Assembly: GCF_019972135.1 (NCBI RefSeq)
Contig: NZ_BPFI01000001.1
Location: 231,106-295,105 of the forward strand
DNA: 64,000 bases
Direction: 5' to 3'
DNA from: Sulfurovum sp. TSL1
GTDB taxonomy: Bacteria; Campylobacterota; Campylobacteria; Campylobacterales; Sulfurovaceae
The notes beneath the pieces are model-generated. The model searched no databases. It saw only the letters and a program-made list of their open reading frames with translations, and had not been told where the DNA came from. How positions within the stretch are numbered: the stretch's first letter is position 1; each line of letters starts with the position of its first letter. This document shows, piece by piece, positions 1-64,000 of this stretch. The translations under genes and the position numbers were made by a program.

Positions 1-1638
1 TTCTTCTATTTACAGGAAAATGCATTTGATATGATGGACGGTTTCAGAGAGATCGTAGGACGGGATGCAAACCTCCAGGTACTTTCACGTGGTATCAACA
101 CAGTTATGCTTGATACTGGTAGCCGTGAAATGATAGAACTTTTTGCAAAAATGTTTAAAAAGCACGGTACAACGACCGTACGTAACTTTGATGCACTGAA
201 TGATGTGAACAACCTTGCATTTTCTGCAGAAATGATCAAAAAACATGGCCTTGACCATGAAGTAGTGGTAACAATGATGGACCTTCCTCCGGGATGTAAG
301 GGTGCACATGACGTTGCTTTCTACGAAAAAACATTGAGAAATATTTTAGATTCCGGTATCTCTTTTGACAGCGTTTGTTTTAAAGATGCTTCAGGTACAG
401 CAAACCCTCACAAAGTATATGAGACTATCACCATGGCGAGAAAGCTTCTTGGTGACAGTGTACACCTGAGACTTCATACACATGAAACAGCAGGTGTTTC
501 AGTGGCATCATACCTTGCAGCGCTAGATGCAGGAGCAAATGGTATCGATATGGCAGCATCACCGGTAAGTGGTGGTACCAGCCAACCGGATATCCTTACG
601 ATGCTTCATGCGACCAAAGGAACAGATTACAATCTTGGTGATCTACAGTTAGATAAGATCCTGAAGTATGAAGAGAGACTTAAAGAGTGTCTTTCTGACT
701 ACATGATACCGCCTGAAGCAACACAGGTATCACCGCTTATTCCATTCTCACCTATGCCTGGTGGTGCATTGACAGCCAACACACAGATGATGAGAGATGC
801 GGGAGATCTTGAAAAATTTGATCAAGTGATCGCTGCTATGAAAGAGGTCGTAGAACGTGGCGGTTACGGTACATCAGTCACACCTGTAAGCCAATTCTAC
901 TGGCAGCAGGCATATGCGAACGTGATGTTCGGACCATGGAAACAGATAGCTCCGGGATACGGACGTATGGTACTTGGGTATTTTGGTAAAACACCGGTAC
1001 AAGCCGATGAGGAGATCATCAAACTTGCATCTGAGAAGTTAGGTCTGGAACCAACAACAGAAAATCCTTTGGATATTGCAGATAAAGATGAAACGAAATC
1101 TATCGCACATTGGACAAAAGTGCTTGAAGATGAGGGATTGGATACTTCAGATGAAAATATTTTCATCGCAGGTGCATGTGCAGAAAAAGGTATTGCGTTC
1201 TTGAAAGGTGAAAGTCCTCTCATGGTAAGAAAAGGTCAAGAAAATAATTGTAATGGAGAAAAAGAGATGGCAGGAAATTATACAGTAGTTGTAGACGGTA
1301 AACAATATAGCGTACAAGTGGCAGAGGGTGAGGGAGATATCCAAATAGCACCTGCGGCACCAGCAGCACAGGTCAATGCAGTGGCAGAATCTGCAACACC
1401 GGCATTGGTACCGGGGGCAAAAGGAAGTGTGGAAATACACTCACAAACTCCAGGTAATGTATGGAAGGTCGTGAAGAACCCGGGCGACACTGTTGCTGAA
1501 GGCGATGTGATCATGATCCTTGAAGCTATGAAGATGGAAATTGATATTACTGCACCAAAAGCGGGTAAAATTGCCTCAATTAATGTCAATGTCAACGATT
1601 CAGTCGCAGACGGACAACTTCTCGCCACAATGGAGTAA
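1..1638 (+). CDS. oadA: Oxaloacetate decarboxylase / biotin-dependent carboxylase alpha subunit, 5' end missing
   Basis: The reading frame is open from base 1, so about 50 N-terminal residues lie outside the window; the visible part is 545 residues against roughly 600 for the family. It holds the carboxyltransferase domain, with the catalytic-lysine segment VCFKDASG, then a linker and a C-terminal biotinyl domain. The biotin-acceptor motif EAMKMEI lies about 35 residues before the stop, the usual spacing. The family moves CO2 between oxaloacetate (or pyruvate) and biotin. The next gene is the membrane beta subunit, 2 bases downstream, which argues for a sodium-pumping decarboxylase. With the biotin carboxylase at 9027 it could instead serve as a pyruvate or 2-oxoglutarate carboxylase subunit; sequence alone does not decide. 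Confidence 0.9.
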
Positions 1639-1640
1639 GC

Positions 1641-2966
1641 ATGAAGTTCAAACATCTTTTACTTTCGATGATGTTCGCTTTTACAGCACTGACATCAACC
1701 GTGCAGGCCAGTGTGCATGAAGCACCTGCTGCCCCTGTGCAAGAAGAACAAGCCTATGAACCCAAATCTATCACCAAACTTCTTGTAAGCTTTTTTGAAA
1801 CTACAGGTCTCAATGCAATGGTAAACCCGGAAGAGGGTGTGAAGAATGGCCATGGGGATGAGATGAGTTTATTTGCCCAAAGTTGGGGTAAACTTATTAT
1901 GTTTACCATTATCTTCTTACTTTTCTATTTAGCTATTGCTAAAGGATTTGAACCACTTCTCCTTCTACCTATCGCCTTTGGTGGACTTCTCGCCAACATA
2001 CCTATCGCCAATATGACAAGTGATCACGGAATGCTGGGTATTATCTACAATATGGGTATTGCTAACGAATTCTTCCCACTGTTGATCTTTATGGGTGTTG
2101 GAGCGATGACGGACTTCGGACCACTTCTTTCCAACCCTAAAACTGCACTTCTCGGTGGAGCTGCACAGTTTGGTATCTTTGGTTCATTGGTCGGTGCTGC
2201 TGCACTTTCTCAGTATACAGGCATGGTAGACTTCACACTGAAACAATCTGCAGCGATCAGTATTATTGGTGGAGCAGATGGTCCTACATCGATCTTTATC
2301 GCGTCGGCACTGGCACCGGAACTTCTTGGAGCGATCGCAGTAGCAGCCTATTCTTATATGGCACTGGTCCCAGTGATCCAGCCACCGATAATGAGAGCAT
2401 TAACAACAAAAGAAGAGCGTCAGATCGTCATGAAGACTACGAGAAAAGTAAATAAGCTTGAAAAGCTTATTTTCCCTCTCATCGTTATTATGATGATCGC
2501 ACTCATCTTGCCGGATGCTGCACCGCTTATGGGTTCTTTTGCACTTGGTAACTTTGCAAAAGAGTCAGGCGTTGTGGATAGACTTTCCAATGAGATGCAA
2601 AACTCACTCATTAACATTGTGACTATTTTCCTTGGACTGGGTGTCGGTTCCAAACTGGCTTCAGACTCGTTCCTGGTAGCTGAGACCATGGGTATTATGA
2701 TCATTGGTCTTCTAGCCTTTGCTGCTGGTACAGCAGCAGGTGTACTTATGGGTAAAATCATGAACAAGTTCTCTAAAGAACCTATCAACCCACTTATCGG
2801 TGCAGCGGGAGTTTCTGCAGTTCCGATGGCAGCAAGGGTTGTAAGTAAAGTTGGTTCTGAAGAAAAACCGGGTAATATTCTGCTTATGCATGCTATGGGG
2901 CCAAATGTGGCTGGTGTGATCGGTTCAGCCGTAGCAGCTGGTGTACTACTTTCTATCTTTAAATAA
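1641..2966 (+). CDS. oadB: Sodium-pumping oxaloacetate decarboxylase beta subunit
   Basis: Integral membrane subunit that decarboxylates carboxybiotin and exports sodium ions. The conserved family motif [10 protein letters not shown] is at about residues 210-219; its aspartate is essential in studied homologues. The many membrane segments of OadB follow from about residue 85. The first 85 residues are unusual: a hydrophobic stretch that reads like a signal peptide (to about residue 23), then a polar Ala/Pro/Glu-rich stretch before the usual start of the family. It directly follows oadA in an operon. No gamma subunit is in the window; it could lie upstream of oadA. Confidence 0.93.
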
Positions 2967-2981
2967 CGTAGTATTACATAT

Positions 2982-3135
2982 TATGCTTCCTCTTTTGAGG
3001 AAGTATACGTTAGGAAATACTATCTATTTTCTAACTTATGCTTTGGCATGATAAACATAAAAAGCGGTACCGCTTGAGCACTCTACCGAAGAGAGTGATC
3101 ATGGTGAGCGTAGAAAAAACGGACTAGTTCGTTTT
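2982..3135. promoter_or_regulatory. Cluster of five hairpins or palindromes between oadB and pckA
   Basis: Five inverted repeats stand in a row. 2982-3007: 11-bp stem with loop TTTT. 3010-3034: 10-bp stem, 5-base loop. 3062-3075: perfect palindrome AAGCGGTACCGCTT. 3079-3097: CACTCT/AGAGTG, 7-base loop. 3116-3135: 20-base palindrome with one G-T pair. None has a clean T run after it, so they are not textbook terminators. They may be regulator sites or a folded pckA leader. Confidence 0.5.
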
Positions 3136-3170
3136 ATATTAAAATAAAAAAAGAAAGAAATAGGATACTT

Positions 3171-4760
3171 ATGAGTACTAAAACGCCCAACGGACTTGAT
3201 AAACTAGGATTGAAAGATATTGGAGATGTCTATTACAATTTAAGTTATGACGAGTTGCAAGCGCACGAAGTAAACAGCGGAGAGTGTAAGATCTCATCAT
3301 CAGGTACAGCAATGTGTGATACAGGAATCTTCACAGGACGTAGTCCTAAAGATAAATATTTTGTTGATCAGGCACCTTCTAATGAACATATCGCTTGGGG
3401 TGACATCAATACAAAGATCAGTAAAGAAGTTTACGATGAACTTCTTGATCTTACATTAACGCAACTTTCCGGTAAGAACATTTATGTTACCGACGTCTAT
3501 GCCGGAGCAAGTGCAGCAAGTAAGCGTTCTGTACGTTTTGTGACAGAAGTTGCATGGCAGGCACACTTTGTTAAAAATATGTTCATCCGTCCTACGGACT
3601 CTGAACTTGAAAGATTTCAACCGGACTTCACTGTCTATAATGCATGTAAAGCGGTAGATGAAAAGTATAAAGAACACGGGTTGAATTCTGATGTTTTTGT
3701 TGTCTTTAATATAGAAGACAATGTGGGTATCATCGGTGGTACATGGTATGGTGGTGAGATGAAGAAAGGTATCTTCTCTATGATGAACTACTGGTTGCCT
3801 CTTGAAGGTAAACTTTCTATGCACTGTTCTGCCAATGTCGGTAAAGAGGGCGATGTTTGTCTATTCTTCGGACTTTCAGGTACAGGTAAAACGACGCTAT
3901 CAACAGATCCTCAAAGAGCACTGATCGGTGATGATGAACATGGTTGGGACAATCACGGTGTCTTTAACTTTGAAGGCGGATGTTACGCTAAAGTGATCAA
4001 TCTTGATGAGAAATCCGAACCTGAGATCTATGGTGCGATCGTGAAAGATGCACTTTTGGAAAATGTCGTTGCGGATGAAGTCGGTAATGTTGACTATACA
4101 GATGGTTCTAAGACTGAGAATACACGTGTTTCATACCCTATAGAACACATTGAAAACCATAAAACAGACCTACAGGCGGGTCATCCAAATAACATTATCT
4201 TCCTTTCAGCTGATGCATTTGGTGTCTTACCTCCGGTAAGTAAATTAACCAAAGAGCAGGCGATGTACTATTTCCTTAGTGGATATACAGCGAAAGTGGC
4301 TGGGACAGAAAGAGGTATTACTGAGCCTGTAGCAACCTTCTCTGCATGTTTCGGTGAAGCATTCTTACCACTGCATCCAACTGTCTATGCAAAACTCCTT
4401 GGTGAGAAGATAGATGAGCATGGCGTGAATGTATACCTGGTAAATACGGGTTGGACAGGTGGTCCATACGGTACAGGTAAGCGTATGAGCATCAAAAACA
4501 CAAGAGCGTGTATCGATGGTATCTTGAGCGGTGCTATCCTGAATACAGAGTTTGAGACATTGGATACATTCAATCTTGCTATCCCTAAAACATTAGAGGG
4601 TGTAGATACAGAGGTACTTAATCCAAGAAATACTTGGGAAGATAAAGCAGAGTATGACGCAATGTTAGCAAAACTCGCTGGTATGTTCCAGGAAAATTTC
4701 CATCGTTATGACGGAAATGGTGACGAGTTCGATTTCGCATCTGCAGGTCCTCAACTATAA
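3171..4760 (+). CDS. pckA: ATP-dependent phosphoenolpyruvate carboxykinase
   Basis: Interconverts oxaloacetate plus ATP with PEP plus CO2. 529 residues, a normal length. The kinase P-loop [13 protein letters not shown] begins at residue 234; the metal and substrate motif [14 protein letters not shown] lies about 45 residues earlier, and [12 protein letters not shown] is in the C-terminal half. The start follows AAGAAAGAAATAGGA. In an autotroph using the reductive TCA cycle the enzyme may run in either direction. It sits between oadAB and icd, all enzymes that add or remove CO2 around oxaloacetate and 2-oxoglutarate. Confidence 0.97.
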
Positions 4761-4768
4761 AACTATAA

Positions 4769-4797
4769 ACTCACACAGCATATTGTGTGAGTCTTTA
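4769..4797 (+). terminator. Terminator after pckA
   Basis: Nine-bp stem ACTCACACA/TGTGTGAGT with a 6-base loop, followed by CTTTAAT. It begins 8 bases past the pckA stop. Confidence 0.75.
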
Positions 4798-4973
4798 ATA
4801 TCCCCTTTCAAATCATTCTTTTTTCCATCTTTTACAACTAAGCTACACACTTTCATTGTATCATCTTCAATATAGTCTAATTTATAATGTTTATATCCTT
4901 CCTTATATTCTATCTATAGGTATAAAAAACGGGTCTCTAATGGCCTTTTTAGGCATCAGAAATCGACTCTGTA

Positions 4974-5000
4974 TATCTATTGTCTAACGAACAATAGATA
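4974..5000. promoter_or_regulatory. Perfect 10-bp inverted repeat, candidate operator
   Basis: TATCTATTGT and ACAATAGATA are separated by 7 bases. There is no T run after it, and it lies about 200 bases past the pckA terminator and 315 bases before icd, so a protein-binding site or small-RNA structure is more likely than a terminator. Confidence 0.45.
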
Positions 5001-5314
5001 AGCAGTATGATCTCCTGATATCTAATTCATTTTTTTATCAAAGTAGATAGGAAGCGCTTTTTAGATCTACAAATATATATACTTACTTCATCTCTTTGAT
5101 ACCTTTTCTTATGGTACTAGTGCTTTATTTCCAAATAAAGGCTATTAAATGGCAAAAATACTCAAATATATCATTTTATACCGCACTTATTATAATAATT
5201 ATGTGTAGTTATGAAACATATAAATTAAATAGGACTGAAAGTATCTTATTTATTGTATTTTTTTGTAAAAAATTTGTTACTTTTTGAACATTAATTTAAT
5301 TAAAGGAAAGAAAC

Positions 5315-7498
5315 ATGTCAAACTTACCAAAAATCATATGGTCAAAAATCGATGAGGCACCGGCTTTAGCTACATATTCATTACTACCAATTGTGAATGC
5401 TTTTACTAAAGAGGCAGGTGTAGAAGTTGTAGAGAGTGATATCTCACTGGCAGGAAGAGTGCTTGCAGCTATGGGTCTTGCTGAAGATGAACTGTCTAAA
5501 CTTGGAGAAGTGGTGCTTCAACCGGACGGAAACGTTATCAAGCTTCCAAACATCTCTGCATCCGTTGGTCAGTTGAAAGATTGTATCGCTGAGCTTCAAG
5601 GTCAAGGTTACGATATCCCTAACTACCCTGAAAATCCGGCAAACGCTGAAGAAAAAGCGATCCAGGCAAAATACAATGGTTGCCTTGGTTCTGCTGTTAA
5701 CCCGGTACTAAGAGAAGGGAACTCTGACAGACGTGCTGCAAAAGCTGTTAAGAGATTTGCACAAAACAACCCACACAGACTTAAAGCTGTTGATGAGAAC
5801 TGTCAGGCATACGTTGCTCACATGGGTGGTAAGGGTGACTTCTTCGGTCATGAAAAATCTGTAACATCGACTGCAGACCAAAAAGTAACGATCGCACTTA
5901 ACGGGAAAGAGCTTACTTCTATCGATGCATTGTCAGGTGAAGTGCTTGACGGTACATTTATGTCTGTTGCTGCTCTTAGAGCATTTTATAAACAAACGAT
6001 AGAAGATGCAAAAGCAAAAGGTCTTATCTGGTCACTTCACTTGAAAGCAACGATGATGAAGATCTCTGACCCGATCATGTTCGGTCACGCATTTGAGATC
6101 TTCTTTGAAGATGTATTTGCTAAATATGCTGATACTTTCAAAGAGCTAGGTGTGAACCCTAACATGGGTATGAGCGACCTTGAGAAAAAGATCGCTGGTC
6201 ACGCTCATGAAGCTGAGATCAAAGCAGCATTCCAGGCAGTAGTTGATGCTGATGCTCCAAAAATTGCTATGGTTGACTCTGATAAAGGTGAAACGAACTT
6301 CAATGCATCTAACGATGTCATTATCGATGCTTCTATGCCTGTTGTGGTAAGGGAAGGTGGTAAACAGTGGGATAGAACTGGTGCAGCTGGTGAAACTGTT
6401 GCTGTAGTTCCAGATTCTACTTACGCGATGTTCCACGAAGAAATGGTAGCTGATATCGTGAAAAACGGTCAATACGATGTATCTACAATGGGTGCAATGC
6501 AAAATATCGGTCTTATGGCTCAAAAAGCTGAAGAGTACGGTTCTCATCCAACTACATTTGAACTGGCAGAAGCTGGTACGGTTACCGTGACTGGTAGTGT
6601 AGATGGTGAAATGATGAGCTTTGAGTGTGAGGCTGGTGACATCTGGAGACTTGCAAGAACGAAAGATATACCGATCAGAGACTGGGTAAGATTGACTGTT
6701 GAAAGAACAAGAATCGAAGGTATCCCTGCCGTATTCTGGCTAGATGAGAACAGAGCACATGATGCTGAGCTTATCAAAAAAGTAAACGAATACCTTAAAG
6801 AGTATGATACTGACGGTCTGGATATCAGATTCATGAAAGTAACGGATGCAACTAGATTTACAAATGAAGAGATCAGAAAAGGGAACAATGTGATCGCTGT
6901 AACCGGTAACGTACTAAGAGATCACTTGACGGATATGTACCCGATCCTGGAGCTTGGTACTTCAGCGAAGATGCTTTCTATCGTTCCATTGATCGCTGGT
7001 GGTGGGCTGTTTGAAACGGGTGCAGGTGGATCAGCGCCTAAGCACGTAGATCAGTTCAACGAAACAGGTCACTTAAGATGGGATTCACTAGGTGAGTTCC
7101 TAGCATTGGCTGAATCTTTAAGAATGATCGGCCAAAAACATGAGGATGCTAAACTTGCAGCCCTGACTGCCGGTCTTGATGCTGCCAACCAAGGGTACCT
7201 TGATAACAACAAAGCACCAGGAAGAAAAGTAGGTGAGCCGGATAACAAAGCGTCTCACTTCTACTTGGCTCAGTACTGGGCAGAAGCACTTGCAAATGGT
7301 GAGAATGCTGCATTGGCTGCAAAGTTCGCTCCGGTTGCGAAAGCACTGAAAGAGAATGAAGAGAAGATCATGGAAGAGCTTCTTGCAGTTGAAGGAAAAC
7401 CTCAGGATGTTGGCGGATACTTTCACCCGAACGATGAGTTGGCTGCCAAGGCAATGAGACCATCTGCTACACTCAATGCGATTATTGACGCTATCTAA
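5315..7498 (+). CDS. icd: Monomeric NADP-dependent isocitrate dehydrogenase
   Basis: Interconverts isocitrate and 2-oxoglutarate plus CO2 with NADP(H). 727 residues, close to the 740 of the single-chain IDH-II family and unrelated in length to the common 400-residue dimeric enzyme. The N-terminus (MSNLPKIIWSKIDEAPALAT) and the segment GAMQNIGLMAQKAEEYGSHP are recognisable for the family. The start follows AAAGGAAAG. In the reductive TCA cycle of Campylobacterota this step runs as a carboxylation, which fits the bicarbonate transporter immediately downstream. Confidence 0.97.
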   Translation: MSNLPKIIWSKIDEAPALATYSLLPIVNAFTKEAGVEVVESDISLAGRVLAAMGLAEDELSKLGEVVLQPDGNVIKLPNISASVGQLKDCIAELQGQGYDIPNYPENPANAEEKAIQAKYNGCLGSAVNPVLREGNSDRRAAKAVKRFAQNNPHRLKAVDENCQAYVAHMGGKGDFFGHEKSVTSTADQKVTIALNGKELTSIDALSGEVLDGTFMSVAALRAFYKQTIEDAKAKGLIWSLHLKATMMKISDPIMFGHAFEIFFEDVFAKYADTFKELGVNPNMGMSDLEKKIAGHAHEAEIKAAFQAVVDADAPKIAMVDSDKGETNFNASNDVIIDASMPVVVREGGKQWDRTGAAGETVAVVPDSTYAMFHEEMVADIVKNGQYDVSTMGAMQNIGLMAQKAEEYGSHPTTFELAEAGTVTVTGSVDGEMMSFECEAGDIWRLARTKDIPIRDWVRLTVERTRIEGIPAVFWLDENRAHDAELIKKVNEYLKEYDTDGLDIRFMKVTDATRFTNEEIRKGNNVIAVTGNVLRDHLTDMYPILELGTSAKMLSIVPLIAGGGLFETGAGGSAPKHVDQFNETGHLRWDSLGEFLALAESLRMIGQKHEDAKLAALTAGLDAANQGYLDNNKAPGRKVGEPDNKASHFYLAQYWAEALANGENAALAAKFAPVAKALKENEEKIMEELLAVEGKPQDVGGYFHPNDELAAKAMRPSATLNAIIDAI

Positions 7499-7511
7499 GT
7501 AAAGCTATCGA

Positions 7512-7545
7512 GTATTGCACCATATCGGTGCAGTACCCGGCACCA
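7512..7545 (+). promoter_or_regulatory. Alternative hairpins between icd and sbtA
   Basis: GTATTGCACC (7512-7521) pairs with GGTGCAGTAC (7527-7536), with one G-T pair, across a 5-base loop. The same GGTGC can pair instead with GCACC at about 7540-7544, just upstream of the sbtA ribosome site AGGAG. The two structures exclude each other. There is no T run, so read-through from icd into sbtA is possible. Confidence 0.45.
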
Positions 7546-7567
7546 AAATGATTTTAGGAGATTCATT

Positions 7568-8542
7568 ATGAATATCGATTTAATACTTCAAAATATTTTA
7601 AATCCACCGATACTATTCTTTTTGCTCGGTATGTTAGCTGTTTTTTTCAAATCAGAATTGTCGATTCCGCAGCCTTTACCCAAACTTTTTTCATTGTATC
7701 TGTTGATAGCCATTGGGCTTCATGGAGGATATGAACTTTCTCATAGTGGTTTAAATACCTACATCTTTACTGCACTTTCCTTGGCAATCCTCATGGCGAT
7801 CATTGTACCGATCTATAGCTATTTTATTTTACGTATGAAATTGGATAACTATAATGCTATCGCTATTGCTGCGACCTATGGATCGATCAGTGCAGTGACG
7901 TTCATCACCGGTATCACCTATCTTCAAACGATTGGTGTTGAATATGGGGGCTATATGGTAGCGGGAATGGCACTTATGGAGTCTCCTGCTATTGTAGTAG
8001 GACTTGTGTTTGCTACACTGTTCGCTAGAGGTCCTGAAGATAAAAAAGAGACAGATTGGAAAGAGATCTTTAGAGAAGCATTTTTAAATCCATCAGTCTA
8101 TTTACTGGTCGGTGCTTTGATCATTGGTATTGTAACCGGAGAAAAAGGCTGGAATTCTATGGAGCCGTTGTTTGGAACGCTGTTTAAAGGAATGCTTGCA
8201 TTTTTCCTTCTTGATATGGGATTGGTTGCAGCAAAAAGAATTTATGAGTTAAAAAAAGTCGGACTGTTTTTAATTATGTTTGCAATCGCTATGCCTATCT
8301 TTAATGCATCCGTTGCTATTCTATTAGGGTACTTCTTTGAACTATCACAAGGAGATACCTTATTGCTGTCATTACTTGCGGGAAGTGCTTCTTATATTGC
8401 AGTGCCTGCGGCTATGAGGTTGTCTGTACCTGAAGCCAATCCTGGGCTCTATCTGCCATTAAGTCTAGCGGTCACTTTCCCTTTTAACATCTCTTTAGGG
8501 ATACCGCTATACTACTACTTTATTACTATTTTATGGGGGTGA
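7568..8542 (+). CDS. sbtA: Sodium-dependent bicarbonate transporter, SbtA family
   Basis: Polytopic inner-membrane protein, 324 residues, about ten membrane segments in two halves separated by a charged loop near residues 155-170. The segments LLGMLAVFFKSEL near the N-terminus and GSASYIAVPAAMRLSVPEANP near the C-terminus are typical of SbtA permeases, which import bicarbonate with sodium in cyanobacteria. It is shorter than the cyanobacterial proteins (about 370). The ribosome site AGGAG precedes the ATG, and a P-II-like gene follows after 3 bases, the usual sbtAB pairing. The likely role is to supply bicarbonate to the carboxylases around it. Confidence 0.88.
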   Translation: MNIDLILQNILNPPILFFLLGMLAVFFKSELSIPQPLPKLFSLYLLIAIGLHGGYELSHSGLNTYIFTALSLAILMAIIVPIYSYFILRMKLDNYNAIAIAATYGSISAVTFITGITYLQTIGVEYGGYMVAGMALMESPAIVVGLVFATLFARGPEDKKETDWKEIFREAFLNPSVYLLVGALIIGIVTGEKGWNSMEPLFGTLFKGMLAFFLLDMGLVAAKRIYELKKVGLFLIMFAIAMPIFNASVAILLGYFFELSQGDTLLLSLLAGSASYIAVPAAMRLSVPEANPGLYLPLSLAVTFPFNISLGIPLYYYFITILWG

Positions 8543-8545
8543 ATT

Positions 8546-8848
8546 ATGGAAAAAATGAAAAAAGTCGAAGTGATCATTGAGTCTATTTATACAAATAGAG
8601 TATTAGAGATATTTAAAGAAGCTGATGTAACAGGGTATACCATCATCAGAGATATTGAAGGGTATGGAAGTCATGGCCTAAAAACAGCCGATGAAGCGAA
8701 TGACCTTCTTAGCAATAATTATATCTTTACCGTATGCCGAGAGGAAAAATTTGAAAGAATGATAGAGAAGATTAGAGCGTTCATAGACAGATATGGCGGG
8801 AAATGCATTATTAGCGATTCTCTTGTTTTATTACATGAAAAAAAGTAA
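8546..8848 (+). CDS. sbtB: P-II-like regulator of bicarbonate transport, SbtB type
   Basis: 100-residue P-II-fold protein. The pattern KVEVIIESIYTNRVLEIFKE, then GYTIIRDIEGYGSHG, then a C-terminal RYGGKCIISDS matches the small trimeric signal proteins. Coupled to sbtA with a 3-base gap, it most likely gates SbtA in response to adenine nucleotides, as cyanobacterial SbtB does. The C-terminal redox pair of cysteines of some SbtB proteins is absent. There is no ammonium transporter or glutamine synthetase nearby, so a nitrogen role is less likely. Confidence 0.85.
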   Translation: MEKMKKVEVIIESIYTNRVLEIFKEADVTGYTIIRDIEGYGSHGLKTADEANDLLSNNYIFTVCREEKFERMIEKIRAFIDRYGGKCIISDSLVLLHEKK

Positions 8849-9026
8849 AGAGTACTTTGGAAGATTGTTTTTCGTTTGATAACACGATAATACCAATATT
8901 AGATAACTATACTGTTAAAAAAAGACAATTAAATATCAAAAATAGATAATTTATAGAACAAAAATAGTGTAGAGATAAAATCTAAAAATCTTTAAAATAC
9001 TGGCAAATAAAATTGAAGGAATTCGA

Positions 9027-10481
9027 GTGAGTAAAAAAATATCAAAAATTTTAATAGCCAATCGTGGTGAAATTGCTCTACGTATCATCAGAGCATGTAA
9101 AGAGTTGGATATTACCAGTGTAGTTATACATTCGGATGCTGATAGTGAAGGCTCATGGGTACAGAAAGCAGATAAGAGTGTCTTGTTAGAGGGACACCCT
9201 GTGCAAGTCTATCTGGATTATGAGAATATTATTAAGGTCGCCAAAGAGTTAAAGTGTAGTGCTATCCATCCAGGATATGGTTTTTTGTCTGAAAGTGCCG
9301 ACTTTGCAAGAGCCTGTGATGAGAACGGTATTATTTTTATCGGACCCAAGGCAGAACACATTGAACTTTTTGGAGATAAAATTACTTCAAAAAATGCCAT
9401 GAAAGAGATCGGGGTACCTGTGCTTGAAGGTACAACTACGCCTATCACGGATAAACAAGAAGCACAAAGAATCTCTCAAGAGATAGGTTTCCCGGTTATC
9501 ATCAAAGCCGCATTTGGCGGTGGCGGTCGTGGAATGCGTGTTGTGCATGAGGCAAAACAGTTCGATTCTCTTTTTGAGGCAGCAACAAGTGAAGCAAAAA
9601 AATTCTTTGGAAACGGTGATGTCTTTATAGAAAAATTTGTCAGCAATCCCCGACATATTGAAGTGCAGGTCATTGCGGACAAGTATGGGAACGTCGTGCA
9701 TTTGGGAGAAAGAGACTGTTCGATCCAGAGACGTCATCAAAAAGTCATCGAGATCGCCCCTTCACCAAGCCTCAATGATGCTACACGAAAAGAGCTCTAT
9801 CGTATTGCTATCAGAGCGATGAATCGTTTAGGCTATGAAAATGTCGGGACGATCGAATTTTTGCTCGATGCAAAAGACAATATCTACTTTATCGAAATGA
9901 ATACACGTCTTCAGGTTGAACACCCGGTCACAGAGATCATCACCGGTGTGGATATCGTACAAAGAATGATCCAGATCGCAGAGGGAGACAAGCTTCATTT
10001 TTTACAAGAAGAAATCGTGTTTAGAGGATATGCCATTGAGTTCAGGATCAACGCAGAGGACCCGCTCAACAACTTTATGCCATCATTTGGAACGATCGAA
10101 AAGTACTTAACTCCGGGTGGACCGGGGGTAAGGCTTGATACAAGCGTATATGGCGGATACTCTATACCGACCAATTATGATTCTATGATAGGGAAACTGA
10201 TCGTGTGGGCATTAGACTGGGAAGGTGTAGTTAAAAAAGCCAAAAGAGCTTTAGATGAATACTATATAGAAGGACTTACAACCAACATTCCACTTCATAA
10301 AGAAGTAGTGTGTGATGAGAGTTTCCAAAAAGGTATATTTGATACAGGATTTTTGGACAAACGTGTTGAACACTTTGCCCTGATCAATACCATCGCACCG
10401 ACAGAAGATAAACGTATTACTTCTTTTATCTCAAAACTGATGCAAAAGGGTTTAACTTCCAAAAAAGGTGACTTTATATAG
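9027..10481 (+). CDS. Biotin carboxylase subunit (acetyl-CoA, pyruvate or 2-oxoglutarate carboxylase)
   Basis: Uses ATP and bicarbonate to carboxylate biotin on a carrier domain. 484 residues: N-terminal KILIANRGEIALRIIRAC, the glycine-rich ATP-grasp loop GGGGRGMR, then GERDCSIQRRHQK, and the catalytic segment EMNTRLQVEHPVTE. The start is a GTG after GAAGGAATT. Its C-terminus is about 35 residues longer than plain AccC. No separate biotin carrier gene adjoins it. The nearest biotinyl domain is on the OadA-like subunit at the left edge, so the pair may form a two-subunit pyruvate or 2-oxoglutarate carboxylase; an AccC role is the alternative. Confidence 0.9.
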   Translation: MSKKISKILIANRGEIALRIIRACKELDITSVVIHSDADSEGSWVQKADKSVLLEGHPVQVYLDYENIIKVAKELKCSAIHPGYGFLSESADFARACDENGIIFIGPKAEHIELFGDKITSKNAMKEIGVPVLEGTTTPITDKQEAQRISQEIGFPVIIKAAFGGGGRGMRVVHEAKQFDSLFEAATSEAKKFFGNGDVFIEKFVSNPRHIEVQVIADKYGNVVHLGERDCSIQRRHQKVIEIAPSPSLNDATRKELYRIAIRAMNRLGYENVGTIEFLLDAKDNIYFIEMNTRLQVEHPVTEIITGVDIVQRMIQIAEGDKLHFLQEEIVFRGYAIEFRINAEDPLNNFMPSFGTIEKYLTPGGPGVRLDTSVYGGYSIPTNYDSMIGKLIVWALDWEGVVKKAKRALDEYYIEGLTTNIPLHKEVVCDESFQKGIFDTGFLDKRVEHFALINTIAPTEDKRITSFISKLMQKGLTSKKGDFI

Positions 10482-10902
10482 TCACTTTATGTTACATATA
10501 AATTACATCATTGATGCATATAAAAATATTCTTAAGTAAATATACTATTATATTGTATTGTTTTGATACATATATAAACTAGGATGCATGTTGAACGCTG
10601 GTTATGAAGTAAGCAACTTAGTGATCTTAAGAATGTTTACATTTTCTTTACATACTTACACTATGATGACTTTCATCTTCTCTCAAAAAATTCATTGTTG
10701 TTATCTATACAACATATCGTGAAAGTTTGAACCCCATTGGGTTTAGATCCTGAAAAGAAAGATGAGGGGTTTTACTTATTGATATCATGTTAAAAGTGAT
10801 CCGTTGAAATAGAAGTAAACTGAATAGGTGTATAGCTTTGATCTTTATCAGGGTTTAAAAATAAGAATGATGTTCTTTAAAATGTAATCTAGAAGGAAAA
10901 AT
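10482..10902. other. Non-coding gap with TTACAT direct repeats
   Basis: A 421-base AT-rich gap. It holds two pairs of direct repeats with 11-base periodicity: TTACAT at 10492 and 10503, and TTTACAT at 10636 and 10647. Further on, AACCC/GGGTT at about 10729-10742 forms a small hairpin whose CCCC could pair instead with GGGGTT near 10766-10771. The spacing of the repeats is that of OmpR/PhoB-family binding sites. No open frame in it looks coding. Confidence 0.5.
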
Positions 10903-12594
10903 ATGAAAAAAACGATCATGACCATCTGTGCATTGGCACTAGTCACACCGACTGCTATATTTGCAGTGCAGAAAAAATCAAATGAGATCACCATTCATTT
11001 TGCGCACATAGGTGATATACATGGACACTTGATTCCGCGTGCACATGTCCGGGATGATGGCAACGGTATGAAACAGGGCGGACTCGCCCGTGTCTATACG
11101 CTGATCAAAGAGATGCGTGAAAAAGATGATCAGCTTGTTCTGGTAAACACAGGAGATACGATACAAGGATCGGCAGAAGCACTCTACACACGCGGTGGAG
11201 CAATGACAGAAGTGCTTAATGCCTTTGGTATTGATTATTATGCTCCGGGAAACTGGGATTGGCTTTATGGGAAAGCGCGTTTTAAAGAGCTTTTTGTAGG
11301 TAAAGATGCTTTATCACACTGGCATCCGTTGATTGCAAATATCTATAATGCTGATGACGGTACACATCTTGTAGAACCTTATCATATTCAGACTATAAAA
11401 GGGATCAAAGTCGGATTTTTAGGGTTTACATCGGAACGTGGACCCATGATCGTGGGCTCAAGTGTAACTAACGGTTTGAAATTTTCCAATGGAGATACAG
11501 AATTTGAAAAGTATGTTCAAGAGTTACGTCCCCAGGTTGATCTGCTTATTGTTTTGTCAGAACTGGGTTTGGCTAAAAATATTGCGTTGTCCAAAGCATA
11601 TCCGGGAGTAGATTTCGTTTTTTCCTCTGACATGCATGAGGAGACACCAAGAGAGGTAGTGCTTAAAAACGGGACTGTTTTGATTGAAGAGGGACAGGAT
11701 GGAACGCGTGTGGGTGAAATGAGTGTAACGCTTAGAGACCATAAAGTTGTTGGACACAAGTTCACATTTCACATCGTGGATGAACAGATCAAGCCTGATG
11801 CAGAAATTACAGCGCTGATTGAACAAGTACGTGCACCATTTGTTGAAGAAACAAGCGCAAAAAAATATGTCAATCCATTTAGTAAACGTCATTTAAAGGG
11901 TGCAATTAATACTGTAATTGGCAAAACGGATGTAGATCTTCATAGAAGTAATTTTTCAGACAGTGTGATGCCTGCAGTTGTTGAAGGAAGTTCTCATGAC
12001 TTTATCACAGATGTTTTTAGAATACAAAGTGGTGCAGACATAGGATTACTACGCGGTTTTAGATATGGAACACATATCAAAACCGGTAATATTCGCCGTG
12101 AAGACATCTATCATTATATCCCGATTGGTCCGTTCTTGGCAAAAGGAGAAATGACAGGTCAGACTATAAAGAATGTGATCGAAAACAGTGCAGATGGATC
12201 GCTGGCAGGTGATGCTACTGATTGGAAGGGTGGCTGGCTTTTTGCATGGAGCGGCCTACACTATGATTTGACGCCAAATGCCCAAAAAGGGGAAAGAGCA
12301 ACAAACATTACTGTACTCGACAAACAGACAGGTAAATATCTACCGTTAGACCTTGAAAAGGTATATACCGTTGCCGGTTATAACTATGAGGAGGAGCCAA
12401 ACCGTATTAACAAAGTCATATGCGACACTGTTGAGCCAGTTAAAAATGATAAAGGGGAAGCCATCGAAGCAACTGATGCGATTGAAGAGTATTTAAAAGT
12501 TCAACATGCAAATCCGGAACTCAATCGTATTAAGATCATTGCACCGCTTAGTAAACCACATTATGGGAATAGAGAGATTCAACCTCTGCCCTAG
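10903..12594 (+). CDS. SoxB / 5'-nucleotidase-family metallophosphoesterase, periplasmic
   Basis: 563 residues with an N-terminal signal peptide (MKKTIMTICALALVTPTAIF). The metallophosphoesterase domain shows HIGDIHGHLIPR, then LVNTGDTIQGSA, then GNWDWLYG, then SDMHEE; a C-terminal 5'-nucleotidase domain follows. The GNWDWLYG motif in place of the GNHEFD of UshA resembles the GHWEFTYG of SoxB, so a thiosulfate-oxidation hydrolase is possible, but none of soxA, X, Y or Z adjoins it. Upstream repeats of PhoB-like spacing would suit a nucleotidase. I leave the substrate open. Confidence 0.82.
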   Translation: MKKTIMTICALALVTPTAIFAVQKKSNEITIHFAHIGDIHGHLIPRAHVRDDGNGMKQGGLARVYTLIKEMREKDDQLVLVNTGDTIQGSAEALYTRGGAMTEVLNAFGIDYYAPGNWDWLYGKARFKELFVGKDALSHWHPLIANIYNADDGTHLVEPYHIQTIKGIKVGFLGFTSERGPMIVGSSVTNGLKFSNGDTEFEKYVQELRPQVDLLIVLSELGLAKNIALSKAYPGVDFVFSSDMHEETPREVVLKNGTVLIEEGQDGTRVGEMSVTLRDHKVVGHKFTFHIVDEQIKPDAEITALIEQVRAPFVEETSAKKYVNPFSKRHLKGAINTVIGKTDVDLHRSNFSDSVMPAVVEGSSHDFITDVFRIQSGADIGLLRGFRYGTHIKTGNIRREDIYHYIPIGPFLAKGEMTGQTIKNVIENSADGSLAGDATDWKGGWLFAWSGLHYDLTPNAQKGERATNITVLDKQTGKYLPLDLEKVYTVAGYNYEEEPNRINKVICDTVEPVKNDKGEAIEATDAIEEYLKVQHANPELNRIKIIAPLSKPHYGNREIQPLP

Positions 12595-12608
12595 ACAATG
12601 GGTAATCA

Positions 12609-12640
12609 AGCAGAACACATACCTGTGTTCTGCTATAATT
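12609..12640 (+). terminator. Terminator after the phosphoesterase gene
   Basis: Eleven-bp perfect stem AGCAGAACACA/TGTGTTCTGCT with loop TACC, followed by ATAATTTG. It lies 15 bases past the stop. An in-frame ATG at 12598 would translate through it, which supports placing the next start at 12688. Confidence 0.7.
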
Positions 12641-12687
12641 TGAAAACATTTGCTAAACAGGATAGTAATGATAAAAGGGGCTATGAT

Positions 12688-13647
12688 ATGAAACTTAATG
12701 ATATTGTTATCAATTATGTAAAAAAAATCATTAAAGAAGATCGAAAAAATATTTTTCATTTATTGTATTACTCTATCATTGATGCAATTCTTGTTTTATC
12801 TATTCCTCTCGCATCCGCTATTATTATCAACAGTGTATTGGCACATGCATCACTGTCTTTAGTTATTCTGGGATCAATAGTTCTTGTTTTATTTGTATTT
12901 ATTACTATTTTACAATTGCTTAAAGGGTATATTGTTGAAAAGTTTCAACAGAAAGTTTTTCTTCAAGAAGGCATAGAGATTGCGACAAAAGCAATAAATC
13001 TAGACCATGAAGATCATGATGCCGAAATTAAACATAAAAAATTAATGAACTACTTTTTTGATATTACCTCGATTCAAAAGTTCTTTCCTATTCTGTTACT
13101 TGATGGTTTGGGGCTTGTGATCAAGATCGTTGTGAGTCTTCTTTTGTTACTTGCATTTGACCCGATTCTATTTGCTGCAGGAACACTCTTTTTTTCGATC
13201 TATATCATCCTGTTGTTTCTCCTTGGGCACAATGCAGCACAAAGTGCATTGGAGCGTTCGGATGCAAAACATAGTACCATCTATTTTTTACAGCATATCA
13301 ATGAAGAAATAGGTACTGAACATGAAACGCTATCAAAGTTTAATACCTATTTAACTACGTATGTACAGGCCAGGAAAAAGTTATTTCAGATCATTATCAG
13401 ACAATTGGGATTTACTTTTTTTGCAGAAGGATTCATTTTCAGTATGTTCCTGGTCATAGGAGGTTATCTTGTTATTAACGGCAGTCTGCCGCTGGGGGAA
13501 TTTGTTGCCGCTGAAATTATTGTGACCTCTATTACTTACGCATTAAAAGGATTTGCAAAACAGCTTGATTATATTTATGATATGATCGAAGGACTCTATA
13601 AAGTCAATAAGTTGTCAGTAGGGTTGGAGGATAAGAGACATGGATAG
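12688..13647 (+). CDS. ABC-exporter transmembrane domain protein without ATPase domain
   Basis: 319 residues with about six membrane segments arranged as in type I ABC exporters: a first pair around residues 25-85, a cytoplasmic region with ATKAINLDHED, a middle pair around 135-180, and a last pair around 245-285. The chain ends (GLYKVNKLSVGLEDK) where an exporter would pass into its nucleotide-binding domain. The next gene starts 8 bases before the stop, so no ATPase domain can follow in frame. The start follows AAAAGGGG. It shares an operon with a HlyD-type adaptor and a TolC-type channel. Either an ATPase elsewhere serves it or it works without one. Confidence 0.8.
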   Translation: MKLNDIVINYVKKIIKEDRKNIFHLLYYSIIDAILVLSIPLASAIIINSVLAHASLSLVILGSIVLVLFVFITILQLLKGYIVEKFQQKVFLQEGIEIATKAINLDHEDHDAEIKHKKLMNYFFDITSIQKFFPILLLDGLGLVIKIVVSLLLLLAFDPILFAAGTLFFSIYIILLFLLGHNAAQSALERSDAKHSTIYFLQHINEEIGTEHETLSKFNTYLTTYVQARKKLFQIIIRQLGFTFFAEGFIFSMFLVIGGYLVINGSLPLGEFVAAEIIVTSITYALKGFAKQLDYIYDMIEGLYKVNKLSVGLEDKRHG

Positions 13648-14911
13648 ATTTAAGTTTGATGCATTGCAACTTGTTGAGACCAATCCTTTTGTAAATCGTA
13701 TCGGCCGTTTTACATTTGTTCTCATACTTTTTTTCATCGTCATTCTTTTTTTACCCTGGAGACAGACGGTTCAGGGTGAAGGCACACTGATCGCGTATGA
13801 TCCCACCCAGAGAATACAGTCTATCTCGGCGCCTATTGATGGTTTTATCGATACCTTTTATGTTTCTGAGAACGAACATGTACAGCAGGGAATGAAACTT
13901 TTCAATATGATCGACCCCGATAAAGACTACAAAACACGTGTGTATAAAATGAAAGAGGATTTCGAACAGCAGCATGAAAATATTGAAAATGAACTCATTG
14001 TCCTCAAACAAAAAGACACCAGTCTTCTGAATCAGAAAAAAATACGTTTAGAGCTCTATGACAAACATTATATTCAGGCAGAAGAACAGTTGAAAAGTCT
14101 ACAGCTCAAATATCAGGCGGAAAAAAAGAACTATGAGGTTCTCTTCAACCATTTTACCAGGATCAAGCAACTCTATGTTCAAAAAATAGAATCAAAAAAG
14201 CATTATGAAAAAGCCGAGAATCAATATATCAATTCGAAAATAACATTAGAGAAGATCGAAATTGATATAGAGGTGCAGAAGCGAAATTTATCCATCATTC
14301 AACAGGAAAAACAACATTTTCTGGAAGAAATAGGAAATCAGATAAGAACACTTGAAAACAATATGTTAGGAGTGGAAACACGCTTAAATATTTTAAAAAG
14401 GGACTATGAAAAACATTTGACAGAGATAGCCAGATATGAAACATCATCGGTGATCTCACAAAAAGATGGTTCTGTCATGCGGATCTTGGAAAATGACAAG
14501 AATACGTATATCAAAAAAGGGCAGCCTGTCATACGTTTTTCTCCAGATGTTAATACCAGTGCACTGTTGTTAAAGGTCTCAGACTTCAATATGCCTTTGA
14601 TGAAAGAGGGACTGCCTGTAAGGATCAGATTCTATGGATGGCCTGTGTTGTACATCCCCGGATGGCCGGTGATAAGGTTTGGTACCTTTGGAGGCATTGT
14701 GAAGAGAGTGGACCCGGTCTTGCATGAGAAAGGTGCTTACTATGCCTATGTGGTTGAAGATCCAAATGAACCATGGCCCTCTCATGAAAAACTTCGAGTA
14801 GGTACAGGTGCAACTGCATGGGTTGCCTTGTCAAGTGTGCCGATCTGGTATGAACTTTGGCGCTTAATGAATGCATTCCCAGCGAACATGGTCACGCCGG
14901 AGAAAAAATAA
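13640..14911 (+). CDS. HlyD-family periplasmic adaptor
   Basis: 423 residues: short cytoplasmic N-terminus, one membrane anchor (about residues 22-42), a beta/lipoyl half-motif (ISAPIDGFIDTFYVSENEHV), a long alpha-helical hairpin with coiled-coil character (about residues 95-265), the second lipoyl half (SVISQKDGSVMRI), and a beta-barrel C-terminus. Such proteins link an inner-membrane exporter to a TolC channel. It overlaps the exporter-like gene by 8 bases, with ribosome site GGAGGAT, and abuts the channel gene in a TAATG stop-start. Confidence 0.88.
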   Translation: MDRFKFDALQLVETNPFVNRIGRFTFVLILFFIVILFLPWRQTVQGEGTLIAYDPTQRIQSISAPIDGFIDTFYVSENEHVQQGMKLFNMIDPDKDYKTRVYKMKEDFEQQHENIENELIVLKQKDTSLLNQKKIRLELYDKHYIQAEEQLKSLQLKYQAEKKNYEVLFNHFTRIKQLYVQKIESKKHYEKAENQYINSKITLEKIEIDIEVQKRNLSIIQQEKQHFLEEIGNQIRTLENNMLGVETRLNILKRDYEKHLTEIARYETSSVISQKDGSVMRILENDKNTYIKKGQPVIRFSPDVNTSALLLKVSDFNMPLMKEGLPVRIRFYGWPVLYIPGWPVIRFGTFGGIVKRVDPVLHEKGAYYAYVVEDPNEPWPSHEKLRVGTGATAWVALSSVPIWYELWRLMNAFPANMVTPEKK

Positions 14912-16272
14912 TGAAACAAACATTTTTAAGATACTGTATCTATCTCTGTATGTGTTCGTATGATGCATTTTCCAAAGAAATTTTTACCGTGGAGCATATG
15001 AAACACTATCTGACAGAAGAAAACCCGTATATATACACTGCAGTGGGACAACAATATATTGATGCAGCGCGTATTGGATCAGCACAGGGAGGCTTTGATA
15101 CGAAGCTCTCCGTAGCGTACGATAAAAAAGAATACCCGATAAGTACAGGCGAATTTTCTGATATCTCTTTGAGCAAGCCGACAGAAAACGGTACGGAATT
15201 TATTGTAGGGTACAGAAAAGCTGAAGGGGTTCAAGAGTATAACAATATCAAAACCGGTAGTGAAGGGGAATTACGGCTGGGAGTGAAAGTACCGGTATTT
15301 TCAGTTTTGAACGATATGAACGAACGTAAATATACGCTTGATTCCGCCAGAATAAATGCTACCAGGTCGGCATTTGAATCACAAAACAATTTAAGAAATC
15401 TCTATACGCATATCGTCACTTCATATTACCAACTCCTCTACTATAGTGAGGTCCTGAAGCTTGAGAAAAGTCTCTTGCATAAAGCGACAAAAAGGAATCG
15501 TTTTATTGAGAAAAGAGTACGAACCGGAGACCTTTCGGATATCGCTATACTTGAATCAAAACAGCAGATCATTAATCGTGAACAGAGAGTTCTCAGAACA
15601 AAAAACAGTTATACCCAGGCATTACAGACATTTTTAAAGTATCTGAACCTCTCTAAAAAAGAGTTTGATCTGAGATATGTGCTCCCCCCACTAAAGATGC
15701 TAAAGAAGGAAAAGATCATTTTCCACAATGTGATCAGTCAGGCATTAAAACAAAGACCAGACCTCAAAGCCTTGGAGTCCCAACAAAGCAAACTGGACCT
15801 GGACACAGCCTATAATAGCGTATCAGCGTATCCCGAGTTAAATCTTTTTGCCTACGGCGTGCATGATATACACTATGGAGAGGGTATAAAAGTGGGACTG
15901 CAGTTTGATATCCCATTAGAAAGACGATCGTATAAAGGAAAGATGATCGAGATACAAAAAGGTATGAATCAACTTGAAGAAGAGAAAAACAGACTACTGT
16001 TAGACCTGAAAACAAATCTTAGTAATTTAATGTATGCATTGGATATTGTCAATCAAAATATAGAATTGGGGGATAAGGAAACAAAGATCGTTGAATCGCT
16101 CGAAGAAGCTGAAAATAAAAAATATGAAGTGGGTTCAAGTGACCTGTTTCAGATCAATCAACGTGAGATCAGAACATTGGAAGTCAAGAAAAAGCAATTG
16201 GAATACCATCTCAATGCGCTGGTGATACAACAGGAGATAAAAAAAGAGATGGGAGAGTATATGACACTGTAA
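14911..16272 (+). CDS. TolC-family outer-membrane channel
   Basis: 453 residues from the ATG at 14911, which overlaps the adaptor stop by one base and follows GGAGAAAAA; an upstream in-frame ATG at 14857 lies inside the adaptor gene and is less likely. The sequence is rich in long amphipathic helices and has the repeated layout of TolC proteins, with LKQRPDLKALESQQSKL at the second half and a hydrophobic N-terminus that may be a weak signal peptide. Third gene of the ABC-like export operon. Confidence 0.87.
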   Translation: MKQTFLRYCIYLCMCSYDAFSKEIFTVEHMKHYLTEENPYIYTAVGQQYIDAARIGSAQGGFDTKLSVAYDKKEYPISTGEFSDISLSKPTENGTEFIVGYRKAEGVQEYNNIKTGSEGELRLGVKVPVFSVLNDMNERKYTLDSARINATRSAFESQNNLRNLYTHIVTSYYQLLYYSEVLKLEKSLLHKATKRNRFIEKRVRTGDLSDIAILESKQQIINREQRVLRTKNSYTQALQTFLKYLNLSKKEFDLRYVLPPLKMLKKEKIIFHNVISQALKQRPDLKALESQQSKLDLDTAYNSVSAYPELNLFAYGVHDIHYGEGIKVGLQFDIPLERRSYKGKMIEIQKGMNQLEEEKNRLLLDLKTNLSNLMYALDIVNQNIELGDKETKIVESLEEAENKKYEVGSSDLFQINQREIRTLEVKKKQLEYHLNALVIQQEIKKEMGEYMTL

Positions 16273-16407
16273 AAGTGTGATATGCATAATATATTTTAAG
16301 CTGAATCAACTCCATCTTATTGTCCATAATTATTAGTATACCTTCTCTATTATATAATCTTAAGTTATTTATATTACAATATCAAGAAATATATCAAAGG
16401 AAATACT

Positions 16408-16596
16408 ATGGATATAAATAAATGGAGAGCCACATGTAGACCTATCAGGATTGTGGTAGGGTTGGCACTTATCGGTTACGGTGCATACTCAGGAAATGCA
16501 TGGTTCTATCTTGGCGTGGTCCCGCTTATTGCTGGGCTTACAAATTTTTGTCCGGCCTGTATCGCCACGAAAAAGTGTGATACACCGGTGAAATAA
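16408..16596 (+). CDS. Small membrane protein, DUF2892 / YgaP type
   Basis: 62 residues. The N-terminal WRATCRPIRIVVGLALIGYG and the second hydrophobic stretch ending in TNFCPACIATKKC match DUF2892 proteins, which carry two membrane segments and a CPxC-type motif. The function of the family is unsettled; some members are fused to rhodanese domains. Ribosome site AAAGGAAA. It stands alone, closed by a strong terminator. Confidence 0.82.
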   Translation: MDINKWRATCRPIRIVVGLALIGYGAYSGNAWFYLGVVPLIAGLTNFCPACIATKKCDTPVK

Positions 16597-16627
16597 ACCA
16601 GGTGAGGACCTACCTCACCTGGTTTAT
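16596..16627 (+). terminator. Terminator after the DUF2892 gene
   Basis: Twelve-bp perfect stem AACCAGGTGAGG/CCTCACCTGGTT with a 5-base loop, then TTATA. It starts at the last base of the stop codon. Confidence 0.75.
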
Positions 16628-16694
16628 ACGTCATTGTAACGCTATTACGTTAGCACTCTTTTCGTAATTCAACCATTCTACTTGGTTAATAAAG

Positions 16695-16700
16695 TATAAT
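16695..16700 (+). promoter_or_regulatory. Probable -10 box for mgtE
   Basis: TATAAT lies 32 bases before the mgtE start in AT-rich sequence. As is common in Campylobacterota, there is no clear -35 box. Confidence 0.5.
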
Positions 16701-16731
16701 TTCACAATACAACGCTTCAAAGGTACTGTCT

Positions 16732-18060
16732 ATGGATAAAATCACACAATATTTAAAAGACCATCCTCATGATGAACTGCATCCTTCTGAGCTAGCTAAT
16801 ATTCTCAAAGATCTCAATGAGAAAAGTTTTCATGAAGCATTAAAGGCCATTCCTAGAGAGCTGATCGCAGATGTTGCACTGGAACTTCCGGACAGATATT
16901 TTGAAGATATTGTTGAGTCGTTTACCACAAAAGAAATCGCAGATTCGGTCGCTGAACTGGAAAGTGATGATCAGACAGACTTCATGCAAGAGCTTGAAGA
17001 GGTGGATAAAGGCATCGCCAAAGCAGTATTTAGCCAGTTGGATGAAGATGACCAGGCAGATATTTTAAAGCTGAAGCAGTATGATGATGATATCGCGGGT
17101 GCGTATATGCAAGTGGAAGTCTATACAGCGAACTTGCATGATACTGTACATGATGTGATCAGACAATTTGCGAAATTAAGACGCAATGATGAACTTGAGA
17201 ATGTGAACTATCTTTTTGTAACGGATGAAAAGCATCATCTTCGCTACGGTATAGGATTAGACCATCTTCTGGTCTTTAATTTTGATCGAACACTGGCAGA
17301 GAATATTAACGAAAACCCTGAAAAATATAAACCTATTATGGGATATGATTCTGACGATATCAGTGATATCGTACAGAAGTTTCAAGAGTACGATCTATCG
17401 TCTATGCCTATTATTGATGAGGATGGTATACTTCTTGGGCGTATCACTTCTGATGACATTTATGACATTATCAATGAACAGGCGACAGATCAAATGTACC
17501 ACTTGGCAGGGGTGAATGATGATGCCGAAGAAGATGAAGATATTTTTAAAGCAGGTAAATCACGTGCCGTATGGTTGGGGGTGAATCTGATCACAGCCAT
17601 TATCGCCTCTCTGGTCATAGGTCTTTTTGAGGATACCCTTCAAAGTATTGTCGCTTTGGCTATTTTGATGCCTATCGTGGCTTCGATGGGGGGTAATGCA
17701 GGGACACAAAGCCTTACGGTTGTTGTGCGTCAACTCGCGCTTGGTGACATTGCCCAGCATGATGCCTTTCGTACGATAAAGAAAGAAATCATACTCTCGC
17801 TTGCAAATGGTTTCCTTTTTGCTATAATCATGGGTATAATAGCCTCCATATGGTTTGACAAAGGGATGCTTGGTATTGTTATAGCACTCTCGATGGTCAT
17901 CAATTTGTTGAGTGCAGGTTTGTTTGGTGCTATGGTGCCATTGTTACTCAAAAAAATGGAAGTCGATCCGGCTATTGGAAGTACTGTGGTATTGACAACG
18001 GTGACGGATGTTGTAGGCTTCTTTTCGTTCCTGGGTCTAGCGACCCTGATATTATTATAA
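16732..18060 (+). CDS. mgtE: Magnesium transporter MgtE
   Basis: 442 residues with the full MgtE layout: a helical N-domain (about 1-125) with the charged motif LPDRYFEDIVESF, two CBS domains (about 130-255), and five membrane helices from about residue 280. The membrane part carries the family motifs LAILMPIVASMGGNAGTQSL and TVVLTTVTDVVGFFSF. It is a Mg2+ channel gated by cytoplasmic Mg2+ through the N and CBS domains. A second CBS-containing membrane protein follows 16 bases later, so the two may form a magnesium-handling operon. Confidence 0.96.
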   Translation: MDKITQYLKDHPHDELHPSELANILKDLNEKSFHEALKAIPRELIADVALELPDRYFEDIVESFTTKEIADSVAELESDDQTDFMQELEEVDKGIAKAVFSQLDEDDQADILKLKQYDDDIAGAYMQVEVYTANLHDTVHDVIRQFAKLRRNDELENVNYLFVTDEKHHLRYGIGLDHLLVFNFDRTLAENINENPEKYKPIMGYDSDDISDIVQKFQEYDLSSMPIIDEDGILLGRITSDDIYDIINEQATDQMYHLAGVNDDAEEDEDIFKAGKSRAVWLGVNLITAIIASLVIGLFEDTLQSIVALAILMPIVASMGGNAGTQSLTVVVRQLALGDIAQHDAFRTIKKEIILSLANGFLFAIIMGIIASIWFDKGMLGIVIALSMVINLLSAGLFGAMVPLLLKKMEVDPAIGSTVVLTTVTDVVGFFSFLGLATLILL

Positions 18061-18076
18061 AGGTAAATTTACATAA

Positions 18077-19129
18077 ATGGAATTGTTAATTCTCTATTTC
18101 ACTTTGGCAGTGATGATATCCTTCATCTGTTCAATTTTAGAATCTGTTTTACTCTCTGTTAATATGGCCTATGTTTCAGTGCTTGAAAAAGAGCGTCCCA
18201 TCGCAGGAAGACTTTTAAGAGGACATAAAATTAATATAAATAAATCTTTATCTTCTATTTTGATCCTGAATACGATTGCCAACACTTTAGGTGCAGCTGC
18301 TGTGGGGGCACAAGCTGAAAGTATTTATGGAGTGGGTGCGGTCTTTTATGTATCGATTGCCTTGACGTTTGCTATTCTTTTTTTGTCTGAGATCATTCCT
18401 AAAACCATAGGTGCAGTGTACTGGAAAGCTTTATCACCTGTGGCAGCGTATGTGATTCATTTTTTCATTTGGATAACGTACCCTATTATCATTTTAACAC
18501 TCTTTGTGACCAATCGTATAAGCAGAGGTGTTGATACCACCAGTTTGACGAAAGAAGAACTCATTCAGAGTACCTTGCATAGTGAAGATGAGGGGCTGCT
18601 TAAAGAGCAAGAATCTGATGTGATTGAAAATATCCTGCTTCTTGATAAGATAAAGATCAAAGATATATTAACGCCTAGAACGGTTGTTTTCGCTTTAGAT
18701 GGAAATAGAAGCATTAAAGATATTGTGGAGAGTGAACCAGCGATATTTAAATTTTCAAGGGTACCTGTCTACGATGAGAGCATTGAAAATATTACCGGTA
18801 TAGTCATGACTAAAAAGATCTTTAAACAAGGTTTAAAAGATGGTACTGTAGCGTTAAGTACGATACAAAAAGACATTTTTAAGATCTCAGAAAACCTGCC
18901 TGTATCTAAAGCGCTTGATCTGTTCATTAAGAAAAAAGAGCATATGTTTCTTGTCCTTGACAACTATGATCAGACTGAGGGTATCGTAACACTTGAAGAC
19001 TGTGTAGAGACGATCCTCGGTGTAGAAATCGTTGATGAGAGTGACAGTGATGCGGACATGAGAGAAGTGGCAAAACAGAAGATGCGTTTAAAGCGTAGGT
19101 TAGAGAGTATTTCTAACGAAGAAGAGTAA
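18077..19129 (+). CDS. CNNM / CorC-type membrane protein (DUF21 plus CBS pair)
   Basis: 350 residues. The N-terminal DUF21 membrane domain (about 1-140) includes SLSSILILNTIANTLGAAAVG and SEIIPKTIGAVYWKAL, both typical. A CBS pair follows at about 190-315, with DILTPRTVVFALD and EGIVTLEDCVETILG. Homologues take part in magnesium or cobalt efflux. The C-terminal transporter-associated domain of larger members is missing. It lies next to mgtE and is followed by rhlE after 8 bases. Confidence 0.88.
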   Translation: MELLILYFTLAVMISFICSILESVLLSVNMAYVSVLEKERPIAGRLLRGHKININKSLSSILILNTIANTLGAAAVGAQAESIYGVGAVFYVSIALTFAILFLSEIIPKTIGAVYWKALSPVAAYVIHFFIWITYPIIILTLFVTNRISRGVDTTSLTKEELIQSTLHSEDEGLLKEQESDVIENILLLDKIKIKDILTPRTVVFALDGNRSIKDIVESEPAIFKFSRVPVYDESIENITGIVMTKKIFKQGLKDGTVALSTIQKDIFKISENLPVSKALDLFIKKKEHMFLVLDNYDQTEGIVTLEDCVETILGVEIVDESDSDADMREVAKQKMRLKRRLESISNEEE

Positions 19130-19137
19130 GGCTTGTT

Positions 19138-20466
19138 TTGTCATTAGCAACACTTGGATTATCTTCGGAGATATTAAAAGCACTGAATGAGAAAGGCTAT
19201 GAGTCTGCCACGCCTATCCAAAAAGCACTGATCCCCGCTATGTTCACGGGTCGGGACATTATGGCCGGTGCACAGACGGGTACAGGGAAGACAGCAGGAT
19301 TTTCTCTTCCTATACTCCAAGAGCTCAGTAAAAGTTTTGTTGAAGGACACCATTACCCTAAGGCTGTTATTTTGGTGCCTACACGTGAACTCGCCAAACA
19401 GGTGCATGCAAGTATAGAAGCGTATGGAAAGTACCTTCCTTTAAAAAGTATGGTGCTCTATGGTGGAGCAAATTTGACATCACAGGCGAACAGACTGAAA
19501 GCAGGAGTAGACATTATCGTTGCTACAAGCGGACGTCTCCTGGAACATATAGGCCAAAAAAATGTCAATCTTGAAAGTGTGGTACACTTAGTGTTGGATG
19601 AAGCAGATACGATCCTGGATATGGGCTTTGTCCATGAGGTGAGTAGGATACTCCAGTACCTCCCGGATAAACGCCAGAATGTACTGATCTCAGCGACACT
19701 TTCAGGATCTGTAAAAAGACTCGCAGAACAGATACTCCAAAAACCCAAACTCATAGAAGTGGACAGTATGGGAACTTCTGCACAGTCTGTAGAGCAGATC
19801 GTCTACCCTGTTGAGAAAGAAATGAAAACTGAGCTGCTCTCCTACCTGATAGGTTCGCGCAATTATAAGCAGGTACTTGTTTTCACACGTAAAAAAGAAG
19901 TAGCCGATGAAGTGAGCAGAGAGTTAAATCTCTCAGGGCTAGAAACAGCGGTCATTCACGGAGGTAAAAGTTCTGGGGAGAGATCTAGGGCACTCGAAGG
20001 TTTCAAAGAAGGGAAAGTGCGTGTACTTGTTGCGACGGATATCGCAGCACGGGGATTGGACATCCCAGCCTTGGGTGTAGTCATGAACTATGATATCCCT
20101 CACGTCACGGGTGACTACATACACCGTATAGGACGTACGGGAAGGGCAGGAGCAAAAGGATTGGCCATTACGCTCATATCTCCTCTGGAAACGGTAGCAC
20201 TTAAAGAGGTAGAACGTCTTATGGGTAAACGCATTCCTCAAGAGAAATTGGAAGGGTATGCACCTAAGGAAATACCTAAACAAAAAGGTGCACGTAAAAA
20301 TCCCAATGAACATAAAAAGACAGATGGGGCTTTTGGTAAAAAGAAATCCAAAACAGCGACTGCACCGAAGAGCAAAAAACGTAAAACAACCAAACGTGAC
20401 GGTTTTAAAGCATTTGATACGGCTAAACCAAAGACGGATAAAAAACGCGGGAAAGGCAGGAAATAA
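19138..20466 (+). CDS. rhlE: DEAD-box RNA helicase, RhlE type
   Basis: 442 residues, starting at a TTG that gives the family N-terminus SLATLGLSSEILKALNEKGY. All helicase motifs are visible: Q motif with TPIQ, AGAQTGTGKT, PTRELAKQ, DEAD in VLDEADTILDMGF, SAT in LISATLSG, and HRIGRTGRAG. The C-terminal 80 residues are Lys/Arg-rich, an RNA-binding tail. Such enzymes unwind structured RNA in ribosome assembly and cold adaptation. Confidence 0.94.
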   Translation: MSLATLGLSSEILKALNEKGYESATPIQKALIPAMFTGRDIMAGAQTGTGKTAGFSLPILQELSKSFVEGHHYPKAVILVPTRELAKQVHASIEAYGKYLPLKSMVLYGGANLTSQANRLKAGVDIIVATSGRLLEHIGQKNVNLESVVHLVLDEADTILDMGFVHEVSRILQYLPDKRQNVLISATLSGSVKRLAEQILQKPKLIEVDSMGTSAQSVEQIVYPVEKEMKTELLSYLIGSRNYKQVLVFTRKKEVADEVSRELNLSGLETAVIHGGKSSGERSRALEGFKEGKVRVLVATDIAARGLDIPALGVVMNYDIPHVTGDYIHRIGRTGRAGAKGLAITLISPLETVALKEVERLMGKRIPQEKLEGYAPKEIPKQKGARKNPNEHKKTDGAFGKKKSKTATAPKSKKRKTTKRDGFKAFDTAKPKTDKKRGKGRK

Positions 20467-20542
20467 CTCTACTGATCCGTTCTTCGTATTCCACAGCGCA
20501 ATGATACATATTATGTCTTCGCGAAAAGAATTTTAAGACGTT

Positions 20543-20884
20543 TTATGATTTAAGGTCTTTCAAAAACGCTAGGGTCAATGTATCTTTACCATTTATGAGT
20601 TTCTTTCCAACATAGAGTTGTATGCTGTGGAAAAGAAAAAGTTCACCTGCATAGTTGATACCCAAAATAAAAGTATAGTCACCAAAAGTAAATTTTTTCA
20701 GCCCTTTTGCTTCAGGTTTATGGGCAGGATTCTTAATGTAAAAACAGATTTCATTGGGAAAGTCGCTTGTACGTTGATCATCATCGTTCAAATGTACCTC
20801 ACCCAACTCAGACGTTACTTGAACAGAGAGCTTCTGATCAAGTTCATGTGCTCTTATCGTATAATCACCAAATGTAAATTGCAT
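20543..20884 (-). CDS. Unrecognised small protein with a duplicated FTFGDYT motif
   Basis: 113 residues, no signal peptide or membrane segment. The heptad FTFGDYT occurs twice, at residues 3-9 and 65-71, suggesting two related beta modules. The start has a good ribosome site (AAGGAAG). I do not recognise the family. It converges on rhlE and lies upstream of truD on the opposite strand, with a 140-base gap. Composition is mixed and soluble, so a small cytoplasmic protein is likely. Confidence 0.65.
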   Translation of the reverse strand: MQFTFGDYTIRAHELDQKLSVQVTSELGEVHLNDDDQRTSDFPNEICFYIKNPAHKPEAKGLKKFTFGDYTFILGINYAGELFLFHSIQLYVGKKLINGKDTLTLAFLKDLKS

Positions 20885-21024
20885 GCTTACTTCCTTGTTT
20901 TTTAGATGAAATATTATAGCTTTTATTGTAATGGTTTTATATGAATTTTTGTATAAATAATGCCCAGACTTACCATAGCATAGAACGGAACTTTCTGAAA
21001 TCTGATTTAGTGATTCTATGTAGT

Positions 21025-22116
21025 TTAGACTTCCTTTAAAGAAAACTTCCCGATCTCTTCCAAAAATGTAGTAGCATACGAACCTTTAGGAAGATAAAAC
21101 TCAACGGTAAGCTTTTTAGTATCACTTTCATAATGTGTTTCTACATCTTTAGGCCAGATCCATGCGAAACGTCTGTCTCCTTTGAGACTGTTCAATTCCG
21201 TATCATCATAGGCTTCTTCTAGATGGTGGGCATCACTTTTGGCCCTCAGTGCATTGGCCCCACATAGCAGTCCGGTAGGTGAGATCTTCTTTTGTTCGAA
21301 GGCTTGAGCACTTTGCTGCATCTCTTTGACATAATCAATTTTTCCATAAGGATAGGGCATGATGACATCACCGAGAAAGAGTTTGAAAAACTGAGGCTGC
21401 TTGGCCAAAACTTTCACCAGTTCCAGAGGATATTGGAGTTTTTTTGCCGCCTCTTCAGCTTTATTGTCCCTTACGATGGCAGAGAGCTTGACCCTTGAAG
21501 CCAGCCATTTATTGTACAGGTAGCTCTGGTAGGCTGACACAAGCAGTTTTTCTTTACTCCCTTTGAGACGTTTCCCTGAGTGGGCTATCTCTTTGCCCTG
21601 CAGATAGGAACGGCTGTCTTCACCAAAGCGCTGGTAACCATAATAGTTCGGTATGCCGTCAACTTGCATTTTTTTCGCCGTGGTATTGAAGAACTTTGCT
21701 TCATTTTCAGCAAGTTCATGCAGGATGATGGAAAAGCGATTGCCTTTGAGGTGCCCTATCTTGATAGGCGCTTTGTTGTAGGTGCGTTCCAGTATCTCGA
21801 TCTTCTCTGTCGTAAGGTTCTTGTTCAGTTCTTTTTCATATTTTTTTGGAAGTGAAATATACTGGATGGTAGTGGCATTTTTATCTTTAAGGCCTGCATA
21901 GCCGATGTCACGTTCTTGAAGACCGGTTGCTTTGGCAAGAACCGTAACCAGTTTCCATGTGCTCATATCGGTTTTTTTGATCTTGAGTATGAGAAAATTT
22001 CCTGTACCGGTAAAAGCATAAAGAGGTATCTCCTCAACAAAAAAACGTTCGACGGTCTGTTTAAAGTCAAACTTGAGCGGGGTATGGTTATAGGCGTAGG
22101 TTTTAATGTGATTCAT
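21025..22116 (-). CDS. truD: tRNA pseudouridine(13) synthase TruD
   Basis: 363 residues, normal length. The catalytic-aspartate motif GYAGLKDKNATTIQY lies around residues 73-87, followed by the family segments KGNRFSIILHEL, GIPNYYGYQRFGED and, near the C-terminus, the RFAW stretch. It isomerises U13 in tRNA(Glu). Single gene on the minus strand between convergent and divergent neighbours. Confidence 0.95.
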   Translation of the reverse strand: MNHIKTYAYNHTPLKFDFKQTVERFFVEEIPLYAFTGTGNFLILKIKKTDMSTWKLVTVLAKATGLQERDIGYAGLKDKNATTIQYISLPKKYEKELNKNLTTEKIEILERTYNKAPIKIGHLKGNRFSIILHELAENEAKFFNTTAKKMQVDGIPNYYGYQRFGEDSRSYLQGKEIAHSGKRLKGSKEKLLVSAYQSYLYNKWLASRVKLSAIVRDNKAEEAAKKLQYPLELVKVLAKQPQFFKLFLGDVIMPYPYGKIDYVKEMQQSAQAFEQKKISPTGLLCGANALRAKSDAHHLEEAYDDTELNSLKGDRRFAWIWPKDVETHYESDTKKLTVEFYLPKGSYATTFLEEIGKFSLKEV

Positions 22117-22207
22117 GGAGAAATTATAGCGAAATAATGATGTGATCAGGAGATATGATCATGAATTGAAATGCTTATTGGATCTTTTTTATGTTTAAAA
22201 CTTAAAT

Positions 22208-22213
22208 TATAAT
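22208..22213 (+). promoter_or_regulatory. Probable -10 box for the DUF898 gene
   Basis: TATAAT about 44 bases before the start, between the divergent truD start and the DUF898 start. No -35 box is evident. Confidence 0.45.
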
Positions 22214-22256
22214 TTAATATATGATAGACTTATGGACAAAATTTTTGGGAGGATGA

Positions 22257-23429
22257 ATGATGAAATCATTAAAATTTGAGGGAAGCGGGAGAGAGTATTT
22301 CAAAATATGGATCGTGAATGTACTTTTAACTATATTGACACTGGGGTTCTACTATCCATGGGCGAAGGTGCGTAATCGTCGTTATTTTTATGCCAACTCT
22401 ATACTGGATGGTAGAAATTTCGAGTATCATGCCACAGGGAAACAACTCTTTATAGGTTTTTTGGTGGCAATGAGTCTCTTTATTGCCTATGTGGTGATCC
22501 AGCAACTTTCACCTATAGGCAATGTTATTTTGATCGGTGCTTTATTTGTAGCGATACCTTGGCTCATTTGGAGAAGCATGATGTTCAATATGCGTATGAC
22601 AAGTTTTTCCAATGTGCGTTTTGGTTTTGTAGGTAAACTTCGTGATTCTTATATGAACTTCTTCGTATATCCTGCTCTTTTAATGATCGGTTATGTAGTA
22701 TTGGTGGTTGGTGTGGATGTATTGATGCCTGTATTGGGTATGGGGCTAACATCTTTGATCTCAGTTATTGTATTTTTAACGTTCATTGTGTTTGCCGTTT
22801 CGTTCATAAAAAAGAAAAATACTGAATATTTCATCAACCTTTCACGTTATGGACAAGGCATATTTCAAACAAATATTAAGACAAAAGAGTTTATGAACAT
22901 TATGGTCAAAACAGTAGGTATCGCACTATTGACGATGGTTGTCACAACATTGATCATAGGAGCTTTGGTCTATGCAACGGTAGGACTTGAAACACTTGTT
23001 TCTATCCAAGAGGCAGCCAATGATCCTCAAATGATGCAGGCGAAGATGGCTGCTATCATGCCTATCATAGGATTAGCCTACCTGGGGATGATCCTTGCAT
23101 CCATGTTCATTATGGCATATGCTATGACAAGACAACGTAGCTATGTGTATAAAAATACGACTTTGGATGATGAAATTTCCTTTGGTTCTACACTCAAAGC
23201 CAAGCAATTTGCGTGGGTCATGATCACAAACTTTTTGGCTGTGATCGCAACATTGGGTCTTGCTATGCCATGGGCGAAAGTAAGGGTTGCAAGGGTCATG
23301 TTGGAAAATACACAAGTGCATACTAATGCAGGATTTGACCAATATATGACACAAAGACAAAATGAATCGTCATCACTGGGAGAACAGATAGGTGATGCCT
23401 TTGATGTAGATGTAGGACTGGGATTTTAG
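22257..23429 (+). CDS. DUF898 (YjgN-like) membrane protein
   Basis: 390 residues, multi-span. The family motif (TLGFYYPWAKVRNRRYFY) occurs near the N-terminus, and a shorter echo (GLAMPWAKVRVARVM) near residue 345 reflects the internal duplication of DUF898. Two adjacent ATG codons are possible; the second has the better distance to GGGAGG. The M48 peptidase gene follows after 4 bases, the usual partner of YjgN-like genes. The role is not established. Confidence 0.88.
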   Translation: MMKSLKFEGSGREYFKIWIVNVLLTILTLGFYYPWAKVRNRRYFYANSILDGRNFEYHATGKQLFIGFLVAMSLFIAYVVIQQLSPIGNVILIGALFVAIPWLIWRSMMFNMRMTSFSNVRFGFVGKLRDSYMNFFVYPALLMIGYVVLVVGVDVLMPVLGMGLTSLISVIVFLTFIVFAVSFIKKKNTEYFINLSRYGQGIFQTNIKTKEFMNIMVKTVGIALLTMVVTTLIIGALVYATVGLETLVSIQEAANDPQMMQAKMAAIMPIIGLAYLGMILASMFIMAYAMTRQRSYVYKNTTLDDEISFGSTLKAKQFAWVMITNFLAVIATLGLAMPWAKVRVARVMLENTQVHTNAGFDQYMTQRQNESSSLGEQIGDAFDVDVGLGF

Positions 23430-23433
23430 AAAT

Positions 23434-24543
23434 ATGATACAGGGCAAGTGGTATGCACCGGGAAGTGCAGCATCTCTGGATGCGACACTTGCTACAACAT
23501 CTGACACTACCTATGTGATCAAGATAGCAAACGGCGCTGTCTATGAAGGCAAATTAACTGTATTGAATGTCGGTAACAGGCTGGGGAACACAGAGCGGAA
23601 GATCACACTTGAAGATGGCTCCATCTTCGCTACAAAAGAGAATGACTTTATCGATCATACCTTTAAAACACAGTTGTTAAGTAACGGCTTTATCCATACT
23701 CTGGAGTCGAAGATAAGATGGGTTTTCGTCGCACTTGTTATCACGGCATTGACTGCATTTGGATTTTTTAAATGGGGTGTGCCATGGAGCAGTACAAAGA
23801 TAGCCTATATGTTGCCTCATGAAACCAATGAGATCATAGCCAGCCATACTTTAGAGTTTCTTGATACGTATCTATTTGAAAAGAGTCAGATCTCTCAAGC
23901 TAAAATGGAAGAGATACGCCGACATTTTACATCTAAATTAGTTCCGTTAAGTGAAGACAAAGAGATAAATTACAGAGTGCATTTTCGTTTATGGCGTGAT
24001 GGAAACGTAAGTATACCTAATGCATTGGCATTGCCTTCAGGAGATATTATCTTAACAGATAAATTTGTAGAGTTATCAAAAAATAAAGATGAAATTGATG
24101 CTGTACTACTGCATGAAATGGGACATGTCGTACATCGTCATACTTTAAAGATGGTGATAGAGAGCACATTTATCACAGTGGCTGCGATGATGATAGTCGG
24201 AGACAGTAATGGATTGGCAGATATGGGAGTTGGGTTAGGTTCACTGCTCGTAAGCAGCAGCTATTCACGTGGTCATGAATCTGAAGCAGATCGCTATGCA
24301 TTTGAGCAGATGCTTACTGAAAAGATCGATCCTATGGCATTTTCAGATATCATGAATCGTATGATGTCCTATATGGAGAGATCAAGCAAACATGATAAAA
24401 AGGGCAAAGAGTCCGATGAGGATATTTTGGATTATGTTTCTTCTCATCCTACTACCCAAGCGCGTGTCAAGATAGCACAACAGTACAGTGAATGTTTCAA
24501 ACAAGGGTTGACTACCTGTGAAATAGCTTTAGAGTCCCAATAA
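23434..24543 (+). CDS. M48-family zinc metallopeptidase, membrane-anchored
   Basis: 369 residues. The N-terminal 80 form a small polar domain, one membrane segment follows (about 88-108), then the peptidase domain with the zinc motif HEMGHVVHRH at about residue 226 and the third-ligand segment SRGHESEADRYAFEQM. This is the pattern of HtpX/BepA-type M48 enzymes, here with the active domain predicted on the periplasmic side. Coupled to the DUF898 gene. Confidence 0.92.
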   Translation: MIQGKWYAPGSAASLDATLATTSDTTYVIKIANGAVYEGKLTVLNVGNRLGNTERKITLEDGSIFATKENDFIDHTFKTQLLSNGFIHTLESKIRWVFVALVITALTAFGFFKWGVPWSSTKIAYMLPHETNEIIASHTLEFLDTYLFEKSQISQAKMEEIRRHFTSKLVPLSEDKEINYRVHFRLWRDGNVSIPNALALPSGDIILTDKFVELSKNKDEIDAVLLHEMGHVVHRHTLKMVIESTFITVAAMMIVGDSNGLADMGVGLGSLLVSSSYSRGHESEADRYAFEQMLTEKIDPMAFSDIMNRMMSYMERSSKHDKKGKESDEDILDYVSSHPTTQARVKIAQQYSECFKQGLTTCEIALESQ

Positions 24544-24546
24544 GAT

Positions 24547-25332
24547 TCAACCGCATTTACCGGGCGCACATTTCATACCGTTAAATTGTCCTGTCAGTGT
24601 ACCATCGGTACTTCCTTCATGCATTTTATCCATTCTTTCTTTCATCATTTGCGGATGTGCGATGAAGTTGTAGCCTTTGTAAAGTGTGATCCCCCCATAG
24701 AGAATAACAAAGAGAGAAGCCAGCTTCATCATGGTACCTCGGAGGGAGCCTTTTTGTAAGATCTTTGTGAGGAAGCCTAAAAAGAAAAGTGCGGGGATGG
24801 TCGCCAGCCCGAATGTCGCCATCACCAAAGCACCGGAAATGGGATCAGCGGTACTTGCCGCAAAAATAGCAAAAGAGTAGACAAGTCCACAAGGGATGAT
24901 ACCATTGAGCAATCCCAAAAGATAAAAGCTAAGATAGGATTTGTCCGACATGAGTGCTCTAAAGCTGTTTTGATACCAGGCATATTTGGAAACAGACCAT
25001 TCAGCAGAATTCAGAAATTTGAGATTTCCTATAAGAGAAAGACCTGCGAGTATCATCAGCATACCTGTGATGAGAAAAAGTATCCCTTTGGTAGTAGGTG
25101 TAAAGGCGACCACTTGCCCCACATAGCCAAATAGAGCACCCAAGATCGCATAGGTCGTGACACGTCCAAAGTTATAGGCCAAGTGTGCAGCTGTTTGTTG
25201 CAGATAACTTGTTCTTTGATCTATTTTTGTAGAAGAGTATGCAACAACGATCCCGCCACACATACCAATACAATGTCCAACACTTCCTAAAAAAGCGGTT
25301 GTTAAGATAATAATTAAATCTATATTGCCCAT
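24547..25332 (-). CDS. DsbD_2 / TauE-SafE-like membrane protein with C-terminal MKCAPGKCG tail
   Basis: 261 residues, about six membrane segments in two halves. The first half carries GSVGHCIGMCGGIV, a cysteine motif of DsbD_2-type proteins that in many bacteria accompany cytochrome oxidase and copper-handling genes. The second half carries LLNGIIPCGLVYSFAIFA with a conserved ProCys. The last 40 residues are polar and end in MKCAPGKCG, a motif also found twice in the copper-operon lipoprotein at 30958-31332. That suggests metal binding by the tail, although this is inference. Convergent with the M48 gene, 3 bases between stops. Confidence 0.83.
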   Translation of the reverse strand: MGNIDLIIILTTAFLGSVGHCIGMCGGIVVAYSSTKIDQRTSYLQQTAAHLAYNFGRVTTYAILGALFGYVGQVVAFTPTTKGILFLITGMLMILAGLSLIGNLKFLNSAEWSVSKYAWYQNSFRALMSDKSYLSFYLLGLLNGIIPCGLVYSFAIFAASTADPISGALVMATFGLATIPALFFLGFLTKILQKGSLRGTMMKLASLFVILYGGITLYKGYNFIAHPQMMKERMDKMHEGSTDGTLTGQFNGMKCAPGKCG

Positions 25333-25415
25333 GGAGATAGCCTCTTTTGTAAATAGTGATAAAACTATAGTATTATTTTGTTAAAATAGTGTTAATAAAT
25401 CATAAGGGCAGTATC

Positions 25416-25853
25416 GTGTTTAAATTTTTAAAACGTAATTTTATGAAAATGTTTAGAGAATTACTTGTATACCATCACAGTTCTTTAGAATACAGAGCAA
25501 AGATCCTCACCCTTATGGTCTCAGCGAACGGCGAGATCTGTGAATGTGAAAAACAAAAATTGAAAGAGATCGCACATAGCATTTATAGTGATGATCAGGA
25601 AAGAGCAGAACTGCTCATCGATATGGTCAATGAATACCATACAAAAATTGTAACCAACAACGGGCTGGATTTTGAGCATCTTGTTATGTTGGTCAAAAAT
25701 GAGACCAAAGAGGTACCTCGTTTTACATCAAAGATAGATATGGGGCTTCTAATGCAACTGCATGAATGTATGGACAGTGAGGAGGATACCCTGTTCCAAC
25801 AGCGTATTATTGAATTTTTACAGGGCCTTAAGGACGAATATGGAGTGGTATAG
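25416..25853 (+). CDS. Unrecognised helical protein, possibly TerB-like
   Basis: 145 residues from the GTG at 25416, which has AAGGG 7 bases upstream; an in-frame GTG at 25389 lacks such a site. The part from about residue 20 (EYRAKILTLMVSANGEICEC, then EKQKLKEIAHSIYSDDQ) has the look of the acidic helical TerB/DjlA fold, but this is weak evidence. No membrane segment. It overlaps the acylphosphatase gene by 14 bases, so the two are co-translated. Confidence 0.65.
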   Translation: MFKFLKRNFMKMFRELLVYHHSSLEYRAKILTLMVSANGEICECEKQKLKEIAHSIYSDDQERAELLIDMVNEYHTKIVTNNGLDFEHLVMLVKNETKEVPRFTSKIDMGLLMQLHECMDSEEDTLFQQRIIEFLQGLKDEYGVV

Positions 25854-26118
25854 ATTTATTATTTTTGGTAAAGTACAGGGTGTATTTTATCGAAAGTTTG
25901 TTTCTCAGTCCATGATGAAGAAACAATTCAAAGGCTACATACAGAACCTTGATGATGGTACAGTTGAAGTCGTCGCTGAAGTATTTGATGATGATTTTGA
26001 TACGTTTATGTCTATTTTGAACGAAGGATCACCAACTAGTTCTGTAGAGGATATACGTTATGAGATCATTCATGATGCAGACTTTAGAACCGACGGTTTT
26101 GAGATACGATATAAGTAG
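25840..26118 (+). CDS. acyP: Acylphosphatase
   Basis: 92 residues from the internal ATG at 25840, giving the standard N-terminus YRFIIFGKVQGVFYRKF. The catalytic arginine (in GVFYRKF) and asparagine (in GYIQNLDDGTVEV) are both present. It hydrolyses acyl phosphates such as carbamoyl phosphate or acetyl phosphate. The upstream in-frame extension lies inside the preceding gene and has no ribosome site. Confidence 0.93.
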   Translation: MEWYRFIIFGKVQGVFYRKFVSQSMMKKQFKGYIQNLDDGTVEVVAEVFDDDFDTFMSILNEGSPTSSVEDIRYEIIHDADFRTDGFEIRYK

Positions 26119-26127
26119 GAGTGTCAA

Positions 26128-26328
26128 ATGAGTAGTGGTTGGGGATGTCAATTTATGGGAACAAAAGGTGATGATAAGGAGTGGTGTTTAAAACTGCATC
26201 ATCATTGTGAACCCGGATGCAAAGGATGCATCATCGCTGGAAAAGTAGAGTTCTCTACTCCGAATATCAGTGAAGAACAGGAGAGGAAGGTCAAAAAACG
26301 CAGTGACAACCCTCTAAGTGGCAAGTAA
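26128..26328 (+). CDS. Small Cys/His-rich protein of unknown function
   Basis: 66 residues, with AGGAG as ribosome site. Metal ligands crowd the first half: C7, C20, H24-H26, C27, C31 and C34, in the arrangement WCLKLHHHCEPGCKGCI. This suggests zinc or an iron-sulfur cluster. The rest is polar and charged. I do not recognise the family. It directly abuts the convergent msrA, with no base between the stops. Confidence 0.75.
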   Translation: MSSGWGCQFMGTKGDDKEWCLKLHHHCEPGCKGCIIAGKVEFSTPNISEEQERKVKKRSDNPLSGK

Positions 26329-26853
26329 CTACGCCATCTCTTTGCCAAACTTCTCTTTGAGTTTTGCCAGCTTCGGCGGAATAACTGCCATACAGTACCC
26401 CTGCATAGTGTTTTGACGGTAATAGTCCTGATGGTAGGCCTCTGCTGTATAATAAGACTCTAAAGGTTCTATGATCGTGACAATAGGGTCTTTATACTCT
26501 GCTTGTGCTGCTGCCATCGCCGCTTCGGCAGCTTCTTTGGTCTCTTCATCGGTATAGAGGATGGTCGATCTGTACTGTGTGCCTCTGTCTGCGCCTTGTC
26601 GGTTGAGTGTGGTAGGGTCATGTATCAGAAAAAAGATCTCCAGTAACGTGTCTACTGTGATGATGCTGTCATCATACGTGATCTTAATCACCTCTGCGTA
26701 TCCTGTGTCACCAGTACAGATATCTCTGTACGTCGGATTAGGCGTATGCCCGTTCGCGTACCCACTCTCTACGTCACTGACACCTTTAAGCAATTCAAAG
26801 ACTGCTTCCGTACACCAGAAACAACCACCACCGACTATAAGTTCTCGTTGCAT
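26329..26853 (-). CDS. msrA: Peptide-methionine (S)-S-oxide reductase MsrA
   Basis: 174 residues. The active-site motif GGCFWCTEAVFELLKGV starts at residue 8, followed by GYANGHTPNPTYRDICTGDTG and the downstream QGADRGTQYRS. It reduces oxidised methionine in proteins using thioredoxin; trxC is transcribed divergently about 125 bases away. Here the motif is GCFWC, with a second cysteine in place of the more usual Phe-Trp-Gly ending. Confidence 0.95.
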   Translation of the reverse strand: MQRELIVGGGCFWCTEAVFELLKGVSDVESGYANGHTPNPTYRDICTGDTGYAEVIKITYDDSIITVDTLLEIFFLIHDPTTLNRQGADRGTQYRSTILYTDEETKEAAEAAMAAAQAEYKDPIVTIIEPLESYYTAEAYHQDYYRQNTMQGYCMAVIPPKLAKLKEKFGKEMA

Positions 26854-26931
26854 TATCTATCCTTTTATTTCTCTAAAACTACAATGCGTATGGGGCAATG
26901 TGCTTGTTTAATTTATATTTATTTTATACGC

Positions 26932-26937
26932 TATAAT
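26932..26937 (+). promoter_or_regulatory. Probable -10 box for trxC
   Basis: TATAAT 41 bases before the trxC start in the AT-rich msrA-trxC divergent gap. Confidence 0.5.
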
Positions 26938-26978
26938 ACCTAAGAAATTAAAAATTAATCTAAATAAGGGGTTTTCTT

Positions 26979-27407
26979 ATGAATATTAATGTTGTATGTC
27001 CCCATTGTTTTAAGGTGAATCGTATACCTAAGAAAACATCATATAGTAAAGCCAACTGTGGGGGTTGTAAGAATTCTTTACTTAAGAGTGCACCTGTCTC
27101 TGTCGATGCAGACAAGTTAGGTACTTTTATTGCAAACTCGGATGTGCCTGTTGTGGTTGACTTTTGGGCCCCTTGGTGTGGTCCCTGTCTGCAGATGGCT
27201 CCTGCTTTTGAAGAAGTCGCTTTGGCCATGCCGCTTCAGGCACAGTTTCTCAAAGTCAATACGGATGAACAGCAGGCTTTGGGTACGCAGTACGGTATAC
27301 AGAGCATCCCTACGCTGATCGTATTTAAAAACGGAAAAGAAGTGAATAGAGTGAGTGGTGCTTTAGATACCGGTAGACTGCAAAGCTGGGTAAGGCAGTA
27401 TCTCTAG
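26979..27407 (+). CDS. trxC: Thioredoxin 2 (TrxC type, with N-terminal zinc finger)
   Basis: 142 residues. The N-terminus has two CxxC pairs (CPHC and CGGC) forming the zinc-binding module of TrxC, followed by a thioredoxin fold with FWAPWCGPCLQMAP around residue 65 and the cis-proline segment GIQSIPTLIVF. It reduces protein disulfides and supports MsrA. The response-regulator gene begins on the base after its stop. Confidence 0.94.
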   Translation: MNINVVCPHCFKVNRIPKKTSYSKANCGGCKNSLLKSAPVSVDADKLGTFIANSDVPVVVDFWAPWCGPCLQMAPAFEEVALAMPLQAQFLKVNTDEQQALGTQYGIQSIPTLIVFKNGKEVNRVSGALDTGRLQSWVRQYL

Positions 27408-28079
27408 ATGAGTAAAATATTATTGTTGGAAGATGATGCCAACCTGAATGAAACGGTCACAGAATTTCTGGAAGACAAGGGTCATGATGTGGTAAATGTC
27501 TATGATGGATATGAGGCACAGGAAAAATTGTATGAGAGCAAGTATGACCTGCTTCTTTTGGATGTCAATACGCCAGGTATGAATGGCTTTGAACTTCTCA
27601 AAGAAGCCAGAGAGAATGATGTGGTGGCACCGGCTATTTTTATCACTTCTTTGGATTCGCTGGATGATCTGGAAAAAGGATTCGAGAGCGGATGTGATGA
27701 CTACATACGGAAACCGTTTGCGCTCAAAGAACTACAGATACGTGTGGAGACACTGCTTAAACGAGCTTTTTATCATGAGTCTAAAGAGTTGATAAAGATT
27801 GCAAAAGATATTGCTTATGATATCAAAAATAATGAACTGATCATCAACGGTAAAACGGTATCTTTGGGACATAAAGAGTCTCTGCTTCTTAAACTCTTTA
27901 TGAAAAATGAGGATGAGGTCATTGTTCATGAACGCATCTATAAACATTTATGGGATTTTGATGAAGAACCTAGTGATACGGCACTCCGTACGTATATCAA
28001 AAATCTTCGTAAAATCATAGGTAAGGAAAGAATTGTCAGTATTAAAAAACAAGGCTACAAATTCACTGCTGAGAAGTGA
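27408..28079 (+). CDS. OmpR-family response regulator
   Basis: 223 residues. Receiver domain with the acidic pair E8/D9, phospho-acceptor D52 (in LLLLDVNTPG) and K near 102 (YIRKPF), followed by a winged-helix DNA-binding domain from about residue 125, ending in IVSIKKQGYKF. The start abuts the trxC stop without a clear ribosome site, so it is probably translationally coupled. The histidine kinase follows in overlap. Confidence 0.93.
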   Translation: MSKILLLEDDANLNETVTEFLEDKGHDVVNVYDGYEAQEKLYESKYDLLLLDVNTPGMNGFELLKEARENDVVAPAIFITSLDSLDDLEKGFESGCDDYIRKPFALKELQIRVETLLKRAFYHESKELIKIAKDIAYDIKNNELIINGKTVSLGHKESLLLKLFMKNEDEVIVHERIYKHLWDFDEEPSDTALRTYIKNLRKIIGKERIVSIKKQGYKFTAEK

Positions 28080-29223
28080 GAAAAAATCTCTTTTGAGATT
28101 TTTGACACTCTATGTGGCCATGGTCATATTTCTGATCACACTGTTATCACTGTTTTATTATCAAAGTCAGGAAAAACTGATGCTTTCTGACCAGCGGGCG
28201 ATGTTGACAAAGTATGCCTATATCCAGACAAGAAGACTTAAAGTACTGCATCATTTTTTTCCTGAAAGAACAGAATATCCTCGTGATCCCCGTTTCAGAT
28301 CAGCTATTTATGACTTGGAACATATGAAAATATTTTCATTACTGGAAGATGAAAATGTGCGTTTTGATGCAGAAGAGATATATATTACGAATAGTCATAT
28401 ACATTTAGTGAAAATGCTGGATGAGTTTTATCTGGGGACCAAATACCTTATCATAGAAGTAGAGGACAGCGGTGCATGGAGAGGGGAGATATGGACAAAT
28501 ATCATCACTTACGGTATGGCTGTTTTTATCTTTTTTATGCTCTTTGGACTCTATCTTGCTAAACTGTTTTTAAAGCCAATGCGGGATTCCATTGTACTCT
28601 TAGACAGGTTTATTAAAGATACGACGCATGAACTCAATACACCGCTCTCTGCGATACTGGCTAACATAGAGATGATGGATACCGATGTAATGGTAGAGAA
28701 AAATAAGACCAAACTGGCACGCATCAACATTGCAGCCAAAACGGTTTCAGTTCTCTACAAAGATCTCACGTATCTCATGTTGGAAGAAGAGAAAGAGAAC
28801 CACGATGAAGAGATTGAGATCAAAGAACTGATCCATAACAGGGTAGAGTATTTCTCTGTTTTGGCACAGTCAAAACATATAGCGTGTGATCTGGATCTGG
28901 AAGAGGCGACTATTATAATGGATAGACGTAAATTTACCAGAGTGATAGACAACCTGATATCCAATGCGATCAAATATAACAAACGTAACGGTACCATAGG
29001 CATAAAATCGAGAGAAGGGTTGTTGGTTATCTCGGATACAGGTATAGGTATCAATGAAGAAAAAATACCTTTTATGTTTGATCGCTATATGAGATTCAAC
29101 AGCAGTGAAGGCGGTTTTGGTATCGGTCTGAGCATCGTGAAAAAAATAGTGGATGAATATCATATCTCAATAGAGGTTGAGTCAAAAGAAGGAGAGGGTA
29201 CAAAAATGGTGTTACGATGGTAA
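28033..29223 (+). CDS. Sensor histidine kinase
   Basis: 396 residues from a TTG at 28033 that overlaps the regulator by 47 bases; a shorter start at the TTG at 28093 is also possible. Two membrane segments (about 22-42 and 155-180) enclose a periplasmic sensor region of about 110 residues. The phosphorylated histidine is H199 in the H box (TTHELNTPLSAI). The ATPase domain has NLISNAIKYN, DTGIGI and GGFGIGLSIV. The signal is unknown. The next gene encodes a small c-type cytochrome and overlaps by 7 bases, so sensing may relate to respiration. Confidence 0.92.
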   Translation: MSVLKNKATNSLLRSEKKSLLRFLTLYVAMVIFLITLLSLFYYQSQEKLMLSDQRAMLTKYAYIQTRRLKVLHHFFPERTEYPRDPRFRSAIYDLEHMKIFSLLEDENVRFDAEEIYITNSHIHLVKMLDEFYLGTKYLIIEVEDSGAWRGEIWTNIITYGMAVFIFFMLFGLYLAKLFLKPMRDSIVLLDRFIKDTTHELNTPLSAILANIEMMDTDVMVEKNKTKLARINIAAKTVSVLYKDLTYLMLEEEKENHDEEIEIKELIHNRVEYFSVLAQSKHIACDLDLEEATIIMDRRKFTRVIDNLISNAIKYNKRNGTIGIKSREGLLVISDTGIGINEEKIPFMFDRYMRFNSSEGGFGIGLSIVKKIVDEYHISIEVESKEGEGTKMVLRW

Positions 29224-29549
29224 AGTCTATCATATTATGTTTCGTCCTGTTTTCAGGTGTATTTGCTCAGGATGCGTATGAACGTCACTGTGTGGAGTGC
29301 CATAAAGAGCTACCTACATCTTTACAGCGTATGTTTATGCGTTACCTGCTTGTGTACAGCGGTGAAGAAAATGTGAAAGCCGGACTGAAACACTATTTGA
29401 AATACCCTTTAAAAGAGATCTCTGTGATGTCTGACCTCTTTATAGACACGTATGGTATTAAAGAAAAAAGTACATTGAGTGATAGTGAAATCGATGAAGC
29501 TTTGGATATCTATTGGGATAAATATAAGGTGTTTAACAAGTTGAAATAG
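29217..29549 (+). CDS. Small c-type cytochrome-like periplasmic protein
   Basis: 110 residues: a signal peptide ending near AQDAYE, then one haem-binding motif CVECH at about residues 25-29. Two methionines follow in the middle (RMFMRY) and one at ISVMSDLF, any of which could be the second haem ligand. It is the third gene of the two-component operon. A degenerate copy of its last 65 bases follows directly downstream. Confidence 0.78.
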   Translation: MVKSIILCFVLFSGVFAQDAYERHCVECHKELPTSLQRMFMRYLLVYSGEENVKAGLKHYLKYPLKEISVMSDLFIDTYGIKEKSTLSDSEIDEALDIYWDKYKVFNKLK

Positions 29550-29620
29550 TTACACATTGACAAAGCTTTAGATATCTATTGCAATAAGTTTAAGGTTTTT
29601 AATAAGTTGAAGTAGTTACA
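29490..29620 (+). repeat. 65-base imperfect tandem repeat at the cytochrome 3' end
   Basis: Copy one (29490-29554) spans the last 20 codons and stop of the cytochrome gene. Copy two (29556-29620) follows after one base. They match at 54 of 65 positions without gaps, and copy two still reads KALDIYCNKFKVFNKLK and a stop. It looks like the remnant of a second gene copy or of a local duplication. Confidence 0.8.
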
Positions 29621-29664
29621 ATAACTTTGGATAAGGTTATATTATAAATTAAAGGAAGAATGAA

Positions 29665-29988
29665 ATGAAAAGAATAGTCACTGTACTTAGTCTTGTTGCA
29701 TTTGCAATGGTTAGTACGCCTACAGTCGCATCAGCGAGTGTAAAAAAAGGTCAAAAAATATACAAGAAAAAGGTGAGAAAATACTGTGGATTCTCAGGTG
29801 TGAGATTTGCAAGACACCATAATCAGGATGAGTGGGAAGAGATCTATGATGATGGTGAATTCTCAGCAGAAATGAAAAAAATTTGTCCTAAATTACCTTT
29901 AAATAAAATTAAAAAATCATGGTGGAAACATCTGTATGAGTTTACTTATGAGTATGGTGAAGGCGGATCGCACGTTCCAAAGTGTTAA
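29665..29988 (+). CDS. Periplasmic cytochrome-like protein lacking a haem motif, copy 1
   Basis: 107 residues with a signal peptide (to about residue 24). The mature protein begins SVKKGQKIYKKKVRKYCGFSG, which resembles the start of a class I cytochrome c, but where CxxCH would be there is only C41GFSG. Cysteines C41, C74 and C107 are shared with the next gene, as is H52. It is probably a disulfide-bonded protein derived from, or only resembling, a cytochrome. Ribosome site AAAGGAAG. Confidence 0.75.
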   Translation: MKRIVTVLSLVAFAMVSTPTVASASVKKGQKIYKKKVRKYCGFSGVRFARHHNQDEWEEIYDDGEFSAEMKKICPKLPLNKIKKSWWKHLYEFTYEYGEGGSHVPKC

Positions 29989-30005
29989 ACCAAATGTAAC
30001 TTCTT

Positions 30006-30036
30006 GAAGCAGTTGTTAACCTTCTGCTTCTTCTTT
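30006..30036 (+). terminator. Terminator between the two cytochrome-like genes
   Basis: GAAGCAG (30006-30012) and CTGCTTC (30024-30030) enclose an 11-base loop, followed by TTCTTT. Confidence 0.6.
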
Positions 30037-30105
30037 CACACACTTCACAATATTTTCACAATTACATGCTATTATACTTTTACCTAAAAATAAAAAGGAT
30101 TACAT

Positions 30106-30423
30106 ATGAAGACTACAACTAAATTAGCAGTTGCTGCTTTACTTGGTATGACATTACTTTCATCAACTGCATCTGCAGATGTGAAAAAAGGTCAAAAAAT
30201 TTATCTTAAGAAGCTTAAAGCTCCTTGTGGATTCAATGGTGTTAAGTTTGCACAATCACATACGCAAGATGAGTGGGAAGCGATCCATGAAGCTGGTAAA
30301 TTTGAGGATGAAATCAAGAAAATTTGTCCAAAAGTAAAAAAATTCAAAGCAAAATATATTCCAGATGTATATGATTTTGCATATGAATATGCAAGCGATT
30401 CAGGTAACGTACCGTCTTGTTAA
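30106..30423 (+). CDS. Periplasmic cytochrome-like protein lacking a haem motif, copy 2
   Basis: 105 residues with a signal peptide ending at SADVKK. It is a clear paralogue of the preceding protein: DVKKGQKIYLKKLKAPCGFNG, then HTQDEWEAIHEAGKFEDEI, then KKICPK, with cysteines at 41, 74 and the last residue. Again no CxxCH. A TATACT -10-like box is at 30073-30078, and its own terminator follows, so it is probably transcribed alone. Confidence 0.78.
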   Translation: MKTTTKLAVAALLGMTLLSSTASADVKKGQKIYLKKLKAPCGFNGVKFAQSHTQDEWEAIHEAGKFEDEIKKICPKVKKFKAKYIPDVYDFAYEYASDSGNVPSC

Positions 30424-30451
30424 GGTATGTATCTTAAAAAAAATAGAGGTG

Positions 30452-30481
30452 GAAGGTCCGCTTTGAGCGGACCTTCTTTAT
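30452..30481 (+). terminator. Terminator after cytochrome-like copy 2
   Basis: Ten-bp perfect stem GAAGGTCCGC/GCGGACCTTC with loop TTTGA, then TTTAT. It lies inside a longer open frame starting at 30427, which argues that the next gene starts at 30511 instead. Confidence 0.8.
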
Positions 30482-30510
30482 ATGAAATAAATAAACTTAA
30501 AGGAATTAAA

Positions 30511-30807
30511 ATGAAAAAAATTGCAATCGCGATGTTATTTGCTGGATCTACATTACTTATGGCTGATGGTGCTGCTGCTTACGCTAAATGTGTTGGTTGT
30601 CATGGTGCAAACGGAGAAAAAGCTGCTCTAGGTAAATCTGCTGTGATCAAAGGTCAAGATGCTGCAAAAACAGTTGAGCAACTTAACGGTTATAAAGCAG
30701 GTACACTTAACCAATATGGCATGGGTGGTCTTATGAAAGGTCAAGTAGCTTCTATGGATGATGCGACGATCAAAGCTGTTGCAGATTACATCGCAGCAAT
30801 GAAATAA
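30511..30807 (+). CDS. Class I cytochrome c, c553 type
   Basis: 98 residues from the ATG at 30511, with AAAGGAATT upstream. Signal peptide to about residue 18, haem motif CVGCH at 27-31, and a distal methionine in the segment YGMGGLMKG. Such soluble periplasmic cytochromes carry electrons from the bc1 complex to cbb3 oxidase or other terminal enzymes in Campylobacterota. It follows the two haem-less paralogues but has its own transcription unit. Confidence 0.92.
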   Translation: MKKIAIAMLFAGSTLLMADGAAAYAKCVGCHGANGEKAALGKSAVIKGQDAAKTVEQLNGYKAGTLNQYGMGGLMKGQVASMDDATIKAVADYIAAMK

Positions 30808-30822
30808 ATTTTATACACTTTA

Positions 30823-30855
30823 CATTCAGAAGCCTTTTGGCTTTTGAATGCTCTT
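30823..30855 (+). terminator. Terminator after cytochrome c553
   Basis: Twelve-bp stem CATTCAGAAGCC/GGCTTTTGAATG (one G-T pair) with loop TTTT, 16 bases past the stop. Confidence 0.75.
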
Positions 30856-30957
30856 ACACTCTTTTTAAAATCCCTCTTTTATTATTCTTATTATTTTGTA
30901 GCTTCAGTATATTTTTTTATTTTCCTGGCCTCATATGAATTGGCATTTGAACAACTA

Positions 30958-31332
30958 TTACATACTGCTTCCGCATTTTCCTGTTTCACATTTCATTGTG
31001 GGTATCTCTTTCTTGGGTGCTTTTACGGTATTGTCTGTTGAACATTTTGTGCTCAGTCTCCCGGTTTCTTTGACACGTACACAATCATAGATCTCTTTCG
31101 TTGTTAAGGCTTTCAGTACACATTCCCGTCTGTTATCCTCTTGTGCAAGCTGGCTTAAGATATTCATTTTCTTTTTTACCAGTAAGGCAGAACCATCCAC
31201 CATACTTGCCCCACATTTTCCCGGACCACATTTCATTCCATCTTCTGTTAAGTTATCTGTTTTATCTTTATCTGTACATCCTGACAGAAGTGATAGTGTG
31301 ACAAGCAGTGTAATCGTCAGCTTTGATCTCAT
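30958..31332 (-). CDS. Small lipoprotein with two MKCxxGKCG motifs, copper-operon member
   Basis: 124 residues. Lipobox LLSGC puts the acylated cysteine at position 19. The motif MKCGPGKCGASM follows at about residue 33, and MKCETGKCGSSM closes the protein; between them is a helical region with two further cysteines. It overlaps the end of cusA by 4 bases (ATGA), so it is the last gene of the efflux operon, where one would expect the chaperone CusF. No CusF fold is evident. A periplasmic Cu(I) or Ag(I) binding role is inference. The GKCG core resembles that of bufferin/HvfA-type copper-binding peptides. Confidence 0.78.
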   Translation of the reverse strand: MRSKLTITLLVTLSLLSGCTDKDKTDNLTEDGMKCGPGKCGASMVDGSALLVKKKMNILSQLAQEDNRRECVLKALTTKEIYDCVRVKETGRLSTKCSTDNTVKAPKKEIPTMKCETGKCGSSM

Positions 31333-34300
31333 TTGGTCTCCTTAAGCTCTTTTAACTGATATTTCTCATACATTTCATAAAAAATAGGGATGAGAAAGAG
31401 GCTGAGTATAGCGGAACTGACTAGACCTCCTATCATCGGTGCAGCGATACGTTGCATGACCTCACTTCCTACCCCCGACGTGTACATGATAGGCAGAAGT
31501 CCCATCAGGATCGCAAAGACGGTCATGAGTTTGGGTCTCACTCTTTGAACGGCACCTTCATAAATAGCATCGGAGAGATGTTGAGTGTTAAATTGTTTCC
31601 CCATTTTTTGATGCATCGCTTCGACACTTTCTTGTAAATAGACGATCATGACTATGGCTGTTTCTGCAGCAATTCCCAGAAGTGCCAGGAAACCGACTAT
31701 CACTGCAATACTCATATCGAACTGTAATAGATAGAGGTAGATTATACCGCCTAGCAGGGCAAAAGGCAGTGTACAAAATACAATAAGGGTAGGTACGATT
31801 TCTCCCAACGCAAAATAGATCAGGATCAATATCACTAACAGTACAACAGGCACGATCCATTTTATTTTTTGCATAGCCGAGTGAAGGTATTCTGACTGTC
31901 CTTCCCATTCCAGATAATATCCGGGAGGGAGATGTATATCTTTTAAAACTTTAACGGCCTCTTCTTTGTATTTGACGGCACTTACGCCTGTTTGTGGCGT
32001 AATATAGATGAAAGTTACCGGTGTTGCCATCTCACTTTTGATCACAGAGGGACTCTCTTTGTATATGACAGTGGCAAAAGTAGAAAGCGGTACAAATCCG
32101 AGTGGTGTTTTGACCGGTATATTGCGTATATCATCAAGATTTCGACGCTCTTCCTCTTCAAAACGCAGTGCGATAGGGTAACGTTCCAAACCTTTATACA
32201 TGGTAGTGATCTTTTTCCCACCTATTGCTGCAGATGTATAGTCATCGATCAGTGACTTGGAAATATTATAACGCTGCAGCGCCTCGGTATCTATGTTGAT
32301 ATCTATGAAATATCCTGCACTTGCCTGATCAGAGAAAACTGACTGTGTCCCTTTAAGTGCACGAAGTTTTGACTCGATCTGCATGGCTACAGATTGCAGC
32401 CCCTGTGCATCTTTCCCATAGAGTTTGATACCCAGGGGGGTTCTGATACCTGAGAGTAACATGTCAATACGACCACGTATAGGGTAGGTCCATGAGTTCA
32501 CAAGGCCAGGTACCTGGAGGGCTTCTTCCATTTCCGCCATCAGTTTTTCATAGGTCATCCCTGCGCGCCATTGTGATCTGGGTTTAAAGGTAATGATGGT
32601 TTCGATCATACCAAGAGGGGCAGGATCTGTGGCTGAATTGGCACGTCCTCCCTTACCGAACACCGTATCAACTTCCGGAAAACTTTTAATGATCTTATCG
32701 GTTTTCTGTGTCAGTGCTTTGCTTTGATCCACTGAGATACCATACGGTGTTACAGGCATATACATAACGGTTTGCTCATTGAGCATAGGCATAAATTCCC
32801 AGTTTAATTTTTGGTAAAGAGGGAGTGAAAATGCAAGTCCGCCAATAGCAAGAAAAATAACGAGGTATTTGAATTTTAAAGCATGGACCAGAAGTGGATG
32901 ATACAGCCAAATAAAAAAACGATTCAGCGGGTTTTTTGATTCGGGTATGATCCTTCCTTTGATGAAATATATCATGAGTACAGGTACCAGTGTGACAGAG
33001 AGTATCGCTCCTGCTGTCATTGCAAAGGTTTTTGTAAAAGCAAGGGGGTTAAACAGTAACCCCTCTTGACCGGAAAGTGCAAAGATGGGCAAAAAAGAGA
33101 CGACCACAAGTGCCAGGGCAAAAAAGATAGGACGTCCTACAAGTTGAGAAGATTGAATGATGGTTTTGATACGCTCATCATTCTTCAGAGGTTCACCATG
33201 TTCTTTGGTTTTTTTATGTATGGCCTTATGTGTATTTTCTATCATCACGATAGAAGCATCTACCATGGCACCGATAGCGATAGCGATACCTCCCAGACTC
33301 ATAATATTAGAGTCAATGCCAAAGATCTTCATCAGTAAAAATGGGAGGGCTATGGTTAAGGGGAGTACGATGAGCATGATAAGTATGGAACGAAAGTGCA
33401 TCAAGAATAGACCAATGACCAGGATCACGATGATACTCTCTTCGAATAATGTCGTTTGAAGTGTTTTGATCGCTGATGCTATCAGCCCTGAACGGTCATA
33501 GGTCGTAACAACGTTCACATCTTCTATTTGGAGTTCTTGCATTTTGGACTTGATACGTTTTATGACCGAGTATACATCTTCCCCATACCGTACCATGACG
33601 ATACCTCCGACCACTTCTCCCTCTCCATTGAGGTCAGCCAGTCCGCGTCTGGCACTTGGGACCCTCTCTACACGTCCCACTTGAGAGAGAGTCAGAGGCA
33701 CACCGTTTTTGGTCGTCACGACAAGTTGACGTATCTCATCCAGATCTTTGATATAGCCTTTGGCCTGTACCATCCATTCATAACCGTTTTGAATGACGAT
33801 GCGTCCACCTGTGTCATTATTGTTCTCTTTGAGTGTTTTAGAAATATCCTTGATAGAAAGATTGTACTGGACCAGTGCATCATTGTTCACCGTAATCTGA
33901 TACGTTGGTACAAATCCTCCTATACTGGCTACTTCACTCACCCCGTCCACACCCATCAGCGCGTATTTGTAGTAGTAGTCTTGAATCGTTCGCAGTTCAT
34001 CAAGGGTCTTTGTTTGAGAGGTCAGTGCATATTCGTATACCCATCCTACACCTGAAGCATCAGGTCCAAGGGTGACTTCCATCGTATCTGGAAGCTGACT
34101 TTGTATGGATGCAAGCTGTTCAAGTACACGGCTTCTTGCGGAATAGAGGTCTGTACCTTCTTTAAAGATAATGTAGATCAGGGCAGTTTCATAGGTTGAA
34201 AAACCGCGGACGGTTTCAATATCCGATATCGCAAGAAATTGTGAAACCAGTGGATAGGTTCCCTGCTCTTCGATGATCTCCGGGCTTTGTCCTTTCCATG

Positions 34301-34454
34301 TAACCTGTACGATGACCTGTGGAGGTGAAAGGTCCGGCAGGGCATCCAGGGGGGTATTCCTCATGGCCCAAATGGAACCTATGATGAGGAAGAGCGTGGT
34401 CATAAGGACAAGAAAACGATTTTTAGCCGAAAATACGATAAGTCGTTCTATCAT
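31329..34454 (-). CDS. cusA: Copper/silver efflux RND pump, CusA type
   Basis: 1041 residues, full length. Heavy-metal RND signatures: DALPDLSPPQVIVQV near the N-terminus, TLGPDASGVGWVYEYAL, and a charged membrane helix around GGIAIAIGAMVDASIVMIEN. The three methionines that bind Cu(I)/Ag(I) in E. coli CusA have counterparts here, in MYMPVTPYG, APLGMIETI and RIDMLLSG, so monovalent copper or silver is the likely substrate rather than zinc or cobalt. It exports metal from the periplasm in complex with CusB and a TolC-type channel, driven by protons. Confidence 0.95.
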   Translation of the reverse strand: MIERLIVFSAKNRFLVLMTTLFLIIGSIWAMRNTPLDALPDLSPPQVIVQVTWKGQSPEIIEEQGTYPLVSQFLAISDIETVRGFSTYETALIYIIFKEGTDLYSARSRVLEQLASIQSQLPDTMEVTLGPDASGVGWVYEYALTSQTKTLDELRTIQDYYYKYALMGVDGVSEVASIGGFVPTYQITVNNDALVQYNLSIKDISKTLKENNNDTGGRIVIQNGYEWMVQAKGYIKDLDEIRQLVVTTKNGVPLTLSQVGRVERVPSARRGLADLNGEGEVVGGIVMVRYGEDVYSVIKRIKSKMQELQIEDVNVVTTYDRSGLIASAIKTLQTTLFEESIIVILVIGLFLMHFRSILIMLIVLPLTIALPFLLMKIFGIDSNIMSLGGIAIAIGAMVDASIVMIENTHKAIHKKTKEHGEPLKNDERIKTIIQSSQLVGRPIFFALALVVVSFLPIFALSGQEGLLFNPLAFTKTFAMTAGAILSVTLVPVLMIYFIKGRIIPESKNPLNRFFIWLYHPLLVHALKFKYLVIFLAIGGLAFSLPLYQKLNWEFMPMLNEQTVMYMPVTPYGISVDQSKALTQKTDKIIKSFPEVDTVFGKGGRANSATDPAPLGMIETIITFKPRSQWRAGMTYEKLMAEMEEALQVPGLVNSWTYPIRGRIDMLLSGIRTPLGIKLYGKDAQGLQSVAMQIESKLRALKGTQSVFSDQASAGYFIDINIDTEALQRYNISKSLIDDYTSAAIGGKKITTMYKGLERYPIALRFEEEERRNLDDIRNIPVKTPLGFVPLSTFATVIYKESPSVIKSEMATPVTFIYITPQTGVSAVKYKEEAVKVLKDIHLPPGYYLEWEGQSEYLHSAMQKIKWIVPVVLLVILILIYFALGEIVPTLIVFCTLPFALLGGIIYLYLLQFDMSIAVIVGFLALLGIAAETAIVMIVYLQESVEAMHQKMGKQFNTQHLSDAIYEGAVQRVRPKLMTVFAILMGLLPIMYTSGVGSEVMQRIAAPMIGGLVSSAILSLFLIPIFYEMYEKYQLKELKETK

Positions 34455-35479
34455 TAGTAGATCCCGTGTATCTGAGCATCGGAGTCCATCATGAAGAGTG
34501 CATTGTTCACCAGTGTATCTCCCTCATTCAGCCCTTTTATAATTTCATAATGTTTCGCGTCTAAAGATTTGATCTGAATGACCACAGGTTCATACTCTCC
34601 TTTAAATTCAGTTACAAGAAAAGCATACCACAGTCCATTTTTGCGTATAGCTGCAGTACGAGGTATAACAAGATGACTTGCCGCATCGGCTGAGGCATAT
34701 ACTTTTGCATACATGCCCGGTTTTAATACAGTATCTTCATTGTCAAGTTGAAGTCTTAATGTGGCTGTTGCTTCTTTTGGGTCCAGCTCGGGGTAAAGAA
34801 AGTTTTTTTTGGCTGTATATGTTTTCGAAATACCTTTGGCATTGACCGTAAAATTTGTAAGGAGAGGCAGTTTCTCTATCTCATCCTGATAGAGTTTGAC
34901 CTCTATCCATACTTTGTCCAGATTGACGATCTGAAAGAGCTTTTTTTGTGGGTTGAAAGAGGCACCTTCATTAATATTTTTTTCAAATATCCACCCGGAC
35001 TGTGGTGCATAGATAGTTGTGAACTCATCAACCTTACGTTCAGTGTTGATACGTTTGATCTCTTCATCATGTACACCCAAGAGACGCAGTTTGGTTTCCG
35101 CACTCTGAAGCATTTGAGGTGAGGGGTGCTTTTCATTGAACTCCAAAGAGTGTAAGTAGTCCTGTTTGGATTTGTATACTTCCGGAGAATAGACATAGGC
35201 CAAAGCATCTCCTTTTTCTACTTTTTTATAGAGTGTATCAGCAAACAGTTTTGTGATATAGCCTGAAAACCATGCATGTACATCTATCTTTCGTGAGTCC
35301 TCCGCAACGATATATCCGTAGTTGATCTGCTCCTTGGAAGCAGTCATTTTTTTTACTTTTACTGTCTTCACACCGAAAAGCTGTTCTATAGTGGGAAGAG
35401 AGCTATTGTGTTCCTGAGAGAATAAAAAAATCGGGATCAGTAAAAGTGTGATCGTTGTTTTTATATGTATGGATACCAT
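34454..35479 (-). CDS. cusB: Efflux adaptor, CusB type
   Basis: 341 residues with an N-terminal signal or anchor segment. Family markers are the segment WFSGYITKLFADTLYKKVEK, then YVYSPEVYKSKQDYLHSL, and the beta-barrel part near KPGMYAKVYASADA. It is shorter than E. coli CusB (407) and lacks an obvious methionine-rich N-terminal metal site. It overlaps cusA and cusC by one base on each side. Confidence 0.92.
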   Translation of the reverse strand: MVSIHIKTTITLLLIPIFLFSQEHNSSLPTIEQLFGVKTVKVKKMTASKEQINYGYIVAEDSRKIDVHAWFSGYITKLFADTLYKKVEKGDALAYVYSPEVYKSKQDYLHSLEFNEKHPSPQMLQSAETKLRLLGVHDEEIKRINTERKVDEFTTIYAPQSGWIFEKNINEGASFNPQKKLFQIVNLDKVWIEVKLYQDEIEKLPLLTNFTVNAKGISKTYTAKKNFLYPELDPKEATATLRLQLDNEDTVLKPGMYAKVYASADAASHLVIPRTAAIRKNGLWYAFLVTEFKGEYEPVVIQIKSLDAKHYEIIKGLNEGDTLVNNALFMMDSDAQIHGIY

Positions 35480-36672
35480 TATATTTCACCTATAAGAGAT
35501 TTTAGTTGTGCCTGTGTTCGAAGGTATTCGGCTTTGATGGAGATACGTTGTTCTTCCAGGTCCAGTTTTTGTTCCAGTAGATTGGTGTAAGCAAAAAGGT
35601 CACCTCCGCTTTGAATACCCGATTGACTCAGTTCGATCATATGTTCAAGCTGAGGCAGGCTTTCATTTTGGATAATGTGATAGATCTGGTAGGCTTCAGT
35701 GAGTTTGGCATACATCACAGTAATTTCACTTTCCAAAGAGGATCTGTAGTCTAACGAAGCACATGCAGCAGCAAGGGCTTCCTTGCGTGCAGCTTCAGCC
35801 TGATGCTCTTCTGAACCATATAAAGGTAGAGAGACCCCCACTGTCACAGAGGCATAATCAGGAAATTCCTGACGGTTGTAATAGCCTACATTCACATAAG
35901 GGTCAGGTGCCATATTTAGCTCTTGTATGACTTTGTTCGCCTCTGCGATATGCTGCTCAGAGAGTTTCATATGGTAATTTAGATTGTTCTGTGACCTGGA
36001 AAGATAACTTTCCAATGATCCGGGACGTTTGATCTCCAATGGATCAGATACCCTGGAGACCTCACCTTGTACAAGGTATTTGAGTGTAGTCTGCTGGTTC
36101 TTCAAGATCATCTTATAGCGTTCATATTTTATTTTTATTTTGGCGAGCATCAAGCTTGCAGCCATACTGCTGGTATGACTTCTATTCTCAGTAGATGCAT
36201 AGGAGGTATAGAGATCTATATTCTGTTTGGCGACAGCTTTATAGCGGTTGACAACGCGGATACGTGCTTCAATCTCTTTCATGCTATAGGATGTCATGCG
36301 TATCTCTTTAGCCAGTGTGATCTTGGCTGCTTCATAGGAGTCCAATATCAGACTTTTTTGTGCTGTCGTAAAGTTTTTTCTTGCATCGAGTTTGCCGAAC
36401 CATGGAAATTTTTGCTTTACATTGATAGCATTGAACTGCATAGGTTCAAGACCACGGTCCGAAGGATGATCAAACTGTATGTCATTGATGGTCAAAGAGA
36501 TATCCGGGTTGGAGAAGTTCTGACTTTCATCTATACGTTCATCCATGGCAGAAAGGCGGTGCTGGATAGTCTGGAGTGAAGGGTGCTTTTTAAGTGATTG
36601 ATCGATAAGTTGTTGAATACTTTCTGCCTGCAGTACTCCTACAGTCCATAAAGTAAAAAGAATGATGCGCAT
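35479..36672 (-). CDS. TolC-family outer-membrane channel of the Cus efflux operon
   Basis: 397 residues, signal peptide ending near VLQAES, then the helical barrel pattern SLKKHPSLQTIQHRLSAMDE and a beta segment with VNVGYYNRQEF. First gene of the operon, with GGGAG before the ATG. It probably forms the outer channel for CusAB, as CusC does, though similarity to CusC itself is not provable by eye. Confidence 0.88.
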   Translation of the reverse strand: MRIILFTLWTVGVLQAESIQQLIDQSLKKHPSLQTIQHRLSAMDERIDESQNFSNPDISLTINDIQFDHPSDRGLEPMQFNAINVKQKFPWFGKLDARKNFTTAQKSLILDSYEAAKITLAKEIRMTSYSMKEIEARIRVVNRYKAVAKQNIDLYTSYASTENRSHTSSMAASLMLAKIKIKYERYKMILKNQQTTLKYLVQGEVSRVSDPLEIKRPGSLESYLSRSQNNLNYHMKLSEQHIAEANKVIQELNMAPDPYVNVGYYNRQEFPDYASVTVGVSLPLYGSEEHQAEAARKEALAAACASLDYRSSLESEITVMYAKLTEAYQIYHIIQNESLPQLEHMIELSQSGIQSGGDLFAYTNLLEQKLDLEEQRISIKAEYLRTQAQLKSLIGEI

Positions 36673-37050
36673 TGGTTCTCCCGGATTTTGTGTAGCGTGC
36701 TGATAAAGTTATGCGTATTTTATCGTATTTATGTGTACCTCGTGTGTAATGTCTGAACAGTATAAAATAAAGGTGAAAATATGGGTGAGATATAAAAAAC
36801 AATAAAACCTATAGATTTACTTGACATTAAAAAAATATTTGGATAATATACGCTTATTAAATGAAATAAGCACTTGTAAAAACCCTAGATATTTACATAG
36901 GACAAGGCATTGTACTTTTTTTTGGTTATTTTAGTCTCCCCTAATACTCAAACTGAGAAAAAAGTCAATATTATTGTAAAGTACTCTAGGGTCTTTAGAG
37001 GTGCTAATGATATGGTTAACTAAAAAGTTGCTTCAGTGAAAGGAAAGAAT
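36673..37050. other. Divergent non-coding gap, possibly a structured RNA leader
   Basis: 378 bases between the divergent cus and DUF4395 genes. It holds a hairpin GCTTATT/AATAAGC at 36852-36871; the sequence ACCCTAGA near 36881 and its exact reverse complement TCTAGGGT near 36985, which could form a long-range stem; and a competing local stem CTCTA/TAGAG. Both promoters must also lie here. I find no coding frame. The layout suits a 5' leader or small RNA, but I cannot name a class. Confidence 0.45.
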
Positions 37051-37509
37051 ATGTCTCCAAGTTGTCCGATATCTACAAGAAGAATCGACGCCAATATGGT
37101 AAGAATGATCTCTTTTCAAGTAGCACTTTTTACATTCATATTTTTGATCACTCAAGAAAGCTCTTTTGCATGGGTCATACTCTTTGATTTTTTGATGAGA
37201 GCATTACGTTTCTCAGGCTTCAGTCCATTTCAGATGATTGGAAAGTTCGTACTTAAGGGGTGGGGGGTTGCACCTAAACTTTGTGATGAATCACCAAAGA
37301 GGTTCGCTCTCTATCTGGGGTTGGTCACTTCGTTGTTCATTGTGCTCTTCTATTTTGCGGGCTTTACACTATTTGCTACTCTGTTAGCGGTTATTTTATT
37401 AATTTGTGCATTACTTGAGACATTATTCGATTTTTGTATAGGATGTAAGCTATACTACGCAATACAAATCGGTAAAGGTCTTTTAGGAAATGATAGGAAT
37501 ATCCAGTAA
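37051..37509 (+). CDS. DUF4395 membrane protein
   Basis: 152 residues from the ATG at 37051, preceded by AAAGGAAAG. The N-terminus CPISTRRIDANMVRMISFQV and the later KGWGVAPKLCDESPKRFAL, with about four hydrophobic stretches and a CIGCKLY motif, match DUF4395. The function is unknown; in other bacteria such genes often sit near thioredoxin-like or sulfur-handling genes. It overlaps the Rrf2 gene by 20 bases. Confidence 0.82.
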   Translation: MSPSCPISTRRIDANMVRMISFQVALFTFIFLITQESSFAWVILFDFLMRALRFSGFSPFQMIGKFVLKGWGVAPKLCDESPKRFALYLGLVTSLFIVLFYFAGFTLFATLLAVILLICALLETLFDFCIGCKLYYAIQIGKGLLGNDRNIQ

Positions 37510-37903
37510 AACAATCTATGCGATCGCTGCACTTCAGGAGTTGGGTTCCATTCCCGATGATAAAGTTCTCAAGATAAAAGAAATAGCAGCCAATGCATCC
37601 ATTCCGCAAAACTTTTTGGAACAGATACTCTTAGAACTGAAAAAACAGGGGCTTCTTACCAGCATCAAAGGTGCACATGGCGGATACAAACTGGCAAAAA
37701 GCCTCAACGATATCACGCTTAAAGATGTGGTGCTTATTCTGGAGTCAGATATATTTGCTGACAACTACCAAACAGATAGCCAGGCACTTAAACTCTTTTG
37801 GGATGATATTAAACAAAAAGTCTCGGCGGTGTTCGAGATCCCATTGTCTGAACTGAAGAACTATCAACTGAAAGCCAACCAAATACTAAATTATTCAATA
37901 TAG
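37490..37903 (+). CDS. Rrf2-family transcriptional regulator without cysteines
   Basis: 137 residues. The N-terminal winged helix is typical (SKTIYAIAALQELG, then IPQNFLEQILLELKKQGLL, then KGAHGGYKLAKS). There is no cysteine anywhere in the protein, so it cannot hold the iron-sulfur cluster of IscR or NsrR. That points to the CymR-like branch, which controls cysteine and methionine metabolism with a partner enzyme. The trans-sulfuration gene 8 bases downstream supports this. Confidence 0.9.
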   Translation: MIGISSKTIYAIAALQELGSIPDDKVLKIKEIAANASIPQNFLEQILLELKKQGLLTSIKGAHGGYKLAKSLNDITLKDVVLILESDIFADNYQTDSQALKLFWDDIKQKVSAVFEIPLSELKNYQLKANQILNYSI

Positions 37904-37911
37904 GGACAAAG

Positions 37912-39171
37912 ATGAACAATACCACTGATTTTGACTATTTCAATACCTTGCTTGTCCAAAGTGTAGGTTCCAAGGTAGGACCCATTGCACCTACGATCAC
38001 CCCGTCCGCTGCCTATGGTTACGAAAATGCTGAAGAAGCAGAAGGTATCTTTGCTGCCCAGGTCAATAAACCACTCTATGCAAGAGTAGGAAATCCGACA
38101 AATGCCAAACTGGAAGCTATCGTAGCGAAGATGGAAGGCGGATTTGGTGCCATTGCCACCTCTTCAGGTATGGGTGCGATCTCGATGGTATGCAGCGCTT
38201 TTTTATCTGCAGGAGATGAGTTGCTCTGTATCGGCGGTTTCTTTGGTGGCACCTATTCACTTGTCAATGAAACTTTGGCACGTTTTGGTGTGAAGAACAC
38301 TTTTTGTACCGTAGACGATTTTGAACATATTGAAGCAACACTTCAGCGCGGTATCAAGATGGTGCTTTTTGAGTCTGTAGGGAATCCAAGCCTTACACTG
38401 CCTGATATACAGCGTATCATCGATCTTTGTAATCAGTATGAGACATTGGTCATGATAGACAATACTGCGACACCGCTTTTGGTCCGACCACTGGAGATGG
38501 GAGCGGATATCTCTGTGCACTCTTCAACGAAAAATATGTCCGGACATTCGGCTGCACTCGGTGGTATAGCTGTTTTCAGAGCAGTAAAAGAAGAGGGTGA
38601 TAAACTGATGAACCCGAAATATGCCGATGTACACAAAATAGTCAAAAAGATGGGAGAAAAAGCATTTATACCTATCTGTAAAAAACGTGCCATTCGTGAT
38701 TTCGGTATGACTGCCAATGCCTTTGGTTCATTTATGACCATGATAGGACTGGAAACACTCTCACTCAGGGTAGAGAGGATCAATAAAAGTGTCGAAACAG
38801 TCGCAGCATTACTGGATGAAAAACTGCCTGAGGGGGTGAGTGTAAACCACCCGTCATTGGCATCAAGCCCTGATCATGAACGATACAAGTCAGACTTTGC
38901 ACAGGGCTGCGGTCCGTTGCTCAGTATAGACTGTGGAACAAAAGAGCGGGCTTTTACGTTTCTGAACAAACTGAAGTATGTGATACAAACAGCAAACATT
39001 GGGGACAATCGAACACTTGCACTGCATATGACAAGTACTATCTATAGTGATTTCAATGAAGAAACCCGTAAATTTCTGGGTGTCCATGAAGGGTTGATCC
39101 GTGTTTCCATAGGTTTGGAAGATCCTAAGGTCATTGCAGAGGACTTTTTACAAGCAGCGAATGCATTGTAA
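37912..39171 (+). CDS. PLP-dependent trans-sulfuration enzyme (MetY/MetZ/MetB type)
   Basis: 419 residues. It has the Cys/Met-metabolism PLP fold: RVGNPTNAKLEAIVAKMEGG, MIDNTATPLLVRPLEMGADI, and the PLP-binding lysine in HSSTKNMSGHSAALGG. Members make homocysteine from O-acetyl- or O-succinyl-homoserine and sulfide, or cystathionine with cysteine. In a sulfur-rich setting a direct sulfhydrylase is most likely, but the exact substrate cannot be read from the sequence. It is likely controlled by the adjacent Rrf2 protein. Confidence 0.88.
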   Translation: MNNTTDFDYFNTLLVQSVGSKVGPIAPTITPSAAYGYENAEEAEGIFAAQVNKPLYARVGNPTNAKLEAIVAKMEGGFGAIATSSGMGAISMVCSAFLSAGDELLCIGGFFGGTYSLVNETLARFGVKNTFCTVDDFEHIEATLQRGIKMVLFESVGNPSLTLPDIQRIIDLCNQYETLVMIDNTATPLLVRPLEMGADISVHSSTKNMSGHSAALGGIAVFRAVKEEGDKLMNPKYADVHKIVKKMGEKAFIPICKKRAIRDFGMTANAFGSFMTMIGLETLSLRVERINKSVETVAALLDEKLPEGVSVNHPSLASSPDHERYKSDFAQGCGPLLSIDCGTKERAFTFLNKLKYVIQTANIGDNRTLALHMTSTIYSDFNEETRKFLGVHEGLIRVSIGLEDPKVIAEDFLQAANAL

Positions 39172-39193
39172 GAATCTCTTATAAGTAGGTATC

Positions 39194-40411
39194 GTGCTGT
39201 ATAGATCACTTCGTTCTTCTCTTTTGATCATCTGTTTGTTGGTTTCTCTTGAGGCCAACAGTGCACAAGAAGGGCTAGCATATCTCAACAGTATAAGAGA
39301 AAAGAGCGGTCTTATCAAACTAAAAAGCAACAAGGCTTTACAAAATGCAGCAGCTTCTCATGCCCGCTATCTTATACAGAATCAACAAAGCGGACATTAT
39401 GAAAAAAAAGGACACCCTGCCTATACAGGTAGTACACCCTCACAGCGTGTCGTAAAAGCAGGGTATCCTTCTATGTTTGTGATGGAAAATGTCTCTATCA
39501 ATACCGTAGGCCAGAAAAAATCCATAGAGAATCTTTTTTCCGCGATCTACCACCGTTTGGTATTTTTGAATTTTGATACGGACGAGATAGGATATGGATC
39601 TTCTTCTGCCAATAAAAAAAGACAGGTAAAACAAGCATATGTCTATAACATGGGTGCTTCAGGTATTGCAGCATTGTGTAGAAGATCTTTTACTTTGACC
39701 AATGGTACCTATTATATGAGAGATATTTGCAAACAAAGTAGCAAGATGGTACCTCAGTCACTTTTTGAAGCAACAAAAGATAAAGTACGGCGTAAAAACA
39801 GAGAGATCATACTCTATCCCTATGCGGAACAAACGGATATCTGGCCTGCATTTTACAATGAGTCTCCAGATCCTCTGCCTGGTTATAAGGTGAGTGGTTT
39901 TCCTCTTTCTGTACAGTTCAACCCTGCATATTACAGCCATGTCACGTTGAAAGCATTTCGTCTCTATAATGAAAATGGAAAGGAGATCGAGGAGACCAGG
40001 ATCCTGCAAGAGAACAACGATCCCAACCATATTTTGACTGCATTGGAATTCGTACTGATGCCACTGAAAAGACTGGAGTTTGACACAAGATATACGGCAG
40101 TATTTGAAGCGGTTGCCGATGGAGTTAACGTGAAAAAACATTGGAAATTCAGAACATCAAAACCTGAAGCAAAAATCTATAGAGTGAATGGAAATACGAT
40201 AACATTGGCAGTAGAGGCAGGTACCACAGCCGTACTCTATATGGTACCCGATTCAAGAAACGATATCTTACACGGTTACAGGTCCAGGGGAGGCATCAAT
40301 GCTTCATTCCTGGATCAAAATACATTAAAAGTAACGTTCCCGAAGAGACGCTCTTCGGGAAAGGTCAGTCTGGACTTTGGAAAGAAAAAAGTTTTCTTTG
40401 ACGTACAGTAG
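39194..40411 (+). CDS. Secreted CAP-domain (SCP/PR1) protein
   Basis: 405 residues, from a GTG after AGTAGG. Signal peptide, then a CAP domain at about residues 28-155 with the histidine-bearing SHARYLIQNQQSGHYEKKGH and the later YVYNMGAS. The remaining 250 residues look like beta-rich extracellular modules and are not recognised. Bacterial CAP proteins are secreted or cell-surface proteins of mostly unknown role. Confidence 0.82.
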   Translation: MLYRSLRSSLLIICLLVSLEANSAQEGLAYLNSIREKSGLIKLKSNKALQNAAASHARYLIQNQQSGHYEKKGHPAYTGSTPSQRVVKAGYPSMFVMENVSINTVGQKKSIENLFSAIYHRLVFLNFDTDEIGYGSSSANKKRQVKQAYVYNMGASGIAALCRRSFTLTNGTYYMRDICKQSSKMVPQSLFEATKDKVRRKNREIILYPYAEQTDIWPAFYNESPDPLPGYKVSGFPLSVQFNPAYYSHVTLKAFRLYNENGKEIEETRILQENNDPNHILTALEFVLMPLKRLEFDTRYTAVFEAVADGVNVKKHWKFRTSKPEAKIYRVNGNTITLAVEAGTTAVLYMVPDSRNDILHGYRSRGGINASFLDQNTLKVTFPKRRSSGKVSLDFGKKKVFFDVQ

Positions 40412-41266
40412 TTAGAAGGAAGCTTTCAAACCGTAAAAATAGTTTTGTAACTGCATCATACCTTTCGTCGCAAACTGTTCCATAAAGCTCTCGAGTTTAT
40501 CTTTTTCTTTCCATCTTGGATCTGTGACGTTTGCAAGTTTCTCCACTTCTGCTTTGGCTTGGCTTTTCACTCCGACATAGTCGATGAGTCCTGCATCTTT
40601 TGCTCTTTTGGCTGAAAATATATGCGCATCTGCATAGGCTTTGGCATGCTTTATATCTAATCCCCTAGCATTGGCTACATCACTGACAAAAAGTTCATAG
40701 GTATCTTTGGTAAGCCTTTCAAGTTCAGCACGTTCTTCATCTGTCCACTCTCTTGTCGGCGTACCTGCCTCTTTGTAGGTACCTTCTTTGACTATCTGTG
40801 TTTTCACACCGATCGTATCCATCAGTTCCTCTATATTTGCACTCTCCATGATGACCCCGATAGATCCAACGATGGAACCCGGATTGGCAATAATGGTATT
40901 TGCATAGATAGAAGCATAATAACTGCCGCTTGTCATCATACCCGAAGCATAAGCAACCACGGGTTTATGCTCTTTTAATGCTTTGATCGCATAGGCGATC
41001 TCAATGGAAGGCGGAACCGCACCTCCGGGTGAATTCACGTTGAGCAGTACCCCTTTTATCTTAGGGTCTTTTTGTATCTCTTCTATCTCTTTAAGTATCA
41101 TCTCCGCATCGATGATGGGACCTGCAAGCTGTATCTCCTGTAGATTGGCAGGCTTTAATTCAGTCGTTGAAGTGGGCATAAGCACAAGCAGAACAATGAG
41201 TAAAAAAAGCATTCCAAAAAAGTGTTGACCGATCCATTTGATCACTTTACCTATAGCACTAAACAT
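40412..41266 (-). CDS. sppA: Signal peptide peptidase SppA
   Basis: 284 residues from the ATG at 41266, which has AAGGAG upstream; a longer in-frame start at 41383 lies inside the neighbouring gene. One N-terminal membrane anchor (about residues 12-32). The S49 peptidase domain has VNSPGGAVPPSIEIA, the catalytic serine in MTSGSYYASIYA and the catalytic lysine in GTYKEAGTP. It clears signal peptides left in the membrane. It overlaps the amidohydrolase stop by 8 bases. Confidence 0.93.
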   Translation of the reverse strand: MFSAIGKVIKWIGQHFFGMLFLLIVLLVLMPTSTTELKPANLQEIQLAGPIIDAEMILKEIEEIQKDPKIKGVLLNVNSPGGAVPPSIEIAYAIKALKEHKPVVAYASGMMTSGSYYASIYANTIIANPGSIVGSIGVIMESANIEELMDTIGVKTQIVKEGTYKEAGTPTREWTDEERAELERLTKDTYELFVSDVANARGLDIKHAKAYADAHIFSAKRAKDAGLIDYVGVKSQAKAEVEKLANVTDPRWKEKDKLESFMEQFATKGMMQLQNYFYGLKASF

Positions 41267-42473
41267 ATTTTTCTCCTTCGATATAAACTTCGGAAACCTC
41301 TTTTGTATGCAAGATACTCCACAGCGCCAACTCTTCAGTTCTTTTAGGCGCTTCAGGCAGAGTGACGACTGCAAAGTCCGCAAGTTTGTCGACTTCTATT
41401 TTACCACAGTTCAAACCCAATATCTCAGCAGCATCTCCGGTCACTGCTCGCAGCAGTTTCTCGGAAAGTTCCTGGATAGGTATGTCATGGTGCAGCATGA
41501 TCGCAGCTTTGAGCTCATCGAAGATATTGAGTGAATCGTTGGAACTTAATCCGTCTGTGGCGACACTGAAAGGAAGGTTTAGATCTTCAATGGCAAGCCT
41601 TCCGCATCCCAGGTATCTGTTGGAACGTGGACAATGGGCGATAGAGTGCCCTTTATGGGCCAAATAGTCTAACTCCTCCTCTGTTGCCTGTACACAATGT
41701 GCAAAATGTGTCGGATAGGTATCAAAGGCATGCATGAACTCTTCAATATTTGTGACAGTGGTTGTGGTGTTAAAGTATTTCAGAAAAAATGCTCTGAGCG
41801 TACCGCTACTGGATTCAAGCCATTCTCTTTCATCCTTTGATTCTAAAAAATGCGTACTGAGGGGCATGGTGTGTTTTTTGGCCAGAGTGACCGCTTTTTG
41901 CAGCAGTATCGGGTGTACAGAATAAGGGGAGTGTATCGCTATGGCCGGGGTGATACGAGCACGCTTGTCACATGACTGTGAGGCTCTGACACGCTCCTGA
42001 AAGTCACCATACAGCATATCTGCGTACATGGCATTTGAGCCTATGAGTTCATTGAAAAAGACCACACGTTGAGGGGTTTTCTCACACACTTCAAGTTCGT
42101 TGCCAAAACTTGAAATGGCACCAAAAGCAGTGATTCCTGAACGCAGCATATTTTGACACTCGTGAAGCATTATTGCATTGTTGCATGCCCCCATAAGCTC
42201 CTCTCTGTGTTCTATAACAGAATCAAGCCAGGGTTTGAAAGCACCATACAATAAAGAGGTTTTGTTCGCAGAGAACTCCAGATGTACATGGGTGTTGATA
42301 AATCCAGGATAGAGTATGGAGTGCGGCTCGGTCCGGATGACCTCTGCATCGGGATAACGTTGGGTGAGTTCTTCCAGCGGACCAATATCTTTAATGATTT
42401 CTGTAAATGCAACTGCTTGATTTTGTACATAGCCATGGGGTGTATAGAGAAAGTCTGCATTTATTATCTTCAT
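41259..42473 (-). CDS. Amidohydrolase, aminodeoxyfutalosine deaminase-like
   Basis: 404 residues. Zinc-binding amidohydrolase (COG0402 type): HVHLEF near residue 63, THFLES, HCVQ and the final ligand ATDGLSSND. A homologue from the related genus Nitratiruptor is reported to deaminate aminodeoxyfutalosine in menaquinone synthesis, so that is the likely role (MqnX). Another amidine deaminase activity remains possible. It has the same neighbours, sppA and aroQ, as in Campylobacter. Confidence 0.82.
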   Translation of the reverse strand: MKIINADFLYTPHGYVQNQAVAFTEIIKDIGPLEELTQRYPDAEVIRTEPHSILYPGFINTHVHLEFSANKTSLLYGAFKPWLDSVIEHREELMGACNNAIMLHECQNMLRSGITAFGAISSFGNELEVCEKTPQRVVFFNELIGSNAMYADMLYGDFQERVRASQSCDKRARITPAIAIHSPYSVHPILLQKAVTLAKKHTMPLSTHFLESKDEREWLESSSGTLRAFFLKYFNTTTTVTNIEEFMHAFDTYPTHFAHCVQATEEELDYLAHKGHSIAHCPRSNRYLGCGRLAIEDLNLPFSVATDGLSSNDSLNIFDELKAAIMLHHDIPIQELSEKLLRAVTGDAAEILGLNCGKIEVDKLADFAVVTLPEAPKRTEELALWSILHTKEVSEVYIEGEKYV

Positions 42474-42535
42474 TTTGCCTCACCTTTAATATATTTTGAT
42501 AGAATAATACCTAAATTATATAAACAAGGTAGAAA

Positions 42536-43024
42536 ATGAAAATAGTAGTGATCCAAGGTCCAAACCTCAATATGCTGGGAATTAGAGAGAAAAACATCTA
42601 TGGTCCGATGAAATTAGAAGATATCCATGCACAAATGAAAGCATTTGCTGATCAAAACAAAACAGAGATCGAATTTTTTCAAAGCAACTTAGAGGGTGAG
42701 ATCGTAGATCGTATCCAGGAGTGTATCGGTGATGCTGACGGTATCATTATCAATCCGGCTGCATATACGCATACCTCTATCGCAATTCGTGATGCGATTG
42801 CTGCGGTACAGATACCTACACTTGAAGTACACCTTTCAAACATTTATCAAAGAGAAGAATTTAGACACAAGTCACTGATAGCACCGGTATGTGCAGGTCA
42901 GATCTCAGGTATGGGACCATTTAGCTATCACCTGGCAATGGTCGGTATGACACAAATGCTTTCAGAAGTGGCAGCAATGAGAGAACACCAGGCAAAAGCA
43001 CAAGCAGCAGCACAACAACAATAA
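42536..43024 (+). CDS. aroQ: 3-Dehydroquinate dehydratase, type II
   Basis: 162 residues. The active-site segments are clear: [17 protein letters not shown] with the catalytic loop Arg and Tyr, [16 protein letters not shown], and [17 protein letters not shown] with the catalytic histidine. Third step of the shikimate pathway. The C-terminal tail is Ala/Gln-rich. A TAGAAT box at 42500-42505 could be its -10, in the divergent gap with the amidohydrolase. Confidence 0.96.
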
Positions 43025-43034
43025 TCTAACCCTT

Positions 43035-43058
43035 TCCTCTCCTCCGAGAGGAGGGCTA
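43035..43058 (+). terminator. Hairpin after aroQ
   Basis: Stem TCCTCTC/GAGAGGA with loop CTCC, 11 bases past the stop. No T run follows at once, so termination may be partial and the M24 gene may be co-transcribed. Confidence 0.5.
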
Positions 43059-43092
43059 TACCCCAATTTTAAACCAGATCAAAAGGTCTCTT

Positions 43093-44112
43093 ATGAACTA
43101 CATGCTCAAAGATGAAAATGCTATCTACTATGAATGTGGCTACAGTTGTGATAATGCGCTTTACCTTTCTTTGGGGAGTGAAGCATTTTTTATCACAGAC
43201 AGTCGTTACACCATCGATGCCACCCAAAGTGTAAGAGGTGCAACCGTGGTCATCAATCGTGACCTTTATGGTGAAGCCGTCTCCTTACTCAAAAAGTCCA
43301 GGATTAAAAAAGTGATCTTCGATCCTAAAGAGTGGAGTGTAGACGGTTTTGAACGTGTAAGTTCTCAATGTAAAGTAAAGTTTGACCCACAGCCGGATTT
43401 CTCGCATAAAAAGCGTATCATTAAAAGCGATGAAGAGCTGAAGATCCTTGCCAAGGCAGCAAAACTTGGAGCAAAAGCGTTTAAAGCACTGGCTAAAGAG
43501 TTTTCTGCCAATGGTTTTGGTGAAAACGAATACACACTTACCTACAGAGCCAAAGGTGTTTTGAGTGACTTTGGCAAGTATGAACTGAGTTTTGATCCTA
43601 TCGTGGCAGTGAACACCAATGCTGCAAAACCCCATGCCATGCCGACATCTAAAAAATTAGCTAAAGATAATCTGCTGCTGGTGGATGCAGGGTTGAAATA
43701 TAAACGCTATTGTTCGGATCGTACACGTACGGTACAGGCAGATAAAGATTTTCTCTTTGAGACACAACAGAGTTTTAAACGTAAAAAGATACAAAAAGCG
43801 TATGATACGGTGCTTAAAGCACATGACAATGCCATTGCCAAAGCACGTACCGGTATGAAAGCGAAAAAGGTGGATGCCCTTACACGTGACATCATCACCA
43901 AAGCAGGCTTTGGAGAGTACTATGTACACTCAACAGGACATGGGGTTGGACTGGACATCCATGAAATGCCTTATATCGCTTCAAAATCAGATACGATCAT
44001 TGAAGACGGTATGGTCTATACGATAGAACCAGGTATCTATATTCCTGATGAGTTCGGTATTCGTATAGAAGATATGGTAGCCATGGTAGACGGTAAAGCG
44101 GTTGTTTTATAG
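43093..44112 (+). CDS. M24-family aminopeptidase (Xaa-Pro type)
   Basis: 339 residues. Creatinase-like N-domain to about 115, then a pita-bread metal domain with the two aspartates (VDAGLKYKRYCSDRTRTV), HSTGHGVGLDIHE, TIEPGIYI and GIRIEDM. It removes N-terminal residues before proline or splits X-Pro dipeptides. It lies between aroQ and folK. Confidence 0.92.
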   Translation: MNYMLKDENAIYYECGYSCDNALYLSLGSEAFFITDSRYTIDATQSVRGATVVINRDLYGEAVSLLKKSRIKKVIFDPKEWSVDGFERVSSQCKVKFDPQPDFSHKKRIIKSDEELKILAKAAKLGAKAFKALAKEFSANGFGENEYTLTYRAKGVLSDFGKYELSFDPIVAVNTNAAKPHAMPTSKKLAKDNLLLVDAGLKYKRYCSDRTRTVQADKDFLFETQQSFKRKKIQKAYDTVLKAHDNAIAKARTGMKAKKVDALTRDIITKAGFGEYYVHSTGHGVGLDIHEMPYIASKSDTIIEDGMVYTIEPGIYIPDEFGIRIEDMVAMVDGKAVVL

Positions 44113-44120
44113 GTTATGCT

Positions 44121-44615
44121 ATGATAAGAAAGAAAATAGACACAGAAAATACTTTGATCAGAACAAAAGATTTTCCTTCTATTTTATCGAGTCAAAGCGG
44201 TCACAGGGTGTTATTGGGGATCGGTGGGAATATCGGCGATGTCGTACGCCGGTTTGAACATCTTTTTTATTTTTTTAAAAGATCTTCATTATTGCGAGTC
44301 ATAGAGACAGCACCTATCGTAAAAAATCCTCCTTTCGGGTATACAGAGCAGGGAGATTTTTATAACTCTTTACTGCTTATTGAGACGTTTTTAAGCCCCA
44401 AGGCGTTATTGCGCTATCTGTTACGTGTAGAAAAGGCATTTGGACGTAAACGTCTTTTTAAAGACGGTCCGAGAACTTTAGATATAGATATCATATTTTA
44501 TGAAAATGTGACAATGGAGACAAAAGAACTGACACTCCCGCATCCGGGTTGGAAAGAACGGGCGTCGGTATTGATCCCATTATCAATGATGAAAAGGTAT
44601 AACAAGCATGGTTAA
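44121..44615 (+). CDS. folK: HPPK, dihydropterin pyrophosphokinase
   Basis: 164 residues. Signature parts: LLGIGGNIGDVVRRFEHLF, then PPFGYTEQGDFYNS, and the metal-binding stretch RLFKDGPRTLDIDIIFYE. About 30 residues precede the usual N-terminus of the family, so a later start is possible. Folate synthesis. It overlaps flhF by 8 bases; the folK-flhF order is conserved in Campylobacter and Helicobacter. Confidence 0.93.
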   Translation: MIRKKIDTENTLIRTKDFPSILSSQSGHRVLLGIGGNIGDVVRRFEHLFYFFKRSSLLRVIETAPIVKNPPFGYTEQGDFYNSLLLIETFLSPKALLRYLLRVEKAFGRKRLFKDGPRTLDIDIIFYENVTMETKELTLPHPGWKERASVLIPLSMMKRYNKHG

Positions 44616-45696
44616 TGAAACATTTGTAGCTTCTGATCCAAAAAGTGCATACGAACAGGCCGTACAGAAATATGGAGAGGGTGTTGAACTCATTTCAGCA
44701 AAACAGATCAAATATGAAGATGGCAAATTACGTTCTGAAGTATGCATAGCTGTACCCAAAGATCTTTTTATGGAAAAGTCTTTTGGCAAGATCTCTACTG
44801 TGCATACTGAACCGGAAAAAGATGAAGATGGCGCACTGCTAGAAGAACTGTGTGAACTGAAAAAACAACTCTCCCTAATGAAAGAGGAGATGTTGGATCC
44901 GGAAGATCAGAGTGTCGTGCAAAAGGTGAAAAAACTTTTTATGAAAAAGGGCATTGCGAAATCCTGGCTGGATGATATTTTAGCGTCACTGATGGGAAGT
45001 AATATACTCAGTGATGCAACACTCTTGGTCTCTTACTTGCTTGAAGAGATCGATGAGAGCCTGAAGGTATACCAGGAGTCATTGGATGAGCCTAAGATCA
45101 TGATGCTCGTAGGTCCTACAGGCGTAGGGAAAACGACGACTATTGCCAAACTTGCTGCACGTTATGCCTATTTGATGGATAAACCTTATAAAGTAGCGCT
45201 TCTCAATCTTGACAGCTATAAAGTGGGTGCATTTGAACAGCTTGCGCACTATGCGGATATCATGCAGCTTGAGCACATTACGGTAGAGAGTGTCGAAGAT
45301 TTTACGGAGGGTTTAGAAGCTTTAAGTGACTATGATGTGATACTGGTAGATACGGCAGGCATGTCACCTTATGATACGAAAAAATTTATTAAAACAGTTG
45401 AGTTTGTTCAGACGGATACCCCTAGAAAACTAGAGGTAAATCTTGTTTTCTCTGCAACGGTAAAATATGAAGATATGGATGATATTTATACTAACTTCTC
45501 ATTCATGGATATAGACTCTGTCATGATCAGTAAATTCGATGAGACAAAGCATTTTGGTACGTTGTTGAACTTTATGCTATTATACAATTTACCTATGAGT
45601 TATTTCTCGACAGGCCAGGAGGTACCGGATGATCTTGTGGTTGCTTCAAAAGAGTATCTTTTAGAGCATTTTATCGGGGACTTGGATGAAGCATGA
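44608..45696 (+). CDS. flhF: SRP-type GTPase FlhF
   Basis: 362 residues, shorter than typical FlhF (about 430-480). The N-terminus (SAYEQAVQKYGEGVELISAK) is that of FlhF. The GTPase domain has GPTGVGKTTTIAKLAARYAY, LDSYKVGAFEQLAHYADI, VDTAGMSPYD, SKFDETKHFG and the closing STGQEVPDDL. FlhF sets flagellar position and number. Its partner flhG, always next in flagellated relatives, is absent here; a SpoA-domain protein overlaps the stop by 11 bases. Confidence 0.92.
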   Translation: MVNETFVASDPKSAYEQAVQKYGEGVELISAKQIKYEDGKLRSEVCIAVPKDLFMEKSFGKISTVHTEPEKDEDGALLEELCELKKQLSLMKEEMLDPEDQSVVQKVKKLFMKKGIAKSWLDDILASLMGSNILSDATLLVSYLLEEIDESLKVYQESLDEPKIMMLVGPTGVGKTTTIAKLAARYAYLMDKPYKVALLNLDSYKVGAFEQLAHYADIMQLEHITVESVEDFTEGLEALSDYDVILVDTAGMSPYDTKKFIKTVEFVQTDTPRKLEVNLVFSATVKYEDMDDIYTNFSFMDIDSVMISKFDETKHFGTLLNFMLLYNLPMSYFSTGQEVPDDLVVASKEYLLEHFIGDLDEA

Positions 45697-46156
45697 AACA
45701 CAGGCGTTTCATTTAGCAAAGATGATGCAAAGGCATGTAAACTACCCGACATATGATCTCACCTTGCCACTTGTGACGGTACGAAGTACTAAGCTTAAAA
45801 AATTAAGTGTAAATGATATAATTCTGACGGGGTTTGACACGTTGGTACTGTCATTAATGAATGGGAATACTATTTGTGCTAATATAAGACTCAAACCTAT
45901 GCATAATGTGCATCAGGCTGAAATTGTAGATGTAGCAGAAGATACCATAGAACAGTCTGATAGTAAAAAATATAAAATCTTAAAGGTCTCTTTGGGTTCC
46001 GTGCAAACCAAAGCATTGGAAATAGGATCTACAATTGATATCACGCATGTAGATCTAAAAAACGTGGCGCTTGTATCAGAGGGTAAAATGATAGCAGAGG
46101 GCTCGTTGGTCAACGTAGATGAAGAGATAGCAATACAAATAAAGAAAGTGAATTGA
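45686..46156 (+). CDS. SpoA-domain protein (FliN/FliY-like)
   Basis: 156 residues. The last 70 ([20 protein letters not shown], then [20 protein letters not shown], then [11 protein letters not shown]) fit the SpoA fold of flagellar switch proteins FliN and FliY and of type III secretion C-ring proteins. The N-terminal 85 residues are not recognised. It overlaps flhF and sits one base before mnmA. In Campylobacter the interval between flhF and mnmA contains flhG, fliA, fliM and fliY, so this may be the kept remnant of that block. The SpoA call is by eye. Confidence 0.62.
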
Positions 46157-46157
46157 T

Positions 46158-47177
46158 ATGAAAAAGAAAGTACTAGTCGGTATGAGTGGAGGCGTAGACT
46201 CTACAGTCACATCTATACTCTTGCAAAAAGAGGGATATGAGGTTGAGGGTGTCTATATGAAGCTCCATCAGAAACCAGGGTATCATGAAGAGAATTTTGC
46301 CAAAGCACAAAGAGTCGGTGAATACCTGGGTGTGAAGGTGCATTTCCTGGATCTGAGTGAAGCGTTCGATAAGCAGGTTTACAATTATTTTGTAGAGAGT
46401 TATAAAGAGGGACTGACACCAAACCCATGTGTCATGTGTAACCGTACCATCAAGTTTGGAAAGATGGTGGAGTTTGCAGACAGTATCGGTGCAGACCATG
46501 TAGCGACAGGGCATTACATCAAGTGTGACGGTGATTTTATCTATGCAGCAGATGATCCGAACAAGGACCAGAGTTATTTTCTTTGTGAAGTAAAAAAAGA
46601 GGTGCTTCCTCGATTGCTTTTTCCTCTAGGTACATGGGTGAAAAAAGATGTCAAAGCGTATGCAGCCAATATAGAAGTGCTGAAAGATTTTGCGACACAA
46701 AGAGAGAGTTCTGAGATCTGTTTTGTGGAAAACACCTACGATGAAGTCTTGGCAAAACATATGGATATCGATATGCCCGGTGAAACCGTAGATACTGAAG
46801 GAAATGTGGTCGGTACACACAAAGGATACATGCATTATACGATAGGAAAGCGTAGAGGTTTCTTTGTGGATGGCGCTCATGATCCGCATTTTGTACTTGA
46901 TATTAAGCCTGAAACCAATCAGATCGTTGTGGGTACCAAAGAAAAACTTGAAGTGCATGAGTTTGAAGTCAAACAGATCAACCTTTTTAAAGATCTCACA
47001 GAGTTTGATTGTATGGTGAAAGTGCGGTATCGTACGACTGCTGTACCTTGTCACGTGAGCATTAACGATGGTACAGCCAAAGTTGTGTTAGACGAGCCCG
47101 TTTTTGGACTGGCAAAAGGACAGATCGCTGCATTTTATGAAGCAGACAAATTGATCGGTGGCGGAGTAATCTGTTAA
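46158..47177 (+). CDS. mnmA: tRNA-specific 2-thiouridylase MnmA
   Basis: 339 residues. The ATP-binding PP-loop [14 protein letters not shown] is at the N-terminus. The two catalytic cysteines are in [15 protein letters not shown] and SSEICFV, and the KDQSYFLC segment is typical. It adds sulfur to U34 of tRNA(Lys), tRNA(Glu) and tRNA(Gln). It ends the folK-flhF operon. Confidence 0.96.
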
Positions 47178-47293
47178 AAATTAAGATGAATTGATGTAGA
47201 ATATCACTAGTTTTATATTAAGGAATATTAAGTGAAAATATTGAGAGTAGTATTGATATGAAATCTTCTATATTTTCATTTAACGATTTTGGA

Positions 47294-47299
47294 TATAAT
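47294..47299 (+). promoter_or_regulatory. Probable -10 box for the MotA/MotB-like operon
   Basis: TATAAT 30 bases before the start of the MotA-like gene, in the 151-base gap after mnmA. It suggests this operon has its own promoter. Confidence 0.5.
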
Positions 47300-47328
47300 G
47301 GCTTAATTCATTTTAAGTAGGATGCTTT

Positions 47329-48435
47329 ATGCAACAATTTGACAGAAAAAAATCAGCTTCATGTACTCCACATTTTTTTACCATACTTTTGATACCTTTC
47401 CTCTTTTTGATAGGATTGGTTGTCGCTTATCTGGGTATCTTCCCTGTTAATGTAGAGACGCATACATTGGGTATCGTGGCATTTATCTTTGTGGTATTTG
47501 TCACTTTTATAAGACATAATGCAAATTACGCAGTGTGTCATATGAAAGGGTCTTTTGCCAACATGGAAGAGAATCTGCAGGCAGCCTTGCGTGAAAATGC
47601 ATTAACGATCATGGGCAAAACCAAATCTACTTTACATATCAAAGACTTTATCACCGAGTATTATGAGGATATCCGTAACGATAATTTTGCACGTGTAGCC
47701 CCTTCGGTCTTTCCTATGCTGGGTATTTTGGGTACATTCATCGCTATCGCCCTGTCCATGCCTGATTTTACCGTGAAAGATCTTGATGCACTTGACCGTG
47801 AGATCTCTATACTGCTTTCGGGTATAGGTACTGCATTTTATGCATCGATCTACGGTATTATGCTCTCACTTATCTGGACCTACTTTGAAAAAAGGGGTAT
47901 CGCAAAAGTCGACAAACAGATCTTTGATCTGGAAAAACTCTATGGACAGCGTGTTTGGAAAAGATCCGAATTGATCAAACATGAGCATATGCAGAGCGAG
48001 CTGAAAGACCAACAGATCGTTCAGACACTTAAAGAAACATTCAATATGGATTTTATTAAAGAGCTGAATGAGCAGTATCTTAAAAATTTTACAACGATCG
48101 TACATGACACGACAAACAGTTTTACAAAGCTGACAGTACACATGCAGGAAGCTGCTTCAGAATTACGTGATACGCTTGAGAATATACAGACCAGACAATC
48201 AAGTGTGCATGCAGTTGCTGCGATGGAAAAAAATATCGAAGGATTCAATAAAAATACTCAAACACTCCAAAAATCTATGGAGCGTTTTGATGGTTCAGTG
48301 GACCATACTTTTGTAAAGATAGATGAAGAACTTGGACAGGCTGTTGAAAAACTTGCAGAATTTGCACGTATCATCTCCCAACAAAATGAGCAGATACGTG
48401 AAAATATAGCTACATTAAAACAGCCAAAAAAGTAA
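47329..48435 (+). CDS. MotA/TolQ/ExbB-type proton-channel protein with helical tail
   Basis: 368 residues. Two membrane segments lie near the N-terminus (about 18-40 and 46-64). The channel core follows: VAPSVFPMLGILGTFIAIAL around residues 125-145 and SGIGTAFYASIYGIMLSLIW around 165-185, both with the MotA/ExbB pattern. A cytoplasmic tail of about 170 residues is strongly helical with coiled-coil character. This resembles ZorA of the Zorya defence system more than flagellar MotA, but its tail is much shorter. The MotB-like gene follows after 4 bases. Confidence 0.85.
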   Translation: MQQFDRKKSASCTPHFFTILLIPFLFLIGLVVAYLGIFPVNVETHTLGIVAFIFVVFVTFIRHNANYAVCHMKGSFANMEENLQAALRENALTIMGKTKSTLHIKDFITEYYEDIRNDNFARVAPSVFPMLGILGTFIAIALSMPDFTVKDLDALDREISILLSGIGTAFYASIYGIMLSLIWTYFEKRGIAKVDKQIFDLEKLYGQRVWKRSELIKHEHMQSELKDQQIVQTLKETFNMDFIKELNEQYLKNFTTIVHDTTNSFTKLTVHMQEAASELRDTLENIQTRQSSVHAVAAMEKNIEGFNKNTQTLQKSMERFDGSVDHTFVKIDEELGQAVEKLAEFARIISQQNEQIRENIATLKQPKK

Positions 48436-48439
48436 AAAG

Positions 48440-49636
48440 ATGTTTAGAAACGACAAGACGAATGCGGAAAGCAATTTCTGGATATCCTATGCCGACCTGA
48501 TGGCAGGGTTGCTTTTTGTTTTCATTTTACTGATCGGTGCGATCGTATCAAAATCCATGATATTGAAAGCGGATCTGCATACCAAAGATGAGAGGCTTTT
48601 AAAACTCTCTGAAACCCTTGATGTCAAAGAGTATTCTTTGGCAAAAAGTCAAGAGCTTTTAGCTGAAAAAGAGAGACTTTTGACCCTTCGAGATGCACGT
48701 ATTGCCGAAGATGCGATCAAATTGAGCGAAGCGGAAAAACAAATGCAACTTCAAAATGCGCGTATTGCCAAAGACCAGCTTCGCCTGACTGAAAATGAAA
48801 GAATGTTCAAGCTTCATATCTCTGAAATAGACAAGCTGAATAAACTCTTACTGGAAGCAAATGCCAAACAGGATCTACTTAGCAATAAGATCGTCATCGT
48901 CCAAAATCTACTGGATGAAAACAAAGATGCATTAGATAAAACAACGAAAAGTCTGAAAGAGTATGAAGGGAAAGTGCTCATGCTCTCCAGCGAGTTGAAT
49001 GAAACGAAGGATACGGTAAAAATAAAAGATGAAAAACTTTTAACCCTTCTGAATGCTTTGGATGAGAAGAAGACAAAGTATGATGAACTCGTGGCAAATC
49101 TACAGGCACAAAAAGCGAAGATCAAATCTTTGACCGGTATCAAACTAAAGGTTATTGCTGCACTAAAAGAGGCATTGGGCGACAAGATCGATATAGATAA
49201 AGAGACTGGATCACTCAGATTGGCCTCTAATATACTTTTTGAAAGCGGAGATGCAACACTGAAGCCTGAGGCAAAAGTAGAGCTTAAAAAGGCATTTGAA
49301 GAGTACATTGGTACATTGGTAACGAATCCAAGTATCAAGTCTCACCTCGATAAGATCATTATCGAAGGGCATACGGACAGTGTGGGATCATACATCTATA
49401 ACTTGAACCTCTCGCAAAAACGGGCACTGGCCGTGATGGAGTATCTGCTGACGTTGGATTTCACGAAAAAACACAACATTCAACCGCTTATGATCGCTTC
49501 GGGAAGAGCCTATCAGGATACTATCATGGTGGATGGTGTGGAAGATAAAGAAGCATCGAGACGTATAGAGATCAAATTTAGACTCAAAAATGAAGATGCG
49601 ATGCATGAGATAGAAAAGGTTTTAGATGCAAAATGA
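48440..49636 (+). CDS. MotB/OmpA-type stator protein with long periplasmic coiled coil
   Basis: 398 residues. The N-terminus NFWISYADLMAGLLFVFILL holds a single membrane helix with D19 in the place of the ion-carrying aspartate of MotB. Residues 45-240 form a periplasmic coiled coil that includes about four units of 21 residues (61-144), with ARIAEDAIKLSEAEK echoed by ARIAKDQLRLTENER. The C-terminal OmpA domain has the peptidoglycan motif EGHTDSVGSYIYNLNLSQKR and SRRIEIKF. It pairs with the MotA-like gene and resembles ZorB except for the unusually long coiled coil. Confidence 0.87.
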   Translation: MFRNDKTNAESNFWISYADLMAGLLFVFILLIGAIVSKSMILKADLHTKDERLLKLSETLDVKEYSLAKSQELLAEKERLLTLRDARIAEDAIKLSEAEKQMQLQNARIAKDQLRLTENERMFKLHISEIDKLNKLLLEANAKQDLLSNKIVIVQNLLDENKDALDKTTKSLKEYEGKVLMLSSELNETKDTVKIKDEKLLTLLNALDEKKTKYDELVANLQAQKAKIKSLTGIKLKVIAALKEALGDKIDIDKETGSLRLASNILFESGDATLKPEAKVELKKAFEEYIGTLVTNPSIKSHLDKIIIEGHTDSVGSYIYNLNLSQKRALAVMEYLLTLDFTKKHNIQPLMIASGRAYQDTIMVDGVEDKEASRRIEIKFRLKNEDAMHEIEKVLDAK

Positions 49637-49826
49637 TTTTGAACCCGTGCATCTAAAAGAGGCAAATGCAAAACTCGAAAGAGAACTGGTATCTTTAAAA
49701 CGAGATCAAACAGAGGAGAAACACCCTGAAGATGTCAGTGTGCAAACCTCTTTATGGGAAAGAATCCTGGGATTTTTCAAAAACAATCCTTTTGTATTGC
49801 CTGAAGACTACTCTAAAACTAAATAA
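49626..49826 (+). CDS. Small third gene of the MotA/MotB-like operon, unknown
   Basis: 66 residues, overlapping the MotB-like stop by 11 bases, so translationally coupled. The first half is a charged helix (LKEANAKLERELVSLKRDQ), followed by a short hydrophobic stretch LWERILGFFKNNPF. No signal peptide. I do not recognise it. The tight overlap suggests a subunit or regulator of the stator pair. Confidence 0.6.
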   Translation: MQNDFEPVHLKEANAKLERELVSLKRDQTEEKHPEDVSVQTSLWERILGFFKNNPFVLPEDYSKTK

Positions 49827-49904
49827 GTGTCATATTTCTTTTGAATGATTTATGCTCTTATTGTTAAGTTTTATAGAAATTTACGTAATTATTTCTATAC
49901 TATG

Positions 49905-49932
49905 CTATACTAAGTGTCTTATATTAGTATAG
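49905..49932. promoter_or_regulatory. Inverted repeat upstream of the M30 protease gene
   Basis: CTATACTA and TAGTATAG flank a 12-base spacer, and TATACT boxes at 49896 and 49906 could be -10 elements. An operator overlapping the promoter is plausible. Confidence 0.4.
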
Positions 49933-49958
49933 TATATTGAAAATGCAGGAATCATAAG

Positions 49959-51671
49959 ATGCGATTAAATAGTTTATTAGCACTATCAATTATAGGTACA
50001 ATGGTACTTTTAGGTTGTGGAGGAGGGGGCAGTGACAGTGGCACTGGTCTCACATCATGTAATGAAAATGTTACTGTCACTGGTGACTACCAGGTTGAAA
50101 GTTTATGCTCTGCAGATATTGTCAATGCCACTGTCTCTCTAGGAAATACAGCAAAAAGCCTTTACCTTGTTTTGAGTAACAGTGATACGACTTCTGCTAC
50201 TGCAACGATTACGCATAATGCAAAAAGTATAGATGCGGCACAAGCCAAAACTGTTTTCTCTACGGATGTTACAGAAAAACCACGTATTCTTCATCACCCC
50301 CAATATGTAGAGGCGTTTAATGCTCAAATAGGTACATTGCTTTCTAGAGCAGAAGAGAATCAGTTTCAAGCTAAAACGATAGCTATACCTGAGAGGATGG
50401 AAGATACAGTAGGTGATCCAGGTACATTTTGTACAGATATTAATCCTGATAATGGAACCTGTAGAACTCAAACTTCTGCAAGAGCTAGGAAAGTGATTGC
50501 GGATGTACCTACGAAATATGGGCCCAAAACACTGAATATCTGGGTATCAGATGATAGTTTTGATAGTGGTTCTGGGTGTTTATCAGACAAATGTGTGACC
50601 CAGGACATGGTGAATGCACTGGCAGATACTTTTTTGAAGAGTACTTCTACTAATGATGATATTTATGATTGGGTCACCAATATCTATGGCGAAGAGTGGG
50701 GAAGTAATGCAGAAGCAAAGTATAGTTATCTTATCCCAGCTAATGATGAAATCACAATATTGCTGACAGATATAGATGATGATGGACTACCAGTTTCTGG
50801 AGAAGGAAGGGTTGTTGGGTTCTTTTGGGCAAAAGACAATTTTAAAGCTTCTGCAATATCAGGTTCTAATGAAAGGGTGATGTTCTACATTGATTCCGTC
50901 ATGTTTGCCAATGGCGAAACTCCTTTGACTTGGAGTCTTGATGATACGTGGCCTAAAGAGATAGTTTCCACACTGGCACATGAATTTCAGCACATGATCC
51001 ACTATTATCAAAAAAATATTTTACGTTATGCAGACATTAATCAAGATACAGATACGTGGATCAATGAAATGCTTTCTGAAAGCACAGAAGATATCATCGC
51101 GACAAAAATAGGACATAGTGTAGAGGGAAGATATCCGACTTTTAATGAAAATAATACCCTTTCATTAACAATTAATAGTGGCCCATTAGATCAATATGGA
51201 AATCCAATATTTGCTTTAGCTGATTATGCTAAAGTCAACGTCTATGGAGCCTATCTTCTCAGAAACTATGGAGGGGCACAAGTGCTTCATGACATTGTAC
51301 ATAACAGCTTTGATGATCAACAGGCAGTCGTTGATGCTGTGAATCAATCACCTCAGGGATTAGGAAAAACGTTTGCAGATCTGCTTAGCGAGTGGGGTGT
51401 TGCCGTGATGCTTTCAGATCATGACAATCTAGTGGATACACCTGTCTATAATATAGGTACGTTATTTGAGGATGTCTATGGAAGTATAACATATGAAATG
51501 AACTCTATTAACCTTTTTGATTATGGTCAAGGTCCGACAATATATACAACAGCAGGTACCATTCAGCCACAGGGGAATTACTACTATAAAATAGGTGATA
51601 ATTTAACGGGTGATATCAATATTAAGTTAGAACTGAACAGTCAGACCGAAGCAACGTTGATAGCCAAATAG
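49959..51671 (+). CDS. Lipoprotein metallopeptidase, M30 (hyicolysin) type
   Basis: 570 residues. Lipobox with the acylated cysteine at position 20, followed by a Gly/Ser-rich spacer. The peptidase part has the zinc motif AHEFQHMIHYYQ at about residues 342-353 and WINEMLSESTED some 25 residues later, which suits the M30 family. Upstream, ITILLTDIDDDGLPVSGEGR may bind calcium. The C-terminal 60 residues look like a beta-rich pre-peptidase C-type module. Probably surface- or periplasm-facing and degradative. Confidence 0.8.
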   Translation: MRLNSLLALSIIGTMVLLGCGGGGSDSGTGLTSCNENVTVTGDYQVESLCSADIVNATVSLGNTAKSLYLVLSNSDTTSATATITHNAKSIDAAQAKTVFSTDVTEKPRILHHPQYVEAFNAQIGTLLSRAEENQFQAKTIAIPERMEDTVGDPGTFCTDINPDNGTCRTQTSARARKVIADVPTKYGPKTLNIWVSDDSFDSGSGCLSDKCVTQDMVNALADTFLKSTSTNDDIYDWVTNIYGEEWGSNAEAKYSYLIPANDEITILLTDIDDDGLPVSGEGRVVGFFWAKDNFKASAISGSNERVMFYIDSVMFANGETPLTWSLDDTWPKEIVSTLAHEFQHMIHYYQKNILRYADINQDTDTWINEMLSESTEDIIATKIGHSVEGRYPTFNENNTLSLTINSGPLDQYGNPIFALADYAKVNVYGAYLLRNYGGAQVLHDIVHNSFDDQQAVVDAVNQSPQGLGKTFADLLSEWGVAVMLSDHDNLVDTPVYNIGTLFEDVYGSITYEMNSINLFDYGQGPTIYTTAGTIQPQGNYYYKIGDNLTGDINIKLELNSQTEATLIAK

Positions 51672-51684
51672 AAGAAGGATATGT

Positions 51685-51969
51685 ATGAAAAAGATACTTA
51701 TTGGACTGAGTCTTATAGGATTGTTGGTTGGCTGTGCGCAGGACAATATCCTAGAGCTTGAGGGGAGGGTAGCGATGAAAGGCTCTTCACCGCACGCCTA
51801 TCTGAGTATTAAAGACATGAAAACCCAAACCAGTTACAAGATACAAAACCAGGCGAAGTTTGATCTGGCCAAAAAACAGAATCAGACAGTTAAAGTCAAA
51901 GCCGTACTTGTCAAAGAGGCGATCGGCCCTGGGTTCCCAGCTGTGATAGACGTCGTAGAGGTCGAATAG
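51685..51969 (+). CDS. Small lipoprotein of unknown function
   Basis: 94 residues. Lipobox LLVGC gives a lipidated cysteine at position 17. The mature part is a short beta-rich domain (ELEGRVAMKGSSPHAYLSIK, then VKVKAVLVKEA). It follows the M30 protease by 13 bases, with ribosome site AGAAGGA, so it is probably co-expressed. Convergent with murA, 4 bases between stops. Confidence 0.75.
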   Translation: MKKILIGLSLIGLLVGCAQDNILELEGRVAMKGSSPHAYLSIKDMKTQTSYKIQNQAKFDLAKKQNQTVKVKAVLVKEAIGPGFPAVIDVVEVE

Positions 51970-51973
51970 ACTT

Positions 51974-53242
51974 CTACTTGCTCTCTTTTTTTCTGATGAT
52001 ATCTGCCCCCAGTGCAGCAAGTTTTCCTTCCAGGTCATCATACCCGCGGTCTAAGTGATAGATACGTCTTACGTTCGTTGTACCTTCTGCAACCAGTGCA
52101 GCCAGAACAAGTGCTGAAGAGGCTCTGAGGTCTGTTGCCATGACATCGGCTCCATAGAGCTTGTCCACACCTTTTACCGCTGCTGTACTCCCTTTGAGCC
52201 AGATATCTGCACCCAGACGGTTCAGTTCACTCACATGCATAAAACGGTTTTCAAAGAGACGTTCCTCTATCAGACTTTCTCCCTTAGCCATGACTGCAAG
52301 TGCCATGAACTGTGCCTGCATGTCTGTAGGGAATCCCGGATACTCTATGGTGATGAGATTCACAGGTTTGAGATTTGAAGCAGGATGGATGGTAATAGTA
52401 TCATCTCCAAGATCGAAGGTACAACCCATGTGTTCCAGTTTGTCGATAGAAGCACGTATATGTTTATGGTTTACGTTGTGGAGGGTAATACTCGAATGCG
52501 TGATAGCTCCTGCACAAAGGTAGGTTCCTGCTTCTATACGATCGGGGATGATCTCTACCGTTTTAAAGTCAAGTGGCTGTCTGTCTGTTCCTTCTATGAT
52601 CAGTTCATCCGTGCCTATACCTTCTATCTTTACCCCAGCGTCGCGTATCATCTCACAGAGTTGTACCACTTCAGGCTCTTTTGCTGCATTGATGATCGTG
52701 GTGGTCCCTTTGGCCAAGGCTGCCGCCATTACGATGTTTTCCGTACCGCCCACAGTGATCTTGTCAAAGATGATCTTTGCACCTCTAAGTCCATTGGGTG
52801 CTTCCGCACGCACATACCCACCTTTGATCTCTATGTGTGCACCCATCTCTTCGAGCGCTTGGAGGTGAAGGTCAATAGGACGTTGCCCGATAGCACATCC
52901 GCCAGGCAGACTCACTTCACATTCACCGAATCTTGCAAGCAGGGGACCCAAAACCAAAATAGATGCTCTCATCTGAGAAACGATTTCATAGACTGCTTTT
53001 GTGGAAGTGATCGAGCCATTGTTGATCTTTGCTACCGTTTTGTCATGTTCAACGTGACCGCCAAGCATCGTTAGCAATTTAAGAAGTGTGCGGATATCTA
53101 CCACATTTGGAAGGTTTGTCAATGTGACCTCTTTGTCACTGAGTATAGTCGCTGCAATGATAGGAAGGGCAGCATTTTTAGCACCACTGATCGTTACATG
53201 TCCGCTTAACTTTCTACCGCCTACTATCTCTAAATAATCCAT
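51974..53242 (-). CDS. murA: UDP-N-acetylglucosamine 1-carboxyvinyltransferase
   Basis: 422 residues, standard length. N-terminal [20 protein letters not shown], the catalytic-cysteine loop [32 protein letters not shown], and near the end [18 protein letters not shown]. First committed step of peptidoglycan synthesis; the cysteine is the fosfomycin target. It stands alone on the minus strand. Confidence 0.97.
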
Positions 53243-53486
53243 CCATCATGTCCTCAAATAATATTTGAAAGATTTTACCTAAAACTCGATTAGAAGTGTC
53301 CCATTGATAGAGATGGTCAGTATATTAATACTAACCAATATTACACAATGTTTTTCCTTTCACATTAAAAAATAGAAAAATTAATATTATTCACTATAAT
53401 TTAATCTAACTATAACAAGAAGTTTTGTACTATATTTAATAATATGTACTCAAGTAAGGCCGTAGGCCACATTTTAAGGGAAAAGA

Positions 53487-54044
53487 ATGTCGAGTAGTTT
53501 AGATAAATTAAGGGCGCTTACGAGTCGCTTGGAAGATAAAATCGAAGAAAAAGAAAGAAAGTCTTCGACTGGATCTTCTGAGCACAAAGAAGTGCCGAAA
53601 ACGAAAAAGAAACCACCGGTAAAAACTGTCAGTAAAGCAGGTGAAAACCATGACAATGTTCGTGAAGAGAATATTGTACGGGTGAAAGAGCTTTATGAAA
53701 AACTCAAAATTTTTGAGAAGTCTCCAGACTTTGACAAAGTCTTTATGTATAAGGCTATGAACCTGTCTGGTATTGGTTTGAAAGAAGATGATTTTGGTGA
53801 AGTACGTGAAGGTAAATATATCCAGGTCATCGCTATTACTTATGAACCGGACAAGCATGGTAAAAAGAAAGCGAAGAATATCTCTTTAGGATATTTTGGT
53901 AAAGCGGAAACGCTGGAGAACAAACGCAAGAATGAGATCATTGAATTTGTTTTACGCTGGCGTTATGAAAAAGCCTTTCAAAATGTGGAACACTATAAAG
54001 ACCTTATATCACGTGTTGAAGTACCCTCCGATACGCTCTTTTAA
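53487..54044 (+). CDS. Unrecognised protein with charged, lysine-rich N-terminus
   Basis: 185 residues, ribosome site AAGGGAAAAG. The first 65 residues are charged and probably disordered (KTKKKPPVKTVSKAG), after a short helix SSLDKLRALTSRLEDKIEEK. From about residue 65 a compact domain follows, with YEKLKIFEKSPDFDKVFMYK and NISLGYFGKAETLENKRKNE. No signal peptide or membrane segment. It is preceded by a 244-base gap that contains only short hairpins. Family unknown. Confidence 0.7.
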   Translation: MSSSLDKLRALTSRLEDKIEEKERKSSTGSSEHKEVPKTKKKPPVKTVSKAGENHDNVREENIVRVKELYEKLKIFEKSPDFDKVFMYKAMNLSGIGLKEDDFGEVREGKYIQVIAITYEPDKHGKKKAKNISLGYFGKAETLENKRKNEIIEFVLRWRYEKAFQNVEHYKDLISRVEVPSDTLF

Positions 54045-54047
54045 AAT

Positions 54048-54074
54048 TTAGGGAATTTTCATTTCCCTAACGCT
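54048..54074 (+). terminator. Hairpin after the 53487 gene
   Basis: Eight-bp stem TTAGGGAA/TTCCCTAA with loop TTTTCAT, 4 bases past the stop. There is no T run after it. Confidence 0.5.
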
Positions 54075-54104
54075 TCACTAATCTAAAATTTGCTACAATC
54101 AAAT

Positions 54105-54110
54105 TATAAT
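54105..54110 (+). promoter_or_regulatory. Possible -10 box upstream of the 54130 gene
   Basis: TATAAT ends 20 bases before the ATG, and a TACAAT lies 10 bases further upstream; either could serve. The position is close for a gene that also needs a ribosome site. Confidence 0.35.
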
Positions 54111-54129
54111 TTTACTACTTAGGATTGTC

Positions 54130-54468
54130 ATGCATCTCGATCTTACACCAGAAGCACTTTTGGCACAGCTTGGTTATACAAAAACTGAACAAACACTCAA
54201 ACAGATCAATGATATTATCGCAAATACGAAGAACTTTGACAAGTTTTCACAGCATATCCCTTCATTTAACGATGCCTTGGCTGTTGAAAAAGGTTATATT
54301 GCTATGTCCAACTCTGAAGATCATCTAAAGATCAAATGTGATGAAGACAGCAGTGCAGATAACCTCTCTGCATTTACAGAGTTGGTAAAACATTGGGCAG
54401 ATAAATACAAACTGGAACTCAAACAGGTAGATAATAAGAATACTTATTACATCATCGGTCAGAAATAA
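54130..54468 (+). CDS. Unrecognised small cytoplasmic protein
   Basis: 112 residues, acidic and helical, without signal peptide or membrane segment. Notable pieces are LTPEALLAQLGYTKTEQTLK and FTELVKHWADKYKLELKQVD. The helicase gene starts on the base after its stop, so the two are translationally coupled. Probably a lineage-specific protein; no function is assigned. Confidence 0.68.
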   Translation: MHLDLTPEALLAQLGYTKTEQTLKQINDIIANTKNFDKFSQHIPSFNDALAVEKGYIAMSNSEDHLKIKCDEDSSADNLSAFTELVKHWADKYKLELKQVDNKNTYYIIGQK

Positions 54469-56547
54469 TTGCCTTTATCCTCTCTTAATGACGAGCAGCT
54501 TAGCGCTGCTACGGCACCTTTAGGACACAATCTTATCATTGCCAGTGCCGGTACGGGAAAAACCTCCACCATTGTAGGGCGTATCGCACATCTTTTACAC
54601 CAGGGTACTGAACCTTCCAAGATATTGCTTTTAACTTTTACCAATAAAGCAGCAGGAGAGATGATCGCACGGCTTGAACGCTATTTTCCTAAAAAGATCG
54701 TATCGAAGATAGAATCCGGGACTTTCCATGCAGTCTCGTACCGCTGGCTCAAAGAGATCTATCCGAATTTGGCACTGAAACAGCCTTCTGAGCTCAAAAC
54801 ATTGTTTAGAAGCATCTATGAAAAACGCAATTTTGAGCGTATGAACCTAAGCATGCAGCCTTTTTCAGCCACTTACCTCTATGAGATGTACTCCTTGTAT
54901 CAAAATGCATCGCTAGAAGGCTTTGATACATGGTTTTTGGAAAAATACCCTGAACATGAACCTGTCATGGATATCTATACGGATATCACTCAGGAGTTTG
55001 AAAAAGAGAAGATAGACTACGGATTTGCTTCTTTCAATGATCTGCTGCTTCGGATGAAAAACCATTTGGAAGAGAATACTATAGCTTTTGAAGAGGTACT
55101 GGTGGATGAGTATCAGGATACCAACACCCTTCAAAGTGCTCTTATCGATGTACTGAAACCAAAATCTCTCTTTTGTGTAGGGGATTATGACCAGAGTATC
55201 TATGCATTCAATGGGGCCAATATCGAGAATATTGCAACGTATTCAGAACGTTATAAAGATGCCAAGGTCTTTACGCTGAAAACAAACTATCGTTCGACAG
55301 CTCCCATACTCTCTTTGGCAAACCGTGTCATAGAAAGAAATGAACGTATCTACCCCAAAAAACTGGAAGTGGGACGTGATGTGAAGAGCTATCCGCCCAA
55401 ACTCTTGATGTACAATGATCTTTTTGAACAGTACCAGTCCATTGCAGAGGGGATCAAACGTACCCATGTGCCCAATGACCAGATAGCTGTTATTTTCAGG
55501 AACAACTCTTCAGCAGATGGGGTTGAAGCGAGTCTGCGTGAGTACGGTATACCCTGTAAGCGTAAAGGCGGGACCAGTTTTTTTGATACAAAAGAGATCA
55601 AGTTTTTACTGGACCTTTTGGCGCTGCTGGTCAATCCGAAAGATATGATGGCATTCATTCATGTGTTTGAATATGCAAGAGGTGTAGGGTCAGCACTCTC
55701 CAAAGAGTTTTTCCAGTCCTTCCTGCATTTTGGGCAGGGAAATTTTATGCAGGGGGTACTCTACCCAAAGGTGCATGATCTGCCGAAGCTGAACCCTAAC
55801 AAAAATGTGCAGTTGGGACTCTTTGATGATGACCAGGAGATAGGATCTGCTGCGAGATTTAAACATATGGACCTAGATAGTGCACTCTATAACCATCCAT
55901 TGCTTAAACATGCAAAACTTACAAATGACGGTATGGCGTTTTTCAAAGACTTTTATATGCTGATGAAGTCTGTACACAGTCTGGAGAAACCCTCTGAAAT
56001 CTTAAAGAAAATTATCGCTTCGAAACTCTATGTAGGGATCATAGAACTCCTGGCAACGCAAAGAGGACGTCTCAAATCCGGTGAAGTCGATGAAGAGAAA
56101 AAGAAACAGGCGAAAGAGCGTATACAGAGAAAAGCACATCTACTGCTGGACCTTTCACGGCAATATGCAGAGTTGCGACGTTTTGTAAATGCCATGGTAC
56201 TGGGTGGAAATGAACTCAGTGAAGGTGAGGGGATCAATCTCCTCACCGTCCATGCCAGCAAAGGCCTGGAGTTTCCCGAAGTCTATGTCATTGACCTGGT
56301 AGACGGAAGATTCCCGAACAGAAAGATGATGTCCAGTATCGAAGAGGAACGTCGATTGTTCTATGTTGCCGTGACACGTGCTAAAGACAGACTTTATCTC
56401 TCTTTGGCAAAATTTGACAGAGTGAAAAAAATAGACTACAAACCTTCACAGTTCCTGCATGAAGCAGGGCTGATCAAAGGGGAATTTGTAGAACCTGAGC
56501 CTAAAGGGAAAAAAGAGAAGAAAGAGACGAAAGAACCTGCGGTTTAG
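54469..56547 (+). CDS. UvrD/Rep-type DNA helicase
   Basis: 692 residues from a TTG immediately after the preceding stop, which gives the normal N-terminus SLNDEQLSAATAPLG. Superfamily 1A motifs in order: ASAGTGKTSTIVGRI, LTFTNKAAGEMIARL, VDEYQDTNTLQ, GDYDQSIYAFNGAN, LKTNYRS, TVHASKGLEFPEVY and RRLFYVAVTRAKDRLYLS. It unwinds DNA 3' to 5' in repair or replication restart. The C-terminal 25 residues are Lys/Glu-rich. It overlaps the convergent NYN gene by 4 bases. Confidence 0.94.
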   Translation: MPLSSLNDEQLSAATAPLGHNLIIASAGTGKTSTIVGRIAHLLHQGTEPSKILLLTFTNKAAGEMIARLERYFPKKIVSKIESGTFHAVSYRWLKEIYPNLALKQPSELKTLFRSIYEKRNFERMNLSMQPFSATYLYEMYSLYQNASLEGFDTWFLEKYPEHEPVMDIYTDITQEFEKEKIDYGFASFNDLLLRMKNHLEENTIAFEEVLVDEYQDTNTLQSALIDVLKPKSLFCVGDYDQSIYAFNGANIENIATYSERYKDAKVFTLKTNYRSTAPILSLANRVIERNERIYPKKLEVGRDVKSYPPKLLMYNDLFEQYQSIAEGIKRTHVPNDQIAVIFRNNSSADGVEASLREYGIPCKRKGGTSFFDTKEIKFLLDLLALLVNPKDMMAFIHVFEYARGVGSALSKEFFQSFLHFGQGNFMQGVLYPKVHDLPKLNPNKNVQLGLFDDDQEIGSAARFKHMDLDSALYNHPLLKHAKLTNDGMAFFKDFYMLMKSVHSLEKPSEILKKIIASKLYVGIIELLATQRGRLKSGEVDEEKKKQAKERIQRKAHLLLDLSRQYAELRRFVNAMVLGGNELSEGEGINLLTVHASKGLEFPEVYVIDLVDGRFPNRKMMSSIEEERRLFYVAVTRAKDRLYLSLAKFDRVKKIDYKPSQFLHEAGLIKGEFVEPEPKGKKEKKETKEPAV

Positions 56548-57296
56548 TGGTATCTTTTATCTCTGATGCTCATCTGTTTGGTGCTTTCATCCACATAGAT
56601 ATCAAACAGGTCGATCTCATCTATCAGATTGCTGAGTTTTTTGTATCCGAAGTTGATAGGTGAAAAGGAGGTGGAGTTATTGATATATTGGCCTATATCA
56701 GCAAGATTTGCCCATCCATCCTCATCCATGGTCTGTTCAACCGCTGTTCTTAGCACATTGACCAGCCAGGTATCCTGCCGCATCTCTTTACCGGATTGAC
56801 GTACAGGTGTCTGCATCACATCAACGCTCTCGGTACTATGGGTACTACTGTTGGTCATAAGCTTTTCAGTAAAGATGAACTGTGAACATGCTGCCATAAA
56901 AGGCTTGGGTGTTTTCTTCTCTCCAAAACCATAGACCCTGATACCTTCATTTTGTACACGCATGACGACAGGTGTAAAGTCAGAATCACTCGTAGCAAAT
57001 GCAAAAGCATCAATGTCTTTGGTGTGAAGCAGATCTATGGCATCTATCGTCATGAGAATATCTGTGGCATTTTTATTTTTAGAATAGTCAAACTGTTGTA
57101 TGGGTTTAATGGCAAACTCCAACAGTTTGTCTTCCCAGTTCTTGAGGTTGTCTTTTGTCCAGTTACCATAGGCTTGACGAATGTTTACAACTCCGTATTT
57201 ACTCAGCTCATTGATAATACCTTCTATGGAACGGTGTGATATATTGTCACAGTCTATAAACAATGCGATGTGATCTTCTTTTTTACTTTTTGCCAT
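56544..57296 (-). CDS. NYN-domain nuclease-like protein with LOTUS/OST-HTH domain
   Basis: 250 residues. The NYN (PIN-like) domain covers about 1-145, with the acidic active-site pieces ALFIDCDNIS, NATDILMTIDAIDLL and FATSDSDFTPVVMRV. A linker follows, then a LOTUS/OST-HTH domain at about 180-250 (DGWANLADIGQYINN, FGYKKLSNLIDEIDLFDI). Such LabA/DUF88 proteins are thought to be RNases or RNA-binding proteins. It precedes no obvious partner; rsmD lies upstream on the same strand with a 1-base gap. Confidence 0.9.
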   Translation of the reverse strand: MAKSKKEDHIALFIDCDNISHRSIEGIINELSKYGVVNIRQAYGNWTKDNLKNWEDKLLEFAIKPIQQFDYSKNKNATDILMTIDAIDLLHTKDIDAFAFATSDSDFTPVVMRVQNEGIRVYGFGEKKTPKPFMAACSQFIFTEKLMTNSSTHSTESVDVMQTPVRQSGKEMRQDTWLVNVLRTAVEQTMDEDGWANLADIGQYINNSTSFSPINFGYKKLSNLIDEIDLFDIYVDESTKQMSIRDKRYH

Positions 57297-57297
57297 A

Positions 57298-57909
57298 TCA
57301 ATCCTTTGGTTTGTAATAGGTCATAGTGCTTCGGCCAAACTTTTTGCGTTTCATCAATGCCAATGCACCGATCTTGTCAGGCATATCCAGGTTGGACATA
57401 TGCTCCACAATGACCATTTCAGCCACTTCAGGCTCAATGCTTTCTATGAGTGCAATGGTCTTATCATAGACATCATCCATACCATCACGGGTAGAGAACG
57501 GTGGATCAAAGTAAAAATAGGTCTTTTCCTTGCTCTGCTTGACGATATCATAGACAGTAGAGAACTTTTCAAAACTGTCACCATAGAAAAGATGACATTT
57601 AGAGGGATCGACACGTTTAACATTGCCTTCCAGACAACGAAACGCTGTGCTGTTGTACTCCATAAAATAACATTGTCCTGCACCACGGCTTAAAGCTTCC
57701 AGCCCTATGGAACCTGAACCTGCAAAGACTTCAACAAAATTTTTGTCGATAATATCAAATTGTAAGGTATTAAAAAGGGACTCTTTTAAGATACCTTTTG
57801 AGCTGCGTGTTGTAAAGATATCGGGTATCTCTATTTTTTTGCCTTTATGTGCACCTGCAGTGATGGTCGTTGTAAATATTTTAATTTTTTCTTTTGCACG
57901 ATTCTGCAT
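57298..57909 (-). CDS. rsmD: 16S rRNA (guanine(966)-N(2))-methyltransferase
   Basis: 203 residues. SAM-binding motif EVFAGSGSIGLEALSRGA and the catalytic motif FYFDPPFS (DPPF where most have DPPY). The N-terminal AGAHKGKKIEIPD also fits RsmD. It methylates G966 of 16S rRNA. Co-directional with, and directly before, the NYN gene. Confidence 0.93.
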   Translation of the reverse strand: MQNRAKEKIKIFTTTITAGAHKGKKIEIPDIFTTRSSKGILKESLFNTLQFDIIDKNFVEVFAGSGSIGLEALSRGAGQCYFMEYNSTAFRCLEGNVKRVDPSKCHLFYGDSFEKFSTVYDIVKQSKEKTYFYFDPPFSTRDGMDDVYDKTIALIESIEPEVAEMVIVEHMSNLDMPDKIGALALMKRKKFGRSTMTYYKPKD

Positions 57910-57973
57910 TTAGTGCCTCCCTGTATTGCATTTTAATGCTTAATCTCATGGTATGAGTGTATCTAAATATGCG

Positions 57974-59302
57974 TTAAAAATTGACTATGGTCTGAAGGGT
58001 ATTGATCAACTTACTCTCTTCTCTGATATCCGCACGTTCTTTCCCAGGTTCAGTACTGGTAATGATAGTACGGGCAGTGATGAGTTTGGTAAGGTCTTTT
58101 TTGCGTATCCCCCAGTAGGTATGCATAATAACGGGCTCCCCTTTATACTCACCCAGATAGAGTACGACATGTCCAGGTACATAGAGTAAGGATCTAAAAG
58201 GCTCAGCATCTTTGATGATCTTCTTCTTTTTTATAGCTTTTGAAAGACCCTTTATAGAGATATTTTCTCCATCCTCAGCCTGTTTACTGGAGTTTCTACG
58301 AAGGAAGATGCCAAATGCCCCTAAAAAATCCCTGGTGGTTGCAGAGCAGTCACGACACTCATAACTTCCACCCCAGCCATAGGGCTCGCCATAAAACTCT
58401 TTGGCCAGCATGCCTACATTCCTGGCAGTAAAAGGCAGCGGTTTTTTTGCAATGATGGTCGGATTATTTACTTTGATCTTTTCAATATGGGCCCGTCCTT
58501 TGGCATCGCGTGAAGCTACCATATACTTTTGGTCTTCAGAGATGGGGAAGAGGGCACCCAGTTTAACAATGGAGACATCTTTAGAGCCATTGTAAAGACG
58601 GAGATCGTCTTTGATCACCATGGCATACGTACCATTTTTAAACGTTTTGATGAAATCAGAACTTACCAGTGCCAGATCGGTAGTTTTAACCCAACCAAAA
58701 GAGTATGATGCTCTGACAAAAGCCCATCGTTTATCTTTGGAAAAATGGGAGATGAAAAGAGGCACATTAATGTGCAGCGCAGAATTCTGGTTATAGTCAA
58801 AAGGAAATCCTTCACCCGTTTTTTTAGGGTCTCTAAAGAATGAAGAGGAAGTCGGAAGCGCCTTGACATTGGTACGGCGTACGGTAATGGCTTTATATTT
58901 TTTTGTATCAATATGGTCGTAATCTGCATTCTCTATCCATTTGTTATAGACTGAAGGCGGGATGATGGTACCTTTTGCTTTATAGATGGGCTTTTTTGTG
59001 ATAAATCTGATCTCCCAGCCAAAGTCTTTTTCAGGGATATCCAGTGCACTTAAACTCCATGGTTCAAAGTATTTTTCGTTAAATTTGTCATCGAATTCTT
59101 TTTGTTTGTCTTTGGAAAAAGGTTTGATCTGATCCGCATAATATGCAGGGTCCTGAGGGATCTTCTTCATATCGGCTACTCTGTTTTTAGGCAGATGGTC
59201 TATTTTACTCTTTATCCGTTTACTCTCTTGAAGCAGGTACTCTGCCTGTACACTGGAAAAGGAGCCAAAAAGTAGGAGAAGAAGGGTTAGTTTTCGATAC
59301 AT
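57974..59302 (-). CDS. Periplasmic SH3 / NlpC-P60 cell-wall hydrolase
   Basis: 442 residues. Signal peptide (to about residue 20), an N-terminal stabilising region, SH3-like modules (about 150-290), and a C-terminal C40 peptidase. The catalytic cysteine is in ECRDCSATTRDFLG and the histidine in PGHVVLYLGEYKG. It cleaves peptide cross-links of peptidoglycan. Related enzymes are found across Campylobacterota, some involved in cell shape. Confidence 0.9.
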   Translation of the reverse strand: MYRKLTLLLLLFGSFSSVQAEYLLQESKRIKSKIDHLPKNRVADMKKIPQDPAYYADQIKPFSKDKQKEFDDKFNEKYFEPWSLSALDIPEKDFGWEIRFITKKPIYKAKGTIIPPSVYNKWIENADYDHIDTKKYKAITVRRTNVKALPTSSSFFRDPKKTGEGFPFDYNQNSALHINVPLFISHFSKDKRWAFVRASYSFGWVKTTDLALVSSDFIKTFKNGTYAMVIKDDLRLYNGSKDVSIVKLGALFPISEDQKYMVASRDAKGRAHIEKIKVNNPTIIAKKPLPFTARNVGMLAKEFYGEPYGWGGSYECRDCSATTRDFLGAFGIFLRRNSSKQAEDGENISIKGLSKAIKKKKIIKDAEPFRSLLYVPGHVVLYLGEYKGEPVIMHTYWGIRKKDLTKLITARTIITSTEPGKERADIREESKLINTLQTIVNF

Positions 59303-59370
59303 TGTTTCTTTCTTTTTTGTAGTATCATAGGATAGTTTAGTTAATGGTTGGTTTATATGCTGTCTAGGTA

Positions 59371-59904
59371 TTAAACTTTTGGAGGTTGGGATCTTTTACT
59401 GTCTTTTTTGCGTCTTTTTCGTTTTCTCTCTTTGTTTTCAGTATGTACGGACTTCACCCAGAGCCTGTTCAGTATGACATAGATGATCCCTGTAACAACG
59501 ACAGAGTAAAATGCAGTCCCTACATAGAGTGGCACCAGTATATCATCAAAATGTTCACTGAACCATGACATGGTCAACTCTATATCTTCAAGACCTTCAC
59601 GTCCCAGTATGAAGTTTCCTGTAAGGTATTCCATATAATACATAGGAGGCATGGTAAAAGGATTGCTTAGCCAAACCATTGAGATCGCTATGGGCACATT
59701 AAATCGGATAAAGGGCGTGGTCGCTATGACAGCCAGCATCTGCATAGGCATGGGGATAAAGCCCCAAAAAAGTCCTACAGCCATACCTCTGGTCACCATC
59801 CGTCTGTTTACAGCAAAATAAGCTTTGGGTAAATTGTATTTTTCTAAAAATACATCTATTTTATTGTTCCCGGCAGGCTTTTTTTTAAAAACTTTTCGTA
59901 TCAT
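59371..59904 (-). CDS. DUF2062 membrane protein
   Basis: 177 residues with about three hydrophobic stretches. The family motif is visible (AVGLFWGFIPMPMQM, then VWLSNPFTMPPMYYMEYLTG). The C-terminal 27 residues are very basic (ERKRKRRKKDSKRS), likely cytoplasmic. Function unknown. Single gene, divergent from prs. Confidence 0.88.
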   Translation of the reverse strand: MIRKVFKKKPAGNNKIDVFLEKYNLPKAYFAVNRRMVTRGMAVGLFWGFIPMPMQMLAVIATTPFIRFNVPIAISMVWLSNPFTMPPMYYMEYLTGNFILGREGLEDIELTMSWFSEHFDDILVPLYVGTAFYSVVVTGIIYVILNRLWVKSVHTENKERKRKRRKKDSKRSQPPKV

Positions 59905-59983
59905 TTATATTTATAGTTCCAATTAGTATCTGGCTTAGTGTAATACCGTAGAGCTTTAAATCACCTTTTTATCAACTTTTGTG

Positions 59984-59989
59984 TAAAAT
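59984..59989 (+). promoter_or_regulatory. Probable -10 box for prs
   Basis: TAAAAT 33 bases before the prs start, in the divergent gap with the DUF2062 gene. Confidence 0.4.
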
Positions 59990-60021
59990 ACGCGTAATAA
60001 AATAGTCACAAAGGTACAATT

Positions 60022-60957
60022 ATGAGCGGATATATGATTTTTTCCGGAACATCAAACCCTGAACTCGCTGAAGAGATAGCATCTTACCTGGAAATGCCTC
60101 TTTCCAAGGCAAATATTAACCGTTTTTCTGATGGTGAGATCTCTGTACAGATCTCAGAAAGTGTACGTGGTAAAGATGTATTCATTATCCAGCCTACATC
60201 TGCCCCTGCCAACAGTAATCTCATGGAGCTTCTTATTATGACAGATGCCCTGAAGCGTTCTTCTGCGAAGTCTATTACGGCTGTTGTACCTTATTACGGT
60301 TATGCAAGACAAGATAGAAAAGCTGCACCAAGAGTACCTATTTCAGCAAAGCTTGTAGCAAACCTTATGGAGACCTCGGGTATCACACGTATGGTCACTG
60401 TGGACCTTCATGCTTCCCAGATACAAGGATTCTTTGATATCCCTGTAGACAACCTGTACGGTGCTATTTTATTTATGGACTACATTAGAGCAAAAAACTT
60501 TGAAAACCCTGTGATCGCTTCTCCGGATATAGGCGGTGTGGCAAGAGCGAGATATTTTGCCAATAAACTGGGCCTGGATATGGTGATCGTTGATAAGAGA
60601 CGTGAAAAAGCCAATGAGAGCGAAGTGATGAATATCATTGGTAATGTAGAAGGTAAAGATGTGATCCTCATCGATGATATGGTCGATACCGCCGGAACGA
60701 TGGTGAAAGCTGCATCGGCACTTAAAAAACTCGGTGCGACTTCGGTCATGGCATGCTGTACGCACCCTGTACTTTCAGGTCCTGCCTATGAGCGTATCGA
60801 AGAAGGGGACCTTGATGAACTAGTGGTTGCCAATACGATCCCTATGGCAAAACCGTCTAAAAAGATCAAAATGCTTTCAACAGCATCTATGCTGGGTGAA
60901 GTGATCCGTAGAGTACATAACAACGAGAGTGTAAACTCTTTATTTGAAACAAACTAG
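60022..60957 (+). CDS. prs: Ribose-phosphate pyrophosphokinase
   Basis: 311 residues, standard length. [50 protein letters not shown] and the PRPP-binding loop [15 protein letters not shown] are all intact. It makes PRPP from ribose 5-phosphate and ATP for nucleotide, His and Trp synthesis. lepA follows after 23 bases. Confidence 0.97.
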
Positions 60958-60980
60958 TAAGTAAGAAAACAAGGAATTTA

Positions 60981-62792
60981 ATGGCTAAGCCAATACCTCA
61001 ATCACGCATACGTAATTTTTCGATTATCGCACATATCGATCATGGGAAGTCAACATTGGCTGACCGTATCATACAAGAGTGTGGTGCTGTAACAGACAGA
61101 CAAATGTCTGCACAGGTTATGGATACTATGGACATTGAAAAAGAGCGTGGCATTACCATTAAGGCACAATCTGTGCGTCTTGACTATGTCAAAGATGGAG
61201 AACACTACATCCTTAACCTTATAGACACTCCGGGTCACGTAGATTTTTCTTATGAAGTAAGCCGTTCTCTCGCTTCTTCTGAGGGTGCATTGCTCATTGT
61301 AGATGCTGCACAAGGAGTAGAGGCACAAACTATAGCCAACGTCTATATTGCTATAGATAATAATTTGGAACTTTTACCTGTAGTAAACAAGATAGATCTT
61401 CCAGCAGCTGATCCTGACAGAGTACTCGCGGAGCTTGAGGAAGCTATAGGCATAGATGCTACCGAACACAACCTTGTTTCCGCTAAAACAGGAGTAGGAG
61501 TTAAAGACCTCATAGACTCTATAGTGGACCGTGTTCCTGCACCATCAGGTGATGAAAATGCACCAACCAAAGCACTTATTTATGACTCTTGGTTTGACAA
61601 CTATATGGGTGCACTGGCACTAGTTCGTGTCTTTGATGGAAGTATCAAAAAAGGACAGATTGTCAAGGTAATGGGAACCAAAGATGAGCATCAAGTTCTT
61701 AGTATGATGTATCCAAATCCCATAGCAAATATAAAAACCGATGAGATACGTACAGGTGAGATAGGTATCGTGGTCATGGGGCTTAAAACTGTAGATGGTC
61801 TTCAAGTTGGAGACACCATTACAGATTCTAAAAACCCTACAGCAGAAATTATCCATGGTTTTGAACCAGCTAAACCTTTTGTCTTTGCGGGTATCTACCC
61901 TATAGAGACCGATAAGTTTGAAGACCTGCGTGATGCACTGAACAAACTCAAACTCAACGACTCCTCTTTGAGCTTTGAACCGGAAAGTTCTATGGCACTG
62001 GGCTCTGGATTTAGAACAGGTTTCCTGGGCATGTTGCACATGGAAGTAGTGAAAGAGCGTTTAGAACGTGAATTTAATTTGGAACTCATTGCTACTGCAC
62101 CTACTGTTGTTTATAAAGTAAAGCTAACAAATGGAGATGAAATAGAGATACAAAATCCAAGTGAGCTTCCTGAACCACAGAAGATAGATACGATCTATGA
62201 ACCATATGTAAAAGCGACTATACTGACACCTCAAGAGTATGTTGGTAACCTTATCAAGCTACTTAACGATCGTCGTGGTATTCAGATCAAGATGGATTAC
62301 CTTAATGAAACGCGTGTACTCATGGAATATGACATCCCTATGAATGAGATAGTGATGGATTTTTACGATAAACTGAAGTCTATGACGAAGGGATATGCGA
62401 GTTTTGATTATGAACCTGTGGGCTTTAGAGAGGGTAACCTTGTAAAACTTGACATTAAAGTGGCTGGAGAGGTTGTAGATTCCTTGTCTATTATTGTTCC
62501 TGAAGAGAAAGCTAGAACACGTGGACTTGCTTTTGTTGCGCAACTAAAAGAGCTTATCCCGAGACAACTTTTTGAAGTGGCTATTCAAGCGAGTATCGGA
62601 AACAATGTCATCGCCCGTTCTAACGTGAAATCTATGGGTAAAAACGTGACGGCAAAATGTTACGGTGGAGATATCACACGTAAAAGAAAGCTTTTAGAGA
62701 AGCAGAAAGCAGGGAAAAAACGTATGAAATCCATAGGTTCTGTGGAAGTACCGCAAGAGGCATTTATGGCTGTATTGAAGTTAGACACTTAA
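60981..62792 (+). CDS. lepA: Elongation factor 4 (LepA)
   Basis: 603 residues, standard length. GTPase motifs: [39 protein letters not shown] and SAKTGVGV. The family-specific C-terminal domain has [18 protein letters not shown] and [17 protein letters not shown]. It acts on stalled or incorrectly translocated ribosomes. It overlaps the next gene by one base. Confidence 0.97.
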
Positions 62793-63148
62793 TGACACTC
62801 ATTCCTGTAGAAGAAGATAAAAAGACCATCTCAGAACGTTTTAGAAAAGCACACTCCTTTGCTTTTCTTGATGAGGGACAGATCTTTGTACAGGAAAACC
62901 CTCATAAAACGTCAAAATCGCCAGAATTTTTTGAATATTTTAAAACATTGAACATAGATAGGATCTATATCAAAGAGTTGGGGTACAAAACGTTCCTGAA
63001 ACTTCTGGAACTGGATGTAGAGGTCTATCTGGTACAAGAGGCAGACAGATGGAACCGTATCAAGCCTGACACATTGCTTTTATTAACTATGGATAATGCA
63101 AAAGAATATTGTTCGTTAGGCCATCATAACAAAAGGGAAGGAAAGTAG
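62792..63148 (+). CDS. NifX/NifB-like small protein (dinitrogenase cofactor-binding fold)
   Basis: 118 residues. The order ISERFRKAHSFAFLDEGQIF, then ENPHKTSKSPEFFEYF, then RIYIKELGYKTFLKLLELDV follows the NifX/NafY-like fold: a start with RF-x-A, then a loop, then a Gly followed by a helix and a beta strand. No nitrogenase genes are near, and non-diazotrophs often carry such proteins. The role is unknown. It is co-translated with lepA and with the membrane protein that follows (one-base overlaps). Confidence 0.62.
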   Translation: MTLIPVEEDKKTISERFRKAHSFAFLDEGQIFVQENPHKTSKSPEFFEYFKTLNIDRIYIKELGYKTFLKLLELDVEVYLVQEADRWNRIKPDTLLLLTMDNAKEYCSLGHHNKREGK

Positions 63149-63594
63149 TGGGCTGGTCATTACACTTACACCTTGTGGCAGCTATCGCATGGATCGGTGG
63201 TGCATTTTTTATGTTCATACTGGGTGTGAGTCTTAGAAAAAAAGAGGACCAGGATGCAGTATATCCGCGTATAGGTCCTATCTATGGGTATTTTGAAACA
63301 GCGGCACTCATCATCCTGCTTACCACAGGGTATCTCATGATATCAGGGAATGGTTTACTGGATATACTTTTTTCAAACCTCTCCAATGAAGTGATCGATG
63401 CATTGCGTATGAAACTCTATATTGTAGCCGTCATAGTAGTACTTACAGTGATACATATGACGATCGCCTTGAAAACCCTGCATACTGTAAAAACACCTTT
63501 ACAGCGTCTTTTCTCCAAAGGGTCATCTATGGGCATTTTTCTTTTAAACCTTATTGTCCTGCACTACGCCATGGTACTCAGAGACATACTTTAA
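63148..63594 (+). CDS. CopD-like four-helix membrane protein
   Basis: 148 residues, from a GTG that overlaps the preceding stop by one base. Four membrane segments, with LHLVAAIAWIGGAFFMFI at the start and histidines at the membrane faces (H6, H8, VIHMTIAL and VLHYAMVL), resemble CopD/DUF2269-type proteins, some of which bind haem or copper. The assignment is by eye and tentative. Confidence 0.65.
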   Translation: MGWSLHLHLVAAIAWIGGAFFMFILGVSLRKKEDQDAVYPRIGPIYGYFETAALIILLTTGYLMISGNGLLDILFSNLSNEVIDALRMKLYIVAVIVVLTVIHMTIALKTLHTVKTPLQRLFSKGSSMGIFLLNLIVLHYAMVLRDIL

Positions 63595-63703
63595 TCTCCA
63601 AATTCACTTTATATTTTCATTTATTTCATTGAACTGACATTTTTACACTACTAAATGTATCGTATATTTCATATACTCCTAAAATATCAATCAAGGAGTG
63701 ATC

Positions 63704-64000
63704 ATGAAAGTTGTATTGAGTATTGCCGGTTCTGACAGTAGTGGTGGTGCAGGTATTCAGGCCGACCTAAAGACCTTTGAAGCATTTGATGTTTTCGGTA
63801 CTACAGCCATTACAGCACTGACAGCACAGAACACTACAGGTGTGGAACAGATCGTCGGTATGGATGCAGCATTTGTCAAAAAACAAATTGAAATGGTTCT
63901 TAAAGATTTTGATGTTGCAGCCATAAAAATCGGTATGCTTTTCAATAAAAAGATCATAGATGCTGTGTGTGAGATGATCAAGGACCTTAGTATGCCTATC
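63704..64000 (+). CDS. thiD: Hydroxymethylpyrimidine (phosphate) kinase, 3' end beyond the window
   Basis: 99 codons are visible, cut by the window end; the family is about 265 residues. The N-terminus [20 protein letters not shown], then [15 protein letters not shown] and AIKIGMLF, is diagnostic of ThiD. It phosphorylates hydroxymethylpyrimidine in thiamine synthesis. AAGGAG stands before the ATG. Confidence 0.93.

What the first reader, a model, noticed from the sequence alone, without database searches (positions are those of the whole stretch)
12688..16272. Type I-like export operon whose ABC component has lost its ATPase domain
The membrane half of an ABC exporter ends exactly before the nucleotide-binding domain, and the adaptor gene overlaps its stop, so no ATPase can follow. 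Adaptor and TolC-type genes are intact. Either an orphan ATPase is recruited in trans or the complex runs on another energy source. No export substrate gene is adjacent.
Basis: partly seen in the sequence, partly recalled or inferred. Interest (0 to 1): 0.6.

Follow-up and report, generated by a model that had tools for sequence, protein, structure and literature searches.

The report
ATPase-free three-gene ABC-type exporter operon
A bacterial three-part export machine related to the haemolysin exporter has permanently lost its ATP-burning motor, and its relatives in two other phyla carry the same motor in a broken form, so it probably runs on another energy source such as the proton gradient.

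Summary
A six-helix ABC-exporter membrane protein (319 aa) ends where the ATPase domain should start. An intact HlyD/EmrA-type adaptor and a TolC-type gene follow with overlapping ends. It is no local deletion: 50 different Campylobacterota proteins all lack the ATPase, and in the two genome sets searched for both genes, membrane gene and adaptor occur in exactly the same genomes.

All ATPase-free members have also lost 5-6 residues where coupling helix 2 would dock an ATPase. The own genome has no spare exporter ATPase. Both results argue against an ATPase recruited in trans.

Homologous operons on Bacteroidota and Sphingomonadales plasmids keep a full-length protein, but every ATPase domain that could be read has lost the Q-loop, signature, Walker B aspartate and H-loop. 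ATPase death thus seems to predate its deletion.

Best reading: a type I-like tripartite exporter whose membrane part became a secondary, probably proton-driven, transporter. It would be an exporting counterpart of SbmA and a natural counterpart of laboratory-truncated MsbA. Energy source and cargo are inferred, not shown. A TM6 glutamate, invariant here and absent from 27 ATP-driven exporters, is the prime residue to test.

The parts
12688..13647 (+). ABC-exporter transmembrane domain without a nucleotide-binding domain (319 aa)
   Evidence: Transmembrane-only match to T1SS/NHLM ABC models; model aligns end to end with HlyB TMD; 50 distinct relatives of the same length
13306..13311 (+). Site of the 6-residue deletion at coupling helix 2 (between residues 207 and 208)
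   Evidence: ICL2 segment is 54-55 aa in all ATPase-free members against 60 aa in 27 live exporters and 8 dead-ATPase homologues
13123..13125 (+). K146 codon, charged residue inside TM3
   Evidence: K in 46 of 50 ATPase-free proteins; Q in the dead-ATPase sisters; not charged in live exporters
13426..13428 (+). E247 codon, charged residue inside TM5
   Evidence: E in 47 of 50 ATPase-free proteins; K or Y in the dead-ATPase sisters
13513..13515 (+). E276 codon, TM6 glutamate, candidate proton-coupling residue
   Evidence: 50/50 ATPase-free and 8/8 dead-ATPase homologues, 0/27 live exporters
13640..14911 (+). HlyD/EmrA-type periplasmic adaptor (423 aa) with TM helix, long alpha-hairpin, RLS TolC-docking motif and family C-terminal motif GWP..SGWP / YELWR
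   Evidence: found in exactly the genomes that have the membrane gene (22, 92)
14911..16272 (+). TolC-type outer membrane efflux protein (453 aa)
   Evidence: PF02321 E 4.5e-20, two stretches; third gene in every locus long enough to see it

Best explanation
The operon encodes a tripartite exporter that spans both membranes and whose inner-membrane part is a homodimeric ABC-exporter transmembrane domain working without any ATPase. SHOWN by sequence: the ATPase domain is absent in the whole clade, its docking helix 2 is deleted, the rest of the protein is under purifying selection, and the distant full-length relatives have dead ATPase domains. INFERRED: an ancestral type I-like exporter switched from ATP to an ion gradient, its ATPase domain decayed (Bacteroidota, Sphingomonadales), and the Campylobacterota line deleted it. 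[quoted passage not shown] It hands a cytoplasmic or membrane substrate to the adaptor, which docks on the TolC-type channel, so substrate leaves the cell in exchange for inflowing protons. The substrate is unknown; a small amphipathic compound or peptide is more likely than an RTX-type protein.
For: No ATPase in any of 50 distinct relatives; longest open frame 364 aa; adaptor start abuts or overlaps the stop wherever it could be read. Coupling helix 2 shortened in 50/50, helix 1 the least conserved window of the protein. Dead ATPase domains in the homologous operons: 16/16 without Q-loop Gln, 15/15 readable without LSGGQ, Walker B Asp and H-loop His, against intact motifs in nearly all live controls. 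ATPase-free and dead-ATPase proteins separate together from live exporters (100/100, long branch). E276 invariant in both, 0/27 in live exporters. dN/dS 0.08-0.13. Adaptor keeps the RLS TolC-docking motif and its best solved match is EmrA, adaptor of a proton-driven pump. Precedents: SbmA lost ATPase domain and coupling helices and is proton-driven by a glutamate ladder (PMC13316013); MsbA truncated to its membrane domain exports ethidium driven by delta-pH (PMC4979069).
Against: No transport, proton coupling or substrate has been measured. E276 lies near the periplasmic end of TM6 by helix limits, in a model of only moderate confidence (pLDDT 72.5), so its exposure to the cavity is unproven; K146 and E247 are not fully invariant. 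The AF2 model still draws a helix at 110-130, so coupling helix 1 is diverged rather than shown to be gone. Live-ATPase members in Bacteroidota chromosomes could exist, since only plasmids of that phylum could be searched.
Confidence: 0.58

Rival explanations
1. The transmembrane protein recruits a stand-alone ABC ATPase, or pairs with a complete half-exporter encoded elsewhere, and remains ATP-driven.
For: The fold is that of an ATP-driven exporter. The genome has two unlinked ATPases without an adjacent permease, LptB-like (L027) and a tsf-linked one (L028), and two complete exporters. Split TMD/NBD genes are reported for YddA relatives (PMC13316013).
Against: Docking helix 2 is deleted in all members. 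The tsf-linked ATPase is in 39/39 good genomes, most of which lack the operon, so it is no dedicated partner. No ABC ATPase next to the operon in 13 loci except one unrelated importer-type ATPase 2.3 kb away on the other strand in L006. The full-length relatives carry dead ATPase domains in the docking place.
Confidence: 0.12
2. The membrane protein is no longer an active transporter: it is a passive channel, a scaffold for the adaptor and channel, or an accessory to another pump.
For: Loss of the ATPase across the family; no substrate gene or conserved neighbour.
Against: Strong conservation of transmembrane and cytosolic helix residues, with charges kept inside the membrane; strict co-occurrence of membrane protein and adaptor.
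Confidence: 0.2
3. It works like SbmA in the import direction, bringing peptides or metabolites in.
For: SbmA, the known ATPase-free protein of this fold, is an importer (PMC13316013).
Against: Always co-encoded with a TolC-docking adaptor and a TolC-type channel, an export arrangement.
Confidence: 0.06
4. A local deletion, frameshift or decaying pseudogene.
For: Two of the 50 genomes show an internal stop in the membrane gene.
Against: 50 distinct intact relatives with the same end point; dN/dS 0.13 for the membrane gene.
Confidence: 0.01

Closest known systems
Type I secretion system (HlyB-HlyD-TolC; LssB, PrtD types)
   Same: Three-gene layout, exporter-type transmembrane domain with best structural match to HlyB, adaptor with RLS-type TolC motif, TolC-type channel.
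   Different: No ATPase domain, no coupling helix 2, no RTX substrate in the genome, separate clade from LssB-type transporters.
SbmA/BacA-like peptide transporters (SLiPT)
   Same: ABC-exporter transmembrane fold without ATPase domain, loss of ATPase docking, conserved intramembrane glutamate(s) (PMC13316013).
   Different: No match to the SbmA_BacA Pfam family, keeps an N-terminal elbow-like helix and has no added TM0 helices, and is joined to an adaptor and outer membrane channel, which implies export.
MsbA and MsbA-MD (laboratory-truncated MsbA)
   Same: Transmembrane domain alone; MsbA-MD shows delta-pH-driven ethidium efflux (PMC4979069).
   Different: Here the truncation is natural, old and fixed, and part of a tripartite system.
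EmrAB-TolC
   Same: Single long hairpin adaptor with N-terminal TM helix, closest solved adaptor structure EmrA; proton-driven pump with TolC.
   Different: The pump has the ABC-exporter fold, not the MFS fold.
Homologous full-length operons of Bacteroidota and Sphingomonadales plasmids (annotated 'ABC transporter ATP-binding protein', HlyD, TolC)
   Same: Same gene order, same adaptor motifs (31/31 at many positions), same E276.
   Different: ATPase domain still attached but catalytically dead; coupling helix 2 of normal length.

Membership tests
Type I secretion system | Exporter-type ABC transmembrane domain | tested here: met
   HlyB 8dck_A Z 27.6 over 312 residues; TIGR03375 partial match
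Type I secretion system | ATP-hydrolysing nucleotide-binding domain on the inner-membrane component | tested here: not met
   Absent in 50 distinct proteins; dead in the distant full-length relatives
Type I secretion system | HlyD-type adaptor that docks on TolC | tested here: met
   PF13437, TIGR01843 partial match, RLS motif, hairpin model
Type I secretion system | TolC-type outer membrane channel | tested here: met
   PF02321
Type I secretion system | Protein substrate (RTX or similar) secreted in one step | tested here: inconclusive
   No PF00353 match in the genome; not all T1SS substrates have RTX repeats
SbmA/BacA-like peptide transporters (SLiPT) | Type IV ABC exporter-like TMD without NBD | tested here: met
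SbmA/BacA-like peptide transporters (SLiPT) | Loss of coupling helices | tested here: inconclusive
   Coupling helix 2 shortened by 5-6 residues in all members; region of helix 1 diverged, but a helix is still drawn at 110-130
SbmA/BacA-like peptide transporters (SLiPT) | Extra TM0 helices and no elbow helix | tested here: not met
   Predicted helix 3-17 followed by six TM helices, 319 aa in all
SbmA/BacA-like peptide transporters (SLiPT) | Sequence family SbmA_BacA | tested here: not met
   No such match up to E 1 in Pfam
SbmA/BacA-like peptide transporters (SLiPT) | Proton-driven transport through a glutamate ladder | not testable with these tools
   Conserved charges E276, E247, K146 found; function needs experiment
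ABC exporter (type IV) as an ATP-driven pump | Walker A, LSGGQ, Walker B in the same protein or an adjacent gene | tested here: not met
   No match in the protein, none of the kind adjacent to the operon
EmrAB-TolC-type pump | MFS inner-membrane pump | tested here: not met
   The membrane protein has the ABC-exporter fold

The most novel reading that the evidence does not exclude
Across three phyla an old family of type I-like tripartite exporters has given up ATP: the ATPase domain first died in place and was then deleted with its docking helix, leaving a proton-driven ABC-fold pump that exports through an adaptor and TolC-type channel. This is an ATPase-free tripartite exporter class, with intermediate stages still alive.
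Probability: 0.5. Interest if true: 0.8.

Novelty: new variant of a known kind. Interest (0 to 1): 0.68.

Why it matters
ABC exporters are defined by ATP hydrolysis, yet SbmA and truncated MsbA show that their membrane domain can run on protons. This family would be a natural exporting case inside a tripartite system, with the steps of the switch still visible: dead domain attached, then domain and docking helix gone. It makes the question how a primary transporter becomes a secondary one directly testable by comparing the stages and by mutating one glutamate. It also warns that databases name such dead proteins 'ABC transporter ATP-binding protein'.

Tried and rejected
Local deletion or frameshift: rejected by 50 relatives. 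Dedicated partner ATPase: own-genome ATPases reviewed one by one; most have an adjacent permease or belong to ABC-F, SufC or repair proteins, and the tsf-linked orphan is universal. RTX cargo: none in the genome. Conserved neighbour genes as cargo or partner: neighbours differ between genera (5'-nucleotidase-like, porin, DUF2867/NAD-binding, TehB-like, amino acid permease). Phage or defence link: no PADLOC match; the PHROGs match of the membrane protein is a general ABC transporter family. Viral-contig scans with the membrane-domain alignment and with a Bacteroidota adaptor found no relative. Widening to Bacteroidota genomes through the genome search was not possible, so that phylum is seen only through plasmids. 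One script failed on a file name and one used a wrong frame choice for some plasmid proteins; the corrected run is. Literature searches for this family in the open-access library found no description, which does not exclude one elsewhere.

Full report
OBSERVATION. P0001 (12688-13647) is an ABC-exporter transmembrane domain. NCBIfam finds NHLM, LssB, PrtD and HlyB permease-ATPase models over their transmembrane part only, and Pfam PF00664 is weak. P0002 (13640-14911) is a HlyD-type adaptor and P0003 (14911-16272) a TolC-type channel. The adaptor start overlaps the stop of P0001 by 8 bases, and the own-genome ATPase scan has no match here. An earlier in-frame start at 12598 exists, but M1 at 12688 is invariant among relatives.

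NOT A LOCAL EVENT. Thirteen loci from Sulfurovum, Sulfurimonas, Sulfuricurvum and other Campylobacterota (43-90% identity) show the same three genes and no ATPase. The only ABC ATPase motif within 10 kb is an importer-type ATPase on the other strand in L006. Family-wide scans find the membrane gene in 18 of 175 genomes of the own family and in 32 of 228 of a second family. The longest open frame is 364 aa, so none has room for the domain. Fifty distinct proteins were aligned; the adaptor start abuts or overlaps the membrane gene's stop wherever both could be read. The adaptor occurs in exactly the same 18 of 175 genomes of the own family, and in exactly the four genomes of the class sample that have a strong membrane-gene match. 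dN/dS is 0.13 for the membrane gene, 0.08-0.11 for the adaptor and 0.11 for the channel. Distribution is patchy, and on the tree two proteins from the window's genus group with Sulfurimonas proteins, which hints at horizontal transfer.

DISTANT RELATIVES WITH A DEAD ATPASE. Plasmids of Bacteroidota (Persicobacter, Aureibacter, Riemerella) and Sphingomonadales carry the same gene order with a full-length 550-574 aa protein, at 22-27% identity to P0001. Their ATPase domains were aligned with 27 live exporters. All 16 lack the Q-loop glutamine. The 15 that can be read there lack LSGGQ, the Walker B aspartate and the H-loop histidine; the sixteenth is cut short near an IS3 element. The Walker A lysine survives only in three of the four Bacteroidota copies. 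All 27 live controls keep Walker A and Walker B; signature and H-loop show only the minor variants of LssB-type exporters. Pfam finds no above-threshold ATPase domain in six of the seven tested. The partner adaptors share a family C-terminal signature, GWP..SGWP and YELWR, with many positions invariant in 31 of 31 sequences. On the tree the ATPase-free proteins form one clade (100/100), and together with the dead-ATPase proteins they part from the live exporters (100/100). That branch is long and the program warns of long-branch joins.

DOCKING SITE LOST. Between conserved anchors in TM4 and TM5 every one of 35 proteins with an ATPase domain, live or dead, has exactly 60 residues; the ATPase-free proteins have 54, or 55 in one case. 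The gap falls on coupling helix 2 (placement by alignment and from general knowledge of MsbA and Sav1866). The region of coupling helix 1 (residues 103-117) is the least conserved window of the protein. This is what is expected if no ATPase docks. SbmA-like transporters are reported to have lost their coupling helices too (PMC13316013).

NO PARTNER ATPASE. The ATPase domains of the own genome were reviewed with their neighbours. They are importer-type, FtsE, ModC, PstB, MlaF, MacB and ABC-2 types with permeases, ABC-F and SufC proteins, and two complete exporters. The only orphans are an LptB-like ATPase and a tsf-linked ATPase. The latter is in 39 of 39 good genomes, most of which lack the operon.

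CANDIDATE COUPLING RESIDUES. E276 in TM6 is glutamate in 50 of 50 ATPase-free and 8 of 8 dead-ATPase proteins and in none of 27 live exporters. K146 (TM3; 46/50) and E247 (TM5; 47/50) are charged in the ATPase-free clade and replaced in the sisters. The fold model (pLDDT 72.5) matches HlyB over its full length but is too uncertain to place these side chains. The adaptor model (pLDDT 79.2) has an N-terminal TM helix and one long hairpin with the RLS TolC-docking motif at its tip (R174, L178, S185); its best solved match is EmrA.

MECHANISM. Shown: ATPase domain absent clade-wide, docking helix 2 deleted, dead ATPase in distant relatives, purifying selection, obligate adaptor. Inferred: secondary active export, most likely proton antiport, through adaptor and TolC-type channel. 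Two precedents make this plausible. SbmA has the fold, no ATPase domain and a proton-coupling glutamate ladder (PMC13316013). MsbA cut down to its membrane domain exports ethidium driven by delta-pH (PMC4979069). The substrate is unknown: no conserved neighbour, no RTX protein.

COMPARISON AND NOVELTY. It works like a tripartite exporter but fails the ATPase criterion of a type I secretion system, and it is not a member of the SbmA family by sequence or by helix layout. I found no description of it in the open-access library, which is not proof of absence. I rate it a new variant of a known kind. It may reach further if proton-driven export is shown.

Noticed in passing
L122 2884-3792, L126 2867-3772, L125 2916-3824: In some Sphingomonadales plasmids the dead-ATPase operon follows a LysR/OxyR-type regulator gene, a possible hint at induction by oxidative or toxic compounds.
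   Followed up: no
L125 3923-5350 and 5295-6658: The Sphingopyxis sp. 113P3 copy is truncated next to an IS3 transposase, a recent natural inactivation.
   Followed up: partly
window 10903-12594: A 5'-nucleotidase-like gene (PF02872, PF00149) sits directly upstream of the operon; at the same place in L003 (Sulfurovum sp. AR) it is absent.
   Followed up: partly
window 16408-16596: A 62-aa YgaP-like membrane protein (PF11127) follows the operon and is conserved at this place in L003.
   Followed up: no
G000 C2:54002-54655 (L028): An ABC ATPase without adjacent permease directly after tsf, present in all good Campylobacterota genomes tested; its partner is not evident.
   Followed up: partly
L021, L022 against L012, L014, L015: Membrane proteins from the window's own genus group with Sulfurimonas proteins on the tree, suggesting horizontal transfer of the operon.
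   Followed up: no

Follow-up and report, generated by a model that had tools for sequence, protein, structure and literature searches.

A Cus-type copper pump operon of Sulfurovum sp. TSL1 ends in a Cys-tagged predicted lipoprotein, a possible copper partner in place of CusF

The window, a stretch of 64,000 nucleotides from Sulfurovum sp. TSL1 (contig NZ_BPFI01000001.1, positions 231,106 to 295,105), was confirmed to carry a four-gene minus-strand operon in the order cusC-cusB-cusA-cusX. Its cusC/cusB and cusB/cusA junctions each overlap by 1 base, and the lipoprotein gene, here called cusX, is joined to cusA by the 4-base overlap (31329-31332) given in the preliminary description. The genes and sites considered here are as follows.

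35479..36672, minus strand: cusC, outer-membrane channel, 397 aa (Pfam OEP, PF02321)
34454..35479, minus strand: cusB, periplasmic adaptor, 341 aa, lacking an N-terminal metal-binding domain and a Cys tag (HlyD_D23)
31329..34454, minus strand: cusA, RND pump, 1041 aa (TIGR00914; E. coli CusA alignment)
30958..31332, minus strand: cusX, predicted lipoprotein, 124 aa, two MKCxxGKCG tags, without Pfam family
32757..32759, minus strand: CusA Met566, taken as E. coli Met573 (alignment)
32607..32609, minus strand: CusA Met616, taken as E. coli Met623 (alignment)
32460..32462, minus strand: CusA Met665, taken as E. coli Met672 (alignment)
31276..31278, minus strand: CusX lipobox Cys19 (LLSGC), invariant in 33 of 33 aligned rows, window included
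31210..31236, minus strand: CusX N-terminal tag MKCGPGKCG, residues 33-41 (motif search, alignment)
30970..30996, minus strand: CusX C-terminal tag MKCETGKCG, residues 113-121 (motif search, alignment)
24547..25332, minus strand: DsbD_2-family membrane protein with C-terminal MKCAPGKCG, near the pump in several relatives
27408..28079, plus strand: response regulator (Response_reg, Trans_reg_C)
28033..29223, plus strand: histidine kinase partner (HATPase_c, HisKA)

Response regulator and histidine kinase genes are found at 24 of the 31 named cusX loci having at least 4.2 kb downstream, and the response regulator at 27408-28079 is a candidate regulator of the cus operon. Additionally, the same genome has a second cusCBA-lipoprotein operon (L008), an addition to the earlier account, in which the lipoprotein is 71% identical, the 4-base overlap recurs and CusB has the N-terminal tag.

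The window CusA scores 1018.6 bits against the CusA/CzcA family model TIGR00914 (cut-off 701.45), and its residues 1-1029 align with E. coli CusA (3t51/3k07) at an E-value of 2.4e-285. All three E. coli substrate methionines have counterparts, as had been claimed, in Met566, Met616 and Met665; the E. coli residues we take to be numbers 573, 623 and 672, which fit the alignment offset. With its tripartite RND architecture, methionine triad and CusB adaptor, the system resembles E. coli CusCFBA, and from its sequence a Cu(I)/Ag(I)-type efflux pump is expected. In contrast to CusCFBA, however, no CusF was detected and the four-gene operon ends in a Cys-tagged lipoprotein. In the window genome, no PF11604 (CusF) match rose above the cut-off (best 12.1 bits against 27, with the E. 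coli control detected), and the same holds for all 150 family genomes, a profile search being liable to miss a very divergent CusF. The absence of CusF claimed earlier thus stands on this search, and a hidden CusF elsewhere in the genome was likewise not found by it.

CusX has a lipobox, LLSG-Cys19, from which lipidation is predicted. The genome has 12 copies of KCxxGKC and 0 of a reversed-pattern control, so the motif is not due to chance. No Pfam family was matched by CusX at E<=0.01. The helical core between the tags is conserved, Cys71, Cys84 and the pattern KK..N..Q..D.R.CV being invariant. Two alignments were used: A1 holds 26 of the 34 CusX matches, truncated, interrupted and near-duplicate rows having been dropped, and a few of its rows start at codons within the signal peptide; A2 holds the window protein and 32 of the 39 named loci (L063, L070, L071, L081, L089, L090 and L091 excluded, L071 because the stretch taken for it crosses a stop). 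In the AlphaFold2 model (mean pLDDT 63.0, pTM 0.42), confidence is limited to the helical core (about residues 50-90), and the tags are disordered, as would be expected of mobile carriers. A fold cannot be claimed for CusX, as a PDB fold search with the model gave nothing at E<=0.001 and the single match from a sequence-profile search against the PDB was at chance level (E 1.4).

Co-occurrence of the lipoprotein with CusA in relatives had been proposed as a check, and it was found to be widespread. At 34 of the 37 testable named loci (39 found), cusA lies directly upstream of cusX on the same strand. Moreover, CusX is present in 29 of the 31 family genomes, out of 150, whose CusA is at least 77% identical; in the other two the contig ends within CusA. 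Two loci (L087, L088) have cusX with no pump gene nearby. Two genomes from a different family, G157 and G185, have cusX placed after a copper-ATPase-type gene. Passages in PMC6715271 and PMC6235853 describe E. coli CusF as receiving Cu(I) from CopA and passing the ion to the N-terminus of CusB; cusX is thus found beside genes of both E. coli CusF partners.

CusB adds a further link between lipoprotein and pump. Among relatives, a C..GKC motif lies near the N-terminus in 30 of the 33 CusB proteins examined, or 28 of 31 after removal of duplicates (going by the length of their contigs, L138, L139, L216 and L217 repeat L074, L077, L056 and L061); the fragments L053, L054, L075 and L208, and proteins below 40% identity, do not enter this tally. 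Where a portion of PMC6235853 places Met21/36/38 at the N-terminus of E. coli CusB, most relatives have a Cys tag; it sits at the very end where E. coli CusB accepts Cu(I) from CusF. Unlike these relatives, the window CusB gave no C..GKC match, a point that extends the earlier account. Its alignment with E. coli CusB begins only at residue 29, just past the signal peptide, and the N-terminal metal-binding, chaperone-docking domain is absent from it in that alignment. The Cys tag of CusB is also missing in G122, G126 and L142-L144.

The duplicated Cys motifs noted earlier are indeed present in CusX as two tags, yet that description understated them, since the tag recurs at the ends of many copper-related proteins. 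It caps NosL, PCuAC, CrdA/YtkA, DsbD_2 and cytochrome c proteins too, and occurs on unrelated copper proteins that have no pump. When 19 tagged proteins were scanned against Pfam, 15 matched families above cut-off, including PCuAC, NosL (2), YtkA (2, CrdA-like), HMA and cytochrome c (4). Among tagged proteins of at least 140 aa, 53 of 55 motif copies lie near a terminus. The tagged loci were mostly picked with a Met-led pattern, which biases the leading Met; the tally of 86 tagged frames includes orthologues and at least one spurious short frame (L108), and 5 members of the 103-match set appear unrelated (G181, G242, G274, G324, G393), one crossing a stop codon and four being one identical site. 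Small KCG-rich secreted proteins similar to GKCG-repeat peptides also stand alone in the window genome.

The linkage and the shared tags suggest a copper hand-over route unlike that of E. coli CusF. At about even odds (roughly 0.5), the operon encodes a Cu(I)/Ag(I)-type CusCBA in which CusX, not CusF, is the periplasmic copper partner: a membrane-anchored, largely disordered protein with a small helical core and two terminal tags, which would take up Cu(I) and hand the ion to the pump. On the best reading, CusX would bind Cu(I) via unmodified thiolates and feed or buffer the pump; binding, direction of transfer and a role in resistance are what we infer from linkage and motifs. The paired tag cysteines (CX4C with flanking Met) may capture Cu(I) reaching the periplasm, part of which may come from a CopA-type ATPase, and the flexible tethered tag would then pass the ion to the pump by thiolate exchange. 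In most relatives, Cu(I) would move from CusX to the same tag near the CusB N-terminus; in the window operon, whose CusB is tagless, it would go more directly to the methionine sites of CusB/CusA. The lack of the proposed acceptor tag in the window CusB counts against a donor role. So does a possible outer-membrane location: by the E. coli sorting rule, an Asp after the lipid Cys decides the membrane, the residue after the CusX Cys is not Asp, and a CusX in the outer membrane would be far from CusA. For the earlier claim that the lipoprotein stands in place of CusF, the cusA linkage, the N-terminal motif of CusB and the copper-ATPase-type neighbour in two genomes speak in favour; substitution is not proven because no CusF turned up anywhere in the family draw, with or without CusX. 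If true, this arrangement would be a second solution to copper delivery for RND pumps, in a family without detected CusF.

More broadly, MKCxxGKCG could be a portable tag that relays Cu(I) in unmodified form. In Campylobacterota that lack MNIO, a motif known from thiooxazole copper peptides would have been added at the termini of many copper proteins facing the periplasm (CusX, CusB, NosL, PCuAC, CrdA, DsbD_2-type proteins and cytochromes c), copper would move between tagged partners by like-for-like thiolate exchange, and CusX would be a tethered hub feeding the Cus pump. This extension is offered tentatively, the balance being against it. Were it right, a motif annotated as an enzyme-modified RiPP could serve, or could have begun, as a plain end tag.

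Several other explanations of CusX have to be weighed. A membrane-bound copper buffer explains the CusX data nearly as well as a donor does, and we regard it as possible though somewhat unlikely. On this view CusX would be a sponge akin to metallothionein or bufferin that keeps free Cu(I) in the periplasm low; it would share expression with the pump but make no specific transfer to CusBA. Part of PMC13097082 proposes that GKCG-repeat peptides sequester copper stochastically, and the solitary small KCG-rich proteins, the two cusX genes without a pump and the tagless window CusB fit a sponge; but the cusA linkage and the tag shared with most relatives' CusB indicate a specific partnership, and two or three tags per protein make for a low sponge capacity. 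CusX might instead be a sensing, gating or assembly factor that activates CusB/CusA or anchors the complex, with transfer being secondary. The conserved core exceeds the needs of a tether, and metal loading of E. coli CusB is described in a section of PMC6235853 as activating the pump; however, the most constant parts of CusX include the Cys tags, which are also borne by pump-less copper proteins, and a gating role is unlikely. A CusX unconnected with copper, serving for instance in redox or envelope maintenance and placed after cusA through the history of the operon, would suit its thioredoxin-like and cytochrome c neighbour genes. Its repeated linkage to two kinds of copper exporter and the motif it has in common with PCuAC, NosL and CrdA-like proteins make this quite improbable.

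A further candidate is a RiPP metallophore of the HvfA/oxazolin type, in which the GKCG cysteines are enzymatically converted to thiooxazoles. HvfA, oxazolin and Buf_EGKCG captophorins share with CusX the GKCG motif, an export signal and a link to copper, and in genomes with an MNIO enzyme a close form of the CusX motif is what the enzyme acts on. A gene for a small Cys-Gly-repeat protein adjoins the enzyme at all 15 MNIO loci above cut-off that were scanned. In addition, CusX gives a weak match of 15.8 bits to the HvfA-type NCBIfam model NF050137 (cut-off 19.5). Captophorins are made with MNIO, whereas no PF05114 (MNIO) match at E<=1 was found in the window genome, controls being detected, and CusX as an MNIO-modified peptide was therefore rejected for this genome. 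MNIO and CusX occur together in 0 of 150 family genomes. MNIO was likewise not found in 36 of the 37 genomes with the Met-led motif, a near-absence due in part to the pattern, which does not pick up the Met-less KCGAGKCG of MNIO precursors. Unlike in captophorins, the motif in the window genome is not confined to small Cys-rich proteins but also lies close to the termini of larger ones. A metallophore is thus very improbable for CusX. For comparison, an excerpt of PMC13097082 reports an 8 Da loss for two repeats in a modified GKCG peptide. As regards annotation, the HvfA model passes its cut-off on a CusX relative (L120, 34 bits), though the genome of that relative, G185, is not among the MNIO-positive ones.

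Other pumps also have small metal-binding partners. The periplasmic silver-binding proteins SilE and SilB are soluble and Met/His-based, in contrast to the lipidated Cys tags predicted for CusX. The likeness lies in a small protein serving a Cus-like pump, as a portion of PMC8686694 describes. Closer in lineage, H. pylori CrdAB-CzcBA likewise joins a campylobacterotan RND copper pump to a small secreted partner, and there crdA comes first in the gene order. CusX differs from CrdA in being encoded last, Cys-rich, a predicted lipoprotein and without Pfam match. A passage in PMC9182242 characterizes CrdA as CopC-like and Met-rich, without Cys or His; CusX was rejected as its orthologue on the Cys content and the missing Pfam match. 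According to an excerpt of PMC10092412, neither cusA nor cusB was copper-responsive in Nitratiruptor, a campylobacterotan without CusF, so protection from copper in this phylum does not have to rest chiefly on a Cus pump. In place of CusX, a CrdA-type protein occurs in some sister lineages, and in G004, G051 and G077 CrdA-like (YtkA) genes adjoin pump genes. Of the 150 family genomes, 17 have strong matches to PF13115 (CrdA-like; E<=1.2e-18, next best 2.6e-11), and these share no member with the 31 genomes that have CusX, a pattern that is phylogenetically confounded and fails outside the family, where G157 has both proteins. The window genome has a weaker PF13115 match alone, of 42 bits, in a 183-aa frame.

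The copper pump of the window is encoded by a single operon of four tightly overlapping genes, the last of which specifies a lipoprotein here named CusX:

36672-35479, minus strand, cusC, first gene of the operon
35479-34454, minus strand, cusB, second gene
34454-31329, minus strand, cusA, third gene
31332-30958, minus strand, CusX gene, last gene, encoding a 124-aa lipoprotein

Judged from its sequence, CusA clearly belongs to the CusA/CzcA family of pumps. In a sequence alignment, the methionine triad of E. coli CusA falls on Met566, Met616, and Met665, and thus the pump keeps counterparts of all three residues, as the preliminary description had stated. The residue numbers of the E. coli triad are consistent with the alignment offset. 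The alignment of the window CusB with that of E. coli starts only at residue 29, immediately past the signal peptide, and the protein is therefore without the N-terminal metal-binding domain present in E. coli CusB. The genome (2.35 Mb, six contigs, completeness 99.94) carries a second cusCBA-CusX operon (C2, locus L008), whose CusX and CusA are 71% and 83% identical to those of the window.

CusX has the lipobox LLSGC and two tags of the form MKCxxGKCG, namely MKCGPGKCG (residues 33-41) and MKCETGKCG (residues 113-121), with a conserved middle part between them. Every row of a 33-row alignment (the window and 32 relatives) has Cys19, Cys35, Cys40, Cys71, Cys84, and Cys115, and at least 90% of the rows have Cys120. 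In an AlphaFold2 model built on 33 sequences, confidence is confined to the helical part at about residues 50-90 (helices predicted at 47-61, 68-74, and 78-85), the tags being disordered, and a fold search of the PDB with this model found no match. Gene order, CusA triad, and tags together confirm the earlier observation of an operon with a lipoprotein behind the pump genes. Its duplicated Cys motifs are likewise present, but the motif also occurs in many other proteins.

CusX is present in 31 of 150 sampled family genomes and, by profile search, in 12 of 298 class genomes from three of 58 genera, G287 giving a partial match only. By hand count, 39 named CusX loci are labelled Sulfurovum (28), other Campylobacterota (10), and Lutibacter (1). 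The proposed association with CusA is borne out in these relatives, as 34 of the 39 loci have cusA immediately upstream, in the same orientation; two others start within CusX and are uninformative. No upstream cusA was seen in L087 (621 bases of upstream DNA), L088 (6991), and L090 (144 only), the first two carrying solitary CusX copies. A CusA at least 77% identical occurs in 31 of the 150 family genomes, and 29 of these also have CusX (counted by hand). In the two without it, G130 and G132, the 3' end of CusA falls at a contig end; conversely, G118 and G144 have CusX and no such CusA. In another family, CusX immediately follows a copper-ATPase-type gene in G157 and G185, while it stands behind cusA in G334, G414 (with a 284-base gap), and G418. 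The ATPase-type protein of G157 has an HMBD and an E1-E2 ATPase domain; that of G185, of 724 aa, was assigned to the type by its DKTGT motif and a similar N-terminus. Additionally, a 4.3-kb contig of a Lutibacter MAG (L070, DQTL01000212.1) shows a Sulfurovum-like CusX neighbourhood, with cytochrome c 87% and kinase 72% identical, and is probably mis-binned.

The reported lack of CusF holds for the genome, where no PF11604 match exceeds the cut-off of 27 bits (top score 12.1; E. coli control detected), and for all 150 family genomes, with one sub-threshold match (G046, E 0.009). CusF is likewise missing in Nitratiruptor, another campylobacterotan, according to PMC10092412. The absence of CusF thus extends beyond the presence of CusX. 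The same paper reports no response of Nitratiruptor cusA and cusB to copper, which argues against assuming a Cus pump to be the main copper defence of the phylum.

In E. coli, the segment that accepts Cu(I) from CusF is the three-methionine N-terminus of CusB (PMC6715271 and PMC6235853), and CusF is reported to get Cu(I) from CopA (PMC6715271). The tag motif lies close to the N-terminus in 30 of 33 CusB proteins from relatives' operons (28 of 31 after removal of two likely duplicate contigs), with several copies in two; L142-L144 are without it. CusB of G017 has a variant, MQCGAGKCG. The motif is absent from CusB of the window and of its two closest relatives, G122 and G126, while CusB of the second operon has it both in this genome and in G126. 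Since the CusX gene adjoins counterparts of the CusF acceptor and, in two genomes, of the CusF donor, and since the acceptor shares the motif, CusX may act as a copper donor; adjacency and shared motif are the main argument for this inferred role. A lipoprotein handing Cu(I) to the pump is plausible and is strengthened by co-occurrence and shared tag, although every functional step is inferred and a mere copper buffer would account for the data nearly as well.

CrdA-like proteins, resembling the small partner of the H. pylori pump (strong PF13115 matches), occur in 17 of the 150 family genomes, none with CusX, and their genes adjoin pump genes in G004, G051, and G077. The G004 protein ends in MKCASGKCGSAM, that of G384 starts with the tag, and G157 has a CrdA-like protein and CusX together. 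As CrdA-like genes lie beside the pump in some lineages and CusX in others, the small companion of the pump differs by lineage, some companions being same-tagged.

The shorter motif KCxxGKC has 12 copies in the genome (reversed control, 0): two in each of the two CusX, one in the second-operon CusB, one each at the C-termini of a Fer4_5/NapH-like and a DsbD_2-family membrane protein, three in an 86-aa protein that has a hydrophobic segment at its N-terminus, and one each in an 88-aa lipoprotein-like and a 103-aa secreted-like protein adjoining a DoxX-like gene (labels by eye). The longer DNA pattern MKCxxGKC was found in 37 of 298 class genomes, with 103 matches (summed by hand; five appear unrelated) against one in the control, yielding 86 open frames with the motif. 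Among 19 tagged frames scanned with Pfam, 15 were over the cut-off, one NosL just under, and three without match; the families were YtkA (2), PCuAC, NosL (2), HMA, DsbD_2 (2), Fer4_5, DUF4395, EF-hand, and cytochrome c (4). The 45 frames of at least 140 aa hold 55 copies, of which 35 fall within 25 residues of the C-terminus, 18 within the first 75 residues, and two outside both regions. Searches of open-licence PMC papers gave none that describes this tag for pump, NosL, PCuAC, or CusB proteins.

Several tagged proteins deserve individual mention. The Fer4_5/NapH-like membrane ferredoxin protein (L004, 94-1593; at ~17 kb on C1) ends in MKCTAGKCGASMKNQ. NosL-like proteins of L155, L157, L169, L134, and L166 carry MKCxxGKC at about residue 22, just past the signal peptide (L157 and L169 called by similarity to L155; L166 under the Pfam cut-off). 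PCuAC copper chaperones of L150 and L151 (G418, G334) end in MKCGSGKCGK, L151 being identified by similarity.

In the copper peptides made by MNIO, the Cys-modifying enzyme of PF05114, the substrate motif is the GKCG repeat (PMC13097082 and PMC12452194). A PF05114 search of this genome gave no match at E<=1. MNIO was over the cut-off in 13 of 298 class genomes and in three of 150 family genomes, CusX occurring in none of the three. Only one of the 37 Met-led-motif genomes has it, G207, where MNIO and motif adjoin. All 15 over-cut-off loci (class and family draws) have, beside MNIO, a gene for a small protein that repeats Cys-Gly motifs, mostly KCGAGKCG. Part of the separation arises because most MNIO precursors are without a leading Met and are missed by the Met-led pattern. 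With Met-less motifs beside MNIO and tags without it, closely similar motifs occur in one phylum in two settings, as probable MNIO substrates and as end tags. Enzyme-less motif proteins are already known in principle, as PMC12452194 (Table 3) reports that 67 of 2583 Buf_EGKCG genomes have no MNIO and calls such cases rare; fusions of bufferin and EGKCG domains with other domains are also mentioned there. A cluster at L175, 8688-10070 (at ~1.68 Mb on C1), with Cys-rich small proteins, a secreted-like KCG protein, a DoxX-like gene, and a GMC-type oxidoreductase (by eye), resembles an HvfA cluster; the genome is without detectable MNIO.

Around the operon lie the following features:

24547-25332, minus strand, DsbD_2-family membrane protein with C-terminal MKCAPGKCG
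29665-29988, plus strand, 107-aa secreted-like protein
30106-30423, plus strand, related 105-aa secreted-like protein, both with KKGQKIYxKK...CGFxG...QDEWE
37490-37903, plus strand, Rrf2-family regulator, divergent from cusC, matching CymR (cysteine metabolism) below threshold
37912-39171, plus strand, 419-aa protein after the Rrf2-family gene, resembling a PLP-dependent Cys/Met enzyme (by eye)

That the Rrf2 and PLP genes might tie thiol supply to Cys-tag proteins is only a thought. Downstream of CusX, convergent genes encode a cytochrome c, the two small secreted-like proteins, a 110-aa protein, a histidine kinase, a response regulator, and a thioredoxin-like protein. The 105- and 107-aa proteins have no Pfam or NCBIfam match, and many named loci encode them next to the pump. 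Of the 31 named loci whose sequence extends 4.2 kb or more downstream, 24 also contain the kinase and regulator, and this two-component system is a candidate regulator of the operon. The tagged DsbD_2 gene, past the convergent genes and on the operon's strand, is present in nine of the 22 that extend 6.9 kb or more. Similarly tagged DsbD_2 homologues are found again in relatives, several near the cus operon.
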